Part shown: piece by piece, positions 1 to 64,000 of the stretch
Position numbering within the stretch: the stretch's first letter is position 1
Layout: each line of letters begins with the position of its first letter
Assembly (NCBI RefSeq): GCF_002214505.1
Contig: NZ_CP015103.1
Location: forward strand, 1,240,001-1,304,000
Length of the DNA: 64,000 bases
Reading direction: 5' to 3'
Origin: Thermococcus siculi
GTDB taxonomy: Archaea; Methanobacteriota_B; Thermococci; Thermococcales; Thermococcaceae
Notes under the pieces: model-generated
What the model saw: only the letters and a program-made list of their open reading frames with translations
What the model was told of the DNA's origin: nothing
The model's database searches: none
Position numbers and translations under genes: made by a program

Positions 1-1169
1 GGTATAACGCCCGCCTTCAGGAGCCTCCTTCCGGTGGAGTAGACGTTGAGGTTCACCCTTCCGTAGAGGCACTGGCTCGTCATGCAGACTGTTACGCCCT
101 CCTCTGTGGCACGTTTTATGGAGTCGATGACGTAGGTCGGGACATGACCGAGGCCGGTTCCTTCTATTACGAGGCCCTTGTAGCCCTTATCAACGAAGAA
201 GTCGATAACCTCCGGCTGGATCCCGGGGAATACCTTGACGAGTGCCACCTTTTCCTCCATCTCGTCGTCGACCCAGACCTCGGAGTCGGTTCTCCTCCTG
301 TAGTCGTCGCGCAGGAACTCTATCTTACCCTCCGGCCATATCTTCGCTATTGGGACGTCGTTTATGCTCCTGAACGCGTCCCTCCTGCTGGTGTGCATCT
401 TCCTGGCCTTGGTTCCGCGGTGGGCCAGACAGTAGGTATCGCCCGTTTCCCCGTGCATGACTATGGCAACCTCACCGAAGTCCGCCGTGGCCATCCTAAC
501 TGAACAGATGAGGTTCATGGCCGCGTCGCTGCTGGGCCTGTCGGAACTCCTCTGGGATCCAACAAGTATCACCGGCTTGCCGAGGTCGCGTAGCATGAAG
601 CTGAGCGCCGATGCGGTGTAGGCCATCGTGTCCGTTCCGTGGGTGATGATGACACCGTCCTCGCCGTTGTTGAGCATGGAGGCTACCCCTTGGGCTATCT
701 TAACCCAGTACTCCGGCTTCATGTCCTCGCTCATTATGTTGAAGATCAGCTTGGGGGTTATGTTGGCTATCTCGAATATCTCGGGAACCGCCTTGGCGAG
801 TTCCTCGGCCGTGAAAGCGGCGTGAACCGCTCCCGTCTTGTAGTCTATCCTGCTCGCGATGGTTCCGCCCGTTCCGAGGATAGCCACGTTCGGGAGTTCG
901 GGCTTCTTTGGGAAGACTTCCGTGAAGCTTATCTCTCCCCTTGGCCGGGCCTTTTCGATTATCTCGACCTCCAGAATCTGATCGACCAGTATTCCAATGT
1001 TGTAGCCGTTGTCGAGCTTCAGGGTCAGCGTCTCACCGCTCGACAGCTCGTAGGGGTTCATTACGACGCCCTCGTAGACGCTCGTATTTCCATTCTCCTT
1101 TTCAATTATTCTGACGTAATCTCCGACTTCGAGGTTCTTCTCCTTCATAAACCTCTCAACTTTGCGCAT
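1..1169 (-). CDS. gatD: Glu-tRNA(Gln) amidotransferase subunit D (partial, C-terminus off the window)
   Basis: Archaeal GatD releases ammonia from glutamine for GatE, which converts Glu-tRNA(Gln) to Gln-tRNA(Gln) in the cytoplasm. The visible 389 codons hold a small N-terminal beta domain (about residues 1-90) and then an L-asparaginase type I fold. GTGGTIAS at 99-106 carries the nucleophilic threonine, and HGTDT at 177-181 carries the second catalytic Thr-Asp. The family is about 435-440 residues, so roughly 45-50 residues lie beyond base 1. ATG at 1169 follows GGGAG, and a TATA-like element lies near 1203-1211. The identification rests on motifs and the archaeal-specific N-terminal domain; a plain asparaginase lacks that domain. 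Confidence 0.95.
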   Translation of the reverse strand, partial: MRKVERFMKEKNLEVGDYVRIIEKENGNTSVYEGVVMNPYELSSGETLTLKLDNGYNIGILVDQILEVEIIEKARPRGEISFTEVFPKKPELPNVAILGTGGTIASRIDYKTGAVHAAFTAEELAKAVPEIFEIANITPKLIFNIMSEDMKPEYWVKIAQGVASMLNNGEDGVIITHGTDTMAYTASALSFMLRDLGKPVILVGSQRSSDRPSSDAAMNLICSVRMATADFGEVAIVMHGETGDTYCLAHRGTKARKMHTSRRDAFRSINDVPIAKIWPEGKIEFLRDDYRRRTDSEVWVDDEMEEKVALVKVFPGIQPEVIDFFVDKGYKGLVIEGTGLGHVPTYVIDSIKRATEEGVTVCMTSQCLYGRVNLNVYSTGRRLLKAGVI

Positions 1170-1275
1170 AACTCTCCCTCCGCCCTATGGTGGGGGCCAA
1201 CTTAATATAAACCTTGGGGCTGAACAGGTGACAAAAATCGCCTGGAAAACTCCTAAAAGTTCGCCAGTATGACAA

Positions 1276-1569
1276 TCACCGAGGCTCTATCTTAAACCTC
1301 GGCTCCTCGATCCACTCTGACTTACATCGGGGGCACTTGGAGGGGATGTTTATCTCCGGTCGGAAGACGAAGCCGCACTTTCTGCACTCGGCCGGTTTTA
1401 TGAGGAGAACCTTGCCCTCTCTCTTGAGAGTCTTCTGGATGGCCTTGAGGTCTTCTAGGACTATCTTCTTGGCACCCCTACCCCTGAGTTCGAGGGCCAC
1501 TGCCAGCTCGCTCGGCGAGTAGTCCCGCTCCTCCAAAAGCTTTATTATGCGCTGCCTTCGAGTCATCAT
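1276..1569 (-). CDS. HTH/Zn-ribbon transcriptional regulator (COG3357-like)
   Basis: Small DNA-binding protein of 97 residues. The first 55 or so form a winged-helix-like region (MTRRQRIIKLLEE, then SPSELAVALEL). The C-terminal part is a zinc ribbon with CRKC and CPRC pairs. The same frame stays open upstream to 1929, but that stretch is the antisense of pus10, so the ATG pair at 1566/1569 is the likely start. A TATA element (reading gatttatatc on this strand, about 1592-1602) puts transcription initiation at the ATG, so it is probably leaderless. It is divergent from pus10 with about 45 bp between starts. Target genes are unknown. Confidence 0.82.
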   Translation of the reverse strand: MMTRRQRIIKLLEERDYSPSELAVALELRGRGAKKIVLEDLKAIQKTLKREGKVLLIKPAECRKCGFVFRPEINIPSKCPRCKSEWIEEPRFKIEPR

Positions 1570-1614
1570 CGCGAGAGCTTTTGACTCGTGAGATATAAAT
1601 CTTAGGGTGAGAAT

Positions 1615-2775
1615 ATGATAACCGAGAAGGCTGAGAGGGTGCTCGAGAATTACAGGCTCTGCGACCACTGCCTCGGAAGGCTCTTCGCGAAGCTTGGAAA
1701 GGGCACGAACGAGGAGCGCGGGAGGGCGATAAGGTTCGTCCTCAACATGGAGCGTTCCGCAAAGGGACTGCCGCCGATCAACGGGCCGGAGAAATGCGAA
1801 CTCTGCGGAAACGTCTTCGAGGAGATTCCCAGGCTCGTTGGGAAAATGAAAGAAGCCTCCGATGGAATAGAGTTCGATACTTTCCTCGTCGGTTCGCGCT
1901 TCCCGGAGGAAGTTCGTGAGAGGGAGCAAGCCATCTGGGCGAAGTTTGGGATAGATACCGCCGAACCGATAAACAGGGAGTTCAACCGCGAGCTTGGGAA
2001 GGCCTTTGGCATCGCCACCGGTAAGGATACCGCCCAGAACCCGGACGTCGTCTTCATCGTGGAGCCGTACTCCGGAAAAATCGAGCTTCAGATCAACCCC
2101 CTCTACGTCTACGGCCGTTACCGGAAGCTCGTACGTGGAATCCCTCAGACGCCCCTGCCAGACTTCGAGGATAGCGTGGCGTCGATAATATGTCGGGCCT
2201 TTTCAAAGGCCTCCCTCGGAAAGTGCATCTTCAAGGGCGCCGGCAGGGAGGACGTTGACGTCAGAATGCTGGGCAACGGGAGGCCCTTCATTGTTGAAAT
2301 CAAGAGGCCAAAGAGGAGAAGGCTCGACCTCGACGCGATAGCGAAGGAGATAAACTCGAGCGGGAAGGTTGAGGCTCTCAACCTCAGCTTCGTCTCACCG
2401 AAAGAAGCCGAAAAAGTCCTCACGAAGAACCACCGCAAGGAGTACCTCGCCATTGTCCTCGTCGAGGATGGCGTAACCCCTGAAGAGGCGAAGGAAGTTG
2501 CCCGAAAGCTGTCCGGTCTCGAAATCCACCAGAGGACTCCCTGGCGCGTGAGAAAGGCAAGGACCGACAAGGTGAGGGTGAAGAGGGTTCACGAAGCTCA
2601 CGCGAAGTGGATCGACGAGAAGCACTTCGAACTTCGCCTCGTGACCGACGGTGGCTTATACATAAAGGAGCTTGTTTCTGGAGACCGTGGAAGAACGAAG
2701 CCGAGCGTGAGTGACCTCCTTGGCAGGCCCGCGTGGTGCGAGAGGCTCGACGTGCTGAACATTCTTGATGACTGA
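1615..2775 (+). CDS. pus10: tRNA pseudouridine synthase Pus10
   Basis: Pus10 makes pseudouridine 54 and 55 in the T-loop of archaeal tRNAs. The 386-residue protein starts with a four-cysteine zinc site (C16-x2-C19 and C61-x2-C64). A THUMP-like RNA-binding region follows, then a C-terminal catalytic domain. The segment GREDVDVRMLGNGRPF contains the catalytic aspartate, and a basic IKRPKRR follows. The ATG at 1615 follows GGGTGAG with suitable spacing. The C-terminal motif SVSDLLGRPAWCERLDVLNI is typical of the family. The last base is followed directly by the TATA box of the next transcription unit. Confidence 0.96.
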   Translation: MITEKAERVLENYRLCDHCLGRLFAKLGKGTNEERGRAIRFVLNMERSAKGLPPINGPEKCELCGNVFEEIPRLVGKMKEASDGIEFDTFLVGSRFPEEVREREQAIWAKFGIDTAEPINREFNRELGKAFGIATGKDTAQNPDVVFIVEPYSGKIELQINPLYVYGRYRKLVRGIPQTPLPDFEDSVASIICRAFSKASLGKCIFKGAGREDVDVRMLGNGRPFIVEIKRPKRRRLDLDAIAKEINSSGKVEALNLSFVSPKEAEKVLTKNHRKEYLAIVLVEDGVTPEEAKEVARKLSGLEIHQRTPWRVRKARTDKVRVKRVHEAHAKWIDEKHFELRLVTDGGLYIKELVSGDRGRTKPSVSDLLGRPAWCERLDVLNILDD

Positions 2776-2911
2776 AAACTTTATAAACGGTTCCCGCCGA
2801 TTGGATAGCGAAGCCATAACAGGCTTAGTCCGTACGCCGAAAAGGCTTGAAAACTCGAAAGATGTGTTTGCGTCCATTGCGCGATGAGTAAAACCCTGCG
2901 AGGTGATTGAA
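2776..2911 (+). promoter_or_regulatory. Promoter and long leader of the L21e-rpoF operon
   Basis: A TATA box (ctttataaac, about 2779-2788) places the transcription start near 2812. That leaves about 100 nt before the L21e ATG, which is long for a region where most leaders are absent or very short. The leader holds AAGCC/GGCTT arms around a six-base loop near 2810-2826, a small GCC-gaaaa-GGC hairpin near 2837-2848, and a Shine-Dalgarno GAGGTGA at 2900-2906. Confidence 0.55.
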
Positions 2912-3208
2912 ATGGTTAAGAAAGCCCACAGCTTCAGGAGGAAGACTCGCGGAAAGCTCAGCAAAAGCCCGAGGAGGAGGGGCCTTCCGCCGCTCACCAG
3001 GTTCCTCCAGGAGTTCGAGGTTGGTCAGAGGGTTCACATCGTCATAGAGCCGAGCTACCACAGGGGAATGCCCGACCCGAGGTTCCACGGAAGGACCGGA
3101 ACCATCGTTGGAAAGAGGGGAGACGCCTACGTCGTCCAGATAAAGGACGGCGGCAAGGTCAAGACCTTCTTCATACACCCGGTTCACCTCAGGGCCCAGA
3201 AGGGATGA
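2912..3208 (+). CDS. rpl21e: 50S ribosomal protein L21e
   Basis: Basic large-subunit ribosomal protein of 98 residues. It opens [16 protein letters not shown] and contains [22 protein letters not shown], the SH3-like barrel typical of L21e. An in-frame GTG at 2903 lies inside the Shine-Dalgarno, so ATG 2912 is preferred. Its stop overlaps the ATG of rpoF (ATGA), so the two are translationally coupled. Confidence 0.97.
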
Positions 3209-3579
3209 ACATGATAGGAAGGAAAAAGCTCGAGGAGCGTTATCTTACCATAGCGGAAACCAGGGAGCTCCTCGAGAGGCGCAAGGCGGAGGGAATGGAG
3301 GAGAACCCGGAGGAGCCGATGTTCTACGAGGCCAGGGTTAGCCTTGAGCACGCCGAGCGCTTCGCCAAGCTCAAGCCGGAGCAGGCGGTCGAGCTGAAGG
3401 AGAAGCTCCTCGGTCTCTTTGACTGGATCGACGAGAGGCTCGCGGTTAGGCTCATCGACCTGATGCCCGAGGACTACTTCGACATCAGGGTCATCTTCGC
3501 CAAGGAGGACTACATGCCCACCAAGGAGGAGGCCGAGGAGATAGTCAGGCTCCTCGACGACTACCGTCCCGAGGAGTGA
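3205..3579 (+). CDS. rpoF: DNA-directed RNA polymerase subunit F (Rpb4 homologue)
   Basis: Archaeal RpoF pairs with RpoE (Rpb7) to form the stalk of RNA polymerase. The 124-residue acidic helical protein matches the family in length and pattern, with an N-terminal tip ([15 protein letters not shown]) and a C-terminal HRDC-like helical domain ending in [13 protein letters not shown]. It starts inside the L21e stop codon. A second ATG three codons on (3211) is an alternative start. The L21e-RpoF-DUF655-KsgA order is conserved in euryarchaea. Confidence 0.95.
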
Positions 3580-3645
3580 CCTCTTCTTTTTCTCTTAGAC
3601 AAAGTATAAAAACTCCGGACGGGTATAATTTCTGGGGGAGAGACG

Positions 3646-4266
3646 ATGGATAGGTACCGGAGACACTCTTACAGGGAAAGCCTCGACAAGAAGAGGCGGA
3701 ATGTTGAGTATGAGGAGTACGCGTACGTGCTGGACTACCTGCCGGAGGGCTACACCGACCTGAAGACCGGAAGGCGAACCGGCAAGCCCGTTGCGCAGGT
3801 TGTTGGTGAAAAAGCTTTCACTTTACTTGAGGTTGCCCCGAAGGAAGATCTGATGCTCTATGAGAGGGTCTTCATAGGCAAGGGGCAGAGGGACAAGATA
3901 CTCATGATTAATAAGAAGATCCACTACGATGACCTCACCCCAACGGCTAAAGCCGAGCTTCTCTACGTCGTCGAGGAGATAGTCAAGAACAATGAGGAGA
4001 GGTTTGTCCAGTTCTTCAACATGGCGCCCCCGATAACCAACAGGCTCCACAGCCTCGAGCTCCTCCCGGGCATCGGGAAGAAGCACATGTGGGAGATAAT
4101 CGACGAGCGCAAGAGGGAGCCGTTCAAGAGCTTCGAAGACCTCCGCCACAGGGTTAAGGGCCTTCCCGATCCGGTGAAAATGATAGCGAAGCGTGTCGTC
4201 GATGAGATCGAGGGCAAGGACCGCTACCGCCTCTTCGTCGGCTCAAGGAGGCTATTCCGCGTATGA
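3646..4266 (+). CDS. DUF655 family protein with helix-hairpin-helix region
   Basis: Conserved archaeal protein of 206 residues that sits beside ksgA. The N-terminal half is an OB-like beta region (EYEEYAYVLDYLPEGY, RTGKPVAQVVGEKAFTLLEV). The C-terminal half has an HhH signature, LELLPGIGKKHMWEIIDERK, followed by FKSFEDLRHRVKGL, which suggests nucleic-acid binding. A TATA box (gtataaaaac near 3604) and GGGGGAG before ATG 3646 allow transcription separate from rpoF. The stop overlaps the ksgA ATG by four bases. The position next to an rRNA dimethylase hints at an rRNA-related role, which is inference only. Confidence 0.88.
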   Translation: MDRYRRHSYRESLDKKRRNVEYEEYAYVLDYLPEGYTDLKTGRRTGKPVAQVVGEKAFTLLEVAPKEDLMLYERVFIGKGQRDKILMINKKIHYDDLTPTAKAELLYVVEEIVKNNEERFVQFFNMAPPITNRLHSLELLPGIGKKHMWEIIDERKREPFKSFEDLRHRVKGLPDPVKMIAKRVVDEIEGKDRYRLFVGSRRLFRV

Positions 4267-5093
4267 GGGACCGCCTTTTCTATTTAATTTCCAAGTACAA
4301 CCTGAAGGCCAACTCCGACCTCGGCCAGAACTTTCTTATCGTGCCCGACATAATAGAGAGAAACGTTGAGAGGGCCGAACTGAGTGAAAAAGATGCCGTC
4401 CTTGAAATCGGACCGGGCCTTGGAGTCCTCACCGACGCCCTGAGCAAAAAAGCCGGAAAGGTCTACGCTATTGAGAAAGATTCGCGCCTCGTGAAGATTC
4501 TTCGCACCGAATACGACTGGCCCAACGTGGAGATAATAGAAGGGGACGCCCTGAAGGTCGAGTTCCCTGAGTTCAACAAGATAGTATCCAACCTGCCGTA
4601 TCAGATATCTTCCCCCATAACGTTCCGCTTTCTGAAACATGACTTTGAGAGGGCCGTTCTGATATACCAGCTCGAGTTTGCCCAGAGGATGGTGGCGAAG
4701 CCGGGCGATAAAAACTACTCCCGCCTCTCACTGATGGTAAGGGCAAAGGCCCGGGCCGAGCTGGTGGAGCGCATAGGGAAGGGTGCTTTCTGGCCAAGGC
4801 CCAAGGTGGACTCTGCCGTGATAATCCTTGAGCCAAAGCCCCCGTCTGAGCGTATTGAGCTGGACGAAAACCTTGTACGGGCCCTCTTCCAGCACAGGAG
4901 GAGCACTGTCCTCTCCGCCCTGAAGAAGTCGCACCACATGCTGAGACTCACCAAAGAGGAGTTCAGGAAAGTCCGGGAAGTCATCTTGAAGGTGCCCCAC
5001 GGGGAGGAACGGGTCTTCCGGCTGTCCCCGGAGGATGTTGAGGAAATCGGGGAATTCCTCAGGCGGGAGGGCGTCATCCGTCCTCTTTCTTAA
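4263..5093 (+). CDS. ksgA: 16S rRNA dimethyladenosine transferase
   Basis: KsgA/Dim1 dimethylates the two adjacent adenosines in the 3' terminal hairpin of 16S rRNA during small-subunit maturation. The 276-residue protein has the SAM site VLEIGPGLGVLTDAL (about residues 46-60), an acidic loop at IEKDSRL, and the catalytic NLPYQISSPI motif (about 108-117). A C-terminal helical domain follows. It overlaps the DUF655 gene by ATGA and converges on the ferritin-like gene, with a 20-bp overlap of the 3' ends. Confidence 0.96.
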   Translation: MRDRLFYLISKYNLKANSDLGQNFLIVPDIIERNVERAELSEKDAVLEIGPGLGVLTDALSKKAGKVYAIEKDSRLVKILRTEYDWPNVEIIEGDALKVEFPEFNKIVSNLPYQISSPITFRFLKHDFERAVLIYQLEFAQRMVAKPGDKNYSRLSLMVRAKARAELVERIGKGAFWPRPKVDSAVIILEPKPPSERIELDENLVRALFQHRRSTVLSALKKSHHMLRLTKEEFRKVREVILKVPHGEERVFRLSPEDVEEIGEFLRREGVIRPLS

Positions 5094-5610
5094 TGGACTC
5101 CATGAGCGTTTTGAGCTTTTGATAGTGTCCCCTCTCAACGTCCGCTAGGTGTTCAAACAGCCTCTTGGTGTCCCCTGAGGATTCCTCCGCCAGGTATCTG
5201 TATATTTCCTCGGCTATTTTCTCGCTCTCCATGAGAACAGAAACCAAGTCCTCCAACCTACCGCTTCTGATGTATTCCTCCAGGTCTTCTAGGGACAGTT
5301 CGAGTTCTATGCTCGGTATGTCAGTCTCGATGAGCTTTTCCTTTGGATAAGTGCGCTTGTATTCGTTGAGAAGAATCTCCGCATGCTTCGTGCTTTCCTC
5401 GGCCAGCTCTTCGAACAGCTCGGGTATTCTCGGATCCCAGCTGTATTCCCTCGTCCTCCAGGCGAGGTTGTTGTACGTTTCGGCTTCATCCAGCTCCGCG
5501 GTTATCCAGTACGAGATCAGACTCTGTTTGTCCAGCCTCCTCAGTTTGTTTATGATGCGGTCTATCTTCTTTTGCTCTTCCCTGGAAAGGTTTAACGGCA
5601 ATGGACTCAC
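5074..5610 (-). CDS. Ferritin-like/rubrerythrin-type diiron protein
   Basis: Four-helix-bundle protein of 178 residues with the paired metal-ligand pattern of rubrerythrins. Helix 1 has ELDEAETYNN, helix 2 EESTKHAE (ExxH), helix 3 MESEKIAEEIYRYL, and helix 4 DVERGHYQ (ExxH). No rubredoxin-type cysteine domain is present, so it is a stand-alone diiron carboxylate protein, perhaps in peroxide or iron handling. I prefer the GTG at 5610 because a TATA element at about 5633-5644 lies 25-30 bp before it. An in-frame ATG at 5634 lies inside that element. Confidence 0.8.
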   Translation of the reverse strand: MSPLPLNLSREEQKKIDRIINKLRRLDKQSLISYWITAELDEAETYNNLAWRTREYSWDPRIPELFEELAEESTKHAEILLNEYKRTYPKEKLIETDIPSIELELSLEDLEEYIRSGRLEDLVSVLMESEKIAEEIYRYLAEESSGDTKRLFEHLADVERGHYQKLKTLMESIKKEDG

Positions 5611-5632
5611 CCGGGTAAATATTACCGCCCCC

Positions 5633-5645
5633 ATATTTTTAAACC
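5633..5645. promoter_or_regulatory. Shared bidirectional TATA element
   Basis: The string atatttttaaac reads as a good TATA box on both strands. It lies about 25 bp before the radical SAM ATG at 5666 on one side and about 25-30 bp before the GTG at 5610 on the other. Both genes would be essentially leaderless and compete for one TBP site. Confidence 0.55.
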
Positions 5646-5665
5646 CATCTAGAAAAACTGGGTAC

Positions 5666-7411
5666 ATGATAGTTGCCATCATCGACGGATACACCGATGA
5701 ACCTGCGGGCCTTGGAGTTCCGCCGTACATGGGCATCTACCCCCGATACGCTTACGGTGCAATAAAAAAGGCCAGGCGGGATGCCACTGTTTTTTACCTG
5801 ACCATAGACGACCTCAGGGCCACCTTTGAGGGAGAGCGCGGAATTGAGACAAAGAACAAAACCCCCAATTTTCCCGAGGCGGGAAAAATCCTTGAAAGGG
5901 CCGATGTTATTATTTACATCGGCGGCCTCCATACCCCCGGGAAGTACCTCTCCGCGGTTCCATCCCAGGTCGAGGAGGTCGCGAAGTTCATAAAGCCTTT
6001 CGGGGGCGTTAAAATACTCGGCGGCCCGGCTTTCATGGGTTCGGCCCACGCTGGCGGGACGAAGATCACATCGCGCGAGCTTCTGCTGGCCCAGTCCGTC
6101 TTTGACCACATAGTTTACGGTGACTTAGAGGCTTTCCTGTTCGACTATCTGACCAGCCCAGAGGACGCCGACCCCTTCAGGTTCAGAACCTACGATGAAT
6201 TAAGGGATTACGCGATCATTGGGGTCGATGTCGTCAGGCAGTTCCCGGACTTTCCGGACTTCGTCATAGTCGAGATCGAGACCCAGCGCGGCTGTCCGAA
6301 GGCCATGGGCATAGGTGGCTGCTCATTCTGTACGGAACCCGTCAGGTATAGAACCGTTGAGGACAGACCCATCGAGGACGTAGTCGCCGAAGTAAAAGCC
6401 CTCTACGACCTCGGCGTGAGGCACTTCCGGGTGGGGAGGCAGAGCTGCATATTCTCGTACATGGCACGGCCCGACGGCCGCGTCCCGGTTCCGAACCCTG
6501 ATGCTCTTGAAAGGCTTTTCCGCGGCATCCGCTCCGTTGCGCCGGACGTCAAGACTCTCCACGTGGACAACGCCAATCCAGCCGTCATAGCCAACTATCC
6601 AGAGGAGAGCATCCGGATAGCCAAGGCGCTCATAAAGTACGGCACGCCGGGGAACGTAGTTGCCTTCGGTCTCGAGAGCGCCGATCCCAGGGTGGGAAAG
6701 CTCAACAACCTCAACGCCACCGCAGAGGAGACCTACGAGGCAGTGAGGATACTCAACGAGGTCGGCGGCCACAGGGGGCCGAACGGCATGCCCTGGCTTC
6801 TTCCAGGAATAAACATCATCTTCGGCCTTCCCGGAGAGACCAAGAAGAGCTACGAGCTGACCTTTCAGTTCCTCAAAAGGCTCCTCGACGACGGCCTGAT
6901 GGTGAGACGCATAAACATCAGGCAGGTTGTCGTGTTCCCGGGCACGCCGCTGTGGCATCTCAGGGGCAAGGTGAAGACAGAGAAGCACAAGAAGCTCATT
7001 CAGCACTACAAGTACAAGATAAGGCACGAGGTAGACCTCCCCATGCTGAGAAGAGTCGTCCCTGTGGGTACAATCCTCCGTGACGTCCGTGCAGAGGTCG
7101 TGGATAAGGGCCTTACCTACGGGAGGCAGATAGGCAGTTATCCGCTCGTTGTGGGCATACCTAAAGAGTTGCCCCTTGACAGGTTTTACGACGTCATAAT
7201 AGTGGGTCACGGCTACCGCAGCATAACGGGGATCCCTGTTCCCGTTAACGTCAACAAGGAGACTCCCAGGGTTCTCCAGCATCTCCCCGGGGTGGGGAAG
7301 AAGACCGCGGTTAGGATACTCTCGAAGAGGCCCTTCAAGAATATGGAGGAGTTTTTCAGGGAGGTTGGAAATGAGAAAAGGGAACTCCTTGAGGACGTCA
7401 TTACCCTGTAA
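5666..7411 (+). CDS. Radical SAM protein with N-terminal cobalamin-like and C-terminal HhH domains (COG1031)
   Basis: A 581-residue enzyme of unknown substrate. The first 190 or so residues form a Rossmann/B12-binding-like region (ADVIIYIGGLHTPG, GGVKILGGPAF). The radical SAM barrel follows, but its cluster motif is C-x8-C-x2-C (GCPKAMGIGGCSFCTEP) rather than C-x3-C-x2-C. FGLESADPRV and NIIFGLPGETKKSY are typical barrel strands. The C-terminus has a helix-hairpin-helix (LQHLPGVGKKTAVRILSKRPF), suggesting a nucleic-acid substrate. The open frame extends upstream through the ferritin-like gene's antisense, but ATG 5666 fits the TATA box. It overlaps the next gene's 3' end by 11 bp. Confidence 0.87.
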   Translation: MIVAIIDGYTDEPAGLGVPPYMGIYPRYAYGAIKKARRDATVFYLTIDDLRATFEGERGIETKNKTPNFPEAGKILERADVIIYIGGLHTPGKYLSAVPSQVEEVAKFIKPFGGVKILGGPAFMGSAHAGGTKITSRELLLAQSVFDHIVYGDLEAFLFDYLTSPEDADPFRFRTYDELRDYAIIGVDVVRQFPDFPDFVIVEIETQRGCPKAMGIGGCSFCTEPVRYRTVEDRPIEDVVAEVKALYDLGVRHFRVGRQSCIFSYMARPDGRVPVPNPDALERLFRGIRSVAPDVKTLHVDNANPAVIANYPEESIRIAKALIKYGTPGNVVAFGLESADPRVGKLNNLNATAEETYEAVRILNEVGGHRGPNGMPWLLPGINIIFGLPGETKKSYELTFQFLKRLLDDGLMVRRINIRQVVVFPGTPLWHLRGKVKTEKHKKLIQHYKYKIRHEVDLPMLRRVVPVGTILRDVRAEVVDKGLTYGRQIGSYPLVVGIPKELPLDRFYDVIIVGHGYRSITGIPVPVNVNKETPRVLQHLPGVGKKTAVRILSKRPFKNMEEFFREVGNEKRELLEDVITL

Positions 7412-8201
7412 TCTTCACCGTTTTGGTCTCGTTGCCCTCGGGCCACTGGAAGCCGATGATGTTCTCTATCAGGACCACCTCCGCCCTGAGGGTCTCGTCG
7501 GTGGTCCCCTCTATCACCAGAACCCCTTTTCTGGGGACGAATATCCTGTTCTCTCCAGCCCCCTCCGCAGGTCCTATGAGCAGCACCGCGAGGTGGTCCA
7601 CGTTTCCCAGCTTGCCCCTTCCGATGTCGACCTTTGTCCAGAAGTTGAGGTAGGCTTTTCTGTATCTGAGGTACGTTTGGTTGAAGGCGTACTGTCTGGC
7701 CGTCACGTTATCGTACCCCATGTGGAGGCCCTTGATGTAGTAGTTGGCCGCGAAGATGTTGGCAACCATTCCAGAGACTTCTGAAACTGCCAGAGTCCTG
7801 TACCTGCAGTCGCCTATGTACAGGGCCGGATTGTCCTTGCAGTTGGTCACGGAGGGGTCTCCCATCACGATTGTGAAGTAATCGTAGACGCTCCTTAATG
7901 TGAGGTTGAGGTCAACCTCGGGGCTGCCGGTTATGTGGCTGTCGAGGGTGACGTTAAAGACCTTTGATCCCTCCGGGGGTCTGGTGCCGTTTTCAAGGAG
8001 TTTTTTGTATTCCTCCGCGGTCAGGGTGTAGAACTGTGCTGAAGGAGTGTATATCACCACGTATTCCTCGGAGGATTTTGGAGTTCCCGGATTGATCACA
8101 TTCTCGAAGCCGTGGTAGGAGTAGAGGACGTAACTGATTGGAGCAACAAACACGAGGAGAACTATGAGAATCACTGCGAGTTTCCTTTGATTCAAGGTCA
8201 A
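7401..8201 (-). CDS. Secreted or membrane-anchored protein of unknown function
   Basis: The 266-residue protein has a basic N-terminus (MTLNQRKLA) followed by a hydrophobic stretch of about 22 residues, giving a signal peptide or single anchor. The rest is outside the membrane by prediction, with several NxT/S sequons (NGTR, NVTL, NLTL, NVTA, NQTY) compatible with N-glycosylation. Two cysteines in NCKDNPALYIGDCRY could form a disulfide. It lies just downstream of the S-layer gene on the same strand, so a surface role is plausible. I do not recognise a named family. Confidence 0.7.
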   Translation of the reverse strand: MTLNQRKLAVILIVLLVFVAPISYVLYSYHGFENVINPGTPKSSEEYVVIYTPSAQFYTLTAEEYKKLLENGTRPPEGSKVFNVTLDSHITGSPEVDLNLTLRSVYDYFTIVMGDPSVTNCKDNPALYIGDCRYRTLAVSEVSGMVANIFAANYYIKGLHMGYDNVTARQYAFNQTYLRYRKAYLNFWTKVDIGRGKLGNVDHLAVLLIGPAEGAGENRIFVPRKGVLVIEGTTDETLRAEVVLIENIIGFQWPEGNETKTVKITG

Positions 8202-8240
8202 AACCCCCAGAAGAGAGAATTAAAAGGAAGGAAAAGGCCA

Positions 8241-10025
8241 TCAGAGGCCAGCGAGGTACTCCATAAGGGCCTCGGCGGCGACCTTGGTCTCGTTCCTGGT
8301 GGCACCGGCGACGATAACGACGTCGTAGCCGCCAAGGGCGTCCTGGATGTACTCGATCTCGCCTGGGCTGTTGTACCAGTCGACCTGGCTGATGTTCTGC
8401 TCGACGAGCCACTTGGTGAGGCTGTTGGCGACCGGACCGCCGACGAGGATGAGGTTGGCTCCCGGGTTCTCCATGCTGACCTCGTAGTCCATGACGGTTA
8501 TCGGCTCGGTGACCGGCTTGAGGGTTATCTGGTCAGCGGTGGCGTGGATCTCGCTGACGACGTAGTCGGTGTCGAGGACGCTGTCGCCGACCTCAAGCTC
8601 GACCTCGTCAACGGTGCCCTCCTTCTCCTTGAGGCAGAGGTAGGCGTAGGCAACGACGAAGTCCTTGTCCTCGATCTCGCCATCGCCGTTGATGTCGTAG
8701 TTGACGGCCTTCTCGTTGAGGGGCTTCATCTCAAACCTGTACTTGAGGTCGTAGGTGCCGAAGACGTCGACCGGGTTGCCCTCGAGCTTGTCGAGGTTGG
8801 TGAGGGTGACGTTCTTGATGTAGGTGCCGTCGGTGTGGATGGTCATCTTCCACTTCTTGCCGTCGTAGGTGATGGTGTCTCCGCTCTTCCAGTCCTTGAC
8901 GTCGACCTGGGCGTCGATGCTGGCTATGAGGTGGCCGTCGATACCGACGAAGGTGTCCTTGAGGGTGAGTATGACGGCACCGTCGCCGAAGACGTCGACC
9001 GGGTTGTCCTTCTCGAGGATGATCTGGTCGCTCTCCTGGCCGGTGACGGCGTTCTTAACGACCGCAAGGGCCCTCTGGTCGATGATGCTTATGTCGAGGA
9101 CGGTGACTATCCAGTCGGTGCCCTCGATGGCCTGCGGCTGGCCAACCTGGTACCACTCGGTCGGCTTGTCGTAACCGGCGGTGAAGGTGTCGTTTCCAAC
9201 GCTGAGGACGTAGTAGCTCTGGCCGAAGACGGTGAAGGTCTCGCCGGCCTTGACGCCCTCCTTGTAGATGGTTCCGCCGGTTCCATCGTTGGCGTCACCG
9301 ATGTACCAGCTGGTGACGTTCTCGTAGGCGGCCGGAACGCCCCACTCGGGGTAGGCGTCCCTGGTCTTCTCGCTCTTGGTGACGGTGAAGTTGTAGAGGA
9401 CGTAGTCAACGAAGACGGTAACGTTGCCCGGAGTTATGACGAGGTCAGCGTCCTTGGGCGGCCTGGTCTTGTCCCAGTTGCTCGGGTCCTTGGACTTGAG
9501 CTGGATGTTGCTGAAGGTGATGTCCCAGTCGACGAGCTGCTCGTCTCCGATCTTGTCCTTGTCCTTTATCTGAGTGGTGACGGTGAACCAGCCCTTCCAG
9601 TCGTTGTAGGTCATGTTGTATCCAAGTGGGGCACCGTTCCACCAGTAGTCGCCCGGAAGCTCGCTGTACTTGGTGGCCCAGGCGGTCTGGTTCCTTATGG
9701 TGCTGGCGTTGTAAGCGTAGATGGTCCAGCTGTCAAGGGTCTCGGGCGGGTACTCGGCCTTGATCTTGACGTAGTCGCCCTGGATGTCGACCTGCTCCTG
9801 GGTGTAGAGGAGGCTTCCAAGGGCAACGGCTATGTCAGCGGCACTGGCAACGTCCATAGCGGCAGCAGTGCTTCCAACGACGATTTTAACTGCGGGGGTT
9901 CCATCGGCGTTAACGAAGAAGTCCTTCGGTATGTTCGGAACGGTCGGCTGAGCGCTGGCAAAGCCCATGGTGGCTCCAATCATTGCGGCACCAACAGCAA
10001 GCGCCGCGATCTTCTTAACTTTCAT
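8241..10025 (-). CDS. S-layer protein
   Basis: Main structural protein of the cell envelope, 594 residues. It begins MKVKKIAALAVGAAMIGATMGFASA, a clear signal peptide cleaved before QPTVPNIPKDF. The body is acidic and beta-rich with NxT/S sequons. An EF-hand-like calcium loop, DINGDGEIEDKDF, lies around residue 475. The C-terminus (VVIVAGATRNETKVAAEALMEYL) is typical of the S_layer_MJ/Thermococcales families. The ATG at 10025 follows a strong AGGAGGTG. The high use of preferred codons and the strong promoter fit an abundant protein. The longer open frame to 10085 is the leader. Confidence 0.92.
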   Translation of the reverse strand: MKVKKIAALAVGAAMIGATMGFASAQPTVPNIPKDFFVNADGTPAVKIVVGSTAAAMDVASAADIAVALGSLLYTQEQVDIQGDYVKIKAEYPPETLDSWTIYAYNASTIRNQTAWATKYSELPGDYWWNGAPLGYNMTYNDWKGWFTVTTQIKDKDKIGDEQLVDWDITFSNIQLKSKDPSNWDKTRPPKDADLVITPGNVTVFVDYVLYNFTVTKSEKTRDAYPEWGVPAAYENVTSWYIGDANDGTGGTIYKEGVKAGETFTVFGQSYYVLSVGNDTFTAGYDKPTEWYQVGQPQAIEGTDWIVTVLDISIIDQRALAVVKNAVTGQESDQIILEKDNPVDVFGDGAVILTLKDTFVGIDGHLIASIDAQVDVKDWKSGDTITYDGKKWKMTIHTDGTYIKNVTLTNLDKLEGNPVDVFGTYDLKYRFEMKPLNEKAVNYDINGDGEIEDKDFVVAYAYLCLKEKEGTVDEVELEVGDSVLDTDYVVSEIHATADQITLKPVTEPITVMDYEVSMENPGANLILVGGPVANSLTKWLVEQNISQVDWYNSPGEIEYIQDALGGYDVVIVAGATRNETKVAAEALMEYLAGL

Positions 10026-10047
10026 CTCCCAACACCTCCTTGGCTTT

Positions 10048-10059
10048 GGGCTTACGCCC
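10048..10059 (-). promoter_or_regulatory. GNRA-capped hairpin in the S-layer mRNA leader
   Basis: In the transcript the sequence reads GGGC-GUAA-GCCC, a four-base-pair GC stem closed by a GNRA tetraloop, just 8-9 bases before the AGGAGGTG ribosome-binding site. It could stabilise this abundant message or keep the site exposed. Confidence 0.5.
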
Positions 10060-10101
10060 TGGGATGGTCTAACATGTGTTGTCAATGACTTTCTACCCGG
10101 T

Positions 10102-10120
10102 TAGGGTATATATACTTTTC
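10102..10120 (-). promoter_or_regulatory. Strong S-layer gene promoter
   Basis: On the minus strand the core reads agtatatataccc (TATA at 10107-10114), preceded by a purine-rich BRE-like gcgaaa. The transcription start is expected near 10082, giving a leader of about 57 nt, one of the longer leaders here. Confidence 0.7.
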
Positions 10121-10224
10121 GCTTTCAGACCCTTTCTCGGCCCAAAAGAAGCTCGCTCATTGCCGTAAAAATGAAAGGGAGCTTAATTAAATGCCTATAG
10201 GCCTTTCGCCTTTTGCCGATAATA

Positions 10225-11055
10225 TCACGGGTTGAGTTTGAACTCCGTGTTCTTCTTCTCCATGATCTGCCTCTTAACCGGCCTCGTGACGAGTTCGTTG
10301 ACGAAGCCTCCCAGATCGGTGAGGGTGTTCTGGAGTTCGTTGGCGGTTATGTCAACCACCTCTGGCTCGATTATCGAAATGGCGACCGGTGCATACTTCC
10401 CGGTCAGCTGGAACATCGTTTCAAAAGTGGAAAGGAGTTCCGCCGCCAGCAGCCCCTTGAACTTTCCGTCCTCTGTCTGTCCCTGAACGACGAGCTTGTT
10501 TATCCTGCAGCCCTCCAGCGAGAGCGCCTTTGCCATCGTCTCCTTTATTCCCTCCTCGTTCTCTCCGAAGACCTCTATGACGAAGCGGTACAGGATGTTC
10601 CTGTCTTCAACTATCAGCTCCTCGATCTCTTCCCTTTCGTAGCCTATCCTGGGTACTGGAACGTCATCGAGCTTTGGATAGACGGCCAGACCCCCGAACT
10701 GCTGCATCAGTTTGCCCATGAAGAGCGAGATCTCTCCCAGGATCTTCATGAGTTCCTTGGAGTCGACCTCCAGCTTTCCGGGCCTGAGAACCTCCACTAT
10801 AGCGGGGGAGTATTTGAGGGTCAGACGAACTAAGCTGGCCAGATCCCCGGCTATCTGTGCTTCGATGACACCAGAGTACTTGAGAATGTCCTCATCTTCA
10901 TTTTCCAGGACGTCCTCAACTCTGACGTACTTTACCTTGACGCCCTTCTCGTTTTTCAGACCCTCTGCGGTCTGCCTTATAGCGCTTTCTAAAACTTTCT
11001 TGTCGTTGCCAAGTCCTTCGATATAGAAAATAACCTCGATCTCCTCCAATTTCAC
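10225..11055 (-). CDS. Conserved hypothetical protein with internal duplication
   Basis: Soluble acidic protein of about 276 residues with no recognised family. Two halves look related. The first has YSPAIVEVLRPGKLEVDSKELMKILGEISLFMGKLM and the second YAPVAISIIEPEVVDITANELQNTLTDLGGFVNELV, each preceded by a VIEAQIAGDLASLVRLTLK- or GLLAAELLSTFETMFQLTG-like strand-helix. It overlaps the end of the AmrS gene by a few bases; three GTG codons in a row (11055, 11058, 11061) could serve as start. It is probably cotranscribed with amrS. Confidence 0.65.
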   Translation of the reverse strand: MKLEEIEVIFYIEGLGNDKKVLESAIRQTAEGLKNEKGVKVKYVRVEDVLENEDEDILKYSGVIEAQIAGDLASLVRLTLKYSPAIVEVLRPGKLEVDSKELMKILGEISLFMGKLMQQFGGLAVYPKLDDVPVPRIGYEREEIEELIVEDRNILYRFVIEVFGENEEGIKETMAKALSLEGCRINKLVVQGQTEDGKFKGLLAAELLSTFETMFQLTGKYAPVAISIIEPEVVDITANELQNTLTDLGGFVNELVTRPVKRQIMEKKNTEFKLNP

Positions 11056-12098
11056 CACCACATTCCCTTATATCGCTTTTTTGTGTAGGTCCCCACGATC
11101 GGAATCGGCTCACCGCAGTATCGGCACTTCCCATCCTCGATGTTGTACTCGGTTATCTCGAATCCCCACCGGACTATTAAAGGTTTGCCACACCTCGGGC
11201 AGTATGTGTTCTCGCCCTCGTGACCGGGCACGTTACCGACGTAGACGAACTTTAAACCTTCCTCCTTCGCCACCCTGTACGCCATCTCGACGGTCTCAAT
11301 CGGCGTCGGCGGCAGGTTGCTGAGCTTGTAGTGAGGGAAGAAGCGCGAGAAGTGAACCGGAGTGTCGTCCCCGAGGTTCTCCACAACCCAGCGGGCAAAT
11401 GCCCGAATTTCGTCTTCTTTGTCGTTCAGCGTCGGGATTATGAGGTAGGTTAGCTCGACGTGAATACCGAATTCCTTCTTCGCTATTACCGCGGTCCTCC
11501 TGCTCGGCTCTCCACTCGGGACGCTCGCTATCTTCATGTAAAACCTGTCGTCGAAGGCCTTGATGTCTATGTTCATCGCGTCTATGTAAGGAGCCAGCTC
11601 CCTGAAAGGTTCTTCGTTGATGTAGCCGTTGGTTATCATGAGGTTGTAGATCCCCTCCTTCCTAGCGAGCTTCGCGGTCTCGAGGACGAACTCGTACCAT
11701 ATCACCGGCTCGTTGTAGGTGTAGGCTATGCTCTCGCAGCCGTAGCGCTTCGTTATCGCGACCACCATCTCAGGCGTCATGTCGTGGAGGTACGGGAAGT
11801 TCTCATCGGTCTGGCTTATCTCCCAGTTCTGGCAGTGCTTGCAGTGCATGTTGCAGCCGATGGTGCTTATTGAGAGCGCGCATGAACCTGGCCAGAAGTG
11901 GAAGAGCGGCTTCTTCTCGACCGGATCCGCGGCTATCGATGAGACCTTGCCGTAGTTGAGGGTGTAGAGCTTCCCACCGATGTTCTTCCTCACCCTGCAG
12001 GAGCCGCGCTGGCCCTCGTTGATTATGCAGTTGAGCGGGCAGAGCCGACATCTAACCCTTCCATCCTCAAGCGGCTCCCAGTAAAGTGCCTCCCTCAT
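11052..12098 (-). CDS. amrS: AmmeMemoRadiSam system radical SAM enzyme
   Basis: Radical SAM protein of 348 residues. An N-terminal cysteine pair (CRLCPLNC) is followed by the cluster motif CNMHCKHCQNW (C-x3-C-x2-C, about residues 83-90). The C-terminus has a zinc-ribbon-like CPRC...CRYC. This layout is that of AmrS, formerly called pyruvate-formate-lyase-activating-like protein, usually associated with AmmeMemoRadiSam AMMECR1 and Memo proteins. Neither partner is in this window. The substrate is unknown. Confidence 0.88.
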   Translation of the reverse strand: MREALYWEPLEDGRVRCRLCPLNCIINEGQRGSCRVRKNIGGKLYTLNYGKVSSIAADPVEKKPLFHFWPGSCALSISTIGCNMHCKHCQNWEISQTDENFPYLHDMTPEMVVAITKRYGCESIAYTYNEPVIWYEFVLETAKLARKEGIYNLMITNGYINEEPFRELAPYIDAMNIDIKAFDDRFYMKIASVPSGEPSRRTAVIAKKEFGIHVELTYLIIPTLNDKEDEIRAFARWVVENLGDDTPVHFSRFFPHYKLSNLPPTPIETVEMAYRVAKEEGLKFVYVGNVPGHEGENTYCPRCGKPLIVRWGFEITEYNIEDGKCRYCGEPIPIVGTYTKKRYKGMWW

Positions 12099-12121
12099 GT
12101 TCCCACCGTTTAAAAATCACA

Positions 12122-12844
12122 TCACTCACGTTTAAGCTTTCCGTAGACTTCGTAGTACTCGCGCATGGTGAGGAACCTCGCGCCCTGTGACTTGCAGTGG
12201 TCTATGAGCCTTCCGAGCAGCTCTATTGCCTTATCTCCTGTGTTGAACCTGCAGTCCCAGCGTATCTTTTCATTCTGCATCGGCACGAACTCCCATGGGT
12301 GGGCGAAGTAGACCCTCGGCTCTTTCAAACGGGAGTGGATTACCCTCTGAAATCGCCAGGGGAGCCTTATGACGGAGCTGGTGGTCGAAGCCGGGACCTC
12401 AAGCACATCCCCAAAGAATTTTACACCGGCACGGTAGCCCTTGTAGGTTGCCTTCGATGAGTCAACGAGAACACCATTCCTTTCCAGTATTTCATAATAG
12501 TAATCTGGGAACTGCAGGTTTGGGGCACGGAACGAGACCACATCGCCGAACTCCCTGAGCACATTGAGGGACTTCTCTATGGCCCTTTTTCCTTCATCCC
12601 TGCTCAGCTTGTCGAGCCTCTCGTGGTTGTAGTTGTGGCTGCCAAGCTCGTGACCTTCATCGATAACCCTCTTCACCAGCTCCGGAAAGCGCCTCGCCAT
12701 CTCCGCGGTGAAGAAGAATGTCGCCTTAATGTGCTTCTCCGCCATGAGGTCGAGCAGTTTTGGCAGGCCTTCCTCCATTCCCCGGGTCGTGCTCAGGTAA
12801 GGGGGACAGTCGTGCTCCACGTCGAAGGTTATGGACACCAGCAT
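12122..12844 (-). CDS. Polysaccharide deacetylase family protein
   Basis: NodB-homology protein of 240 residues. TFDVEHD near the N-terminus supplies the catalytic and metal aspartates. SHNYNHERL gives the HxxxH metal ligands, and SFRAPN is the third motif. No signal peptide is seen, so it acts in the cytoplasm or on lipid-linked sugars at the inner face. Its start (TGATG) overlaps the stop of the upstream glycosyltransferase, so it belongs to the glycosyltransferase-flippase operon and probably deacetylates an N-acetylated sugar of a surface glycan. Confidence 0.87.
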   Translation of the reverse strand: MLVSITFDVEHDCPPYLSTTRGMEEGLPKLLDLMAEKHIKATFFFTAEMARRFPELVKRVIDEGHELGSHNYNHERLDKLSRDEGKRAIEKSLNVLREFGDVVSFRAPNLQFPDYYYEILERNGVLVDSSKATYKGYRAGVKFFGDVLEVPASTTSSVIRLPWRFQRVIHSRLKEPRVYFAHPWEFVPMQNEKIRWDCRFNTGDKAIELLGRLIDHCKSQGARFLTMREYYEVYGKLKRE

Positions 12845-14067
12845 CAGCCGAGCCTCCTCATGAGCTTGTAGGTCAGATACAACCTGTCCACCTGGTCCCT
12901 CATCTTCATCGTCATGAGGTATATCCTGAGGAGCTTTTTCAGCACGACCCCCCAGGAGAACTCCTTCTCCGCCTTCTTTCTCGCCTCAAGTCCCATGGTC
13001 ACGAGTAGTTCTCTGTCCGTGAGCACCTTTGCTAGGTTCTCGGCCATCCCATTCTCGCTTAGGGCGAGGAGTCCGGTTTTTCCATTCAGAATCATATCCG
13101 ATAGGCCGCTCTCGTTTCTTCCTATGACGGGGTTTCCAGTTGCCATGGCCTCCAGACCCACGACCGGAAACGCCTCGAGGATACCGGGCATCAGAACTAA
13201 ATCCGCCGCCCAGTAGAGGGGGAGAAGCCGCCCGCGTTCCATAAAGTCGTAGAGTTCGGTTATCTGGCCGATTCCCGTTTCGCGGAGGTTCTTCTCCAGG
13301 GCTGGCCTCATGGGACCGTTCCCTATCATAATGAGCTTCAGCTTCCTCATGGGGAGGCCGCTCTTCCTCAGGGCTTCCCTGACCATGAACGGTATTCTGT
13401 GGGCCTGCTTGCGCTCGGTCATTCTCCCGAGGTACAGAATCACTACTTCGTCTCTAACTCCGAGTTCCCGGCGTGCCTTCTCCCTCTCTTCAGGTTCCGG
13501 AGGCCGCCATTTTCTGGTGTCTATCCCGTTCGGGACGACAATGACCGGACGGCCATTCAGCCCGCCCTCCAGCAGGTTGCGGGTGTCCTCCGCCACAGGG
13601 GTGCTGACCGCTATGAACGTGTCTATCCTTTTCAGGTGGTGCCTGACGAAGGGCCCGATGAGAAAATTGAGGGGGGGTTTTCCATAGAAGGAGTGGTTGG
13701 TGGCCACCACGGGCACACCCCTGATGCCCCGGGATATCTTCGAGACCCCCACGGCGAGGGGCGAGTAGATGCTGTGGATATGGGTCACATCGAAGTCGAT
13801 TTTCTTGTAGAACTCGTTTATCTTCCAGAACTGGCCATAGCCAATGCTGACGTGGTATTTCTTGAAGTAAAGCATGGAGGGGAACCTGACAACACGGTAG
13901 GGAAAGCTGTCAACGTACGGTTTCATGTATCGATAGTCGTGGGTTATCACGTACGGCTCGTGTCCGTGGGAGAGAAGGTTGCGGGCGAGTTCATCGATGT
14001 GCGATTCGATCCCGCCGACCTTGGGGTAGAACCAGTCGCTCGCTATTGCGATTTTAAGGCCTTCCAT
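12844..14067 (-). CDS. Glycosyltransferase family 4 protein
   Basis: Retaining GT-B glycosyltransferase of 407 residues. The N-terminal domain opens KIAIASDWFYPKVGGIESHIDELARNL, a GT4 acceptor-side signature. The C-terminal nucleotide-sugar domain has VVPNGIDTRKW, LYLGRMTERK and the E-x7-E motif in LEAFPVVGLEAMA. A charged tail (DQVDRLYLTYKLMRRLG) may contact membrane. It overlaps the flippase-like gene by 25 bp and the deacetylase by one base. The three together look like a glycolipid or lipid-linked oligosaccharide synthesis operon. The donor sugar cannot be told. Confidence 0.88.
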   Translation of the reverse strand: MEGLKIAIASDWFYPKVGGIESHIDELARNLLSHGHEPYVITHDYRYMKPYVDSFPYRVVRFPSMLYFKKYHVSIGYGQFWKINEFYKKIDFDVTHIHSIYSPLAVGVSKISRGIRGVPVVATNHSFYGKPPLNFLIGPFVRHHLKRIDTFIAVSTPVAEDTRNLLEGGLNGRPVIVVPNGIDTRKWRPPEPEEREKARRELGVRDEVVILYLGRMTERKQAHRIPFMVREALRKSGLPMRKLKLIMIGNGPMRPALEKNLRETGIGQITELYDFMERGRLLPLYWAADLVLMPGILEAFPVVGLEAMATGNPVIGRNESGLSDMILNGKTGLLALSENGMAENLAKVLTDRELLVTMGLEARKKAEKEFSWGVVLKKLLRIYLMTMKMRDQVDRLYLTYKLMRRLG

Positions 14068-14924
14068 ATTTCAACCCCTCCGGAGGTGAGCAGCACTGCA
14101 AAGCCAACGATACTGCTTGCCACGTAGGAGACGAAGCGCTCCAGCAGGGTGATGGAGAGGGCCAGCGCCATCGGGATTCCGAAGTACGTGAGCGTCCCTA
14201 TGAGGCCGCCCTCGATTATACCAATCCCCCCGGGAGTGAAGGCCACCAGGCCGAAGAGCAGGTTGGCCACGGATATGACCGCTATGAAGCTCCACGCCAG
14301 GTCGAGACCGAAGGCGAGGGTTATGAGCTTCAGTCTGGCGACGTCAAGGAGCCAGATGGTCGAACTCAGGAGTATGGCGATCAGGTTGAGGTTGTGCATC
14401 CTCCTTAAGGAGGTTATCCTCTCCAGCTCTCCCTCGGTCACGCTGGTTCTGAAGAGCCGGAGCGAGAGCCTCACGAAGGAGTCCCATTTGACCCATATCA
14501 GCAGTATTCCCGCTATCCCAAGGAGGACGAAGGGGAGTGGCTCCCCCGACGAGAAGTAGCTCATGCCCACAAGGAAGAGGGCGAAGACAGGGATCGTCTC
14601 AAGAATCCTCTCGTAGATTATGCTCACCGCCGAGACCCCCGTTGGAATGTTTGCCCTCTTTGACACCCATGCCATCCTGAGGAGCTCGCCGCCGCTCCTG
14701 CTCAGCGGGGTGACGTTGTTCATGAATATCGACGCTAGAATGGCCTTCACAAGCTCCCTGAGAGGGGCGTCCCTTCCAACTCCCCTCAGGACAAGCTTCC
14801 AACGGATTCCGTATATGACGACACTGACGTAGTATGTCAGGAAAGCAAGGGCTAGGTAACCGAGAGATGCGGTGCTCACAACCGAAAAGTACTGTTCCGC
14901 GGAATCCACAAGGCTCTCCAGCAT
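14043..14924 (-). CDS. Flippase-like integral membrane protein (LPG synthase TM/UPF0104 family)
   Basis: About seven or eight transmembrane segments in 293 residues. The signature FMNNVTPLSRSGGELLRMAWVSKR matches the N-x-T-P-x-R-x-G-G-E pattern of this family, and FTPGGIGIIEGGL is the second conserved loop. Members include bacterial lysylphosphatidylglycerol synthase membrane domains and archaeal proteins beside glycosyltransferases. Here it is first in an operon with GT4 and a deacetylase, so moving or presenting a glycolipid is a fair inference. ATG 14924 is preferred over the GTG two codons upstream. Confidence 0.85.
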   Translation of the reverse strand: MLESLVDSAEQYFSVVSTASLGYLALAFLTYYVSVVIYGIRWKLVLRGVGRDAPLRELVKAILASIFMNNVTPLSRSGGELLRMAWVSKRANIPTGVSAVSIIYERILETIPVFALFLVGMSYFSSGEPLPFVLLGIAGILLIWVKWDSFVRLSLRLFRTSVTEGELERITSLRRMHNLNLIAILLSSTIWLLDVARLKLITLAFGLDLAWSFIAVISVANLLFGLVAFTPGGIGIIEGGLIGTLTYFGIPMALALSITLLERFVSYVASSIVGFAVLLTSGGVEIWKALKSQ

Positions 14925-14965
14925 AGTCACGACCTAACCCTTAATTTGGTGACGGTTTTAAAACG

Positions 14966-15943
14966 TTATCGGAGGAAGGCCCAATTCTTTTCTTTTACTC
15001 CCCTGTTAAGGTGTTCCCAGCCCATAAGGGGCATCCTCTGGCGTTTTCCTTTGGTGGTAACGTAAGTACCACCACCTTTGAACGTCCTCCCGATGGGGGT
15101 GCACTCAATCTCCAGCGTTTCAAGGGTATCCTCGGGGATTGTAAATACTATCTCAAACTCCTCACCGCTGGCGAGGGCGATATCAACCGGTTTCATCCCA
15201 GTGATTTCAGCCACCTCTAAGACCTCCTCCCTGATGGGAAGTCTTTCGGCTTCCACTTCGATACCCACCCCGCTCATCTCCGATAGTAGATGCAACTCCT
15301 TGCTCAGGCCGTCGCTTATATCTATGGCCGCGCTGGCAACCTCGCTCAGTTTGGAACCTTCCTCAACCCTCGCCCTCGGTTCCAGTAGTTTCTCGTAGAG
15401 GGCACCCCTAACCTTGGCCGGAACCTCAAGGCCGTTCTTCCACACCAGCAGACCGGCCAGGGCCCTTCCTATATCGCCCGTAACGCACACCAGCTCGCCC
15501 GGTCTCGCCCCTGAGCGGGTGAGGAGTCTCCGGGTTCTCCCAAGGGCGATTCCATCTATGATCAAATCGTCCGCCTCGTTCGTATCCGCGCTTAGAACTG
15601 GAACATCGTAGAACTCCAGTGCCCTCCCAATACCCTCGGCGACCCCCTCAAGATAACCGCTCTCCATGTCCTCTGGGACACCGAGGGAGAAGAGGAAACC
15701 GATGGGTTTCGCCCCCATCGCCGCCACGTCGCTCACGTTCATGGTGACCGCCTTAAATCCGACCTGCTCAGGCGTCATTATGTCCGGAACGTCCGTCCTC
15801 CTCACCAGCATGTCGTTCGTCGCGACGAGCCACTCGCCCCCAACCTTAATGGCCCCTGCATCGTCGCCGAGGGGGAGGTCTCCCTGCTTTTTGAGGTGTC
15901 TCATGAAGAGCTTGATGATGTCCCTCTCCACGCTTATCCCCAT
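14966..15943 (-). CDS. thiL: Thiamine-monophosphate kinase
   Basis: PurM/ThiL-fold kinase of 325 residues that makes thiamine diphosphate from thiamine phosphate. GDDAGAIKVGGEWLVATNDMLV is the N-terminal glycine-rich metal-binding motif, MNVSDVAAMGAKP is the ThiL/SelD/PurM core, and SADTNEADDLIIDGIALG and AIDISDGLSKELHLL are further ThiL signatures. A TATA (tttaaattcc on this strand, near 15960-15968) places initiation almost at ATG 15943, so translation is probably leaderless. It is divergent from galT with 75 bp between starts. Confidence 0.92.
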   Translation of the reverse strand: MGISVERDIIKLFMRHLKKQGDLPLGDDAGAIKVGGEWLVATNDMLVRRTDVPDIMTPEQVGFKAVTMNVSDVAAMGAKPIGFLFSLGVPEDMESGYLEGVAEGIGRALEFYDVPVLSADTNEADDLIIDGIALGRTRRLLTRSGARPGELVCVTGDIGRALAGLLVWKNGLEVPAKVRGALYEKLLEPRARVEEGSKLSEVASAAIDISDGLSKELHLLSEMSGVGIEVEAERLPIREEVLEVAEITGMKPVDIALASGEEFEIVFTIPEDTLETLEIECTPIGRTFKGGGTYVTTKGKRQRMPLMGWEHLNRGVKEKNWAFLR

Positions 15944-16018
15944 CCTCACTTGGGCCTGGGAATTTAAAGCCTTCGCCAACCTTTTATTTCCTTCCGCGAA
16001 ATATCTGGAGTGGTGAAG

Positions 16019-17002
16019 ATGAGGGAGTTACGCTTCAACCCCCTGACCGGTCAGTGGGTGATGGTCTCGGCGGTGAGAAAGGAACGGCCCTGGCGCCCGG
16101 AGGGCTTCTGCCCCTTCTGTCCCGGGAACGAGGAAACAGGTTACGGGTGGGAGGTTCTCCTTCTACCCAACCGCTTCCCCATGCTGGACTTCAGTGCGCC
16201 CAGGCCGGAAAAGGGGGGCTTTTACAGGAAAGCCCGGGCGCTGGGACAGTGCAGCGTGATAGTTGAGACGCCGGAGCACGACCTCAACGACCTCGACGAG
16301 CTATCTGAAGATGCCATGCTCCGCGTTGTCGAATTATGGAAAAACGTAACTGGGGAATTAAAGAACAACCCGAGAGTTGCCTACCTTGCCATATTCCGGA
16401 ACAAAGGGGAGGAGATAGGCGTCAGCCTAACACACCCGCACGGCCAGCTCTACGCGCTTCCATTCATCCCCCTGAAGGCAAGGCTTAAGGTGGAAAACTC
16501 CAGGGCGTATTTTGAACGCAGTGGAGAGTGCCTCTTCTGCAGGGTTTTGAAGGAGGAACTTGGTGGTGAGCGGCTTATTTACGAAAACGAAAACTTCACG
16601 GTCTTTCTGCCCTTCTTCGCCAGCTGGCCCTTTGAGGTCCACATCTACCCAAAGAGGCACGTCCAGTGGCTGACCCAGCTGGCCGGGACGGAGCTTCGCG
16701 ATCTTGCTGATGCCCTCCGGGTGACGGCGGGAACTTTAAACGCGGTTCTAAACAGGCAGATGCCCTACTCCATGATGCTCTTCCAGGCGCCATTCAAGGG
16801 AGCCTACCCCTTCTACCATCTCCACATAGAGTTCTACCCGCTCCTTAGGGACAACGGCAAGGTCAAATACGCCGCCGGGATAGAGACCGGCCTCTGGGAC
16901 TTCACCTACGACGGCGTTCCAGAGGAGAACGCCCGGAAGTTGAGGAGGGCATGCCTCAGGGCTGCGAAAAGGGCAAATGCAAGGGGCAGATGTTTCACTT
17001 AG
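16019..17002 (+). CDS. galT: Galactose-1-phosphate uridylyltransferase
   Basis: GalT transfers UMP between UDP-glucose and galactose 1-phosphate in the Leloir pathway. The 327-residue protein has the N-terminal zinc-type CPFCPGNE, the active-site THPHGQLYALPFIP with the nucleophilic His of HPH, a second CLFCRVL pair, and C-terminal HIYPKRH and HLHIEFYPL. An in-frame GTG at 16010 is an alternative start; ATG 16019 follows GGTGA closely. No other galactose genes are adjacent. The end overlaps endonuclease Q's 3' end by eight bases. Confidence 0.93.
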   Translation: MRELRFNPLTGQWVMVSAVRKERPWRPEGFCPFCPGNEETGYGWEVLLLPNRFPMLDFSAPRPEKGGFYRKARALGQCSVIVETPEHDLNDLDELSEDAMLRVVELWKNVTGELKNNPRVAYLAIFRNKGEEIGVSLTHPHGQLYALPFIPLKARLKVENSRAYFERSGECLFCRVLKEELGGERLIYENENFTVFLPFFASWPFEVHIYPKRHVQWLTQLAGTELRDLADALRVTAGTLNAVLNRQMPYSMMLFQAPFKGAYPFYHLHIEFYPLLRDNGKVKYAAGIETGLWDFTYDGVPEENARKLRRACLRAAKRANARGRCFT

Positions 17003-18257
17003 GTTTGAGAAAAGACATGAGGCTCCTCTGCTTTGGTCTGTACTCCTCCACCTGCACTTCAACCTCTATGTTCTCCAGCTCTTCGATTTTTACGTTTCTA
17101 ATCTCCTCGGGCAGTCTTATCTCACCGTACTTCCCGCCGCCGCCTGGAATAACGATGAGTTTTTCGTTGCGGTAGGCCCAGATGGCTTTTGCGACCTCCT
17201 CGTGAACCTCCGCGAGGGCCTCCACCGGCACATCGACGAGAACTTTTATTTCGCTCCCGAACTCCCTCAGAAAGCGCTCCCAGATAACCCTCACCGATTT
17301 TGTTTCAACCCCTTTTCCGATAACCATCGCTATTATCTCCGCCAGGGGGGCGAGCTTGAGGTAGGGTGGCCTGTCCTTCGGCCTCTCGTCGGTGTCGGCA
17401 AGCTCCATTATCCTGTCGTGAACTCCCTTCTTTATCCTCCCGCCGCACTTCGGGCACTTCCATTTGAATGCCCTCGCCTCCTCGGGAGAATATTTCGTGT
17501 AACACCTCGAACAGGCGGTGAGATGGTACTTTCCGAGCCTCGGGTCGAGGCCTGCGTTGAGAACTATCCTCCTCCCTCCGCGCTTCAGTATCGCCCTCCT
17601 AATCTCCTCGAAGGTGGCCTCCTGGATTTCAAAGCGGTTGAACTCCCTTCCGAGCCTGTGGGGCATGGGGGAGTGCGCATCGCTGTTGCTGAGGTACGTT
17701 AGTCTGTGGTGGGCCTTTATTCTGTCCGCCATCTCCGAATCCGCCGAGAGGCCGAGTTCTAGGAACTGAATCTTCGCCCCATCGTAAGCATCTTTCAGAG
17801 AGTCGTACTCCTTGTAGAGGCTTGTCCAGGGAGTGAAGGCGTGGGCCGGCCCGATGAGAACGCCGAGGTCGCTGGCCAGGTCGGCTATCTCTGACGCTCG
17901 GAGATTCACGTGCGGTCTTCCCTCGGAGTCTATATCAGCAGAATACGGCCGCAGTTTCTCCCTCATTTCTCTTACAGCGTCTATGTTTGGGAAGATAAGA
18001 ACGTGGTGAACCCTCCTGTTATCCTCGACCTCCGCGGTGAGGATGAATCGGATTCCCTTCCGCTCGTAGGTGCCCTCGGCAACTTCCTTCGTGTATTTAA
18101 GCAGTTCACCCTCCCACTTCGGGTTGAGTATGTCTCCGGTTCCAACCAGACCTAGCCCCTTGAAGCGCGCGTTTTCGGCGAGGTTCGGAATGGTCATCGC
18201 CTTCGAGACGGCCTTTGAGTATCTGGAATGAATGTGAAGGTCGGCATCAACCTGCAT
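16995..18257 (-). CDS. endoQ: Endonuclease Q (PHP-domain DNA repair nuclease) with PIP box
   Basis: EndoQ cuts DNA 5' of deaminated bases (uracil, hypoxanthine, xanthine) and abasic sites. The 420-residue protein has an N-terminal PHP phosphoesterase domain (DADLHIHSRYSKAVS, GTGDILNP, LTAEVEDN, IGPAHAFTP, SNSDAHSP) and a zinc finger (CSRCY...CPKCGG). It ends in QRSLMSFLKPK, which matches the PCNA-interacting consensus Q-x-x-h-x-x-a-a. The ATG follows GGTGATTCC. All expected catalytic histidines and aspartates appear present. Confidence 0.94.
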   Translation of the reverse strand: MQVDADLHIHSRYSKAVSKAMTIPNLAENARFKGLGLVGTGDILNPKWEGELLKYTKEVAEGTYERKGIRFILTAEVEDNRRVHHVLIFPNIDAVREMREKLRPYSADIDSEGRPHVNLRASEIADLASDLGVLIGPAHAFTPWTSLYKEYDSLKDAYDGAKIQFLELGLSADSEMADRIKAHHRLTYLSNSDAHSPMPHRLGREFNRFEIQEATFEEIRRAILKRGGRRIVLNAGLDPRLGKYHLTACSRCYTKYSPEEARAFKWKCPKCGGRIKKGVHDRIMELADTDERPKDRPPYLKLAPLAEIIAMVIGKGVETKSVRVIWERFLREFGSEIKVLVDVPVEALAEVHEEVAKAIWAYRNEKLIVIPGGGGKYGEIRLPEEIRNVKIEELENIEVEVQVEEYRPKQRSLMSFLKPK

Positions 18258-18266
18258 GGAATCACC

Positions 18267-19988
18267 TCATTCTATGTACATGCCCTCCAGTCCAAGGTAA
18301 TAGGCGCGGTATATGTCCCTTTTGGTTACCACTCCGATGAGCTTCTTGCTCCCCGGGTCCTCCACCACCGGGAGGAGGTTCTGGTCGTGGGCCATGAGCT
18401 TTTCAAAGGCCTCCTCAGCGGTCTCAATGGGGTAGGTAACGGCATAGGATTTCCTGAGAAAGCGCCCCACATTCATCTTCTTAACGGAGTTTGACTTCTT
18501 GAGGAGGTCCTTTGTCCCTATAACGCCCACCACTTCCATATTCTCGTTAACGACGGGGAAGCAGTCGTGGCCCGTTTCCCCTATCAAGTCCTCGACCTCG
18601 AAGAGACTCATGTCCTCCGTCACGTAAACGGGTTTCCTGCTCATGACCTCCCCCACGGATATCGTCTCGAGAATAACGGGCCTTCCGGTTCGTATGTGGT
18701 AACCCTTCCTGATGAGTTTGAGGGTGTATATTGACTCCCCATTGAGGAAGAACCTGGCCGTCAGGAAGCCTATGGTCGCGGACGTCATCACCGCGGGGAG
18801 AACAGCGTAACTCCTCGTGAGTTCCGTCACCATCAGTATCTGGGTCAGGGGCGCTTGCGTCAGGCCGCTGAAGAAGGCGGCCATCCCCGCCAGCGCGTAG
18901 ACTGCTGGGTTCGCATGAAGGGAGGGGAAGAGGGCGTTTATCACCGTCCCAAAGGCAGCCCCGAACATGGTTCCTATGTACAGGCTCGGAGCAAAAATGC
19001 CGCCGCTCTGTCCCGAACCCACTGTCAAGGCCGTTGCGAGCATCTTGACCAGCCCGAGGACGATGAGAAGGCCCACGGTTAGCTCACCGTAGAAAGCCAG
19101 CCTCATTCCCTCGTAGCCGGTGCCGAAGATGCCGTAGGTGGGAAACATCATTCCAAGCAGGCCGACTCCAAAGCCGCCGATCACCGGCTTGGACATCTCG
19201 GGGAGCCTTGATTTGGAGAATGAGTCTATGAGGGAGTAGATGAACTTCGCGTAGGCTGCCGCCAGGGCCCCGAGGGAAACACCGAGTACAAAAAAGAGCG
19301 GGAGTTCTGGAAGGGTGGTGCTGATTCCCCCGGGCACTTCGATCTCCATTGCCTTGTTGAGAATGGCCATGGTGACGGCGTTCCCCGTAACAGCCGCTAT
19401 GAAAATTGGCACGAGGTTTATTGAAAAGGCTCCCATGTAAACCACTTCAAGGGCGAACATGGCCCCTGCCAGGGGGGTGTTGAAGGTCCCCGCTATTCCC
19501 GCCGCCAGGCCACAGGTGACGAGGAGCTTCTTCATCTCCTTTGAGAGACCGAACCAGCGCGCCATTATTGAGGTCAGCGCGGCGCCTATGAAACCTATCG
19601 GCCCCTCCCTTCCAACGCTGCCCCCTGAGCCTATGGTTATTGCCGTCGCGGTTATCTTTAAAACCGCGAACCTCCCGGGAATGTTGCCCCCCTTGAATAC
19701 GATCACCTCAATGACCTCCGGGATTCCGTTGCCCCTTATCTCCGGAGACTCGGTGATGAGAAAGGCCACCAGAAGGGCACCGAGCGTTGGGAGCAGGATG
19801 TATCCGAGGTTCAGTCCCGCGATCTCGTATGAAATCACGGGGAGAAGGGTCTCGAAAAAGATCCGATACACAAAGGCTATCATAACCCTGAACACGACCG
19901 CTCCAAGTCCCCCAACTATGCCCGAGATTATGGAGAACCCAATTACTATGCCCCACTTTTTGATATACGCCCGTGTTTTTGGGTCCAT
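18267..19988 (-). CDS. CLC-family chloride channel/transporter with CBS pair
   Basis: Membrane protein of 573 residues with about ten or more transmembrane helices, followed by two CBS domains (about residues 445-570). Anion-site motifs are present: GSGGSVGREGP with the gating glutamate, and GSGQSGGIFAPSLYIG. The gating glutamate favours a chloride/proton antiporter, but this is inference. The CBS pair probably senses adenine nucleotides. ATG 19988 is preferred to the preceding TTG. It stands alone between endoQ and a divergent small gene. Confidence 0.93.
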   Translation of the reverse strand: MDPKTRAYIKKWGIVIGFSIISGIVGGLGAVVFRVMIAFVYRIFFETLLPVISYEIAGLNLGYILLPTLGALLVAFLITESPEIRGNGIPEVIEVIVFKGGNIPGRFAVLKITATAITIGSGGSVGREGPIGFIGAALTSIMARWFGLSKEMKKLLVTCGLAAGIAGTFNTPLAGAMFALEVVYMGAFSINLVPIFIAAVTGNAVTMAILNKAMEIEVPGGISTTLPELPLFFVLGVSLGALAAAYAKFIYSLIDSFSKSRLPEMSKPVIGGFGVGLLGMMFPTYGIFGTGYEGMRLAFYGELTVGLLIVLGLVKMLATALTVGSGQSGGIFAPSLYIGTMFGAAFGTVINALFPSLHANPAVYALAGMAAFFSGLTQAPLTQILMVTELTRSYAVLPAVMTSATIGFLTARFFLNGESIYTLKLIRKGYHIRTGRPVILETISVGEVMSRKPVYVTEDMSLFEVEDLIGETGHDCFPVVNENMEVVGVIGTKDLLKKSNSVKKMNVGRFLRKSYAVTYPIETAEEAFEKLMAHDQNLLPVVEDPGSKKLIGVVTKRDIYRAYYLGLEGMYIE

Positions 19989-20063
19989 CAATGAAATGTG
20001 GGGTTGAGGAATAAAAAGCTTAAGCTTTTATAGGGCATTTTCGAACTCCCGCTGGTGGAAACT

Positions 20064-20534
20064 ATGAAGGTTGAAGGATTCGTTGCTTCCCTTAGAAACG
20101 CCGGGACCATCGGCGAGCTTTTCAAAATACTCCAGGAAAAGGGCGCCCCCGTGGCCGAACTTGACGGGGTCAGGTTCCTCATCGTCGTCGAGGGCGACTT
20201 CGAGGGCAGGAAGTTCTGGACCGAGATAAACGGTGAGAAGGCCAACCAGGCCCTTGGAGACGCTATGCTGAATTCCTCAAGCTTCCCATTCAAGTGCAGG
20301 AAACCGTACACCGGTGGGAACGTCATCTTCGTTAACTTCGACGACATCGAGGTGGAGAGGTTCCTCGTGGCCTATAGGGACGGGGATTACGGGATATTCT
20401 ACCTCGTCGAGAACGGGGAGGCGAGGGAGATAACGAAGGAAGACTACGAAAAGCTCCTTCCGGAGATGCCGGAGTTCAAAATAAAGAGCATGAGCGAGGA
20501 GCAGATGGAGATGATGGGGGCCTTCTTTGGCTGA
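20064..20534 (+). CDS. Hypothetical cytoplasmic protein
   Basis: Acidic 156-residue protein with no signal peptide or membrane segment. It opens MKVEGFVASLRNAGTIGELFKILQEKG, contains several beta strands (VRFLIVVEGDFEGRKFW, NVIFVNFDDIEVERFLVAYRDGDYGIFYL), and ends in an acidic, methionine-rich tail (MSEEQMEMMGAFFG). A TATA box (gcttttatag, about 20024-20034) and GGTGG support a start at ATG 20064. It is divergent from the CLC gene. No family recognised. Confidence 0.72.
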   Translation: MKVEGFVASLRNAGTIGELFKILQEKGAPVAELDGVRFLIVVEGDFEGRKFWTEINGEKANQALGDAMLNSSSFPFKCRKPYTGGNVIFVNFDDIEVERFLVAYRDGDYGIFYLVENGEAREITKEDYEKLLPEMPEFKIKSMSEEQMEMMGAFFG

Positions 20535-20547
20535 CCTCCTTTTCTTT

Positions 20548-22260
20548 TTAATGACGTTTTTTCTCCGCAATGACGACCAGCAGCACCAGTGTTGTCATCG
20601 CGGCCGGACCGCAGACCGTTCCACCGGATTCGCCCTCGGTGGGGTTCTCCGTACTCGTACCAGATTTTTCCGAAGTTGTCGTGTCTGTGGTGAGAGATGG
20701 GGTTGAGGTCGTGGTTATGGGAGACGTCGGCGATGGGCTTTCGGTGGTTGTTGTCGTCCCCGATGTCGCCGTTGATTGCGTGGTAGTGCTTGAGGGTGGC
20801 TGGGTTGTTGTGGAGGCTGTTGTGGTTGTAGTTTGGACTGGAGTAGTGGTGCACGCTTGCGTGGCGTTCTCAGTTGGAAGTACGAGGGGCAGGTAGTCCC
20901 CGCCGTGGGCTATTCCCCCTTCGGAGCGGTAGGGAACTTGGGTGTCCCCGAGGCCGTCACCGTCGGTGTCTCTTCCCCTGTAGTCACTCCAGTAGTTTCC
21001 TCCGAGGCACGGCCCACCTATAATGTTCTCTCCAGGGGTTTTCTCAACGTTCCAGCGGTTGTTTTTATCGTCAACGGCGTTGTGGACGTTATCGAAGTAG
21101 TTGTTGTATATCGTGTTGTTCTCTGAAAGGGAGAAGTAAACCCCATAGTCGTTGGAACTCAAGTTGTTGAGGGTTATTAGGTTGTCCCTACCAAAGGACA
21201 TCAGAATCCCGTATTGACTGGAGAAAATCGAGTTGCCCGAGAGCGTGTTGTGGGAGGAGGAGTCTATCACGATCGCACTTTGTGGCTCGTCCCTTACCGT
21301 GTTGTTGGCTATGGTGTTGTAACTGCTGTGGGACCAGAGGGCGATTCCATTGACGTCGTCTCCGCTAACATCGTTGAGGATTACCATGTTGTGACACGAT
21401 GAATCGAGATAGATTCCAGTATCATCGTTTGACGTGACGTTGTTGCGTGAGATTTCGTTTCCGCTGGACGACATGAGCCAGATGCCCATCTGCCCGTTTG
21501 ATGAGACCCTGTTTCTGCTTACGGTGTTGTTGCCGGAGGAGTAGATGGAAACGCCACCATGAAGATTTTCGCTGAGGCTGTTCCCCATCACGACGTTCCG
21601 TGTGGAATGGGAAAGGACGATGCCGCGATTCGTGTTCGAGTTCACGGTATTCCTCGAAATCAGGTTTTCCGTGGAGTTCTCAAGCCCTATGCCGTCGTGA
21701 TTGGAGTTTGCGGTGTTGTTCGTTACACTGCTATTGGTTGAGGAGATGAGAAATATTCCGTAGACGTAGTTGGAGCTGACGTCGTTGTTGATTACGATGA
21801 TGCTGCTCGAGTTGTCCAGGAACACCCCCGAACCGTAGGTTCCGGTTATGGCGTTTTCTTCTATCCTTCCGCCCCGGACGTTCTTGTAGTATATCCCGTG
21901 GGTCCAGTCCGAAATCACGAGGTTCCTGACGGTTACGTTCTCCAGAGTTGCAGTGGCGTTGTAGACATAGACTGCCCGGGAACCGTGCCCGCTCCAGCCA
22001 ACGATCCTGTGTCCACCACCATCGAGAACGACATCACTGGCGGTTATCCTGATGCACTCGTAGGGTTTGTATGAGTCTCCGGTAATTATGTCACCGGAGA
22101 GGACGTAATAACCCGACTGATTGATCAGGGTACACGAGTCTATTTCCACGGGCTCAGAACCTGTCTCAGCATGAACCATCCTCTGAAGGGCCGGAAATCC
22201 CGCAAGAACAAGAAAGAGGAGAACGGCAGCCAGGGGCTTTGTTCTCATGTCGGTCACCAT
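20548..22260 (-). CDS. NosD-like beta-helix surface protein with Thr-rich stalk and CGP-CTERM-like signal
   Basis: Exported protein of 570 residues. A signal peptide (MRTKPLAAVLLFLVLAGFPAL) is followed by a right-handed parallel beta-helix of about 15 coils (repeats such as NSSVTNNTANSNHDGIGL and NTVSRNRVSSNGQMGIWL). A NosD-like cap NYWSDYRGRDTDGDGLGD follows. Residues about 455-545 are a Thr/Ser/Pro stalk suited to O-glycosylation. The C-terminus VCGPAAMTTLVLLVVIAEKKRH resembles the CGP-CTERM sorting signal of Thermococcales (Cys-Gly-Pro, hydrophobic run, basic end), so a lipid-anchored surface protein is likely. ATG 22260 lies about 23 bp after a TATA box near 22279-22287. Confidence 0.86.
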   Translation of the reverse strand: MVTDMRTKPLAAVLLFLVLAGFPALQRMVHAETGSEPVEIDSCTLINQSGYYVLSGDIITGDSYKPYECIRITASDVVLDGGGHRIVGWSGHGSRAVYVYNATATLENVTVRNLVISDWTHGIYYKNVRGGRIEENAITGTYGSGVFLDNSSSIIVINNDVSSNYVYGIFLISSTNSSVTNNTANSNHDGIGLENSTENLISRNTVNSNTNRGIVLSHSTRNVVMGNSLSENLHGGVSIYSSGNNTVSRNRVSSNGQMGIWLMSSSGNEISRNNVTSNDDTGIYLDSSCHNMVILNDVSGDDVNGIALWSHSSYNTIANNTVRDEPQSAIVIDSSSHNTLSGNSIFSSQYGILMSFGRDNLITLNNLSSNDYGVYFSLSENNTIYNNYFDNVHNAVDDKNNRWNVEKTPGENIIGGPCLGGNYWSDYRGRDTDGDGLGDTQVPYRSEGGIAHGGDYLPLVLPTENATQACTTTPVQTTTTTASTTTQPPSSTTTQSTATSGTTTTTESPSPTSPITTTSTPSLTTDTTTSEKSGTSTENPTEGESGGTVCGPAAMTTLVLLVVIAEKKRH

Positions 22261-22405
22261 TCTTCACTGGTCCCCGGAGGTATATAAGCCTTCCCAAACA
22301 TCAAGTAATTTCTGGATTTAACTTTAAAAAAATAAAGTATTCTCTTGACAATCTCCAGATATTTAATGGCTTTGGGTGCACGGCAAAAGGAAAACAACGG
22401 AGGGT

Positions 22406-23725
22406 TCACGAAGAGCCCTTGAGTTCCCTTATCCTCTCCTTCGTCTCCTGTATCCTCTCGACCTTCTGGGCGGCTTTCGCTGCCTTTGCCTCCTCTATCT
22501 CAGCCCTGAAGGCCCACTTCAGGAGAGGTGGCGTTATGAGGACCGAGACGGTTATGAATATCAGCGTAGCCGCTATGAACTCGGAGGCATGTTCGGGGCT
22601 TATTGCCCCGCCGTGTATAGCAACCATTAGGTCGACGAGGGCCACCTCAGTCCTTGGGACCGAGCCAATACCCATCTGCAGGGACATCCAGAGGTTCTTC
22701 TTCGTGAACAGGAAGTCCCTTCCGCGGCCCCACGCCGTCATCCAGGCTCCAAAACCCCTTCCAAAGACCTTTCCGAAGACGGCCACCACAGTCAAAACTG
22801 CCGCGAGGATCAGCGCGTTGGCGTTCTCAAAGACGGTGAGGTTAAGCATGGCACCGGTGTGAACGAAGAAGAACGGTATTAGTAGGCCGTAGCCGATGGC
22901 CCTGACGTCTTCCATAAGGCGCCTTCCTTCGGGGAGCTTGGACAGCACGAGGCCCATCATGAAGGCGCCCTCAATGGCAGCGGCAAACCAGCCCTCTGCC
23001 AGAGCCGCGAACAGGAACATCATGCCCATTATCATGCCCAGAATTCCCTTCTCCACGTGGAGCTTCTCGGCAAAGCGGAGGTAGTGCTCTGCGAGGAACC
23101 ACCATATAACGCCGGTTATCACAAAGAACGCCACTATCTTCGCGCTCAGTTCAATCAGGCTTCCGCTTCCGACCGCAAAGATGACGAGGGCTATGCCGAG
23201 GAAGTCGTCCATGACGCTCGCACTCAGCGAAGCGGCTCCCACCTCGCTCTTGAGGACACCGAGATCCATCATGACGCGGACCGTTAAACCGATGCTCGTG
23301 GCGGTTAGGAGAACTCCACCCGCGAAGGCCTCCCTGCTGGGGTATCCCATCTCTACGAGGGCGAACCACCCCAGGAACAGGGGGATGAAGACGCCGAGAA
23401 CCGTTGATATCGTGGCCGTAATCCCTGTCTTCTTGAGCTGGTCAAGGTCCGCGTCGAGGGCACCGAGGAAGAGCAGGAAGATTATACCCAGCTTTGCCAG
23501 GAAGTTGGCAATAACGGTCATATCGGTGGTAAAGCCCTCGCCGCTGACTATGGGTAGGTATTCCGGGGCAACGATTCCAAAGTACACGAGGTTCCCGAGT
23601 ATCATACCCATGAGAAGCTCTCCCAGGACGCCGGGAAGCTCATAGCGCTCGATTAATGAGTCCCCAATCTTTGCCAGGATGAGTGAGACGCCTATTGCAA
23701 ACAGCAGCCACGTTACTGTCTCCAT
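22406..23725 (-). CDS. Cation:proton antiporter (CPA2/Kef type)
   Basis: Sodium/hydrogen exchanger domain of 439 residues with about 12 transmembrane segments. Typical features are LPGVLGELLMGMILGNL, FLGALDADLDQLKK, ATSIGLTVRVMMDLGVL and SASVMDDFLGIALVI (a conserved Asp-Asp in the ion site). A short charged C-terminal helix (residues about 405-439, rich in Glu, Lys and Ala) lies in the cytoplasm. The start overlaps by 13 bp the end of a CBS-domain gene, which may gate it. It could be Na+ or K+ specific. Confidence 0.9.
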   Translation of the reverse strand: METVTWLLFAIGVSLILAKIGDSLIERYELPGVLGELLMGMILGNLVYFGIVAPEYLPIVSGEGFTTDMTVIANFLAKLGIIFLLFLGALDADLDQLKKTGITATISTVLGVFIPLFLGWFALVEMGYPSREAFAGGVLLTATSIGLTVRVMMDLGVLKSEVGAASLSASVMDDFLGIALVIFAVGSGSLIELSAKIVAFFVITGVIWWFLAEHYLRFAEKLHVEKGILGMIMGMMFLFAALAEGWFAAAIEGAFMMGLVLSKLPEGRRLMEDVRAIGYGLLIPFFFVHTGAMLNLTVFENANALILAAVLTVVAVFGKVFGRGFGAWMTAWGRGRDFLFTKKNLWMSLQMGIGSVPRTEVALVDLMVAIHGGAISPEHASEFIAATLIFITVSVLITPPLLKWAFRAEIEEAKAAKAAQKVERIQETKERIRELKGSS

Positions 23726-24207
23726 TGTGCCCCACCTACCCTCAGCAATCTCAACAGCTCGTCGATCAGGATGCGCAGGCTTACCTCTCCGATGAGCCGT
23801 CCATCGTCAACCACTGCCAGCACCTGTATCCTGTACTTGCGCATCTTCTGGATTGCATCGAGGACGGTCTCGTCACTGTCTATTGTGAGCACGTGCCTCT
23901 CCGCTATGTCCCCCGCCTTTGCAGCCCCGCCGAGGAGGGACTTCATGGTCTTGCTCGTCATCCCCAGCTTGAACCTGTGCGCCTCCGGCGGGAGGAGAAC
24001 GTCTATGACATCCATGTAGCGGATTATTCCTATGAGTTCCATGTTCTCCCTGTCCTTAACGACCCAGACGTGATGTCTCGTCCGGAGTATCTTGAGGATG
24101 CTGAGAAGGTCGGTGTCAGCGGTGACGACTGGTATGGTCTCAAACCTTGGCATGATGTCAGTCAGCTTAAGTGAGTGGAATTTTTTGAGGGCGACCTCAA
24201 CCTCCAT
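23713..24207 (-). CDS. CBS-domain pair protein, likely antiporter regulator
   Basis: A 164-residue protein made of two CBS motifs (LTDIMPRFETIPVVTADTDLLSILKIL and ERHVLTIDSDETVLDAIQKMRKYRIQVLAVVDDGRLIGEVS). CBS pairs bind adenosyl ligands such as AMP or ATP. Because it overlaps the antiporter start, it probably regulates that transporter as a separate subunit. ATG 24207 follows GGTGGGG. A TATA (cttaaatag on this strand, about 24241-24250) is upstream. Confidence 0.86.
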   Translation of the reverse strand: MEVEVALKKFHSLKLTDIMPRFETIPVVTADTDLLSILKILRTRHHVWVVKDRENMELIGIIRYMDVIDVLLPPEAHRFKLGMTSKTMKSLLGGAAKAGDIAERHVLTIDSDETVLDAIQKMRKYRIQVLAVVDDGRLIGEVSLRILIDELLRLLRVGGAQWRQ

Positions 24208-24484
24208 AGTCCCCACCAATCTTAACACGTGAAAAAAGTTCTATTTAAGGGTTTGTGAGTCAAAAGAAACATCGCAGGAACATTTAGAGCATTGTACCAC
24301 TGGGACGTTCCAGCATTTTCCGGCGCGCTCCCAACTGCTCGGATTGCTGGAAAGCTCGGCACACTGGGAGTTTGGGGGATATCCGGATAGCCTGTCCGTT
24401 TTCTGACATTTTATTGTATTCGTAGCGTCTTGGTTTTATTTCGGTTCATATAAGTTTGAAGAGCGCTTCAGTCGGCTCGGTAAG
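24208..24484. other. Long intergenic region, possibly structured
   Basis: No convincing gene. Near the left edge is the CBS/antiporter promoter. Bases 24308-24315 (TTCCAGCA) and 24345-24352 (TGCTGGAA) form an eight-base perfect inverted repeat with a 29-base loop. CACTGGGA occurs twice (about 24298-24305 and 24363-24370), and CTCCCA near 24328 can pair with TGGGAG near 24365. This may be a small RNA or decayed DNA. No C/D box pair was seen. Confidence 0.35.
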
Positions 24485-24515
24485 TATATAAAGGTGTACT
24501 GACTTAGAAAGTCAG
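24485..24515 (+). promoter_or_regulatory. TATA box with operator-like palindrome at the start site
   Basis: TATATAAA at 24485-24492 is followed by the perfect inverted repeat CTGACTT-AGA-AAGTCAG at 24499-24515. The palindrome centre is 20 bp past the TATA centre, so it covers the expected transcription start of the membrane protein gene. A repressor bound there would block initiation. Confidence 0.55.
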
Positions 24516-24535
24516 TAGATTGGCTGGTGGTCGAC

Positions 24536-25225
24536 ATGAAGGCGTGGGAAAAGGCAATCATCTTCACTGCTAGGGCCATCGTTTTTGTTGACCTCATAAG
24601 TGTGCTCATGTACGGTACCGCCGACCAGATTGCGGCAGCCATCGGCGGACTTTTGGCCCTCTTTGGTCCGACCATAGTCAGAAAGTTATACCCGCACCCC
24701 CATAGGAAAGTATGGCCATGGGTCAGCCCATTCTACAACGACGGCGTCTACACGCTCTTTGCCATATTCATAGCCGCCCATGTTACTTTCCTCAACGTGC
24801 CCTTCGTTCACCTCGACCTCTACAACAAGACCTGGGGCCATGCTGACGTTCCCAGCCACTATCTCGGCGGTCTCGTTACGTGGGTCATATTCAATGAAGT
24901 CGTCCTCGAATCTTCGAGAACCTACAACCTCGGCTGGAGCCGCAGGAAGATAACCGCAATAAGCCTCTCCGCCCTGGTTTTCGTCGGCCTCTTCTGGGAG
25001 GTCTTCGAGGTCATGATGCAGCCGCTTATGCCATGGCTCTACGAGAGCATGGACAACAAGATCCAGGACGTTGTCATGGAGGTTCTCGGATTCCTGACGG
25101 GGATACTGCTGGTTTACGCGTTCAAATACCCGTATTCAATGACGGAGCCTATGGAGAACATCCCGGAATTCAGCGGGGAAAGTTCCGTCGATCTGCTCCC
25201 CCAACCAAAAAAAGCGAGAAAGTAA
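24536..25225 (+). CDS. Multi-pass membrane protein of unknown function (DUF2238-like)
   Basis: A 229-residue protein with about six transmembrane segments. Conserved-looking acidic residues lie at membrane edges: VFVDLISVLMYG, FWEVFEVMMQP, and ESMDNKIQDVVMEVLGFLTGILL. This WE-x-x-E plus D-x-x-x-D arrangement resembles YjdF/DUF2238 membrane proteins, but I hold that lightly. The C-terminal 30 residues are hydrophilic. Both GTG 24527 and ATG 24536 are possible starts. A palindrome at its start site suggests specific repression. Confidence 0.7.
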   Translation: MKAWEKAIIFTARAIVFVDLISVLMYGTADQIAAAIGGLLALFGPTIVRKLYPHPHRKVWPWVSPFYNDGVYTLFAIFIAAHVTFLNVPFVHLDLYNKTWGHADVPSHYLGGLVTWVIFNEVVLESSRTYNLGWSRRKITAISLSALVFVGLFWEVFEVMMQPLMPWLYESMDNKIQDVVMEVLGFLTGILLVYAFKYPYSMTEPMENIPEFSGESSVDLLPQPKKARK

Positions 25226-25234
25226 AATAAGATG

Positions 25235-26098
25235 TCAGATGTCCCTGCCCATTGCCCCTATGAAATAGAACAGCAGCTTCGCCGCGGTCAGGGCAGTAAC
25301 GTCCCCCAGGTTCTCCCCGGCAACTTCCATTATATCGAAGCCCACTATCCTCTTTTTCTCCACCAGCCACTCGATTGCCTCCACAACGTCCCAGAAGGAA
25401 AGCCCCCCCGCCTCGGGCGTCCCGGTTGAGGGCACGAGGGACAGGTCGAAGGCGTCTATGTCAATTGAGAGGTAAACCGGCTCGGGGAGCGGCTTCACCA
25501 GCTCGACGAAGGCGTCGAAGTCGTAGTCCCTCGCGTGAACCCACTGAATTCCATTTTCTTCAGCGTACTCGACTTCCTCCCTCGTCCCACTCCTTATCCC
25601 GAACATCGCCTCTTTAACTCCAAGCTCGCTTATCCTCCTGGCAACGCAGGCGTGGTTGTAGGGGTTGTCCTCGTAGCTGTCGCGAAGGTCGAAGTGGGCG
25701 TCAAAAACCACGTAGCTGGCTGGCTTCAGCGCCTCGACCGCTCCAAGCGTCTGGGAGTGTTCACCGCCGAGGAGTATGGGCATGGTCTTCGGGTTCGCTT
25801 TCATAAGCTCCTCAACGGTCTCCCTGACCCTGTCCGCGGTCTTCCTTGGGTCTCCGGCGACAACGGCGACGTCGCCTATGTCTGCTATGGGGAGCTGTGA
25901 GATATCGACGTCGTAGTCGAGGACGTAGCTCTCCAGGTTCAGAGTCGCGTGCCTGATGAGCGTCGGACCGAAGCGCGCCCCGGCCTTGAAGCTGGTTGTC
26001 CCATCGAAGGGAACACCGAGGATCGTGAAGGCGGCCTTTTCGGGATTGACGAGGGGAAACTCAAGCTTGAGGGTCTCGTAAGTGTAAAGGAAGTCCAC
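25235..26098 (-). CDS. speB: Agmatinase/aminopropylagmatine ureohydrolase
   Basis: Ureohydrolase of 287 residues in polyamine synthesis. Manganese-site motifs are intact: GGEHSQTLG, FDAHFDLRDSY and SIDIDAFDLSLVPSTGTPEAGG. In Thermococcus the relevant substrate is reported to be N1-aminopropylagmatine, giving spermidine; sequence alone does not separate that from agmatine. The start is GTG 26098, four bases past a Shine-Dalgarno that is buried in a hairpin. The next gene on the same strand upstream is aIF5A, whose hypusine is made from spermidine. Confidence 0.93.
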   Translation of the reverse strand: MDFLYTYETLKLEFPLVNPEKAAFTILGVPFDGTTSFKAGARFGPTLIRHATLNLESYVLDYDVDISQLPIADIGDVAVVAGDPRKTADRVRETVEELMKANPKTMPILLGGEHSQTLGAVEALKPASYVVFDAHFDLRDSYEDNPYNHACVARRISELGVKEAMFGIRSGTREEVEYAEENGIQWVHARDYDFDAFVELVKPLPEPVYLSIDIDAFDLSLVPSTGTPEAGGLSFWDVVEAIEWLVEKKRIVGFDIMEVAGENLGDVTALTAAKLLFYFIGAMGRDI

Positions 26099-26101
26099 AG
26101 T

Positions 26102-26116
26102 CTCACCTCCGGTGAG
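26102..26116 (-). promoter_or_regulatory. speB: Hairpin sequestering the speB ribosome-binding site
   Basis: In the mRNA, CUCACC-GGA-GGUGAG forms a six-base-pair stem with a three-base loop, and its right half is the Shine-Dalgarno itself (GGAGGUGAG). The start GTG is four bases later. Two TATA-like elements upstream (near 26135 and 26158) leave open whether every transcript contains the whole stem. Confidence 0.55.
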
Positions 26117-26177
26117 GTTAGAGAAGACTCCTTAAAAGGTTTCAGAATCAGGGGAATTAAATAGAATAGAGAAAGGA

Positions 26178-26588
26178 TCACTCGCCCTTGAGCTTCATGA
26201 TCTTTATTCTGCCGAGGGTCTCCCAGTACTCGACGTTGATGCCCTCCTTGAGCTGGTCCTTGATCTCGTCGGCAACGCCGGTCTCGATCGGGACGTCGTA
26301 GAGCTCGTAGGTCTCCATGTCCATGATCTGGACGGTGTCCGGGGTCATGGCGATGATCTGGGCGGTCCTCTTGTCGATGATCGGAACCTCAACCTCGGCG
26401 CTGGTGGGCTTGACTATGCTCCTGACCTTCTTGTCAAAGATTCCAACGGCCTCGATCCTTGCCTTGGCAGAGCCGTGCTTGCCCGGCGAGGAAACGGTTA
26501 TGTTGCCTATCCTGCAGGGCTCTCCGTCGATGAGGATGTACCTTCCCGGCTTGAGCTTGCTAACCTGAACCTTGGTCTTGTCTCCCAT
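26178..26588 (-). CDS. eif5a: Translation initiation factor 5A
   Basis: aIF5A relieves ribosome stalling at proline stretches. The 136-residue protein has the N-terminal SH3-like domain with the hypusination loop [12 protein letters not shown]; the modified lysine should be Lys37. The C-terminal half is the OB fold. It begins [28 protein letters not shown], matching archaeal family members throughout. The neighbouring agmatinase makes the polyamine precursor of the modification. Confidence 0.97.
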
Positions 26589-26663
26589 TTTCCAAACCTC
26601 CCAATAAGCGTTCTAAAACCGATTGGGAAGGGCCTTTAAAAAATTTTTGAAAAGGAGAAAGGC

Positions 26664-28046
26664 TCAGCGGCGGGACTTCAAAAGCATACTGTTCATCAGG
26701 ATGGGCACGAAGAGTATCAGTCCGAGCAGTGCCCCTATCTTAACAGTTGTCGAAGGCGCCGAGAAGCTGTAGTAGAGTGTAACCAGACCCGTGACGATGA
26801 GGAGCAGGATTATGCCAGCTGCCGTCGGCTTGTTGTGGGTTAGCTCCGAGGAGAGGAGTGGATAGGCCTCCACCGCCGCAACCAAAGCTCCAACGGCGAA
26901 GGGGACGACAACGAACATCGTTCTGATGTCGGCGATGACCATCGAACCCCCGATGACCATGCCTATCAGAGCCACGAAGCCGAGGCTCTGGCTCCTTCCG
27001 AACTGCATGACCTCTGAGAGTATCTGGCTCCCCATCTCGATGAGGACTATTATCGTGGTGAGTCCCGCGAGGTAGAGCGACAGCATCAGGAGCGTTATCA
27101 AACTCATGTCGTTCGGCACGTTGCCCTTGAGTATCTGGGGTATCGAGTAGAAGACCTCAATCGAGTCCATCGGACTCTTCTCACTGTTGGTAACGTACTC
27201 GTTCAGGTCTGTGAACTTGGCGAAGAGCTTCATGGCCTCCTCTGCAGGGATGTTGGGGTTCTGATATGCCTTCTGGAAACCCTCGTAGGCGGCGCCGAGG
27301 GAATACGCGACCGTGAAAGCGGCGGCGAAGCTGAGGATTATCTGAAGTACAAAAACCGCCGCGAGAACCTTCTTGAGGTCAAGCTCCTCCGGAGTGAAGC
27401 TTCCTATGACGTAGTAAACGCCCGCACCGAGGCCGAACGATATGAACGTCGAGACTATAAGGTAGAGAACGCCCTTGGCCGTCAGCGGAAGTTCAAAGGA
27501 CGTTATCGACGAAACGGCGCGCTCCATGTACTGAATGGCCTGCTGGGACGTGACGCCGCTAACAGCCTGGCCCTTGATGAGGAACGCGGAGGTTATTGCG
27601 AACAGCACGAAGAGTATTGACACGACCGAGATGAACTCGAGGGTTCTGCCCTTTGCAAGCATCAGGAGAACCATTCCGAGGAGAATCGTCCCGACGATGA
27701 ACGCCAGCTCGTAGGGAACGCCGCCCCCACCGACGATGAAGACGAGGCTGTAGGCGGAGTAGTACGTCGTGACGCCGAGCATTATCATGAGGAACATCAG
27801 CAGGGTGAACATGAGCGCCGGAGTTCTGGCTATCTTGAAGAACAGCTCGTAGATGAGGTAGCGCGTCTTCTTGGTGCTCTCGGCCTCGCTGTATATCAGA
27901 AACATCGCTATCAGCATCGGGACGAGCGATATCAGGAAGCCCTTAAGTCCGAAGGTTATGTAGTACTTCGGTAGAACCAGGAAGTTCCATATTCCGAGGA
28001 TGTAGCCCGTTATCAAGAACGCCATCAGGAAGCTTATTTTTCGCAT
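26664..28046 (-). CDS. Multi-pass transporter, possibly NSS (sodium:solute) type
   Basis: A 460-residue protein with about 11-12 transmembrane helices. The first helix (FLMAFLITGYILGIWNFLVLPKYYITFGLKGFLI) resembles the unwound TM1 of the neurotransmitter:sodium symporter fold, and later SFISFGLGAGVYYVIGSF fits another core helix. I see no decisive substrate motif, so amino-acid symport is only inference. ATG 28046 is preferred since GGAGGTG lies eight bases upstream; the longer open frame would begin inside the promoter. Confidence 0.7.
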   Translation of the reverse strand: MRKISFLMAFLITGYILGIWNFLVLPKYYITFGLKGFLISLVPMLIAMFLIYSEAESTKKTRYLIYELFFKIARTPALMFTLLMFLMIMLGVTTYYSAYSLVFIVGGGGVPYELAFIVGTILLGMVLLMLAKGRTLEFISVVSILFVLFAITSAFLIKGQAVSGVTSQQAIQYMERAVSSITSFELPLTAKGVLYLIVSTFISFGLGAGVYYVIGSFTPEELDLKKVLAAVFVLQIILSFAAAFTVAYSLGAAYEGFQKAYQNPNIPAEEAMKLFAKFTDLNEYVTNSEKSPMDSIEVFYSIPQILKGNVPNDMSLITLLMLSLYLAGLTTIIVLIEMGSQILSEVMQFGRSQSLGFVALIGMVIGGSMVIADIRTMFVVVPFAVGALVAAVEAYPLLSSELTHNKPTAAGIILLLIVTGLVTLYYSFSAPSTTVKIGALLGLILFVPILMNSMLLKSRR

Positions 28047-28080
28047 GGATTTGCACCTCCCAGCGGTTCGTGTGGCGCTA

Positions 28081-28096
28081 TTCTGGAATGCCAGAA
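28081..28096. promoter_or_regulatory. Operator-like palindrome before the transporter gene
   Basis: TTCTGG-AATG-CCAGAA is a perfect six-base inverted repeat. On the minus strand it lies just downstream of a TATA element (gtttttatat, about 28119-28128), so it falls at about +5 to +20 of the predicted transcript of the transporter, a position where a repressor would block elongation or start. Confidence 0.45.
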
Positions 28097-28147
28097 AAAT
28101 TAAGGCGTGACGAAATATAAAAACATTATGTCTCTCTTTCGCTTTTT

Positions 28148-29873
<1,726 letters not shown>

Positions 29874-29903
29874 CTCCAACACCTTTAACTGAATTGGCGA
29901 AGG

Positions 29904-29912
29904 TATATATAA
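29904..29912. promoter_or_regulatory. Shared bidirectional TATA element
   Basis: TATATATAA reads as a TATA box both ways. It is 26 bp before ATG 29934 on the plus strand (leaderless) and about 26 bp before position 29882 on the minus strand, which gives the dehydrogenase a leader of about nine bases with a GGTG site. Confidence 0.55.
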
Positions 29913-29933
29913 GCCCTGCTCCTAATGATATCA

Positions 29934-30512
29934 ATGCCGTTTAAACTCCCCATATTCCGTAAAAAGGTCCTGGAACTGCTGTCTTCGAGCGACGAGGTCA
30001 AGGTAATGCACGTGAGCGACACTCCCGAAAGCTCGTACCGCTTCATTGAGGGGTTAATCGACAGGATAAGGCCGGATTACATAATCCATACCGGCGACCT
30101 GGCCGACAACATAAAGCTGGAGCGCAGGCCGGAGCTTAAAGCCGCCTACGAAGGGGCGCTCAGAAAGCTCGCCAGGATTCTCAAAGGGTCCGGGGCGAGG
30201 CTCTACGTTGTTCCCGGTAACGAGGACGACGCCGAGATCGTCAGGCAGTTCTTTGGCGACGCCGTCGTCGAGCCGGGTACCCTGGTCGAGATAGAGGGCG
30301 CCAGGTTCGCCCTGGGCCATACCTGGAGGGACGTGATAAACCTTGAGGCAGACTTCAAGCTCTACGGTCACAACTTCAAACTCATCGACAACGGCCTCAA
30401 CGGCGTCCTTGGCGTTAACTTCGTCCTCCTCCCGAGCAGACGGACGTACCGCGTCAAGTATCCCGGCGGGACCGATTTTGATAGGGGTTACAAAATGTGG
30501 AGGGGTCTGTAG
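29934..30512 (+). CDS. Metallophosphoesterase-fold protein with altered active site
   Basis: A 192-residue YfcE/MJ0936-like calcineurin phosphoesterase fold. The five metal motifs can be followed, but several ligands differ: HVSDTPES (D-x-H has become D-T-P), HTGDLADN (GD-x-x-D intact), VPGNEDD (GNH has become GNE), LGHTW, and YGHNFK (GHTH has become GHNF). Catalysis may be lost or changed. The start is taken as ATG 29934 from TATA spacing; ATG 29925 is also in frame. The next gene begins within its stop codon. Confidence 0.78.
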   Translation: MPFKLPIFRKKVLELLSSSDEVKVMHVSDTPESSYRFIEGLIDRIRPDYIIHTGDLADNIKLERRPELKAAYEGALRKLARILKGSGARLYVVPGNEDDAEIVRQFFGDAVVEPGTLVEIEGARFALGHTWRDVINLEADFKLYGHNFKLIDNGLNGVLGVNFVLLPSRRTYRVKYPGGTDFDRGYKMWRGL

Positions 30513-31486
30513 TGAAGGTTATTCGGTTCGGGCCTTCGATAGTCTTTCTGAGAACCGCCCACCCAGAGGCCCTTAAGGGGGCCTTGAAGGACGCTTTTGG
30601 CGTGGAGGAGATTGACACAGAGGAGGCGATAAGGAACAGCAACGAGTTTGAGACGATTCTGTTCGTGACCGACGAGTGGCAGAAGGAGACGCTCCCACCT
30701 GAGACGGGCTTCCTGGTGAAGTCCCACGCCCCCCTGGTTTTGAGCCAGATAGTAAACAGGGACTTTCCTGTTGAGAAGGTTCACGTGGAAAGCACGCTCA
30801 TACTCCTCAGGGTTCCCCAGAAGGTGGAGGAAGCCCTTCAAATCATAGCCGAGAAGTACGGCGGGGAGGTCATGGGCATAAAGGAGGCCTTTGACGAGGG
30901 GGAGGCAGAGGACACCATAGTCGGGGTCACACGGAAGAAGCTCAACTCGCCCATTGGGCCTGAGGATATAGAGGGCTCCGTCCTCATCAGGCGGCGCTTC
31001 CTCGATGTCTACAGGGAGCTGAGCATCGATGTTCCGGTTTTATTGCTCAAACTGATGCCCGAGTGGAACGAGCTTACCATCAAAATATACGACACCGACA
31101 AGCGCTACGAGGAGAACATCGAGAGGCTCATGATGGTCATCGAAGACCTCGACCTCGGCTTCATCGTCGGCGAGGGCTGGGACTGGGACTACCCCAGGCC
31201 CTTCATGCGCGTTCCCGTATACAAGCTCAAGCTCCTGACCTGGGAGAAGCCCGAGCACGTGAAGTTCCTCCTTAAGGGCATCGAGTATCACGGTTACAAA
31301 AGGCTCTGCGACATAGACGTCTTCGTCGAGGGCAAGAAGATACACTGGACGTCGCTCGGCAAGTACGACTCCAAGTTCGAGCTGGCGAAGGCTTCACGGG
31401 AAGAGCTGGAGAAGCACCTGAGTCCCGATGTCTCCAAGAGGCTCAAAGAACTCGATGAGAAACTCGCTGCGGAGTCAAAGGATTAG
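30512..31486 (+). CDS. Conserved hypothetical protein
   Basis: A 324-residue soluble protein without a family I recognise. It seems to have two alpha/beta halves. VKVIRFGPSIVFLRTAHPEALKGALKDAFG opens it; the centre contains IKIYDTDKRYEENIERLMMVIEDLDLGFIVGEGWDWDYP; the end is a charged helix. GTG 30512 overlaps the previous stop (TAGTG) and follows GGAGGGG by six bases, so it is favoured over the GTG at 30497. It is probably translationally coupled to the phosphoesterase-like gene. Confidence 0.7.
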   Translation: MKVIRFGPSIVFLRTAHPEALKGALKDAFGVEEIDTEEAIRNSNEFETILFVTDEWQKETLPPETGFLVKSHAPLVLSQIVNRDFPVEKVHVESTLILLRVPQKVEEALQIIAEKYGGEVMGIKEAFDEGEAEDTIVGVTRKKLNSPIGPEDIEGSVLIRRRFLDVYRELSIDVPVLLLKLMPEWNELTIKIYDTDKRYEENIERLMMVIEDLDLGFIVGEGWDWDYPRPFMRVPVYKLKLLTWEKPEHVKFLLKGIEYHGYKRLCDIDVFVEGKKIHWTSLGKYDSKFELAKASREELEKHLSPDVSKRLKELDEKLAAESKD

Positions 31487-32412
31487 AGCTTTTTGATTTT
31501 TGCAACGAAGAAGCCGCTCGTCCCGTGCCTGTCAGGGTAGAAGCGCCTCGCCTTCTTTATCTCCTCGCTCAGCTCGATGCCAAATGGATTTGTTAAAGCC
31601 GGCTCGCCGTATCTGAGGGGAAGAAGTTCCACGTCGAAGTTGTCGAGAACCCACTGGATAACGAACTCGTTCTCCTCCGGCTCGAGGGAACAGGTCGAGT
31701 AAACGAGGACGCCGCCCTTCTTCAGCACGCTCAACCCCTTTTCAAGGAGTTTCATCTGGAGACCCTGGCAGAACTTGACGTCATCCATCGTCCTGCTGGA
31801 TTTCCTCTCGGGGTTCTTGTGGATCGTTCCAGAGCCTGTGCAGGGCGCGTCGAGGAGGATTTTATCGAACTCGATTCCCAGTTCATCTATGTGGAGGGAG
31901 GAACTGTGAAAGAGGATAGTGTTCGTAACTCCTAAGCGTGAGAGGTTCAGCCTCGTCTCTTTCAGTCTCTCTTCCCCAACGTCGAAGGCGTAGATAATCC
32001 CCTCGTTCTCCATCAGTTGTGCTAGATAGGAGGTCTTTCCCCCCGGTGCCGCCGCCATGTCCGCAACGACCTCGCCGGGCTTCGGCTCAAGGGCAACGGG
32101 TGGATACATAGAGCTCGCCTCCTGGATGTAGAGGAGGCCCGAGAGGTATTCTGGAGTCGATGTTATCGAGAACGGCTCCCTCGTGAGGCAGAAGCCCTCC
32201 CTCGCCCATGGAACTCTTTTGAACTGGAAGCCCTTCTTGTTGAGGAGCTTCGTCAGCTTCGGCACTTCGGTGCGGAGGGTGTTAACGCGGAAGCACCTTG
32301 GAAGGGGCTTTTCCATGGCCTCGGCTATCGCTAAGGACCTCTCGCCCCAGAGCTGGTAATAGCGCTCCGCGAGGGTCTTTGAGTAGCCGAGGGAAAACAA
32401 TCTTTCGAGCAT
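31483..32412 (-). CDS. NOL1/NOP2/Sun-family RNA m5C methyltransferase
   Basis: SAM-dependent RNA cytosine-5 methyltransferase of 309 residues. SAM site motifs are VADMAAAPGGKTSYLAQL and YAFDVGEERL. The two catalytic cysteines are in DAPCTGSGTI and VYSTCSLEPEENE. An N-terminal segment (RCFRVNTLR) is the family's RNA-binding motif. ATG 32412 is chosen because a TATA (gattttaaac on this strand, 32432-32441) lies about 25 bp upstream; the longer frame runs through the ATPase gene's end. Archaeal members modify tRNA or rRNA; the target is not evident. Confidence 0.9.
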   Translation of the reverse strand: MLERLFSLGYSKTLAERYYQLWGERSLAIAEAMEKPLPRCFRVNTLRTEVPKLTKLLNKKGFQFKRVPWAREGFCLTREPFSITSTPEYLSGLLYIQEASSMYPPVALEPKPGEVVADMAAAPGGKTSYLAQLMENEGIIYAFDVGEERLKETRLNLSRLGVTNTILFHSSSLHIDELGIEFDKILLDAPCTGSGTIHKNPERKSSRTMDDVKFCQGLQMKLLEKGLSVLKKGGVLVYSTCSLEPEENEFVIQWVLDNFDVELLPLRYGEPALTNPFGIELSEEIKKARRFYPDRHGTSGFFVAKIKKL

Positions 32413-32440
32413 GGTTAGGGGTTGGGGAGAGGGTTTAAAA

Positions 32441-33757
32441 TCATATTGACCTCCTGCTCTTCTCCAGCCCGTAGAGGTAAAGTGAAGCAGGAACGGTGTC
32501 GTCTCCAACGTCTTCCTTTGAGACGTAAATGGTCGGAAACGGATAACTTTTCCTCTTCACCTTTCCGTACTTAACTTCGATCCCGAAGAAGCCCCTTCCC
32601 TTCACAACGAGGTCACACTCCCGGTTCTGGTCGTAGTAGAAACCGGCGAAGGAGTGCTTCTCCCTGAGGATAGGCTCCTCGATTGACCATACCACATGAG
32701 TTGCCACCGTGTGCTCCACGAGCCACTCTATGTTCTCCTCGACGAACTCAACTGGATCGTTTCCGAGGTAGAGGGCCAGGGCCGTCGCCACCAGCGGGCT
32801 CTGGAAGACCACTTTTTTCTCCTTCCGGTGGGCGTGCCTCTTCCTGCTGATGTCCCAGGCTTCGAGGACGTAGATGAGCCTTGCACTTTCGAGGGTGTTC
32901 AAATATTCCCTCACCGTCGGGTGAGAGACTCCCGTCTCACGGGCGAGGGTAACGTAGTCCACCCTGTTTCCCTTCAGTCTGAAGATAGCTTCAAGAAGCT
33001 CTCGAGCTGTTTCCTCGCTCTTTCCAGCCTTTGCTATCTCCCCTAAAGTGAGACGTGTTATCTCCTCGTACCTTTCCTCGCTAACCCTTCCGCGCCTCTT
33101 GAACTCGAGGACTGCCTCCGGAAAGCCCCCGGTGAGGATGTAACCGTAGAAAAGACCCTCAAGATCGTCGAACCAGGGGAGCAGATCGTCCACGACTGGG
33201 GATTTGTAGTTAAAGGCAACCTCCGGGAGCTTGGGATTGAGGAAGCGCGCGAACTCCCTGAAGTTCAGCGGGTTAAAATAGTACTCGTTCCCCTCTATTC
33301 CCCTCCCGGGAAGGAGTTCACTTTCTCTTTTAAGCTCCACGGGGTTTGATCCGGTTGCGACGGTGGTCGTCCGATCCTCCCCGAGGGCCTTTAGGAGGAG
33401 TCTCCAATCCTTGAGGTAGGTTATCTCGTCGAGGAGGACTGTTATCTCGCCGTGCCTCCTCCGGAGTTCCTCTATGAAGGAAGCCACTTCCTTCCTTGAG
33501 AACCTGTCGGCGGGGATGTAAACGATTTTCCTCGGGTCGGTTCCGGAGCTTATGAGTTCTCTCACAAGGGTTTTGAGATAAAAGCTCTTGCCCGCCCTCC
33601 TGACGCCCCTGAGGAGGACGACGCTTCCCGGATTAACCGTTATTCGCTTTCTTGGTATTATCTCTCCTGCCCTCGAGAGATCTGGGTCTTCTATCTCCCA
33701 GCCTTCTCCCTTCCACCAGGGGTTGTAGCGGACGAGCCTCACCATCCTGACTGCCAT
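32441..33757 (-). CDS. AAA+ ATPase of the ATP-binding/DUF4143 family
   Basis: A 438-residue P-loop protein typical of the proliferated archaeal ATPases. Walker A is LRGVRRAGKSFYLK (about residues 49-61) and Walker B ITVLLDEITYL. A sensor-like TTTVATGSNP follows. About residues 265-295 form a winged helix (VDYVTLARETGVSHPTVREYLNTLESARLIYVLE). The C-terminus has a nuclease-like DUF4143 segment, FYYDQNRECDLVVKGRGFFGIEVKYGKVKRKS, with the D-x(n)-E-x-K pattern of PD-(D/E)xK folds. It is leaderless from ATG 33757, and its promoter carries four phased palindromes. Confidence 0.85.
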   Translation of the reverse strand: MAVRMVRLVRYNPWWKGEGWEIEDPDLSRAGEIIPRKRITVNPGSVVLLRGVRRAGKSFYLKTLVRELISSGTDPRKIVYIPADRFSRKEVASFIEELRRRHGEITVLLDEITYLKDWRLLLKALGEDRTTTVATGSNPVELKRESELLPGRGIEGNEYYFNPLNFREFARFLNPKLPEVAFNYKSPVVDDLLPWFDDLEGLFYGYILTGGFPEAVLEFKRRGRVSEERYEEITRLTLGEIAKAGKSEETARELLEAIFRLKGNRVDYVTLARETGVSHPTVREYLNTLESARLIYVLEAWDISRKRHAHRKEKKVVFQSPLVATALALYLGNDPVEFVEENIEWLVEHTVATHVVWSIEEPILREKHSFAGFYYDQNRECDLVVKGRGFFGIEVKYGKVKRKSYPFPTIYVSKEDVGDDTVPASLYLYGLEKSRRSI

Positions 33758-33758
33758 G

Positions 33759-33874
33759 TGTGAAAGTACTCTTTCACAGTTTATAAGATTTGTGAAAGTT
33801 CACTTTCATAAATCGGCCTATTTGTGAAAACCAATTTTCACAAACTACAGCTTCTATGAAAGTCCACTTTCATA
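33759..33874. promoter_or_regulatory. Array of four palindromic operators, 32-bp spacing
   Basis: Four inverted repeats, each with a four-base spacer. P1 33759-33778 has arms TGTGAAAG/CTTTCACA. P2 33787-33814 has 12-base arms GATTTGTGAAAG/CTTTCATAAATC with one mismatch. P3 33821-33844 has ten-base perfect arms TTTGTGAAAA/TTTTCACAAA. P4 33855-33874 has perfect arms TATGAAAG/CTTTCATA. Centres are 33768.5, 33800.5, 33832.5 and 33864.5, exactly 32 bp apart, about three helical turns. The TATA box of the ATPase gene (cttataaa on the minus strand, 33780-33787) lies between P1 and P2. Confidence 0.9.
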
Positions 33875-33902
33875 AATGAGTAGAAAAAGGCCGCTCCGGC
33901 GT

Positions 33903-34888
33903 TCAGAACTTCCGGAGCTTGCCTATATTCTCCCACCTCTCCTCTTTCACAAGCTCCAGGGCGTAGGCGTAGAGGCCGAGCTTCAGAAGGCTCTCCGGCG
34001 TGGGGTCTTTCCTCGAGAGTTCCCTAACGGCCGAGGAGAGCTTTTGAAGGGCTTTCTCCCTGGCCTTCTCGGAGTAGTCGGCGAACTCTAAAGCCTGGAG
34101 GATGGAAAGGACGTCGAGGAGAGCGTCGGAGGGGAGTTCAAGGGTTTCTCCAGCAGGGGCTTTCTTTTTCTCCTCTATCTTCTTCCCGCTGATCTCCGCT
34201 AAGAACTGACGGAATTCTTCAAGTTCCGGCTCGATTTCGATGCCTGCGTTCCGTAGTATCTGAAACGGGTCCTCCGCATCGTTGGCGATTGCTCTAGATA
34301 TTGCGTCGAGATGTTTAACGCTCGATACGTCTGGAATAAGTTTGTCCGCTATTTTCATTGATTTTTCTAAAGCATCTCTGATCGTTTTCTTTACATTCTC
34401 GTCAACGTACATCCCTCTTGCTTGTAGGGTTTTTGCCAACAGATTCACGAATTGATCTGGGTTTTTCTTTATGTCTGGATACCCTCCCCGCGAGAGCCAC
34501 ATGCTTAGTGATTCACCAACAGCATGTCCGATTGTGGGATTTGTGTTTCCAAGCTTCCTTGCGATCGCCAGTGCCAAAAACCCGTGGATTATCGGGTAGT
34601 GAACACCGTGAGGTGCTTTTTTCTTACCGGCACGTTCCCTGTATTCAGAGTTCTTGATGCTCCTTATATATAATCCCCTCTATCTTCTACGTCGAGGGCT
34701 TTCCATGCATACTTCTCCGTGTTCTCCGGATCCACGCTTTTCAGTATTTTTATCAGACCCTTTCCCGGGCTCGCGTAGACGTACCCGATGTTTTCTACGA
34801 CTTCTTTTGGCAGCCCCCATTTCTTTGAGAGCTCTTCATATATGTCTCTTCTCGGCTGCTCCTTTTTCTTTTTCTTTCCGAACAGCAT
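33903..34888 (-). pseudogene. Hypothetical protein gene split by a frameshift at a (TA)4 repeat
   Basis: Two frames look like one gene. The 5' part (34888 to 34664) codes for 74 residues from MLFGKKKKKEQPRRDIYEEL to EDRGDYI and stops at TAA. The 3' part has no normal start before TTG 34577, yet its frame reads sensibly further upstream (RSIKNSEYRERAGKKKAPHG, then VHYPIIHGFLALAIARKLG). Removing one TA from the (TA)4 at 34665-34672 joins them as GDYIRSIKNS and gives one 327-residue protein. The product is helical and charged, family unknown. It may be a decayed gene, a slippage-controlled gene or a sequence error. If it is two genes, the second must use TTG. Confidence 0.6.
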
Positions 34889-35010
34889 CTACTTCGCCCC
34901 CATTCGCTTAATTTGAGACTGGGAGCGACAAGAGCAACAAGACTCTACCTCCTAAACTTGGAGCTTGGAAGAAATAAGCCTTTCGAAGTTCGGCACTTCA
35001 GGTTTCCACC

Positions 35011-36339
35011 TTAACGGGCCGCCCCAAGAATATCCCCCAAATCCCAGGCCAGATAGCCTTTCTTCCTGAGCTTTTCCTTTCCCTCCACGCTCCTGGCTAT
35101 GATACCCAGCCTGACGTTCCCGGCGGAGCGAACCTTTTCGGCCTTCGCCTCAAGCTTCCGGAGAACCCTTAGAGCGTCCCCCTCGCTCAAATCCCTCCAC
35201 TTGACTTCTATGAGAGCAGCTCCACTCTTTCCGAGGGCAACGATGTCTATCTCCTCTCCCCTGTACCACCACCTGCCGAGGCTCTTGAACTCTATTGGCC
35301 GGAAGAGCGTTAGGAACTCCCTCGCCAGCTCCTCGAAGCGGGTGGAATAGACCTTGTAAAGGTTATCAAACCTCGCTGTCCTGGAGCTTATCTCGGCCAT
35401 CTGAGGGTAAGTCAGGGTAAACCACGTGAGGAGCATCGGGTCTTTGATGCGGTAGAGGCTCACCTTCCTGCTCCCAAGGACAGGACTTTCCCGCTCAACG
35501 AAGCCCAGCTTCATCAGCGTTTCAACGTAGGGGTAAACGCTCCTCGCGGGTAGGCCAACGAAGTTAGCTATCCTCTCAAGCCTCCTGTTGCCCTCGGCTA
35601 TCGCCCTCAGTATCGAGAAGTACGTCTTCAGCTCCCTCAGCTCCTCACCAAGGAGGACGTATGTCTCGTCGTAGAAAAAGCCGTAGTCGCTCAGGAACTC
35701 CTCCCTTAGGAACTCCTCGATGCTGTCGTATCTGCTCGCGAGCCTTAAGTACGATGGAATCCCCCCGACGAGCATGTAAGCCCTTATCCCAAACTCCTTG
35801 TTGGAGAAGAACTCCAGGGCGTTTGGATAATCGAAGGGCCTGAGGTTCATGCTCCTCGTCCTTCTACCGTAGAGGGGCGAGGCATAGCTCAGCACATCAT
35901 CCCACATCATTCCAAGGAGGGAGCCAGAGAGCACGAGCATGACGCTTTTCTCGCTTAGGATGTTATCCCAAACCCTCTGGAGGTCGCTCAGTATCTTTCT
36001 ATCAGACCTTATGGCGTAGGTGAACTCGTCAAGGACAATCAAGCAGTCGTCAGCTTTCTCCGCTAGGTACCTTAAAAGGTCAAGCCAGTCGTCCGTCTTC
36101 AGCTTTCTAACGAAGTCATCACTGAGAAAATCCGCCATAGCCTCCCTGAACTCTCGCATCTGGACTTCCTTGACCGCCTCGGGGAAAGTGAAAAAGAAGG
36201 TCCTCTTGCCCTTGGAGAACTCCCTTAATAGGCGGGTCTTTCCAACTCTCCTCCTGCCGTAGAGGACGACGAAGGACGGCCTGTTTCCCCACTCATTCTG
36301 AAGAATCCTCATTTCCCTCTCGCGGTCTATGAATTGCAT
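35011..36339 (-). CDS. Archaeal ATPase (PF01637/DUF234 type)
   Basis: A 442-residue AAA-like ATPase. It opens FIDREREMRILQNEW, the usual start of this family. Walker A is LYGRRRVGKTRLLREF (about residues 28-42) and Walker B CLIVLDEFTYA. LVLSGSLLGMM is the sensor 1 region. A winged helix (RRLERIANFVGLPARSVYPYVETLMKLGFVERE) precedes the DUF234-like C-terminal nuclease fold (YRGEEIDIVALGKSGAALIEVKWRDLSEGDA; D-x(n)-E-x-K). The start follows GGTGAT, with a TATA element near 36350-36358. It is a different family from the ATPase at 32441, though both are nuclease-tailed. Confidence 0.88.
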   Translation of the reverse strand: MQFIDREREMRILQNEWGNRPSFVVLYGRRRVGKTRLLREFSKGKRTFFFTFPEAVKEVQMREFREAMADFLSDDFVRKLKTDDWLDLLRYLAEKADDCLIVLDEFTYAIRSDRKILSDLQRVWDNILSEKSVMLVLSGSLLGMMWDDVLSYASPLYGRRTRSMNLRPFDYPNALEFFSNKEFGIRAYMLVGGIPSYLRLASRYDSIEEFLREEFLSDYGFFYDETYVLLGEELRELKTYFSILRAIAEGNRRLERIANFVGLPARSVYPYVETLMKLGFVERESPVLGSRKVSLYRIKDPMLLTWFTLTYPQMAEISSRTARFDNLYKVYSTRFEELAREFLTLFRPIEFKSLGRWWYRGEEIDIVALGKSGAALIEVKWRDLSEGDALRVLRKLEAKAEKVRSAGNVRLGIIARSVEGKEKLRKKGYLAWDLGDILGAAR

Positions 36340-36471
36340 CTAATCACCATTATATATAATTGTGTTTAGATATAAATGAGTTTCGATCATTGATGGATGA
36401 CCACTGCTCCCAACGAAAGGCAAACCCTGGAAAGGCAACTTGAGAGAAAAAGAAGTGGCAAAAGACAAAAA

Positions 36472-37419
36472 TTACACCTTAATACCTCCCATTACAAGGG
36501 CCATAACAGCTTTCTGTGCGTGGAGCCTGTTCTCGGCCTCGTCGAAGACGACGCTGTTCGGAGAATCAACGACGTCGTCCGTAACCTCCTCGCCCCTATG
36601 GGCTGGGAGGCAGTGCATGAAGATGTGGTCAGGCTTGGCGTGCTTGACGAGATCCCTGTTGACCTGGAAAGGCTGGAATATCTTTCTTCTCTGTTCTGCC
36701 TCGGCCTCCTGTCCCATGCTCGCCCAGACGTCGGTGTAGATGACGTCGGCGTCCTTGACGGCCTTGACCGGGTCGTGGAGAAGCTCGAAGCTTCCGCCGC
36801 TCTCGGCCGCGTTCTGCTCGGCCCACTTGATGACCTTTGGATCAGGCTCATAGCCTTCTGGCGTTGCAACGACCACGTTGGCTCCGAGCTTGGTTCCGGC
36901 TATCATGAGGGAGTGGGCGACGTTGTTTCCGTCTCCAACGTAGACTATCTTAAGGCCGGCTATTCTTCCCTTCTTCTCGAGAATGGTCTGGTAGTCGGCG
37001 AGGGCTTGGCAGGGGTGTGAGAAGTCGGAGAGGCCGTTTATGACCGGGACGCTCGCGTACTTGGCGAGATCCTCAACGTCCTTGTGGGCGTAGACCCTTG
37101 CCATAATCCCGTCAACGTATCTGCTGAGGACGCGGGCGGTGTCGGCTATTGTCTCACCGCGCCTGAGCTGAAGGTCCTGGGCGTTGAGATAGAGGCCGTA
37201 GCCGCCGAGCTGGTAGATTCCAACCTCGAAGGAAATCCTGGTTCTCGTTGAGGGTTTTTGGAAAATCATGGCGAGGGTCTTGCCCTCGAGAACGCGGTGT
37301 GGTTTCCCGATCTTGTTCCAGATCTTCATCATCTCGGCCGTCTTGAGAATAGTCTCAAGCTCCTCCCTCGTGAAGTCCTGAAGGCAGAGAACATCCCTTC
37401 CTGCGAGGCTAACCACCAT
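36472..37419 (-). CDS. argF: Ornithine carbamoyltransferase
   Basis: Forms citrulline from ornithine and carbamoyl phosphate. The 315-residue protein has the carbamoyl phosphate motif FQKPSTRTRISFEVG, the HPCQALADYQT motif, the ornithine-side DVWASMGQE, and the catalytic HCLPAHRGEEV. ATG 37419 follows GGTGATG and is preferred to the ATG three codons upstream. No other arginine gene is nearby. Confidence 0.97.
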   Translation of the reverse strand: MVVSLAGRDVLCLQDFTREELETILKTAEMMKIWNKIGKPHRVLEGKTLAMIFQKPSTRTRISFEVGIYQLGGYGLYLNAQDLQLRRGETIADTARVLSRYVDGIMARVYAHKDVEDLAKYASVPVINGLSDFSHPCQALADYQTILEKKGRIAGLKIVYVGDGNNVAHSLMIAGTKLGANVVVATPEGYEPDPKVIKWAEQNAAESGGSFELLHDPVKAVKDADVIYTDVWASMGQEAEAEQRRKIFQPFQVNRDLVKHAKPDHIFMHCLPAHRGEEVTDDVVDSPNSVVFDEAENRLHAQKAVMALVMGGIKV

Positions 37420-37650
37420 GTGCATCACCGTCTAAAGCTGGGGAGCGAATTTAATAACCCTTTCGTCGGGTGAAGGGGCCTTGGGCTGAAATCTTTTGAG
37501 CATTGGTTCATGGAAGCTTTCTAAACGTAATGTGCACTTGGGTTGTACCCTTTGGGATTTATTTCAACTTTTCCGTGCTATATTTTTATGGTCGTGGGTG
37601 AAAAACCTTTTATAATATTAAAATTGCATTTATTTTTGAGGCGATATATG

Positions 37651-38172
37651 ATGGCAGATTTGAAAAATGCAAAGATGCTCGGTGGCATCGGTGCAATACT
37701 GAGCTTCATACCCGGTCTGTCGATAGTGGGCTTTATACTGAAGCTCTTTGCCGTTAAAAACATCGCCGAGGCCACCGGTAGGGGCGAGATATTCAGCAAG
37801 TACCTGTGGTCGGCGATACTGTGGATAATCTCGAGCCTGATACTCGTTGGCACGATGTGGGGCTCAATGCTCGGGGCGTCGCAGTCTCCGGAGTTTGGCC
37901 TGGGAATGATGGGCGTTGGTGGGGTGATAGCGGTAATCCTCATGATCGTTGGCGTCTGGTTTATGAAGCAGAGCTACGACATGATTTCGGAGGAGACCGG
38001 GGTTGGTACGTTTCACACGGTTGCACTGCTCTACTTCGTTGGCGCGATACTCATGATAGTCCTGATTGGCGGCCTGCTGATACTTGTGGCGGCAATACTT
38101 GAGATAGTCGCTTACTTCTCGCTCCCGGACGAGCTTGAGACGAAAGCCGAAGAGCCGGTTCCCGTCGAGTGA
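37651..38172 (+). CDS. DUF996-like membrane protein (paralogue 1)
   Basis: A 173-residue membrane protein with about four hydrophobic segments. It opens ADLKNAKMLGGIGAILSFIPGLSIVGFILKLFAVKNIAEATGR; the middle has ILMIVGVWFMKQSYDMISEETGVGTFHTVALLYFVGAILMI. A TATA box (ttttataat, about 37606-37614) and GAGGCGAT precede tandem ATG codons (37648, 37651). The next gene is a clear paralogue. Function unknown. Confidence 0.83.
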   Translation: MADLKNAKMLGGIGAILSFIPGLSIVGFILKLFAVKNIAEATGRGEIFSKYLWSAILWIISSLILVGTMWGSMLGASQSPEFGLGMMGVGGVIAVILMIVGVWFMKQSYDMISEETGVGTFHTVALLYFVGAILMIVLIGGLLILVAAILEIVAYFSLPDELETKAEEPVPVE

Positions 38173-38274
38173 GGTTCCGTTTCATTCCCATACATTTTTG
38201 ATCTTCGTCGTATTGACGAGGTGCCTCAGTAACATTTATAACCCTTAATGAATTTCTTAGTATGGTGATGTACA

Positions 38275-39012
38275 ATGGCAGGTCTGAAAACCGCCAGAAC
38301 TTGGGGCGGCATTGGAGCTATTTTTAGCCTGTTTTATGTGACGTACTTGATAGGTTTTATACTGAAGCTCTTTGCAGTAAAGGAAATAGCCGAAGTGACT
38401 AAAAATGCCCGCATATTCAAGGACTACATCTGGGCCGCCATCCTCAACATAATCGCCGGCCTGATACTATCCTGGGCGTTCTACGACATGTGGGCGAAGA
38501 TACCCGACCTTGTCCACACCCCCGAAAAACTCGACGAGCTAATATCAGCCTTTGGAATGTGGACTTTCATCGCAGTGCTCATAATGATCGTCGGTGTGTG
38601 GTTCATGAAGAAGAGCTACGACGCCATATCCAGGGAGACAGGCGTCAAAACGTTCCACACCGCGGCACTGTTCTACCTCATCGGCGCGGTTCTGTCGCTG
38701 TTCCTCATAGGGTACTTCTTCATCCTCGTGGGAGTTTTCCTTGAGATACTGGCTTTCTTCGGCCTTCCTGAGGAGCTCCCGGGAGAGGTTCCAAAGGCGG
38801 CTGAGGTTCCACCGAAGGAACCCCAGGAAGAGGCCCCGGAGAAGGCACCTGAAGAGGCCGCCAAGCCCGCCGAAGCCGCCGAGACCACTGGGACACCAGA
38901 GTCCACTGAGAGCGAGGTAACCACCCCCGAAGAACCTGAGAAGACTGCCGAGGAGGCAGCTGGAGAGGAGCCAAAGCCCGAGCCGGCCCAGCCAGAGCAG
39001 CCCGGCTCATGA
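38275..39012 (+). CDS. DUF996-like membrane protein with acidic Pro/Glu tail (paralogue 2)
   Basis: A 245-residue paralogue of the preceding gene. The first 165 residues share IGFILKLFAVKEIAEVTKNARIF and IMIVGVWFMKKSYDAISRETGVKTFHTAALFYLIGAVL. The difference is a tail of about 80 residues made mainly of Glu, Pro, Ala and Thr, likely disordered and cytoplasmic or surface exposed. It has its own TATA (catttataac, about 38232-38241) and GGTGATG. The pair probably arose by tandem duplication followed by growth of the tail. Confidence 0.83.
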   Translation: MAGLKTARTWGGIGAIFSLFYVTYLIGFILKLFAVKEIAEVTKNARIFKDYIWAAILNIIAGLILSWAFYDMWAKIPDLVHTPEKLDELISAFGMWTFIAVLIMIVGVWFMKKSYDAISRETGVKTFHTAALFYLIGAVLSLFLIGYFFILVGVFLEILAFFGLPEELPGEVPKAAEVPPKEPQEEAPEKAPEEAAKPAEAAETTGTPESTESEVTTPEEPEKTAEEAAGEEPKPEPAQPEQPGS

Positions 39013-39067
39013 TTTTATCTTTTTCCCTTCCAGTAAACCTAATAAACTCTGTGCTCTTTTTTATCCG

Positions 39068-39826
39068 GTGGCGCCTGTGGTGGATGGAATAAGGGTCACT
39101 CTCGTCAATTATACAAAAAAACCGCTCGAGACTGTCACTTGGGCGGCGCTCATAAGCTACTGGGAAGGCTGGGAGACGGAAGCCTTCGAGCGGATGAGCG
39201 AAAAGGACGTCGAGATGCATCTGCCAAGGGTTCTCGGCTACGGACACGAGTCCATTCTGGAGCACGCGACGCTCACATTCGCGATTGAGGGTTGTTCTCG
39301 CGTTTGCAGTCATCAACTTGTAAGGCACCGGCTGGCAAGCTATACCCAGCAGAGCCAGCGCTACATTGTGCTTAACCCAGAGGACGTCGAGGAGACCTTC
39401 GTTATTCCTGACGGAATAAAAGACGACCCCGAACTGCTTGAGGAATGGAAGGGGCTTATGAGGAAATCAATTGAACTCTATAAAAAGAGCATCGAACGCG
39501 GCCATCACCAGGAGGACGCGCGCTTCATCCTTCCGCAGGCGGTCAGAACGAAGATCGTCGTGACGATGAACCTCCGCGAGCTGAAGCACTTCCTCGGCCT
39601 TAGGGCCTGCGAGAGAGCACAGTGGGAGATACGAGAAGTAGCGTGGAAGATGCTCGAGGAGATCGCCAAGAACGATGAACTGAGGCCAATAATCAAGTGG
39701 GCGAAGCTCGGGCCGCGCTGTATCCAGCTCGGTTACTGTCCAGAGGGCGAACTGATGCCCCCCGGCTGCTGGAAGAGGACGAAGGAGAAGTGGAAGTCGC
39801 TCGCCGGTTCTAAACCAACGGTTTAA
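39068..39826 (+). CDS. thyX: FAD-dependent thymidylate synthase
   Basis: ThyX makes dTMP from dUMP using FAD and methylenetetrahydrofolate or a pterin analogue. The signature RHRLASYTQQSQR (R-H-R-x-x-S-x(4)-S-x-R) is intact, and LRELKHFLGLRACERAQWEIREVA is the second FAD/dUMP helix. The start is uncertain: GTG 39068, 39077 and 39080 are all in frame. The TATA near 39040-39046 favours 39068 as a leaderless start, giving 252 residues. Confidence 0.94.
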   Translation: MAPVVDGIRVTLVNYTKKPLETVTWAALISYWEGWETEAFERMSEKDVEMHLPRVLGYGHESILEHATLTFAIEGCSRVCSHQLVRHRLASYTQQSQRYIVLNPEDVEETFVIPDGIKDDPELLEEWKGLMRKSIELYKKSIERGHHQEDARFILPQAVRTKIVVTMNLRELKHFLGLRACERAQWEIREVAWKMLEEIAKNDELRPIIKWAKLGPRCIQLGYCPEGELMPPGCWKRTKEKWKSLAGSKPTV

Positions 39827-39874
39827 GAAACGCTTTTTTAAGGTTTCTTTCTTCTGAACCGTGGGTGAGTAAAC

Positions 39875-40570
39875 GTGAAAACGAGAAGCTGGGAAGTTTC
39901 AATCTCGCATCCGTGGGAAAGCCTCCAGGTAATCCTCAGCGAGCCGGAAAAGACCCTCCCGTTCTTCCCGTACTTCGAGAGCATAGATGGAGACACCGCC
40001 CGTTTCAAGGTTCCGCGCTTTATCTTTAACTTCGGCTACGAGTTCAAGCTCGCCGTGGGCTTCCAGGGGAGAAAGGCGGTCTACACCTTCACCGGCGATA
40101 AGGGCATACTGACCATAACCTTCGAGATGACTGGAGACAGACTTCGCGTTACAGCGAGCTGGGCCGGCTTCGGAGAGGCCCTCATGGGCAAGCCCCTCGA
40201 GAACTTCGCCCGGGGGATCGCGGAGGCTATACGGGACTTCTGCGATGCCCAAGCCACCTGCCCGGTTGCCGAACTTAAAGGGGATGAAGGCGTCGTTGAG
40301 CGCATAACGCCAGAAACGGCCCCGGCATTGATAAAGCGCATAGCCTGGGAGTTGAAGGGAAAGGACTTCGTGGTTGAAGGCACGGCGGAGGACGGGACGT
40401 TCCTCTCGGTAACGGTCAGGGGCGGGAAGCTGCTTCGGCTCGATGTCAGAGACGCGGGCGGCAGGAAAAGCACAATAGAGGCGGACGTTCCCCTCCTGGA
40501 ACTCGGAAACGAGATCTTCGAGGGGCTTCCACTGGATAAGGAATTCAGAATAAAGGTGAGGGAGATCTAG
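39875..40570 (+). CDS. Hypothetical protein, possible START-like fold
   Basis: A 231-residue soluble protein. The N-terminal half (SWEVSISHPWESLQVILSEPEKTLPFFPYFESIDGD, then beta strands RFKVPRFIFNFGYEFKLAVGFQGRKAVYTFTG) looks like a helix-grip SRPBCC domain. The C-terminal half could be a second smaller beta domain. I cannot name a family. The start follows GGGTGAG. It converges tail to tail with the HIT gene, two bases apart. Confidence 0.7.
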   Translation: MKTRSWEVSISHPWESLQVILSEPEKTLPFFPYFESIDGDTARFKVPRFIFNFGYEFKLAVGFQGRKAVYTFTGDKGILTITFEMTGDRLRVTASWAGFGEALMGKPLENFARGIAEAIRDFCDAQATCPVAELKGDEGVVERITPETAPALIKRIAWELKGKDFVVEGTAEDGTFLSVTVRGGKLLRLDVRDAGGRKSTIEADVPLLELGNEIFEGLPLDKEFRIKVREI

Positions 40571-40572
40571 CT

Positions 40573-41070
40573 TCAGAACCCTTCTTCCAGAACCTCTTCT
40601 ATCGCCTTTTTCAGCTCGTCGTAGGCTTCCTCGAGGGACTCGGGGATGACCTTGGTGTCCGCCAACACGGGCATGAAGTTGGTATCACCGTTCCAGCGCG
40701 GGACTATGTGAAGGTGAACGTGGTCGTCTATTCCAGCACCGGCAACTCTCCCCAGGTTCACGCCCATGTTGAAGCCGTCCGGATTCATCGCCTTCTTTAT
40801 TGCCCTTATCATGAGCTGGGAGAGCTTCATTATCTCCAAAAGCTCCTCATCGGTGAGGTCTTCCCACTTCCCTACGTGCCTGTAGGGGGCTATCATGACG
40901 TGGCCGGGGTTGTAGGGGTAGTTGTTCATGATTATGAAGCTGTGCTTCCCGCGGTAGAGGATGAGCCTCTCTCTGTCCCGGTTCTCCTTCGGGAAGTCGC
41001 AGAATATGCAGCCGTCGTGCTTGGGTGAGCGTATGTACTCGATTCTCCACGGTGCCCACAGGGTCTTCAA
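40573..41070 (-). CDS. HIT family nucleotide-binding protein
   Basis: Histidine-triad protein of 165 residues, acting on dinucleoside polyphosphates or nucleotide adducts. The motif DDHVHLHIVPRW (H-x-H-x-H) is in place, preceded by NYPYNPGHVMIAPYRHV. A CIFC pair near the N-terminus could bind zinc. It is longer than the Hint type and closer to Ap4A phosphorylase or hydrolase-like HITs. Confidence 0.92.
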   Translation of the reverse strand: MKTLWAPWRIEYIRSPKHDGCIFCDFPKENRDRERLILYRGKHSFIIMNNYPYNPGHVMIAPYRHVGKWEDLTDEELLEIMKLSQLMIRAIKKAMNPDGFNMGVNLGRVAGAGIDDHVHLHIVPRWNGDTNFMPVLADTKVIPESLEEAYDELKKAIEEVLEEGF

Positions 41071-41117
41071 GCTCTCACCTCCAGCGGGAGAAAAGCGGGG
41101 AGCTTAAAAAAGTTTGG

Positions 41118-42047
41118 TCATAGCTCGTAGCCCGCGAACATCAGGTAGAGGTAGAGTGCGTAGAGGAACAGGAAGTACGCTCCGATAGGCCTTCCCAGAC
41201 CGTGCGTCCTCCTCAGCGAGAGCACCATCGGAATCATAACCGCCAAGACGAGGATTATCGTTATGACCGAAGCCCCCGTTTGGAGCGGTCTTATCAGAGC
41301 GGCAACGCCGAGGACAACGAAGGCGTTCATGATGTCCGCCCCTATGACGTTCCCGATGCTTATTGTCCCGCGTTCCCTTATGGCGCCGTAGAGGGCGTTC
41401 GTCATCTCGGGAAGAGATGTTCCAATGGCCACTATAGTGGCCCCGATCACAAAATCCGATATCCCCATGGCCTCGGCAATATTTTTGCCTCCATAGACCA
41501 CCATCCTGGCGCCGAGGACCAGTATCAGGCCCAGGGCAAGGAGAATCGCGTAGTCTATGAGGGTGGCCTTTCCGGTCTCGTGTCCCTCCGCCTCTTCCCT
41601 CGCGTGCTTCTTGAGTAGCCATCTGAGGTAGAGAACGTAGCCTCCGAGGAGAATCAGCCCATCGAACCTTGATAGGGTTCCATCAATGGAGAGGACTATA
41701 ACCAGAGCTATCGAGACCAGCATCACCAGAGAGTTTTCATACGCTGCCCTCGTTGCCTTAAGGGGGCGGATCATCGCCGCCAGCCCGAGTATGAGCGCGA
41801 TGTTGGCGAATATGCTTCCGAGGACGTTTCCCAGGGCCATTCCGGTGAGTTCATGATAGCTCGCTATGGCGCTCGTTAGAAGCTCCGGGAGGGTGGTTGC
41901 GAGGCTTATTAGAACTATGCTTATGACGAGCGTCGAAACTCCCGCCTTCCTCGCGACCTCGACGATCTTGTCCGACAGCCTGTCACCGGAGGTTATCAGG
42001 AGTATTAGGCCGATGATTATTGCCCCAGTCCACAGCAGCCACTCCAT
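41118..42047 (-). CDS. Sodium/calcium exchanger family protein (CaCA)
   Basis: A 309-residue membrane protein with ten or so helices and the two inverted alpha repeats of the cation/Ca2+ superfamily: SIVLISLATTLPELLTSAIA with GNVLGSIFANIALILGL, and GATIVAIGTSLPEMTNALYG with GNVIGADIMNAFVVLGV. A charged loop of about 20 residues separates the halves. Ion preference is not settled by the sequence. A second start inside the N-terminal helix is not favoured. Confidence 0.93.
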   Translation of the reverse strand: MEWLLWTGAIIIGLILLITSGDRLSDKIVEVARKAGVSTLVISIVLISLATTLPELLTSAIASYHELTGMALGNVLGSIFANIALILGLAAMIRPLKATRAAYENSLVMLVSIALVIVLSIDGTLSRFDGLILLGGYVLYLRWLLKKHAREEAEGHETGKATLIDYAILLALGLILVLGARMVVYGGKNIAEAMGISDFVIGATIVAIGTSLPEMTNALYGAIRERGTISIGNVIGADIMNAFVVLGVAALIRPLQTGASVITIILVLAVMIPMVLSLRRTHGLGRPIGAYFLFLYALYLYLMFAGYEL

Positions 42048-42159
42048 CGTCTCGCCCCACTCTCGCTCAAAGGGGTTAGTTTAATAATCTTTTGGCGCAG
42101 TTCAGATACGTCCAACAAAACTTTTAACCCCGCCTCACTACTCACTCCAGGTGATAGAC

Positions 42160-43395
42160 ATGAAGCAGAGAAAGGGACTTCTGATAATCCTCGACGGCCT
42201 CGGCGACAGGCCGATTAAAGAGTTCGGCGGAAAGACCCCGCTCGAGTACGCTGAGACGCCGAACATGGACAAGCTGGCAAGGATGGGAATCCTCGGCCAG
42301 CAGGACCCGATAAAGCCCGGCCAGCCGGCCGGAAGCGACACGGCTCATCTCTCGATATTCGGCTACGACCCCTACAAGGTCTACCGCGGCAGGGGCTACC
42401 TTGAGGCCATGGGCGTTGGTCTCGACCTCAGTGAGGATGATCTGGCCTTCCGCGTCAACTTCGCCACCATCGAGAACGGCATCATAACCGACAGAAGGGC
42501 CGGAAGGATAAGCACCGAGGAGGCCCACGAGCTGGCCAAAGCCATTCAGGAGAACGTTAAGATTCCGGTGGAGTTCATCTTCGCCGGGGCGACCGGCCAC
42601 AGAGCGGTTCTCGTTCTCAAGGGCATGGCCAAAGGTTATCGCGTCGGCGAGAACGATCCGCACGAGGCGGGGAAGCCACCCCACGAGTTCACATGGGAGG
42701 ACGAGGAGAGCAAAAAGGTCGCCGAAATCCTCGAGGAGTTCGTGAGGCAGGCCCACGAGGTTCTGGAGAAGCACCCGATAAACGAGGCCAGGAGGAAGGA
42801 GGGCAAGCCCGTCGCCAACTACCTCCTCATCCGCGGAGCCGGAACCTACCCAGGCATACCGATGAAGTTCACCGAGCAGTGGAAGGTCAAAGCGGCGGGC
42901 GTCATAGCGGTCTCGCTCGTTAAGGGCGTTGCGAGGGCTATCGGCTTTGATGTTTACACTCCCGAGGGCGCCACCGGGGAGTACAACACCGACGAGATGG
43001 TGAAGGCCAGGAAGGTCGTTGAGTTACTCAAGGACTACGACTTCGTCTTCCTGCACTTCAAGCCGACGGATGCAGCCGGTCACGACAACAACCCGAAGCT
43101 CAAGGCCGAGATGATAGAGAAGGCCGACAGGATGATAGGCTACATCCTCGAGCACATCGACCTTGAGGACGTCGTCATAGCGATAACCGGCGACCACAGC
43201 ACGCCCTGCGAGGTCATGAACCACAGCGGCGACCCGGTTCCGGTGCTCATTGCGGGCGGCGGTGTCAGACCGGACGGCACAGAAAGCTTCGGTGAGCGCG
43301 AGTGCATGCGCGGCGGTCTCGGCAGGATAAAGGGTCACGACATAGTGCCGGTAATGATGGACGTCATGAACCGCTCGGAGAAGTTTGGGGCTTAA
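42160..43395 (+). CDS. apgM: 2,3-bisphosphoglycerate-independent phosphoglycerate mutase, archaeal type
   Basis: Interconverts 3- and 2-phosphoglycerate in glycolysis and gluconeogenesis. The 411-residue protein shows the alkaline phosphatase-like core: ILDGLGDRP (metal), GQPAGSDTAHLS with the phosphoryl-accepting Ser, HFKPTDAAGHDNNP and ITGDHSTPCEVMNHSGDPVP for the two-metal site. ATG 42160 follows GGTGAT; the GTG at 42151 is part of that site. Confidence 0.96.
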   Translation: MKQRKGLLIILDGLGDRPIKEFGGKTPLEYAETPNMDKLARMGILGQQDPIKPGQPAGSDTAHLSIFGYDPYKVYRGRGYLEAMGVGLDLSEDDLAFRVNFATIENGIITDRRAGRISTEEAHELAKAIQENVKIPVEFIFAGATGHRAVLVLKGMAKGYRVGENDPHEAGKPPHEFTWEDEESKKVAEILEEFVRQAHEVLEKHPINEARRKEGKPVANYLLIRGAGTYPGIPMKFTEQWKVKAAGVIAVSLVKGVARAIGFDVYTPEGATGEYNTDEMVKARKVVELLKDYDFVFLHFKPTDAAGHDNNPKLKAEMIEKADRMIGYILEHIDLEDVVIAITGDHSTPCEVMNHSGDPVPVLIAGGGVRPDGTESFGERECMRGGLGRIKGHDIVPVMMDVMNRSEKFGA

Positions 43396-43400
43396 ACTCT

Positions 43401-44162
43401 TTAACCCCTTATTTTTCCCTTCTCTAACCGAGGCGCGAACGTCTTTATTTCCCTATACTCCTCAAGGATTTCATCGTTTGGCTCCCTCACGCCCCGTCTC
43501 ACATACCAGGCCGGGTGGTGGAGGTAGATTGCCTCGAAGCCGAGTTTTGTTATGGCCCTTTCGGCTGTCCTTCCGATTGCAAAGATTGCCTTTGGTTTGA
43601 TAATCTCAATTTCTTCGGCCAGAAGCTCCAGCGCCCCATTGGGGACTCTACCCAGCCTGTTCTCTGGCGGATTGCACTTGACGACGTTGGTTATGTAAAC
43701 GAAGTCCGGATTGATGCCCAGAGAGAAGAGAACCTTTCTCAGGAGCATTCCGGAGACATCGCGGTAGAAGCATATCCCCGTCTTTCCGCAGCCTTTTCTT
43801 CCCGGGGCTTCTCCCACGATCATCACCCCGGAACCGGGCCAGCCGTTGGCAAAGGGTAGGCCCTCAAACTCTCCGACCTGGAGCTGGTAGCGGTGGTTTT
43901 CCTCCCCGCAGAAATAAGGGGGATTTTCCAGAAGCTTCTGGTAGAGCTTCTCAAGTCTCGCTCCAGTCGTCTCATCATCCTTTGAAACCACGAGAAACCG
44001 CTCCGAAGGGTTGTAAATCGTCCTCGCGTAGACTCCGTAGGTCGTCTCGTCGAGGAAAAGGAAGTCCTTCCAGTCCCCCAGAAAGAGCGGCATGACCTTA
44101 AGGTTCCGGGGGTTTACGTAGACGTCCCCTATCTTCTTGAGGCTCTCTAACCTCAGGAGCAT
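43401..44162 (-). CDS. Uracil-DNA glycosylase superfamily protein
   Basis: A 253-residue protein with a UDG-fold C-terminal domain: VMIVGEAPGRKG, ICFYRDVSGMLLRKVLFSLG, VYITNVVKCNPPENR and a family 4-like YLHHPAWYVRR. Cysteines in CGEENH, GCGKTGIC and VVKCNPP could form an iron-sulfur site as in families 4 and 5, though spacing is unusual. The first 85 residues (VYVNPRNLKVMPLFLGDWKDFLFLDETTYG) form an extra domain. ATG 44162 is chosen since a TATA (gctataaac on this strand) lies near 44185-44193. Confidence 0.82.
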   Translation of the reverse strand: MLLRLESLKKIGDVYVNPRNLKVMPLFLGDWKDFLFLDETTYGVYARTIYNPSERFLVVSKDDETTGARLEKLYQKLLENPPYFCGEENHRYQLQVGEFEGLPFANGWPGSGVMIVGEAPGRKGCGKTGICFYRDVSGMLLRKVLFSLGINPDFVYITNVVKCNPPENRLGRVPNGALELLAEEIEIIKPKAIFAIGRTAERAITKLGFEAIYLHHPAWYVRRGVREPNDEILEEYREIKTFAPRLEKGKIRG

Positions 44163-44277
44163 AATCGACAAGAGTCCGGCAGGTTTATAGCTTTGGCGGT
44201 TCGATTGAGAACCCGCCGGAAGTCTCCCTGCGTTAAACGTAAATACTTCCAGGAAACCTGTCCTGTGAGGGGTCGCG

Positions 44278-44490
44278 ATGAGAACGGACGATCTGAGCAG
44301 GCTCATAATATTCGTGGGACTTGTGGTACTGGGCGGGCTGTTCTTCTTCGGGTTCCTACTCTTCGCCTTGGTTTTTATAGCGATCGCCATAGTTCTGTTC
44401 CTCGGGTTCTACGCTTACATCCGCCTGAAGCTCTGGTGGAGAAAGAGGCACCCTCCAAAGGAACTCGAGAGTCCCGAGGACTACCTCTGA
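44278..44490 (+). CDS. Small membrane protein
   Basis: A 70-residue protein with two closely spaced hydrophobic stretches (LIIFVGLVVLGGLFFFGFLLFALVFIAIAIVLFLGFYAYI) and a charged cytoplasmic tail (KLWWRKRHPPKELESPEDYL). The GAGGGG before ATG 44278 and a TATA-like element near 44237-44246 support expression. Function unknown. Confidence 0.7.
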   Translation: MRTDDLSRLIIFVGLVVLGGLFFFGFLLFALVFIAIAIVLFLGFYAYIRLKLWWRKRHPPKELESPEDYL

Positions 44491-44560
44491 GGTTGTTCTG
44501 CTTCTTCCCGGCAAATGACATATAAACCTCGGGAGCGGATTAAATCCCCGTGGTGGTGGC

Positions 44561-45565
44561 ATGAAGAGCGCGTTCATTCTTGTGCTCGGGAACACCGATA
44601 TGGGGGCGATACCTGAAATAATGCCCCCAGGAGTGGATCCCGAACTGACGAAGCTCATTCCCCCAGCCGAGGCGGAGTACCTCTTCTATGAGAGGCCAAA
44701 GATGACTGACACGGTACCCATGACCCCCGAGGGCCTCCCAACGCCGGTGATCATAACCAAGGCTGCAAAAAGGCTGGTGAAGTTCCCGGTTCTGGTAGTT
44801 CGCGGCGGCACGTATCTGGTTCCCTCCGTTCCGTACGTCCACGTAAGCGATGCCGTTGGTGGGGACTTCAGAAAAGCTCCCGCCCTGCCGGAGTTCGGTG
44901 AAATCATAAGACGCGCAAAACTCCTTGGAGAGGAACTCAGCAACTCCCCCATTGAGGAGATCGTCATTGGGGAGTCAGTCCCCGGCGGGAGGGCGACCGC
45001 ACGGGCGGTTCTTCTGGCCCTGGGCTACGACGCCGGAATTCCCCCCGGCACTCCCGGCAGTTCCCAAAGTCCCGAGGATAGCGTTGTAATCGAGGGCTTC
45101 AGGAGGGTGGGGATCGATGCTGGCTCCCTCCAAGACAATCCCCTGGAGGCCCTCAGGCAGTTTGGCGACCCCGCGATGGCTGCGGTGGTTGGCATCGCCC
45201 TGGGATTCCGGAAGGATGTTGTCCTCGCCGGTGGAACTCGGATGCTGGCAGTTTCGGCCCTTCTGAAGGCACTCGGCGAAGATCTGAGCAGGTTCATGAT
45301 AGCCACTACGGAGTGGGTCGTGGGTGGCAGGAACTCCCCCTTTCTCAAAATCGCCGGGGAAGTGGGGGCAATCACCTATGCCGCAGACCTTAAATTTTCA
45401 GGAGATAGACTCAAGGGTCCGGAAGTATGCGGGGAAGGGCACCCCTGGGGCGATGCGGGAGCTGGTGGGGCTACTTGGTTGGCTATCAAGGGCGGATTTT
45501 CGCCGGAGGACGTCTCCAGGAGGGCTGAGGAGCTTTACTGGAGGCTCGTAGAGATGAGGGGCTGA
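44561..45565 (+). CDS. CobT-like nicotinate-nucleotide phosphoribosyltransferase homologue (UPF0284)
   Basis: A 334-residue protein of the archaeal family related to NaMN:dimethylbenzimidazole phosphoribosyltransferase. Family segments are GDFRKAPALPEF, IVIGESVPGGRATARAVLLALG, FGDPAMAAVVGIALGFRKDVVLAGGTRM and CGEGHPWGDAGAGGATWLAIKGG. It may act in cobamide lower-ligand attachment, but this window has no other cobalamin genes. GGTGGTGGC precedes the ATG. Confidence 0.85.
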   Translation: MKSAFILVLGNTDMGAIPEIMPPGVDPELTKLIPPAEAEYLFYERPKMTDTVPMTPEGLPTPVIITKAAKRLVKFPVLVVRGGTYLVPSVPYVHVSDAVGGDFRKAPALPEFGEIIRRAKLLGEELSNSPIEEIVIGESVPGGRATARAVLLALGYDAGIPPGTPGSSQSPEDSVVIEGFRRVGIDAGSLQDNPLEALRQFGDPAMAAVVGIALGFRKDVVLAGGTRMLAVSALLKALGEDLSRFMIATTEWVVGGRNSPFLKIAGEVGAITYAADLKFSGDRLKGPEVCGEGHPWGDAGAGGATWLAIKGGFSPEDVSRRAEELYWRLVEMRG

Positions 45566-45751
45566 TACTCGGCTTTTTGTTTCTCATTTTTCACTTCCTT
45601 GAGTCTTATCAATCACAAAGCAAACTGTCTGCGGTTCTTTAAGTGCCCCCAGTGGGAGGTGGGTTTAAGTGGCCTTCCCAACTCTGTCCATCGTAGCGTT
45701 CAGACGGAAACTTTAATTAAGGTCGAGTTCCAAATCCCCTCGGGATGAAAG

Positions 45752-46588
45752 ATGAAGGGGATCAGCGTTTTTAACGACCTTAAGAGGATAGGCCATGACA
45801 AAGTTACCGCCATAGGTATGGGCACGTGGGGAATCGGCGGCTACGAGAACCCTGACCACTCGAGAGACGGAGAGAGCATCGAAGTCCTCCGCTACGGTCT
45901 GGAACTGGGAATAAACCTCATCGACACTGCCGAGTTCTATGGTGCGGGTCATTCGGAGGAGATCGTCGGTGAGGCGATAAAGGGCTTCGAGCGCGAGGAG
46001 ATATTCATCATCAGCAAGGTGTGGCCGACCCACTTTGGCTACGATGAGGCAAAGAGGGTCGCGAGGGCGAGCGCGAAAAGGCTCGGCACCTACATAGACC
46101 TCTACCTCCTCCACTGGCCGGGGGAGAGCTGGAGAAAAATAGAGGAGACGCTCCACGCCCTTGAAGACCTCGTTGATGAAGGACTCATAAGATACATTGG
46201 AGTCAGCAACTTCGACCTCGAGCTGCTCAAGCGCTCCCAGGAGGCAATGAGGAAGTATGAGGTAGTCGCCAACGAGGTCAAGTACTCTCTAAAAGACCGC
46301 TGGCCCGAGACAAGTGGTCTACTCGACTACATGAAGCGTGAGGGTATTGCACTGATAGCCTACACCCCACTTGAGAAGGGAACCCTTGCCAGAAACGAGT
46401 GCCTTGCTGGGATTGGGAAGAAGTACGGAAAAACCGCCGCGCAAGTTGCCCTAAACTACCTCATCTGGGAAGAGAACGTTATCGCCATCCCGAAGGCGGG
46501 AAGCAAGGTCCACCTTGAGGAGAACTTTGGAGCGGTGGGCTGGAGGCTCTCGAAGGATGATAGGGAGAAGGCAAGGGGGTGCGTCTGA
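45752..46588 (+). CDS. Aldo/keto reductase
   Basis: NAD(P)-dependent (beta/alpha)8 oxidoreductase of 278 residues. The catalytic tetrad is visible: Asp and Tyr in LIDTAEFYG, Lys in IISKVWPTH, His in LLHWPG. AIPKAGSK near the C-terminus binds the cofactor phosphate. It overlaps by 10 bp the tungsten oxidoreductase gene that follows, suggesting joint alcohol/aldehyde/acid conversion. A TATA box (aactttaatt) lies near 45709-45718. Confidence 0.92.
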   Translation: MKGISVFNDLKRIGHDKVTAIGMGTWGIGGYENPDHSRDGESIEVLRYGLELGINLIDTAEFYGAGHSEEIVGEAIKGFEREEIFIISKVWPTHFGYDEAKRVARASAKRLGTYIDLYLLHWPGESWRKIEETLHALEDLVDEGLIRYIGVSNFDLELLKRSQEAMRKYEVVANEVKYSLKDRWPETSGLLDYMKREGIALIAYTPLEKGTLARNECLAGIGKKYGKTAAQVALNYLIWEENVIAIPKAGSKVHLEENFGAVGWRLSKDDREKARGCV

Positions 46589-48450
46589 TGTACGCCTACC
46601 ACAACAAAATAGCCCGGGTGAACCTGACGACCGGAAAGGTGACCTATGAGGAGCTTCCTGATGAGGTGATAAGGAAGTTCATCGGTGGGAAGGGTCTCGG
46701 CTACTACCTCATCTACAGGGAGGTTCCGCCGGGTACTGACCCTCTGAGTCCAGCCAACAAGTTCGTATTTGCGCCGGGAGGAATGACCGGCCTCGTTCCC
46801 GGTTCGAGCAAGGTAATCGCTGTCAGCAAAAGCCCCGAGACGAGGCTCATCAGCGACTCCAGCGGGGGAGATGCCTTTGGTCCAAAGCTCAAGGGGCACT
46901 TCGATGCCCTCATTATCGAGGGGAAGAGCGAGGAGCCAGTTTATCTGCATATCCACGACGGAAAGGTCGAGATTAAGGACGCGAGCCACCTCTGGGGCAG
47001 GGGCAACTATGAGGTTGCTAAAGAACTCTGGAAGGAATACCCAACGGCGAGCATGGCGATGGTCGGTCCAGCCGGGGAAAGGCTCAGCAGAATAGCGGAC
47101 ATCATTTACGACACCGAGAGGGCCAGCGGAAGGGGCGGCCTTGGGGCAGTCCTCGGGAGCAAGAAGGTTAAAGCGGTAGTCGTCGAGCCGGGCGAGAAGC
47201 CCAAGGTGGCCAACCCCGAGGAGTTCCAGAGGCTATGGCAGGAGTACTACGACGAGTTTGCCACAAACCCCAAGTACGAGCACACCAGAACCTACGGGAC
47301 GAGCGACGCCCTGAGGAGCGCTGCTTCACTCGGCATGAGTCCAACCTACAACTTCTCAAGGCCTTATATTCCCGACGAGCTGGCTTCAAAACTCGGCGGA
47401 GATGAGGTCAAGAAGTACGAGATAGAACCGGAGTGGTTCGTTCACGGTAAGAGCTGTCCCATAAAGTGCGCCCGCTACGTTGAGGTCGAATACAAGGGCA
47501 AAAAAGTCCGCGTCAAGCCGGAATACGAGAGCATAGCAATGCTCGGGGCGGCTACCGGTGTCTTCGACTTTCCTGCTGTGGCTTACTTCATACACCTCGT
47601 CAACGACTACGGAATGGACAGCATAGCCACCGGCGCAACGATAGGCTGGCTCTTTGAGATGGTCGAGCGCGGTTTAATCAGCGAGGACGAGATTGGCTTC
47701 CCTGTGAAGGGATTCGGCGATGCCGAGGCTGAGGAGAGGCTCATAAAGCTGATGGCCGAGCGTAAGGGTATAGGCGCTATCCTTGCCGACGGTGTCAAGA
47801 GAGCCTGCGAGAGGCTCGGAAGGGGCTGCGAGTTCGCCGTCCACGTCAAGGGCATGGAAAGCCCCGCATGGGACCCTCGCGGCAGGAGAACCTACGGGCT
47901 GAGCTACGCCACGGCAGATGTCGGTGCCTCCCACCTCCGCGGCTGGCCGAGACCACACCAGCTCCCGAACCAGGGACCTGCAAAGGAGCTCGTGCCCTCG
48001 ATGATCGAAGGAAGGGACGAGAGCTACATCACTGACATGCTCGGAACGTGCAAGTTTGTCCCATATAAGATGGAAGACCTCGCGAAACTCTACTCGCTCG
48101 CCACGGGAGAGGAGTGGACCGTTGAAGGGTTGAGGAGGAGGGCGTGGGCCATCGAGAGCATAGCGAGGATACACGACGCCCTCGACTGGGTGACTCCGCC
48201 GCTCGACGACACCATTCCGCCGCGCTGGTGGGAGCCTGAACCGGATGGCCCAGCTAAGGGCAACGCGGCGTTCATAGACCACAACGACTTTATCGAGGCG
48301 AGAAGGGAGTTCTACAGGCTGAGGGGCTGGCACGAAGAGCTTGGTGTCCCACTGCCGGAGACGATGGAGAAGCTCGGCCTTCCGGAGTTCAAGGAAGATG
48401 CGGAGAGAGCGCTTGAAGTTGTGAAGAAGAGGGTGGGGTTCAGGAGCTGA
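46579..48450 (+). CDS. Tungsten-containing aldehyde:ferredoxin oxidoreductase family (WOR4-like)
   Basis: A 623-residue enzyme of the AOR family, oxidising aldehydes with ferredoxin as acceptor. N-terminal parts KIARVNLTTGKVTYEELP and GGKGLGYYL are standard, and the pterin-binding segments include ASGRGGLGAVLGSKKVKA and DPRGRRTYGLSYATADVGASHLRG. The iron-sulfur site is unusual: HGKSCPIKCARYVEV lacks the first Cys of C-x2-C-x3-C; the last Cys is in MLGTCKF. P. furiosus WOR4 is reported to contain a [3Fe-4S] cluster, and I recall an aldo-keto reductase gene next to it, so this may be the same type. True start is probably MYAYHNK, three codons in. Confidence 0.88.
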   Translation: MRLMYAYHNKIARVNLTTGKVTYEELPDEVIRKFIGGKGLGYYLIYREVPPGTDPLSPANKFVFAPGGMTGLVPGSSKVIAVSKSPETRLISDSSGGDAFGPKLKGHFDALIIEGKSEEPVYLHIHDGKVEIKDASHLWGRGNYEVAKELWKEYPTASMAMVGPAGERLSRIADIIYDTERASGRGGLGAVLGSKKVKAVVVEPGEKPKVANPEEFQRLWQEYYDEFATNPKYEHTRTYGTSDALRSAASLGMSPTYNFSRPYIPDELASKLGGDEVKKYEIEPEWFVHGKSCPIKCARYVEVEYKGKKVRVKPEYESIAMLGAATGVFDFPAVAYFIHLVNDYGMDSIATGATIGWLFEMVERGLISEDEIGFPVKGFGDAEAEERLIKLMAERKGIGAILADGVKRACERLGRGCEFAVHVKGMESPAWDPRGRRTYGLSYATADVGASHLRGWPRPHQLPNQGPAKELVPSMIEGRDESYITDMLGTCKFVPYKMEDLAKLYSLATGEEWTVEGLRRRAWAIESIARIHDALDWVTPPLDDTIPPRWWEPEPDGPAKGNAAFIDHNDFIEARREFYRLRGWHEELGVPLPETMEKLGLPEFKEDAERALEVVKKRVGFRS

Positions 48451-49049
48451 GCCAGCCGAAAACTGTAACCAGAATCAAATCGCAGAGAAAGCTCACGAAG
48501 AAAAGAAGCGCGAGGGGACTTTCGATTCCCATCTTCTTCCTTATTGGCAGGAGGGGCACGGCTGCAAGCGCGGTAACATCATCCTCCTACGTTGACTACA
48601 GCCGGAACCACGCAGATACCGCCTTTCACTTTAAAGGTTGAGTTGCCAACCCGCCCGATTGCCGTTGAGTTACAGGGAAAGGCTTTTCCGCCGTGCTCCC
48701 TGAAGAACTCAAGGTATTCACGAACATTACTCTCGTTGGCCGGTACGAGACGCAGGGAGTTACCCGTGAGGTTGAAGAAACCCAGATACGTGGCGTTGTT
48801 TATGTGAAGGGGAGCCTCCACCTGAAGAATCCTGCAGTTCGGGCACTCCCCCTCCACCCAGTAGGTGAGCTGGGGTTCGAGGGCTTCATCGCTTATGTGG
48901 TTGTCGTATAGGATGTTCGTAACTTCAACGGGAGCAAATGCCATCGGGTTGTAGGTGTGCTTTGATGGTTTGTGGAGGTGGGAATAGCCAAGACCTACCA
49001 TCAGGAGAAGCACCACAATGCATGTAACCAGCAAAATGCCTCTCTTCAT
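48440..49049 (-). pseudogene. Thioredoxin-like secreted/membrane protein, frameshifted near its C-terminus
   Basis: The 5' part (49049 to 48579) codes for 156 residues: a signal/anchor (MKRGILLVTCIVVLLLMVGLGYSHL), then a region with a CPNC dithiol pair (EGECPNCRILQVEAPLHI) and GGICVVPAVV, where VP could be the cis-proline of a thioredoxin fold. It stops at TGA 48579. A second frame from 48586 to 48440 reads EDDVTALAAVPLLPIRKKMG and then a hydrophobic helix ending GWLSS. It has no ATG. Deleting one G in the run at 48583-48587 joins them as VVNVEDDVTALA, giving about 202 residues with a C-terminal membrane helix. The tail overlaps the AOR gene's end by 11 bp. Confidence 0.55.
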
Positions 49050-49139
49050 GGGGTCTCCCCTATCCGCTGGTTATGCCGTTATGGATAAAAAGTTTTCTGC
49101 TCGCAAATTAAAAAGTGAATTCAATGAGGAAATTAGAAG

Positions 49140-49865
49140 TCAGCCCTTCAAAAACGCCTCCACAAGGTTCCTCGTCTCGTTGAAGGCCTCCAGCGGGACG
49201 CCCTTGGGCAGGCCGCCGATCTCTCCCTTGACGTCCTTCAGCACTCCTTCACCGGCACCGAGGAACATTCCCTCGCTGACTATCCCGCGGAAGTTGGCCG
49301 GCGGGAGCAACGCAACGGCCACGTGGTTCCCTTCCTTAACAGTAAGGTCGTTCGTGACGACTGTAATGGCCCTGTCGCCGATGTTGACGTTCGTAACCAG
49401 CAAGCGGTCAGCGTTCGGGTGCTTGGCGACGCTCATCACCTCACCGACCTTGATGTCCACCGCTATGACGGGGTCATTTATCTTCCCGAGGGCGAGCCTT
49501 CTATCGAGTCCTAGTATCGTGTTGAGGAAGAAGCGGACCTTCGCAACGGCCTCCTCGACCTTCTCGCGCTCGTTCTTGTCCGCCAGGCTGAGGAACTTGT
49601 GGTGCCAGTCTTCACCACCTAGGGCCTCTATTATCCCGTTGGCCTTCTCTTTAAGGGCCTTCATCTGCGGTGTGTCGATCAGCTCCTTCGGCTCAACGTA
49701 GCTGTACCTCATCGCCTGTATCTCCGGAATCATCTCCTTCGCCAGCTGCTGTGCCCCCTTCTTGTTCCACTTCCCCTTGAACTTCGCGTGCTCTATCGTC
49801 TTCAGAAACAGCTCCACGCTCTTCTCCGCCACCAGTAAGCGGTAATCCTTGCTCGTATCCCACAT
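49140..49865 (-). CDS. tRNA-binding (EMAP/OB-fold) domain protein
   Basis: A 241-residue protein. The N-terminal 120 residues are helical ([33 protein letters not shown]). The C-terminal half is the tRNA-binding OB fold seen in MetRS beta subunits and [70 protein letters not shown]. It may present tRNA to a synthetase. ATG 49865 follows GGTGGTGAC. It overlaps by 173 bp a frame from the upstream gene. Confidence 0.87.
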
Positions 49866-50907
49866 TGTCACCACCCTCCAGTGCCTCCAAAACGCGCCTC
49901 TTAACGCTTTCGTCCCTTATGCCTTCCGCTATCGAGCGGGCTTTGGCAGTATCTCCCCAGCGGGAGTAAGCCATGGCAACCTCTCCAAGGAGCTCCGAGG
50001 AGAGCTTCTCGTCTTTGATGACTCCTGCCAGGATGAGCGGCTCCTCGAGGAAGCCTATGCGAAGGAAGCGCCTTGCTATCCCCTCAAGCTCCCTATCGCT
50101 GGGCTTGAACTTTCCGACGAAGACTATCTCCAGTGCATCGTCGAAGACCCTCCGCCCGAGTCTGGGCTGCTCGTGAAGGAAGAGCCAGTAGGCCAGCTCA
50201 AGCATCGATATGGCCCTGCTCTCCAGCGGAAGGAAGCGCATCATCTCTATTGCAAGTTCTACCTCTCCCTTTTCCAGGAGTTCCTCGATGGCCACCTTGC
50301 CCCTCTTGAGGACGTCCCTGATGAGTTCCATCTTATCCTCGAGGTATTTGGCCTGAAGCTTGAAGAATATCGAGGAGTAAACCTCCCTGGCCAGCCCGTA
50401 GAAGTCGAGGGCCTTCTCGTTGGGTATCTCGTCGGCGCTCTTCTCTATCAGACGGGCCGCTTTTATGAGGGATGACGTTGCCGCAGATGAGAGTCCCCTC
50501 GACGCCTGCAAAAGCTCAACGGCCTCGCGGAACAGTTCGAGTGCATCCCCGTACCTGTCGGAGAGGACGAGGTTCCTGGCTATTCCCGCTAGAACCTCCC
50601 CCCTTACCCGGGGTGAGCCTATCGTCCCCGCCAGCGCGATAGCGTTGTCGAAGTAGGCCTCAGCATCGCCGTCCCTGTCGAGGATGTAGAGCGCCCTTCC
50701 GAGGATTGAGTAGGCTAGGGCTTTCTCAGGGGTTCCCTCCGTTGATTCCAGGGCATCGAGCATGTGGGCCAGCACTTCCTCCCTCGGGAAGGCCGTCAGG
50801 ACCTCTGTGAGCGCCAGAAGGCGTTTAACGGGGTCGTCTATCTCCAGTGCGTTATTCAAGGCGTTTTTATAATCTCCCTTTGATAGGTAAAGCTCCACGG
50901 CCTCCAC
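49693..50907 (-). CDS. TPR-like repeat protein with C-terminus reading into the next gene
   Basis: Helical repeat protein. Units such as [52 protein letters not shown] and [22 protein letters not shown] are TPR-like. Residue 345 or so ends a natural module ([16 protein letters not shown]). Beyond it the frame continues 58 codons into the tRNA-binding gene with a low-complexity tail ([22 protein letters not shown]) that looks like an out-of-frame reading. Either the stop was lost by a frameshift or the two genes truly overlap. GTG 50907 follows GGTGG; GTG 50916 is an alternative. Confidence 0.72.
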
Positions 50908-51027
50908 GAGAACCACCAGCCGCTAAGAATAGGTCGGGAAAGTAAAAAAGGCTATCGCTCGCACAGCATGTTAATCAAACTGTGCGGTGATTGCCCAGTC
51001 TCATGATGAAAAATCTGAAAAGAAGTG

Positions 51028-52204
51028 CTAATCAACGTTGAAATACAGAACAGGAACCGTGGACATGTCCGTGCTCTCCCCCCTCCAGACGTGGTGGCTT
51101 GTTTGCACATCCGAGTCTAAAGAAAGGTCAAAGTCGAACGCTTTCATGTCGTCGTATTCAAAACCCACGTCGACAAAGAGGCCGATCAGAGTGGCCTTCT
51201 GGGCCGCGGTTTCGCTTATCTTTCCCATGAGTTCTAGGACGTCGATGAACTTCAGAACATCCACTGCAAAATCGCTCGTGTTGAGGTCCCATATATGGAA
51301 CGCATAGTACCCTATATCCCCTGTGGACTCATGAACTCCTTCATCTATCCACCTATCAATTGGCGGAACCTGGGCATCCGATAGTTTTGACGTCCCCCCT
51401 GTTATTGTGCTGGGGTAAAAGTCCTTAACGTAGACGTACTCTTCGTACCACACCCAGCCTGCACTGTAAACCCTCCATCTCTCGTAACGGTATTTGACGT
51501 TCATCCAGATGTAGTAGGGACTACCCTGGGGAAAATTGGCGTAATGAGAACCAGTTTCGTCTTTTTGAACGATGTTGTACGAAGCCAGCCGGGTCCAGTC
51601 CGTGTCCACAAACGCGTTGATGCTGAACCCAACTTTCTTGTTGATGGAGTAGGTGTACGAGATGTACCCTTTAGTTGGACTGTCCGGGATTACCTGGGCC
51701 ACTATGGTCGGCGCCGTCCACTCGTAGGAGTCCACCAGCGTGCGGCTGTAATAGTAGAGGGGCTGCACGTCGTTTGTCTGCTCGGAGGACGTCTTCACGG
51801 CGTTCTTTAATGCCCTGAACTCTGGAACCACTGTTCTTGATTGGGGCAGTTCCTTCCAATCGAAGCTGACGCTTTCGATGGAGACGTTTCCGTCTTTCGT
51901 GACTATCGTCAGAAGAATCAGCGGCTGTGACAGCCTTTTGTTTTTACTGTACTCCTCTTCCCAAGCTCTTCTTAGGTCGCCGAGATTTAGTACGATCCTT
52001 CCATTGTTCTTGATGTCGTATTCAGCAATCTGCCTGAATCCCTCGGGATAAAGGGCTGAAACAAAGACGTGCACTTCCCCTGCATTCTGGATGTTCACAC
52101 TTGCCAAGTTCCTGAAATATGGTAACTGCACATCACCCGCCGTTACGAAAAAGCCAGAAAAAAATCAAACCCACAAGGAGCATTGCTGGAATTACTTTTC
52201 TCAT
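51028..52204 (-). pseudogene. Secreted protein with signal peptide frameshifted at a T7 tract
   Basis: The main frame (52131 to 51028) encodes about 367 residues from QLPYFRNLASVNIQNAG, aromatic and beta-rich, with no cysteine cluster or known domain, ending VPVLYFNVD. Immediately upstream, ATG 52204 (after GGTGAT) begins MRKVIPAMLLVGLIFF in another frame and stops soon after. Deleting one T from the T7 tract (A7 on the plus strand, 52158-52164) joins them as MRKVIPAMLLVGLIFSGFFV then TAGDVQLPYF, a perfect signal peptide. The intact protein would be about 391 residues. Without the fix the product lacks an export signal. Confidence 0.65.
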
Positions 52205-52331
52205 GGTATCACCAATAGAAATATCCTCTGAACTTCTATATTAAGTTTTTGGCATGTCAGAGCGTTTAGTGTTAATCGCCATCTTGAAATGTGCGTTTAG
52301 TTCCAAAGATGTAGAACTTGGCGGAGCCCCT

Positions 52332-52667
52332 TTAAGGCCTTTTCTGCGTCACCTTCCTGTCCCACTGCTCGAGCATGGTGTCGAGTGCCAGAAGGCTGTT
52401 GAGCCTGAGGCGGACCTTTCTGTTCTCCCAGTCGATGGAGCCTTTAAACTCGTTGAGCAGCTCGAAGACCTTTTCGGCCTCCTTTGCCGGCAGGTTCCTG
52501 CCGTAGAACTCCTCCCCGCAGTGGGGGCATTTGAAGACGAAGCCTTCGAATGCTTCCATGAACCTATCGCGATCCTTCAGTATTTCCTCGATACCATCGA
52601 GGGCCAGCATCTGCTCAATGAGTTCCGCCCAGTCAAGAGGCGCGCCGCATAGGGGGCACTTGGCCAC
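52332..52667 (-). CDS. Small zinc-ribbon protein of unknown function
   Basis: A 111-residue protein with two cysteine pairs, CPLC near the N-terminus and CPHC at about residue 48, separated by a helical segment (IEQMLALDGIEEILKDRDRFMEAF). The rest is helical and charged. The start is GTG 52667, with GGAGGTAG six bases upstream inside the DHH gene's end; only one base separates the two genes. It is probably cotranscribed with the DHH phosphoesterase. Confidence 0.75.
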   Translation of the reverse strand: MAKCPLCGAPLDWAELIEQMLALDGIEEILKDRDRFMEAFEGFVFKCPHCGEEFYGRNLPAKEAEKVFELLNEFKGSIDWENRKVRLRLNSLLALDTMLEQWDRKVTQKRP

Positions 52668-52668
52668 T

Positions 52669-53652
52669 TCAATCTACCTCCTTCAAAAACCTTTCAATCT
52701 CCCTCAGTATGAGCTTGATACCCTCATCAAGGTTCTTCTTTCCGTTGGCACCCGCGGCGCCTGCATGTCCACCGCCGGAGCCGTCTATAACCCCTCCGAC
52801 CTTCTCCATTATCTTCCCCAGGTGCAGTCCCTTCCTAACGAGGCTTTCCTTGGCCCTCGCCGAAATCCTGACGCCTTTCTTCTCACTCCCAACGACCGCT
52901 ATGTCCGCCCCGAGGTTGAGGAACATCTTGCAGGCGAGAGATTCGTAGGCCGAAACCCTTGAGACTGCTATGACGTACTTCCTGAACTTTTTGATTTCGA
53001 GCCTCTGGCAGGCCTTGAGCATCGCCATCCTCTTCGCCTGGTCGATGTTCTCGTCGCTCACCGGGGCGACCATTTGGTATATCTCCCCGAGCTGAATCGG
53101 GAAGCGCTCCAGCATCTCTGACACTGCTCTGAAAGTCCTCACATTGGCGAAGCGGAAGTTTGCAGTATCTGTAACGATGCCCGCTAGAAGGGCCTTGGCG
53201 GCGGTCTCGTCATAGAAGTCGAGGTATTTGAAGAGCTCCCACACTATCTCCGCCGTGGAAGTCCTCGTTGAGTCAACAACAGCGATGTCCGCCCTTATCG
53301 GCTTCTCCTTCTCGACGTGGTGGTCTATCACTATTACCGTCTTCCCCTTCGGGAGCTCAATGGGTTCAAGCTGCTCGAGTGATGATGTGTCAAAAATCAT
53401 CACCACATCCTCTTCAACGGGGGGGTCCTTCTCAACGGGAACCGGAGAGAGCGTCAAAAGCCTCTTAGCATAAGAAGAAACGCTCTGGGCGACGCCTATC
53501 CTTACCCTTTCAACTCCCGTTGATTTGAGATATAGGGCAAAGGCTATCGCGGAGCCGAGGGAATCCGGGTCCGCGTTGTGGTGGCACAGGAGAAGGAAGG
53601 ACTTATCCTTTGAACGCTCAAGGAAGCGTTTGAGCTTGATTTTACCCTTCAT
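52669..53652 (-). CDS. DHH-DHHA1 phosphoesterase (NrnA-like)
   Basis: A 327-residue phosphoesterase likely to degrade short oligoribonucleotides or pAp. Metal motifs are LLLCHHNADPDSLGSAIAF (D-x-D), MIFDTSS, VIDHHVEKEK (the DHH signature) and VTDTANFRF. The C-terminal DHHA1 domain has VIDGSGGGHAGAAG. The HEPN gene upstream overlaps the start by four bases. Confidence 0.9.
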   Translation of the reverse strand: MKGKIKLKRFLERSKDKSFLLLCHHNADPDSLGSAIAFALYLKSTGVERVRIGVAQSVSSYAKRLLTLSPVPVEKDPPVEEDVVMIFDTSSLEQLEPIELPKGKTVIVIDHHVEKEKPIRADIAVVDSTRTSTAEIVWELFKYLDFYDETAAKALLAGIVTDTANFRFANVRTFRAVSEMLERFPIQLGEIYQMVAPVSDENIDQAKRMAMLKACQRLEIKKFRKYVIAVSRVSAYESLACKMFLNLGADIAVVGSEKKGVRISARAKESLVRKGLHLGKIMEKVGGVIDGSGGGHAGAAGANGKKNLDEGIKLILREIERFLKEVD

Positions 53653-54026
53653 TTCATTTCCTCCAGGGCTTTTTCTATTCGTTCTACGAATCTCTTGGCG
53701 TCTTCTACGAGTTCCTCAGCCTCGTCTTTGGTGGGTCTGAAAGTGGCATCATAGTCCGCGCGTTCTCTTAATGTCTCTGCGAGGCTAAGTGCTTTGGCAT
53801 AGTATGCCTCTATAGTGCCCTCATTAACGAATTCGAGCCCAAATTTTGCGATAACTCCCCGGTGGCTCTTTGTTATGATACCTTTGGCTCTTAGGAGTGC
53901 ACTCGCCGCGTAGAACATGGCATAATATGCCCTGCTCATGGCATCTCGGTAAAAACCACTCTCAAGTAGAACTTCCGCTGCGTTTAGAGATTCATGGGCG
54001 TTGTTGAGAAGGAGTTCTATCTCCAT
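53649..54026 (-). CDS. HEPN domain protein, toxin-like partner of MNT
   Basis: A 125-residue helical protein of the HEPN family: IELLLNNAHESLNAAEVLLESGFYRDAMSRAYYAMFYAASALLRAKGIITKSHRGVIAKFG. It pairs with the nucleotidyltransferase gene just upstream, the classic HEPN/MNT toxin-antitoxin order. The strict R-x4-6-H ribonuclease motif is not obvious; the nearest is R-A-K-G-I-I-T-K-S-H with eight residues between, so RNase activity is uncertain. ATG 54026 follows GGGTGA, one base after the MNT stop. Confidence 0.85.
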   Translation of the reverse strand: MEIELLLNNAHESLNAAEVLLESGFYRDAMSRAYYAMFYAASALLRAKGIITKSHRGVIAKFGLEFVNEGTIEAYYAKALSLAETLRERADYDATFRPTKDEAEELVEDAKRFVERIEKALEEMK

Positions 54027-54027
54027 T

Positions 54028-54348
54028 TCACCCAAGTGATATTCCCTCCCGCTTGATGTTTGTGTAAAATGCAGTTTCGATTCTCCGCATGAACTCGAAC
54101 TCGTCAATGCTTATCGCCTTAGCCGAGATGTAGACCCCATACTTGAGCAGGTACTCGACAACTACGTCTGAGATCCTCTTCTGGGCATCCCAGGGATCCC
54201 CATCCACGATCACTAGAATGTCAATGTCGCTGTCAGGTTGATAATCTCCCCTGGCGACGGAACCGAAGAGTATCATGTCCCTGACGGACTCTCCGAGGAG
54301 CCTTTTGACATCATGAGCAAACCTTCTCGCGATCTCTCTGTAGTCCAT
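54028..54348 (-). CDS. Minimal nucleotidyltransferase (MNT), antitoxin-like partner of HEPN
   Basis: A 106-residue Pol beta-type nucleotidyltransferase. ILFGSVARGDYQPDSDIDILVIV gives the G-S-x10-D-x-D active site, intact. In characterised pairs MNT AMPylates the HEPN toxin. It is first in the two-gene unit, after GGTGAGAC. A rich TATA is not evident; tgtaataagc near 54360-54369 could be the promoter. Confidence 0.88.
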   Translation of the reverse strand: MDYREIARRFAHDVKRLLGESVRDMILFGSVARGDYQPDSDIDILVIVDGDPWDAQKRISDVVVEYLLKYGVYISAKAISIDEFEFMRRIETAFYTNIKREGISLG

Positions 54349-54381
54349 AGTCTCACCAGGTTGTAATAAGCGTTGACTGAT

Positions 54382-54699
54382 TTAACCCTTTCCCGCGATC
54401 TCCCTCAGCTTTCTCTCAACTGCCTCGTAGGCCTTCTCCACGGCCTCGTCTATTAGCCCCTCAACGTCCACCTTCACGAATATCGGGACCTCAAGGTAAA
54501 CCTCGACTTCGAGGTCAAGAGTGTCCTCCCTGTTTATCCTCATCGTCACCTCGATGTCTTTAACGTCGCTCCTGTTGAGAACATCGAAGATGTGCTTTAT
54601 TATCGTCTCCTGGGCGAGCTCGCCGACCTCTATAAGCTCCTCCTCGCTCAGCTCTGGAAGGCCAATGTGGATAACCCTCCTACTGCCCCCTTCGTCCAT
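54382..54699 (-). CDS. DUF3194 family protein
   Basis: A 105-residue acidic protein found beside prefoldin beta in archaea. It opens MDEGGSRRVIHIGLPELSEEELIEVGELAQETIIKHIFDVL and then has alternating strands (DIEVTMRINREDTLDLEVEVYLEVPIFVKVDVEGLIDEAVEKAY), an alpha/beta sandwich. The function is unknown. GGAGG precedes the ATG by five bases, and it follows prefoldin beta after 32 bp on the same strand. Confidence 0.85.
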   Translation of the reverse strand: MDEGGSRRVIHIGLPELSEEELIEVGELAQETIIKHIFDVLNRSDVKDIEVTMRINREDTLDLEVEVYLEVPIFVKVDVEGLIDEAVEKAYEAVERKLREIAGKG

Positions 54700-54731
54700 T
54701 CTGCTCCCTCCGGGTAATTAAAGAAAAGGAA

Positions 54732-55085
54732 TCAGCCGGCCGTGGGCGGCCTGAGTGCGCTCTGGATCTGAGCGGTGAGCTCCTTGAGCTTCTCGTTGAG
54801 CTTCTTCTCCTGCCTCTCAAGCGCGTTCAGGCGAACCTCCAGCGTCTCGACCTTCTCCTTGAGCTCCTCAACGGCCTTGGCCTTGTCGGTCTTGACGATG
54901 AGGGTTCCGACGGTCTTGTAGATTGTAGTCCCGTCCTCGACTTTCTCAAGCTCCTCCAGGGCCTTCTTGGCCTCGGTGAGTTCGAGCTGGACTTTCTGCT
55001 TCTGCTGGATGACAAGCTGAAGCTGCTGCTGGTAGCTCTCAAGCTGGCCCAGCATGGCCTGAACCTGCGGTGGAATGTTCTGCAT
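54732..55085 (-). CDS. pfdB: Prefoldin subunit beta
   Basis: A 117-residue coiled-coil subunit of the hexameric prefoldin chaperone that hands unfolded proteins to the thermosome. MQNIPPQVQAMLGQLESYQQQLQLVIQQKQKVQLEL is the N-terminal helix, GTTIYKTVGTLIVKTDKAKA the beta hairpin, and the rest the C-terminal helix. GGAGGTGTTGGTT precedes ATG 55085. Confidence 0.96.
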   Translation of the reverse strand: MQNIPPQVQAMLGQLESYQQQLQLVIQQKQKVQLELTEAKKALEELEKVEDGTTIYKTVGTLIVKTDKAKAVEELKEKVETLEVRLNALERQEKKLNEKLKELTAQIQSALRPPTAG

Positions 55086-55159
55086 AACCAACACCTCCGT
55101 AATCGTAATGCCGGGTTAGAATAAGGGGCGGGCTTTAAATAGTTTCGGTGGCGAAATAA

Positions 55160-55417
55160 TCAGACTTCCAGCGAGTCAACCGCGACCTTTATCCAGCGGA
55201 GGTAGGAGTTGAGGGTTCCCCTGAGGGCCGAGTTGTCCCTCGCCAGGAAACGGATCACGATTTTGTTTCCCTCAAGAAGGAAGTCTATCCTGCTCCTCCT
55301 GTAGGGCACGCTCTCGTGCTCGTAGAGAACGCTTTCATAGACGACCCTCGCCGTCTCCTCGTCGGGGAAGGAGAGTTCTATCACTCCCTCGATTGGCCAC
55401 TCCTTTTCTTCAGCCAC
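55160..55417 (-). CDS. pcc1: KEOPS complex subunit Pcc1
   Basis: Pcc1 dimerises KEOPS, which makes t6A37 in ANN-decoding tRNAs. The 85-residue protein reads VAEEKEWPIEGVIELSFPDEETARVVYESVLYEHESVPYRRSRIDFLLEGNKIVIRFLARDNSALRGTLNSYLRWIKVAVDSL, a full Pcc1 sandwich. GTG 55417 is the likely start, overlapping the Brix gene by 37 bp; the frame is open further, but only as a shadow of Brix. Confidence 0.92.
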   Translation of the reverse strand: MAEEKEWPIEGVIELSFPDEETARVVYESVLYEHESVPYRRSRIDFLLEGNKIVIRFLARDNSALRGTLNSYLRWIKVAVDSLEV

Positions 55418-56022
55418 GCCGCTTCCTTGTAGTCCCATCTCCTTCCGTCCTCCATGATCCATATCTTGACGCTTATGAGCGGACCGACGGGGTTTTCATT
55501 ATCGACATCGAAGCGGTAGAAGTTGATCGCCATCCCGCGCGGGTGCCTCTCGATAACGCCAAGAACGTCGGTGTTGTACTTATCGGCAATCCCGAGGAGG
55601 GAGCGCTCGCGCCTCGGGATGAAGGTTCCCCCCGTCAGCTCGGCGAAGGCCTGGGCGAAGGCAACGTGGTCCGGCCCGACGCGCTTTGCCGTTGTCACCA
55701 CGAAGGGCATCTCCTCGCGGATGGGACGAATATCTCTGTAACCCATCTCGCGCTGGAGCTTTATACCGTGGAGGTAGAGGTAGCCCAGGTAGCCCCAGTC
55801 GTTGGGGTCGACCTTAATAAAGGTCATCTTGAGCGGGTTTCCCTTCCAGACGTTGACTATCAAGAGCCTCTCGTAGTTCCTGTCGTAGGCCTCCATGAGA
55901 AGATCCTGGACCGTCTTCTTTCCCCTGGTCAGATAGAGAGAGTTGGGGAAGACCTTCTCCAGGTCGTGCCCGAAGCTCCTGGTTCTCCTTGTCGGTCTGT
56001 GGGAAGTCGTTATCAGCATCAT
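55381..56022 (-). CDS. Brix-domain ribosome biogenesis protein (Imp4-like)
   Basis: A 213-residue archaeal Brix protein, expected to act in rRNA processing or subunit assembly. It opens MMLITTSHRPTRRTRSFGHDLEKVFPNSLYLTRGKKTVQDL and contains GGTFIPRRERSLLGIADKYNTDVLGVIERHPRGMAINF, a standard Brix pattern. It lies between RpoP and Pcc1 as in many euryarchaea. Confidence 0.93.
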   Translation of the reverse strand: MMLITTSHRPTRRTRSFGHDLEKVFPNSLYLTRGKKTVQDLLMEAYDRNYERLLIVNVWKGNPLKMTFIKVDPNDWGYLGYLYLHGIKLQREMGYRDIRPIREEMPFVVTTAKRVGPDHVAFAQAFAELTGGTFIPRRERSLLGIADKYNTDVLGVIERHPRGMAINFYRFDVDNENPVGPLISVKIWIMEDGRRWDYKEAAWLKKRSGQSRE

Positions 56023-56075
56023 AGCCCTCACTCAAAACCCGCTTTGATTGCTAAAAAGCTTTCGAAACGAAAGAA

Positions 56076-56225
56076 TCAGATCGCCTTGACGCGCCTGGCC
56101 ACGCGGGGCCTGGGCTTGTAGAGTATCTTGCTGCCGCAGTAGGGGCAGCGAACTTCCCTTGTGTTCTCGAGGTCGAGTTCGACCTCCCTTCCGCACTTTG
56201 CGCAGCGGTAAACGGCCATCACCAT
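56076..56225 (-). CDS. rpoP: DNA-directed RNA polymerase subunit P (Rpb12 homologue)
   Basis: A very small zinc protein of 49 residues: MVMAVYRCAKCGREVELDL, then ENTREVRCPYCGSKILYKP and RPRVARRVKAI. Two pairs, CAKC and CPYC, bind one zinc in the polymerase. ATG 56225 is preferred because GGTGATAAAG lies upstream and the 49-residue length matches the family; ATG 56219 is also in frame. It is followed by the Brix gene on the same strand. Confidence 0.95.
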   Translation of the reverse strand: MVMAVYRCAKCGREVELDLENTREVRCPYCGSKILYKPRPRVARRVKAI

Positions 56226-56253
56226 CTTTATCACCCGAATAGAAGGAAGGAAG

Positions 56254-56514
56254 TCAGGCCTTTGAGGCCGTTATGCGCTTGGCGACCTTTCCAGCCGGAG
56301 TGGTCGGCAGGTAGGCGCCGCCTGCAAAGGTGGCACCGCACTTCTGGCACTGCCATATGCCGGTGCTTATTCTCCTGACAGCCTTCCTTCCGCAGACCGG
56401 GCAGACGTGCTTCTGCTTCATCTTGGCCTCAACGGCCGCGACCCTTCTCCTTATCTTGAGACCGTACCTGGGACCGTACCTTCCAGCTGAACCAACCTTA
56501 GTAGTCCTTCCCAT
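56254..56514 (-). CDS. rpl37ae: 50S ribosomal protein L37Ae
   Basis: An 86-residue basic ribosomal protein with a zinc ribbon (CPVC...CQKC). It starts [48 protein letters not shown] and heads the rpoP-Brix-pcc1-pfdB-DUF3194 gene block. GGGGTGATG lies before ATG 56514. A TATA (ggtttataaaac on this strand) near 56569-56580 drives it with a leader of about 30-40 nt. Confidence 0.96.
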
Positions 56515-56639
56515 GAGCATCACCCCTAATTATCAACGATTTTCACGACTGGTGAGTGTTTCCGGGGACGTTTTATAAACCTTTGCCCGGAACTTCCTCG
56601 CGTAAAGCGTGGCTCGATTCAACCGCCTCGGGCTCCAAC

Positions 56640-56835
56640 GGTGTGCGGCTTTACTGGGATTTAAAGTTTTCTGTGCGTTCCGAGAAATCCTTTTATTCTC
56701 CTTAGCAAACTATCAACCGCCCGACGAGTATTGGGTTGCGATGACGTCGGGACCCCCAGGGGGCCGACATTTCCAAAGGCCCCCTTACCCAAACCATCAC
56801 TTTTCACACCAGACCTTTGAAATTATCCAGATGGC
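56640..56835 (+). other. Structured intergenic region with alternative stems
   Basis: This noncoding stretch between L37Ae and the next plus-strand gene contains mutually exclusive pairings. CCCGACG (56720-56726) can pair with CGTCGGG (56745-56751), or GTCGG (56746-56750) can pair with CCGAC (56764-56768) in a GC-rich hairpin that also uses CCCC-CAG-GGGG. A TATA-like gatttaaag at about 56659-56667 is upstream. This may be an independent small RNA or an attenuator. A frame on the plus strand is open through it but has no sign of coding. Confidence 0.4.
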
Positions 56836-56866
56836 AAAGTCTTATAACCCCAGGTCTAACCCCCTA

Positions 56867-57379
56867 ATGGTGCGGAAGATGGCTGGGACAGTAAGCAAGA
56901 TAATCTACTTTCAGGATGAGGAGGAGTTTCTCGACGATATGGGCGCCGCCATGGAGCGCTTTTCCTATCTGGCGAGCAAATACGGCCACAATCCGATAGA
57001 GGGCATCCTACTCTGGGACTACATCGGAGTCCAGGACGAGGAGGGCGTGAAGATATTCCGAGTAGGCGAGTTTCCATACTTCGAGGGCACGCTGAAGGTC
57101 GACCTGGAGACTCTCAGGACTATGGAGCGCTACTTCGACGAGATGGAGAGCAAGTGGGATGAGCTCCGGGTTGAGGACATAGCCTACTTTGTCGAGATGC
57201 TCAACGAGGCCCTTGGAAGAGAGATGGTCTACTACGAGGCCTACGACCTCGGTCTGGACAGGAACACCGCCTACATAATCCTCAACATAGCGAACCTTCA
57301 CTACCTCGAAAGCGTTCTCGAAGGCAAAGACAGGGAGATCTTTGAAGAGGCCGTCGAGCTGCTGATGAGGTACATTTGA
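56867..57379 (+). CDS. Hypothetical helical protein
   Basis: A 170-residue acidic helical protein, no family recognised. From ATG 56879 it reads MAGTVSKIIYFQDEEEFLDDMGAAMERFSYLASKYGHNPIEGILLWDYIGVQDEEGVKIFRVGEFPYFEG and ends in a helical region (IEDIAYFVEMLNEALGREMVYYEAYDLGLDRNTAYIILNIANLHYLESVLEGK-like). A TATA (cttataac at 56841-56848) predicts a leaderless start near ATG 56867. The upstream frame back to 56609 crosses the structured region and is not credited. Confidence 0.72.
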   Translation: MVRKMAGTVSKIIYFQDEEEFLDDMGAAMERFSYLASKYGHNPIEGILLWDYIGVQDEEGVKIFRVGEFPYFEGTLKVDLETLRTMERYFDEMESKWDELRVEDIAYFVEMLNEALGREMVYYEAYDLGLDRNTAYIILNIANLHYLESVLEGKDREIFEEAVELLMRYI

Positions 57380-57442
57380 GCCTTTAATTGTTGAATTCTG
57401 TAATTAACTAATCACATAATAATTCGGCCGGAGGTGGGAGCG

Positions 57443-57703
57443 TTGCTCTTCAAAAAGAGAGGTGTCTTTACCGAGGAGGACGCGAGGAAGGTGGTCGAGT
57501 GGATGAGTGCTCATCCTGAGGAGAAGGAGCTTATCGTGATGGCCGAAGGCGTTACGGCGGATGCTAAGAGGCGCCTCTGGGACTACGCGCGGGCGGTTCA
57601 GCTCATGGCAGACATGACCGGCGAGGACAGGAGCGTTAAGGTGGAAATACTCGAGGGCTTCGTGAGCGAGAAGGTCAAGGGGATTGATGTAGAGGAGCTG
57701 TGA
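57443..57703 (+). CDS. Small conserved-looking protein upstream of queE
   Basis: An 86-residue soluble protein, MLFKKRGVFTEEDARKVVEWMSAHPEEKELIVMAEGVTADAKRRLWDYARAVQLMADMTGEDRSVKVEILEGF. TTG 57443 is the likely start since GGAGGTG lies seven bases upstream; GTG 57434 lies inside that site. It ends nine bases before queE, so the two are one operon, and a role near the deazaguanine pathway is possible. No family recognised. Confidence 0.7.
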   Translation: MLFKKRGVFTEEDARKVVEWMSAHPEEKELIVMAEGVTADAKRRLWDYARAVQLMADMTGEDRSVKVEILEGFVSEKVKGIDVEEL

Positions 57704-57712
57704 GGTGTTGGA

Positions 57713-58474
57713 ATGAAGCTCATAATGGCCGAGGTCTTCAACAGCTGGCAGGGCGAGGGAGGAAGCGTTCCCGGAAGTGCCTTTGGTAGGAGACAAATCT
57801 TTGTTCGTTTCGCCGGTTGCGACCTTCATTGCCAGTGGTGTGACTCGAAAGAATACATAGACGCCTCCCGCGTTTTACAATGGAGATACGAGATTGAACC
57901 CTTCACCGGAAAGTTTGAGTATAAGCCAAACCCCGCGAGCGTTGAAGATGTTGTTGATGTCGTTCTCAGGCTGGATACTGGTGATATTCACTCGATAAGC
58001 TACACCGGTGGAGAACCAACCCTTCAAATCAAGCCCCTCAAGGCGCTCATGGGGCGCGTAAAGTGGCTCGGCTTCGACAACTTTCTGGAGACTCACGGCG
58101 GCTTTCCTGAGATGATTAAAGAAATAGCAGATCTCGTTGACTACGCGAGCGTCGATATAAAGGACGAAACCGCGAGGGCAACGGACGACTGGAAGGGCCT
58201 CGTTCTCCGCGAGGTTGAGAGCATCAGAATCTTAAAGGAGGCAGGAGCAAAGACCTACGCCAAGCTCGTCGTTACCAGTGAGACAAAAGTGGAGAACGTC
58301 CGGTGGTACGCTGAGCTTTTGAAGGGTCTTGCACCGCTCGTTATTCAGCCGAGGGAGCCGATAGATATTTCTCAGGCGAGGCTTATGGAGTTCTACCGTG
58401 AGGCTGCCCGGATAATGGGCAGGAAGAACGTCGGCCTGAGCTTCCAGGTTCACAAGTACTTTAACGTGCTTTGA
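57713..58474 (+). CDS. queE: 7-carboxy-7-deazaguanine synthase
   Basis: Radical SAM enzyme converting carboxytetrahydropterin to 7-carboxy-7-deazaguanine, a precursor of archaeosine in tRNA. The 253-residue protein has AEVFNSWQGEGGSVPGSAFGRRQIFVRFAGCDLHCQWCDSKEYID with the CxxxCxxC motif, then ISYTGGEPTLQ and VDYASVDIKDE. Between the cluster motif and GGEP is an insertion of about 45 residues typical of archaeal QueE. No other queuosine/archaeosine genes are in view. Confidence 0.92.
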   Translation: MKLIMAEVFNSWQGEGGSVPGSAFGRRQIFVRFAGCDLHCQWCDSKEYIDASRVLQWRYEIEPFTGKFEYKPNPASVEDVVDVVLRLDTGDIHSISYTGGEPTLQIKPLKALMGRVKWLGFDNFLETHGGFPEMIKEIADLVDYASVDIKDETARATDDWKGLVLREVESIRILKEAGAKTYAKLVVTSETKVENVRWYAELLKGLAPLVIQPREPIDISQARLMEFYREAARIMGRKNVGLSFQVHKYFNVL

Positions 58475-58478
58475 GAGG

Positions 58479-58488
58479 GTTTTTAAGC
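58479..58488 (+). promoter_or_regulatory. Promoter of the C/D box sRNA
   Basis: gtttttaagc just after the queE stop is a TATA-like element whose centre lies about 25 bp before 58509, the first base or two of the predicted C/D box sRNA. Confidence 0.55.
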
Positions 58489-58507
58489 TCCCTATCCAAC
58501 TTTTCCC

Positions 58508-58564
58508 GGCGATGATGACATTGGCCTTTGGGGTGAATGATGCCCGGGATCGACGGCCTGAGCC
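58508..58564 (+). ncRNA. C/D box methylation-guide sRNA (candidate)
   Basis: Features in order: terminal GGC (58508-58510), C box ATGATGA (58512-58518), guide region, C' box ATGATGC (58537-58543), guide of 14 nt (58544-58557, ccgggatcgacggc), D box CTGA (58558-58561), terminal GCC (58562-58564). The D' box is degenerate. By the D+5 rule the second guide predicts 2'-O-methylation of the U in the fifth base of GCCGUCGAUCCCGG. The length of 57 nt, terminal stem and own promoter all fit archaeal sRNAs. Confidence 0.72.
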
Positions 58565-58571
58565 TCCGTCA

Positions 58572-58582
58572 AATTTTTAAAT
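58572..58582 (+). promoter_or_regulatory. Promoter of the TIP49-like gene
   Basis: A TATA element (tttttaaatc) about 55-60 bp before ATG 58634 predicts transcription from about 58602, giving a leader of roughly 30 nt that ends in the ribosome-binding site AGGAGGTGA. Confidence 0.55.
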
Positions 58583-58633
58583 CCCCTCCCTTTTAGTAAC
58601 CCCTGGAAAGATTAAGGTGTAGGAGGTGAGCGA

Positions 58634-59956
58634 ATGCCGGTCATCGAGGAGGTTGCAAAGAGAAGCTTTGAACGCGTTGGAAGCCACTCCCACATAAAGG
58701 GCCTCGGCCTTGACGATAACGGGAAGGCGCTCTTCATGGCCGACGGCATGGTCGGGCAGGTGAAGGCGAGGGAAGCGGCTGGAATAGCGGTTGAACTCAT
58801 AAAGCGCGGCAAGCTCGCCGGTAAGGGAATCCTTCTGGTTGGGCCGACCGGCAGCGGTAAGACGGCCATAGCAATGGGCATAGCAAGGGAGCTCGGCGAG
58901 GACGTACCCTTCGTCCAGATAGCGGGAAGCGAGATTTACTCAGCTGAAATCAAGAAGACCGAGTTCCTCAAGGAGGCCCTGAGGAGGGCGATAGGCGTCA
59001 GGATAAGCGAAGAGCGCAAGGTCTACGAGGGAGAGGTGAAGGAGATAAGGATCAACAAGACTAAGCACCCGTTCAACCCCTACGTGGAGATTCCGGAGAG
59101 TGTGCTCATAACCCTCCGCACGAAGGACGACGAGAAGACGATAAGGGCCGGCAGGGAGATAGCCTACCAGCTCATGGATATGGGTGTTGAGGAGGGCGAC
59201 GTCATACAGATCGATGCGGAGAGCGGCCACATATCCAAGGTTGGAACCACTAAAGAGGAAGAGGGCCTGTTCTTCAAGAGGAAGGTGAACCTGCCCAGCG
59301 GGCCGGTTCTTAAGATAAAGGAGTTCACCTACACTGTTACACTGCACGACCTCGACGTTGCCAACGCCCGCGGTAACGTCTTCGGCCTGCTCTTCAGCAC
59401 GGGAGCCGAGATAAGTGACGAAATAAGGCAGAGAGTTGATGAGACGGTCAAGCAGTGGATTGAGGAGGGCAAGGCGACGCTAGTCCCGGGAGTGCTGTTC
59501 ATCGACGAGGTTCACATGCTCGACATAGAGGCGTTCTCCTTCCTCGCGAGGGCGATGGAGAGCGAGCTGGCGCCGATACTCATCATGGCCACCAACAGGG
59601 GAAGGACGAAGATAAGAGGAACCGACCTTGAAGCTCCCCATGGAATGCCAATAGACATGCTCGACAGGCTCCTCATCATCAACACCGAGCCGTACAGGAA
59701 GGAAGAAATCAGGGAGATAGTCAAGATAAGGGCGAAGGAGGAGAAGATCGACGTCAGCGAGGAAGCCATAGAGTACCTCGCTGAACTCGGCGAGAAGACC
59801 AGCCTGCGCTACGCGGTTCAGCTCCTCGCTCCGGCCAGCGTTCTCGCGAGAGGCGGAAGGGTAGAGAAGGAGCACATTGAGAAAGCTAAAGAGTACTTCG
59901 CCGACCTCAAGAGGAGCACGGAGTTCGTCGAGAAGCTCGAGGGCATGCTGCAGTGA
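58634..59956 (+). CDS. TIP49/RuvB-like AAA+ ATPase (archaeal Pontin/Reptin)
   Basis: Hexameric AAA+ helicase-like protein of 440 residues, homologous to eukaryotic RuvBL1/2. Walker A LVGPTGSGKTAIAMG lies at about residues 69-82. The OB-fold insertion follows (EVKEIRINKTKHPFNPYVEIPESVLITLRTKDDEK). Walker B is GVLFIDEVHMLDIEAFSF, sensor 1 ILIMATNRG, and sensor 2 TSLRYAVQLLAPA. Starts with MPVIEEVAKRSFERVGSHSHIKGLGLDD, as in other TIP49 proteins. A strong AGGAGGTGA precedes ATG 58634. Confidence 0.95.
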   Translation: MPVIEEVAKRSFERVGSHSHIKGLGLDDNGKALFMADGMVGQVKAREAAGIAVELIKRGKLAGKGILLVGPTGSGKTAIAMGIARELGEDVPFVQIAGSEIYSAEIKKTEFLKEALRRAIGVRISEERKVYEGEVKEIRINKTKHPFNPYVEIPESVLITLRTKDDEKTIRAGREIAYQLMDMGVEEGDVIQIDAESGHISKVGTTKEEEGLFFKRKVNLPSGPVLKIKEFTYTVTLHDLDVANARGNVFGLLFSTGAEISDEIRQRVDETVKQWIEEGKATLVPGVLFIDEVHMLDIEAFSFLARAMESELAPILIMATNRGRTKIRGTDLEAPHGMPIDMLDRLLIINTEPYRKEEIREIVKIRAKEEKIDVSEEAIEYLAELGEKTSLRYAVQLLAPASVLARGGRVEKEHIEKAKEYFADLKRSTEFVEKLEGMLQ

Positions 59957-60045
59957 GCCGGTATTCCTTCTACTCTTTTCCACTTTGGATATCTTTCATC
60001 GTAAGTCTTTTAAGTTTTAGCGGTATAACTATCCTCGGTGAGAAC

Positions 60046-60648
60046 ATGGGGAAAGCTCTAAGTGGGAAGACCCTCTTTGTGTTCCCCGTAGCCCTGGCAA
60101 TTCTCGGTCTTCTCTGGAACACGGGGATTCCAACAACCTATACCCAGCTCAACGGCACGTTCTCAGGTGGGCTCGTGATCCCATCCGCTATTGCGGGAGA
60201 TGTTGAGGATTACTTCTCCGGCATGAACGCGACCCTATACGGCTTTGAAGCCGGCGTTGTGGGGGACATAAACGCCAGTATCACCCTCTATGTGCTGAAG
60301 GTTACTCCTCCCTTCGATCCCGAGGATTTTGAGGTTTCCATAAACGGGAGACTCATTAGGGGTGAGACCTACGTTCCATACGCCGAGGAAATACCCGTTC
60401 AGATCACCTACATGGGCAGGGATTACAGCTTCTTTCTGACGGTGCAACCCGCGAAAATCTTTAAAGCCTCAGGAAGCTGGGACGTCAGTTACCTGAACAA
60501 CGCCACCAACGTGACACTCATCAAAATGAACGATCTTAAACTCGTGGTATACGCTATGGGACCCGAGGACTATGAGTTCGCCGTGTGTAAAACTCCGGAG
60601 AACACTGAGATCACCCGGGGCGGCCTGACGCTGGGTGGGCAAGAATGA
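60046..60648 (+). CDS. Membrane-anchored extracellular protein of unknown function
   Basis: A 200-residue protein with an N-terminal hydrophobic anchor (LFVFPVALAILGLLWNTGIP) and an outside beta-rich domain with NxT/S sequons (NGTF, NATL, NASI, NATN, NVTL). Beta strands such as ASITLYVLKVTPPFDPEDFEVSINGRLIRGETYVPYAEEIPVQITYMGRDYSFFLTV suggest an immunoglobulin-like fold. ATG 60046 follows GGTGAGAAC; a TATA is near 60005-60014. It overlaps the small membrane gene that follows (ATGA). Confidence 0.73.
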   Translation: MGKALSGKTLFVFPVALAILGLLWNTGIPTTYTQLNGTFSGGLVIPSAIAGDVEDYFSGMNATLYGFEAGVVGDINASITLYVLKVTPPFDPEDFEVSINGRLIRGETYVPYAEEIPVQITYMGRDYSFFLTVQPAKIFKASGSWDVSYLNNATNVTLIKMNDLKLVVYAMGPEDYEFAVCKTPENTEITRGGLTLGGQE

Positions 60649-60938
60649 AGAGACTTTACTGGGCGATTCCCTTCCTTCTATATGAAGCTGCTTACCTGTT
60701 CTGGAGACTGACCATTCCGGGCCTGACGGTTATGGTCTCCAACTTGCTGACGTTCTTCGTTGAATACCGCTACGGTGGTGAGTCGAGGGAGAGCGAAGAA
60801 CTCATCGCGGTCGGTATAGCTATGTCCTCCCTGCTCCTCCCCATCGGGGGTTCAATAACTTCGTTTGCCACTATATTCGCGGGTTTTCTCTTTCTCCTTG
60901 AGTTCACCGCGGCGTTCGTTAGAGCGTCCAGGTGCTAG
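60645..60938 (+). CDS. Small multi-pass membrane protein
   Basis: A 97-residue protein with about three hydrophobic segments (YWAIPFLLYEAAYLFWRL, IPGLTVMVSNLLTFFV, and a C-terminal pair, IAVGIAMSSLLLPIGGSITSFATIFAGFLFLLEF). It overlaps the preceding secreted-protein gene by four bases, so they are probably coexpressed and may form a unit. Converges on the PIN-domain gene, overlapping its end by four bases. Confidence 0.73.
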   Translation: MKRLYWAIPFLLYEAAYLFWRLTIPGLTVMVSNLLTFFVEYRYGGESRESEELIAVGIAMSSLLLPIGGSITSFATIFAGFLFLLEFTAAFVRASRC

Positions 60939-61930
60939 CCTTTCATTATCTCCATCAGCTTCCTGCTCAGCCTCAGGTGGAAGCCGAACTCGTGGTAAAC
61001 GCGGTTCTCCACCGGGAAGACCAGCTTAAGCTCGTTGAGTCCCTGTTTTCCGCCAAACTCTCCAAAGATAGTTATCCCGTTCACCTCGATGACGCCGAAG
61101 ACGGCCGCCAGGTTGAACAGCAGCGTCCTGAGCTGGTAGGCGCTGACGTTGTGCCGGCCCAGATTTTCCCTCGGGTACTTGAACAGGAAGTACTCCAGAC
61201 CCTCCATCTCAGCTACGTCCGTAATTGCTATGTCCGCCGTGAGGAATATGAGGAGCGTCGGCGTCATCCTGTCGTAGCGCTTCAGGCTCTTAACTATTAT
61301 CTCGTCGTTGTTGTGGGCCTCCTCCTTCACGCTCTCCGCTATGATTATCCTGCTCTTGAGGGCCTCGAACTCCTTTAGGGCTATGTAGGCCGCCTTCCTG
61401 CTCTTCTTAGTCCTCCTGTTGCTGAACTCTCTCAGGAGAGAGGCGTTTCTCACTTCCCGCTTCATCTCCTCCAGCTGCTTGCTCCTGTACTTGTAGTTCA
61501 TCGCGTTTTCAATCTCCTTCTTGACGCCTTCAGCAACGACTATCTGATAACCGTCGAGGGGCCGGAAGGAGGATATGAAGCGGTGGTAGAAGAGGTTTGT
61601 GTCCGGGGCGAAGACGACACCCTTCTTGAGCCTTTCGTAAAGCTCCAGCGTTTGGATGAACTCGTCTATGTTGTCGTAGCGTATTATGCCCGATGAGATG
61701 AAAGCCTCGTAGAAGTCCGTGTAAGTCGGCAGTTCGTTTGAGAGGTATTCCGGAACTTTCTCGTTGAACTCCCGCCTATCTACGATCACATTAACGCGAT
61801 AGCCGGTATCGATGGGCTTCGCCTTCAGGAGCTGCAGCCCGTATAGCGGGTAGCTCACCCTTATCTCAGGGAGGAGGTTGAGCAGTATCTGGAGCTCAGG
61901 CTTCTCTATTATCTCACTGGTGCCCCTCAT
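60935..61930 (-). CDS. PIN-domain nuclease-like protein, partner of a CARF-like sensor
   Basis: A 331-residue protein. Residues about 1-110 are an unknown N-terminal region. A PIN-type fold follows: GVVFAPDTNLFYHRF (first Asp), IVVAEGVKKEIENAMNYKY (Glu), a basic helical insertion (SKQLEEMKREVRNASLLREF), RIIIAESVKEEAHNNDEIIVKSLKRY, and LLIFLTADIAITDVAEMEGLEYFLF (further acids). A C-terminal domain of about 80 residues is unassigned. ATG 61930 follows GGTGATG and overlaps the CARF-like gene by 17 bp. An RNase role is inferred from the acids. Confidence 0.65.
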   Translation of the reverse strand: MRGTSEIIEKPELQILLNLLPEIRVSYPLYGLQLLKAKPIDTGYRVNVIVDRREFNEKVPEYLSNELPTYTDFYEAFISSGIIRYDNIDEFIQTLELYERLKKGVVFAPDTNLFYHRFISSFRPLDGYQIVVAEGVKKEIENAMNYKYRSKQLEEMKREVRNASLLREFSNRRTKKSRKAAYIALKEFEALKSRIIIAESVKEEAHNNDEIIVKSLKRYDRMTPTLLIFLTADIAITDVAEMEGLEYFLFKYPRENLGRHNVSAYQLRTLLFNLAAVFGVIEVNGITIFGEFGGKQGLNELKLVFPVENRVYHEFGFHLRLSRKLMEIMKG

Positions 61931-62399
61931 CCTCATCACCTAGGAAGTTCTTTATCGGCTGCATGTGTGTTGGTATCATCATGTACGGCCTGTCCGGAAA
62001 GTCGAGGTCGAGAAGTCCCATGTAGACGATGAAAGATACCGGAAACTTCCTTATCTGGACTATGGCCGCTGCCACGAGAGCCTTCCTCCCGGAGGTTATG
62101 TCGAGGCCCATCCTGTAGCCCTCCCTTTCGAGCTTTGAGAAGAGCTCCCTGAACTTCCTGTCGGCCACAAAGAAGCCGTAGTCGGGGACTATCTTGGTCT
62201 CTATTGTGGGATGGAGATTGTATGCCTCCGAGATGGCCTCAAGGGCTTTAACAACCTTCGGCAGGTTCTCTCTGTAGCGCTCCTCCGTGAAGACGTATAT
62301 CCTATCGGCTTTCTTTCCCATCGTGAGGAGCTTGTAGTAGGTGTTAACGACCGCCCAGGGTGAGCGGCCGAGGAGCGTTATGTACGCAATCTTCACCAT
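61914..62399 (-). CDS. CARF-like sensor domain protein
   Basis: A 161-residue Rossmann-like protein close in size and pattern to a lone CARF domain. VKIAYITLLGRSPWAVVNTYYKLLTMGKKADRIYVFTEERY matches the first strand, loop and helix, where CARF proteins read T-x-G-x-x-P. EGYRMGLDITSGRKALVAAAIVQIRKF matches the D-x-T-G-G-x-K motif of the ligand-binding loop. It sits between a four-helix membrane protein and a PIN-type protein, sharing ATGGTGA with the former. Ligand, if any (cyclic oligoadenylate or other), is unknown. Confidence 0.62.
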   Translation of the reverse strand: MVKIAYITLLGRSPWAVVNTYYKLLTMGKKADRIYVFTEERYRENLPKVVKALEAISEAYNLHPTIETKIVPDYGFFVADRKFRELFSKLEREGYRMGLDITSGRKALVAAAIVQIRKFPVSFIVYMGLLDLDFPDRPYMMIPTHMQPIKNFLGDEDEGHQ

Positions 62400-62848
62400 G
62401 CCACACTCCCCCAGAGGTAGGCGATTACCCAGTAAACGAGGGCCAGCACGAAAGGAGAAGCGCGTATTTTGTCCTCCGTCACTTTGTAAGCCACCGCAAA
62501 GGGAACTGCGGCCAGGAAGAAGTACTCCAGTCCGTAGGTCTCGTGGAGGCCGATCTTTCCTGCCACGAACAGGAGGAGGAGCGCCGCTATCATTCCGACT
62601 GGAACTGCGAGAACGGTGAACATGAGGCTATCGGCGGCTTTCTGGGACTTCCTCTCGGGGATAAGGATTATCCAGAAGAGGAAACTCAGAACGAGGAAGT
62701 GGAGGAGCAGTCTCCAGAATTCGACTTCAAGGCCCGGCTCGCCTCTCGCTGGGAGGTAGTAGAACCACGCGGCACCGAAGGCGTAGACAAGGGTCATTAT
62801 GATGGATATCCCCCACTTCATCTGAGAGGGGGTGACGTTCTCTTTCAT
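62393..62848 (-). CDS. Four-helix membrane protein of the CARF-PIN operon
   Basis: A 151-residue protein with four clear transmembrane segments (IIMTLVYAFGAAWFYYLP, LLLHFLVLSFLFWIILIP, LMFTVLAVPVGMIAALLLLFVA, EYFFLAAVPFAVAYKV plus SPFVLALVYWVIAYLWGS) and a short basic loop. Its stop overlaps the CARF-like ATG. ATG 62848 is preferred, seven bases after GGTG. No enzyme motif. It could anchor the sensor or be the effector. Confidence 0.68.
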   Translation of the reverse strand: MKENVTPSQMKWGISIIMTLVYAFGAAWFYYLPARGEPGLEVEFWRLLLHFLVLSFLFWIILIPERKSQKAADSLMFTVLAVPVGMIAALLLLFVAGKIGLHETYGLEYFFLAAVPFAVAYKVTEDKIRASPFVLALVYWVIAYLWGSVAW

Positions 62849-62860
62849 GGTCATGCACCG

Positions 62861-63322
62861 TTAATCAATTAGTACCATCCCGTACAAAACGCTTTCGGAG
62901 AAGTCGATTTCCACGAGCTTTCCAATCTCTATGCCGACGGCATCTATGCTGGGCCTGACTTTCGTGGGGAACCTGCAGGCCTCACCGCGCTCGAAGGGAC
63001 AGTCATCGCAGAGATTGCAGTTGCCCGGAAAGAGGGCCATCACATAGAGATTTCCCTGCTTAAAAAGCTCCGCTTCCTTTTCCAGAAGCCACAGGAGGAC
63101 CTTTCTCTTCTCCGCCTCAAAGTCCTCCATATCAACCTCGAATTTCACGAGAAGGGCCTTTTTGAAGGATTTGACCCATTCCCTGGCCTCGCGCCAGTCT
63201 GGAGCGTGAGGAGGACAGCCCGGCCTCTTCCCGTACATTGGACAGGCGCGGCACTTCCACACCGGCCTCGGCGAGACGGTTATTCTCTCAGCCGGAATTT
63301 TCTTCTCCCACACCACGCGCAT
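62861..63322 (-). CDS. DUF2284 metal-binding protein
   Basis: A 153-residue cysteine-rich protein. CRACPMYGKRPGCPPHAPDW and NCNLCDDCPFERGEACRFP provide about eight cysteines, probably for one or two iron-sulfur clusters. Strands KALLVKFEVDMEDFEAE and LYVMALFPGNC lie between. The next gene's ATG is 12 bases past its stop (12 bp spacing), so it leads the operon. A promoter (cgttttaacc, about 63350-63360) is upstream. Role unknown. Confidence 0.82.
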   Translation of the reverse strand: MRVVWEKKIPAERITVSPRPVWKCRACPMYGKRPGCPPHAPDWREAREWVKSFKKALLVKFEVDMEDFEAEKRKVLLWLLEKEAELFKQGNLYVMALFPGNCNLCDDCPFERGEACRFPTKVRPSIDAVGIEIGKLVEIDFSESVLYGMVLID

Positions 63323-63366
63323 ATTGGCCACAGAAAAGAGTAGGAGAAAAGGGTTAAAACGTTTCC

Positions 63367-64000
63367 TCAGTCCATCAGCCTGCCGCCGTTAACGTCTATG
63401 ACCTCCCCGGTTATATGGTCGTTCTCTAGGAGGAAGATAACCGCGTGGGCGATCTCCTCCGGCTTCGCTATCTCCCCCGTCAGCGAGAGGGAGCGGAGCT
63501 TCTCCTTTATCTCCGGGCTTATAAGTTCCGTATCGACAGGGCCGGGAGCGACCGCGTTCACGAGTATATCCGGGGCGAGGTGCCTGGCTAGGTTGAATGT
63601 CAGCGCTATCAGTCCTCCCTTTGATGCCGCGTAGTGCGGTCCGACAGTTCCGCCATCCTTGCCCGCTATCGAGGCTATGTTCACTATCTTGCCCTTCTTC
63701 ATATATCTTAGAACTTCCTGCGTGACGATGAAGGCTCCCTTGAGGTTTACCCCAATGACCGCGTCCCAGTCCTCATCGGTAACGTCCATCGGCTTCAGGG
63801 CTTTTCCGAGTATCCCGGCGTTGTTGACGAGGATATCTATCCGACCGAAATGGTCGACAACCTTCTCGACCATCTTCCTGACCTCTTCCCGGTTCCTCAC
63901 GTCCGCCTTCACCGTTATCGCATCAACGCCGTACGAGCGGCAGAGCTTGGCGGTTTCTTTCGCCTTCTCCTCGCTGTGGGCGTAGTTTATGGCGACGTTT
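63367..64000 (-). CDS. Short-chain dehydrogenase/reductase (partial, N-terminus off the window)
   Basis: NAD(P)-dependent SDR with its first residues beyond base 64000. The visible 211 codons begin NVAINYAHSEEKAKETAKLCRSYGVDAITVKADVR. Catalytic parts are NNAGIL (structural Asn), IVNIASIAGK (Ser) and YAASKGG (Tyr-x-x-x-Lys). PGPVDTEL is the substrate-binding loop. It resembles 3-oxoacyl-ACP reductase or glucose 1-dehydrogenase-like enzymes, and the substrate is open. Confidence 0.92.
   Translation of the reverse strand, partial: NVAINYAHSEEKAKETAKLCRSYGVDAITVKADVRNREEVRKMVEKVVDHFGRIDILVNNAGILGKALKPMDVTDEDWDAVIGVNLKGAFIVTQEVLRYMKKGKIVNIASIAGKDGGTVGPHYAASKGGLIALTFNLARHLAPDILVNAVAPGPVDTELISPEIKEKLRSLSLTGEIAKPEEIAHAVIFLLENDHITGEVIDVNGGRLMD

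Follow-up and report, generated by a model that had tools for sequence, protein, structure and literature searches.

The four inverted repeats upstream of an AAA_14-DUF4143 ATPase gene of Thermococcus siculi are predicted to form a private multi-copy operator of that gene, and the ATPase, as the putative binder, would repress its own promoter through its winged helix. Based on sequence comparison, this reading is given a probability of about three in four. The array lies in a window of 64,000 nucleotides (contig NZ_CP015103.1, positions 1,240,001 to 1,304,000), and coordinates below are those of the window unless given in kb.

Dyad array in the ATPase promoter

Four perfect dyads of the form TGAAA-N6-TTTCA start at 33761, 33793, 33825 and 33857, with centres at 33768.5, 33800.5, 33832.5 and 33864.5, and the exact 32-bp step claimed in the preliminary description was reproduced. 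Compared to the fuller motif TGTGAAAG-N4-CTTTCACA, the four dyads carry 0, 1, 2 and 2 mismatches. The arms of the third dyad are both changed symmetrically from G/C to A/T, and this change (AAAG/CTTT to AAAA/TTTT) keeps complementarity. The dyads and the features around them are as follows.

31483-32412, minus strand: rsmF-like RNA m5C methyltransferase gene, downstream of the ATPase gene, with the likely start MLERLFSLGYSK
32432-32440, minus strand: predicted rsmF TATA element TTTTAAACC, directly after the ATPase stop codon
32441-33757, minus strand: AAA_14-DUF4143 ATPase of 438 aa, the proposed autorepressor (PF13173, PF13635, PDC-S01)
32852-33016, minus strand: winged-helix region of the ATPase (residues 248-302, AlphaFold2 model), the proposed DNA-binding part
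33759-33778, no strand: dyad P1, TGTGAAAGTACTCTTTCACA, between the TATA element and the ATG, 0 mismatches to the fuller motif
33780-33787, minus strand: predicted ATPase TATA element CTTATAAA, between P1 and P2 and likewise placed in orthologs
33791-33810, no strand: dyad P2, TGTGAAAGTTCACTTTCATA, at the upstream edge of the TATA element
33823-33842, no strand: dyad P3, TGTGAAAACCAATTTTCACA
33855-33874, no strand: dyad P4, TATGAAAGTCCACTTTCATA
35011-36339, minus strand: neighbouring gene encoding an ATPase_2/DUF234 ATPase, matching the PADLOC candidate defence family PDC-S27 (6e-40)

Read along the minus strand, the order is P4, P3, P2, TATA element (33787-33780), P1 and ATG (33757-33755), so that P1 lies between the TATA element and the ATG and P2 abuts the TATA element on its upstream side, the placement described earlier. 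The symmetric dyads thus overlap the core promoter of the ATPase gene, with P1 and P2 on either side of the TATA element, and the same was observed in orthologs and paralogs. The TATA-to-ATG distance of ~26 bp suggests a leaderless ATPase transcript, since it fits known archaeal promoter geometry.

The genome (2,029,167 bp) was scanned by pattern matching against TGTGAAAG-N4-CTTTCACA with mismatches allowed. P1-P4 were the only sites with no more than 2 mismatches, and the 11 other matches on the forward strand all had 3 mismatches. A wider regulon was ruled out by the same scan, the genome having no further site within 2 mismatches of the motif. The array is present at a single locus in the genome, and no transposase was found among the five neighbouring ORFs in a Pfam scan. 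A doubled dyad pattern with the 32-bp step and up to 2 mismatches was found in 38 of 94 Thermococcaceae genomes, compared to 1 genome for the reversed control pattern, which bears out the earlier statement that the array is not a product of chance.

Predicted structure of the ATPase

The ATPase contains an AAA_14 domain at residues 45-169 (PF13173, 1.5e-20, 73.9 bits against a curated cut-off of 27) and a DUF4143 domain at residues 246-398 (PF13635, 2e-15, 57.3 bits against a curated cut-off of 28.1), and in PADLOC it matches PDC-S01 (2.4e-30), a candidate defence family. The AlphaFold2 model built from 17 sequences (pLDDT 85, pTM 0.86) shows that the gene encodes a predicted DNA-binding domain, a winged helix at about residues 248-302, composed of helices 248-261, 268-275 and 279-291 and strand 295-302. 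The helix SHPTVREYL is conserved among the orthologs with TGAAAG-type motifs, and residues 214-298 weakly resemble the HTH of Csa3/CasR, with a score below the curated cut-off. The sequence search of the ATPase against solved structures returned nothing significant, while Foldseek placed the archaeal AAA+ ATPase SSO1545 as the best solved structure and the Orc1/Cdc6 heterodimer on DNA (PDB 2qby) as the second best, both with modest TM-scores. Residues E380, D382, G392 and E394 are invariant across the aligned archaeal sequences in the DUF4143-containing protein, whose DUF4143 domain we take to have a putative PD-(D/E)XK nuclease fold.

Conservation of the array in close orthologs

A close full-length ortholog of the ATPase is present in 15 of 94 Thermococcaceae genomes including Thermococcus siculi, the others being 70-91% identical. 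In all 14 ortholog loci with enough upstream sequence, Thermococcus siculi included, 3-5 dyads were found upstream of the gene; 47 of their 54 dyads are perfect and 38 of 40 steps are 32 bp. The remaining locus (L008) is cut by a contig end after two dyads. The ATPase and the array also occur together at further chromosomal places (loci L013, L016, L020 and L021). In L011, L019 and L118, a similar segment of several hundred bp ending in GAGAACCTTTTAAACC was observed between the ATPase gene and rsmF. In a more distant ortholog from Aciduliprofundum (58% identity), which is interrupted in the reading frame that was tried, TGAAA-type dyads surround the same TATA element as in Thermococcaceae.

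Tandem dyads across the AAA_14-DUF4143 family

Promoters of 98 AAA_14-DUF4143 genes from Thermococcaceae, Thermoplasmata and Methanosarcinales/ANME archaea were scanned for at least two dyads of one motif, 26-40 bp apart, within 130 bp before the start codon. Two or more in-step dyads sharing a motif were detected in 87 of the 98 promoters compared to 8% of 294 dinucleotide shuffles, at least three in 41 promoters compared to none of the 294, and a strict mismatch limit was passed by 55 promoters compared to 0/294; the sample was picked by protein similarity and not by operator, and its members are related and not phylogenetically independent, so these percentages are descriptive. No dyad pair was found in 11 of the 98 promoters in the same 130-bp scan. 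As natural background, 5 of 47 promoters of the window passed the loose test and 1 of 47, the target itself, passed the strict one. The array as a general feature of archaeal ATPase genes was ruled out by the sister ATPase_2/DUF234 family of the same genus (loose 3/28, strict 0/28).

Both the motif and the step (32, 34 or 35 bp) are specific to the ATPase clade. Each motif is given below by its left arm and spacer, and is accompanied by its inverted partner.

32-bp step: TGAAAG-N4 (Thermococcaceae); TGGTAA-N6 (Methanosarcinales/ANME)
34-bp step: TTGGTA-N7, TTGATA-N6, TGAGAA-N7, TTTGCA-N7, TGTAAA-N7
35-bp step: TGCCGA-N7, TGGTAC-N8

Typically in the family, the TATA element is followed by the proximal dyad, which precedes the start codon, and is itself preceded by the next dyad. 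In a Methanosarcinales MAG (L201, JAUVLO010000046.1), at least eight TTTGGTAA-N6-TTACCAAA dyads in ~32-bp steps, some units nearly identical, stand upstream of a DUF4143 ATPase (match at 2501).

The claim that a 32-bp step, close to three turns of B-DNA, places all dimers on one face is correct for 32 bp (~3.05 turns at 10.5 bp per turn) and fails as a family rule. Strict helical phasing was rejected at that level, and the same-face argument is not general, because most relatives have steps of 34 or 35 bp (~3.2 and ~3.3 turns). As judged from these sequences, the step more likely reflects the footprint of a dyad, the gap for the TATA element and contacts between adjacent dimers.

Among 11 bacterial plasmid homologs, only the one from Enterococcus gilvus plasmid pCR1A (L224) has two perfect dyads, TTTGAA-N6-TTCAAA twice, 39 bp apart, upstream of the gene at 1144; the rest have one dyad, weak pairs or none. 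The two dyads lie near a bacterial-type promoter of the related ATPase and are possibly a bacterial version of the array. In the Arcobacter cloacae plasmid pACLO (L237, 593-1852), a related ATPase gene is located between cas3 and cas4 in a CRISPR-Cas locus.

Different motifs were also observed within a single genome. In Thermococcus siculi, the promoters of at least six AAA_14 ATPase genes carry differing motifs (TGAAAG, TGAGAA, GCGGTT, ATGTTT, TGGTAT and GTCATT). In 2.03 Mb there are exactly two copies of TGAGAA-N7-TTCTCA, which share one ATPase promoter, and genome-wide the exact TGAGAA-N7-TTCTCA and the TGTGAAAG motif within 2 mismatches are confined to the promoters of two different ATPases. 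The operator motif therefore changes with the encoded protein, being clade-specific, with two motifs each found only at its own ATPase. Since the ATPases of one genome use different motifs, one common regulator cannot explain the arrays; a motif that is private to one gene and changes with the protein of that gene indicates that the protein itself is the likely binder. The simplest reading is that each ATPase of the family would bind its own operator.

Arrays in genomes without the ATPase

The expectation that the array always precedes this ATPase family did not hold among the Thermococcaceae genomes, since about 22 of them have the array without a close ATPase ortholog. Most of these arrays immediately precede the native rsmF promoter, at one common junction, TTTCACAAACGAAGAACCTTTTAAACC, with small variations; among the remaining ones, some lie beside argF, with other sequence intervening before rsmF. 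An array unlinked to any promoter or carried by a transposable element had been named as evidence against an operator role. The arrays without the ATPase do lie mostly in a promoter region at one locus, and no transposon signs were seen. On the rsmF tree, which is poorly resolved, the state with or without the ATPase changes at least six times, at one junction.

Imperfect dyads were more frequent without the ATPase than with it (23/72 vs. 7/54, Fisher p = 0.019), and so were off-step spacings (14/51 vs. 2/40, p = 0.0055), in a comparison where the loci are non-independent, the search favoured intact arrays and the chain rule adds weak terminal sites. Array remnants without the ATPase were found in G069, which retains one dyad, and in G060, a relic, while a broken ATPase gene accompanies a shrunken array in G054. 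In eight arrays without the ATPase, selected for perfect steps, the cores differ by 0.8% between genomes, compared to 28% for the inner bases and 42% for the linkers. Simple decay of the array after loss of the ATPase is therefore only partly supported, the imperfection being higher yet the eight cores nearly invariant. Where the ATPase is missing, some other factor may preserve the array, and the conserved cores could result from a second function at rsmF or from exchange with ATPase-bearing strains that led to recent or repeated loss of the gene. Examples of intact arrays upstream of rsmF, with near-invariant cores in genomes without an ATPase ortholog, are L042, L043, L050 and L054.

Discussion

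In the proposed mechanism, an ATPase dimer would occupy each dyad, making contact through the winged helix. A dimer on P1 would cover the stretch from the TATA element to the start site, and one on P2 the upstream border of that element; TBP/TFB and RNA polymerase would thereby be sterically blocked and the gene repressed. P3 and P4 prolong the row at the same step, and neighbouring dimers probably bind cooperatively; contacts between them are suggested because P3 and P4 hold the step with no promoter element between them. Cooperative binding would make repression respond steeply to the protein level, and perhaps also to nucleotide state. It is from the position of the dyads that we infer repression rather than activation. 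The preliminary description had proposed that occupancy should repress and that the ATPase's own winged helix was one candidate regulator; comparison among genomes strongly favours both proposals (14/14 loci, a private motif, clade-wise change).

Control by a separately encoded regulator, which would bind the array and act on the ATPase gene and, where the ATPase is missing, on rsmF, would account for the ~22 genomes that retain the array mostly at the TTTCACAAACGAAGAACCTTTTAAACC junction and for the eight arrays with nearly invariant cores. It is nevertheless unlikely, because different ATPases of one genome have different motifs, imperfect dyads and off-step spacings are commoner in the arrays without the ATPase, relics of at most one dyad persist in G069 and G060, and the genome lacks a second close motif match. 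The array as a landing, recombination or cleavage site for the ATPase gene, with the ATPase-less arrays as empty or vacated sites, appears rather improbable. The possibly nuclease-like C-terminal domain, the switches in ATPase presence at a single junction and the joint occurrence of array and ATPase at other places are consistent with such a site, but the array is uninterrupted in loci that have the ATPase, P1 and the TATA element always separate the array from the gene, the family-wide dyads around the TATA element fit an operator better, and neither terminal repeats nor an integrase or a target duplication were observed.

Tandem sites next to a gene for an AAA+ winged-helix protein resemble Orc1/Cdc6 origins, in agreement with the fold match to 2qby, and the array might be regarded as a replication origin, iteron or centromere-like element. 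A replication origin was rejected, as the array is not beside the initiator gene: a single Cdc6 gene was found in the genome, at 465 kb, ~0.8 Mb from the array at 1,274 kb. Any element of this kind is very improbable, because the genome encodes six or more of these ATPases, whose promoters carry differing motifs, and because symmetric dyads stand on both sides of TATA elements. Hairpins of RNA or DNA (a terminator or cruciform) in place of protein sites would explain why the arm changes of P3 preserve complementarity; they are hardly credible, since transcription from the ATPase promoter, with its predicted leaderless start downstream of the dyads, would not include them, and a fixed step and clade-specific core letters would be unnecessary for them. 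A more speculative version of the operator, which we also regard as unlikely, is that the row of dyads serves as a nucleation platform for ATP-dependent assembly of the ATPase. Promoter occupancy would then sense the state of the protein (nucleotide, viral DNA), with release and induction upon infection, and genomes without the ATPase would keep the array as the gene is repeatedly regained there.

The operators of autoregulated archaeal repressors are dyads that overlap the TATA/BRE or the start site. The private operator proposed here is similar in that its dyads are placed to block TBP/TFB or RNA polymerase and a winged-helix protein is encoded directly downstream, and differs in that an AAA+ ATPase ending in a DUF4143 domain is the putative repressor and the operators stand in rows of 2 to at least 8 at a fixed step, with one motif per paralog. 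Orc1/Cdc6 proteins on origins (2qby) are likewise AAA+ proteins with a winged helix on DNA, whereas the present dyads are symmetric and lie in the protein's own promoter, distant from the Cdc6 gene. The ATPase_2-DUF234 archaeal ATPases have a similar architecture, with an ATPase, a winged helix and a C-terminal domain, and occur in the same genomes, but their promoters have no tandem in-step dyads, and many have one short dyad at the start codon, e.g., GAGTATTATACTC. In domain content (PF13173 and PF13635) and in its PDC-S01 match, the protein agrees with known AAA_14-DUF4143 ATPases, for which private tandem operators are provisionally a new feature. In the full-text literature searched, DUF4143 was named in one paper, on Thermus Argonaute (PMC4406477). 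That literature, outside of which most subscription journals lie so that novelty is provisional, contained no paper on these operators or on the role of DUF4143.

These results indicate that a large and nearly unstudied ATPase family, listed only as candidate defence, has private putative operators that differ between paralogs. The promoter of each ATPase gene thereby reveals the probable DNA ligand of the protein, and its specificity, nucleotide dependence and release signal become testable. In addition, the family provides a natural set of candidate orthogonal pairs of repressor and operator from hyperthermophiles.
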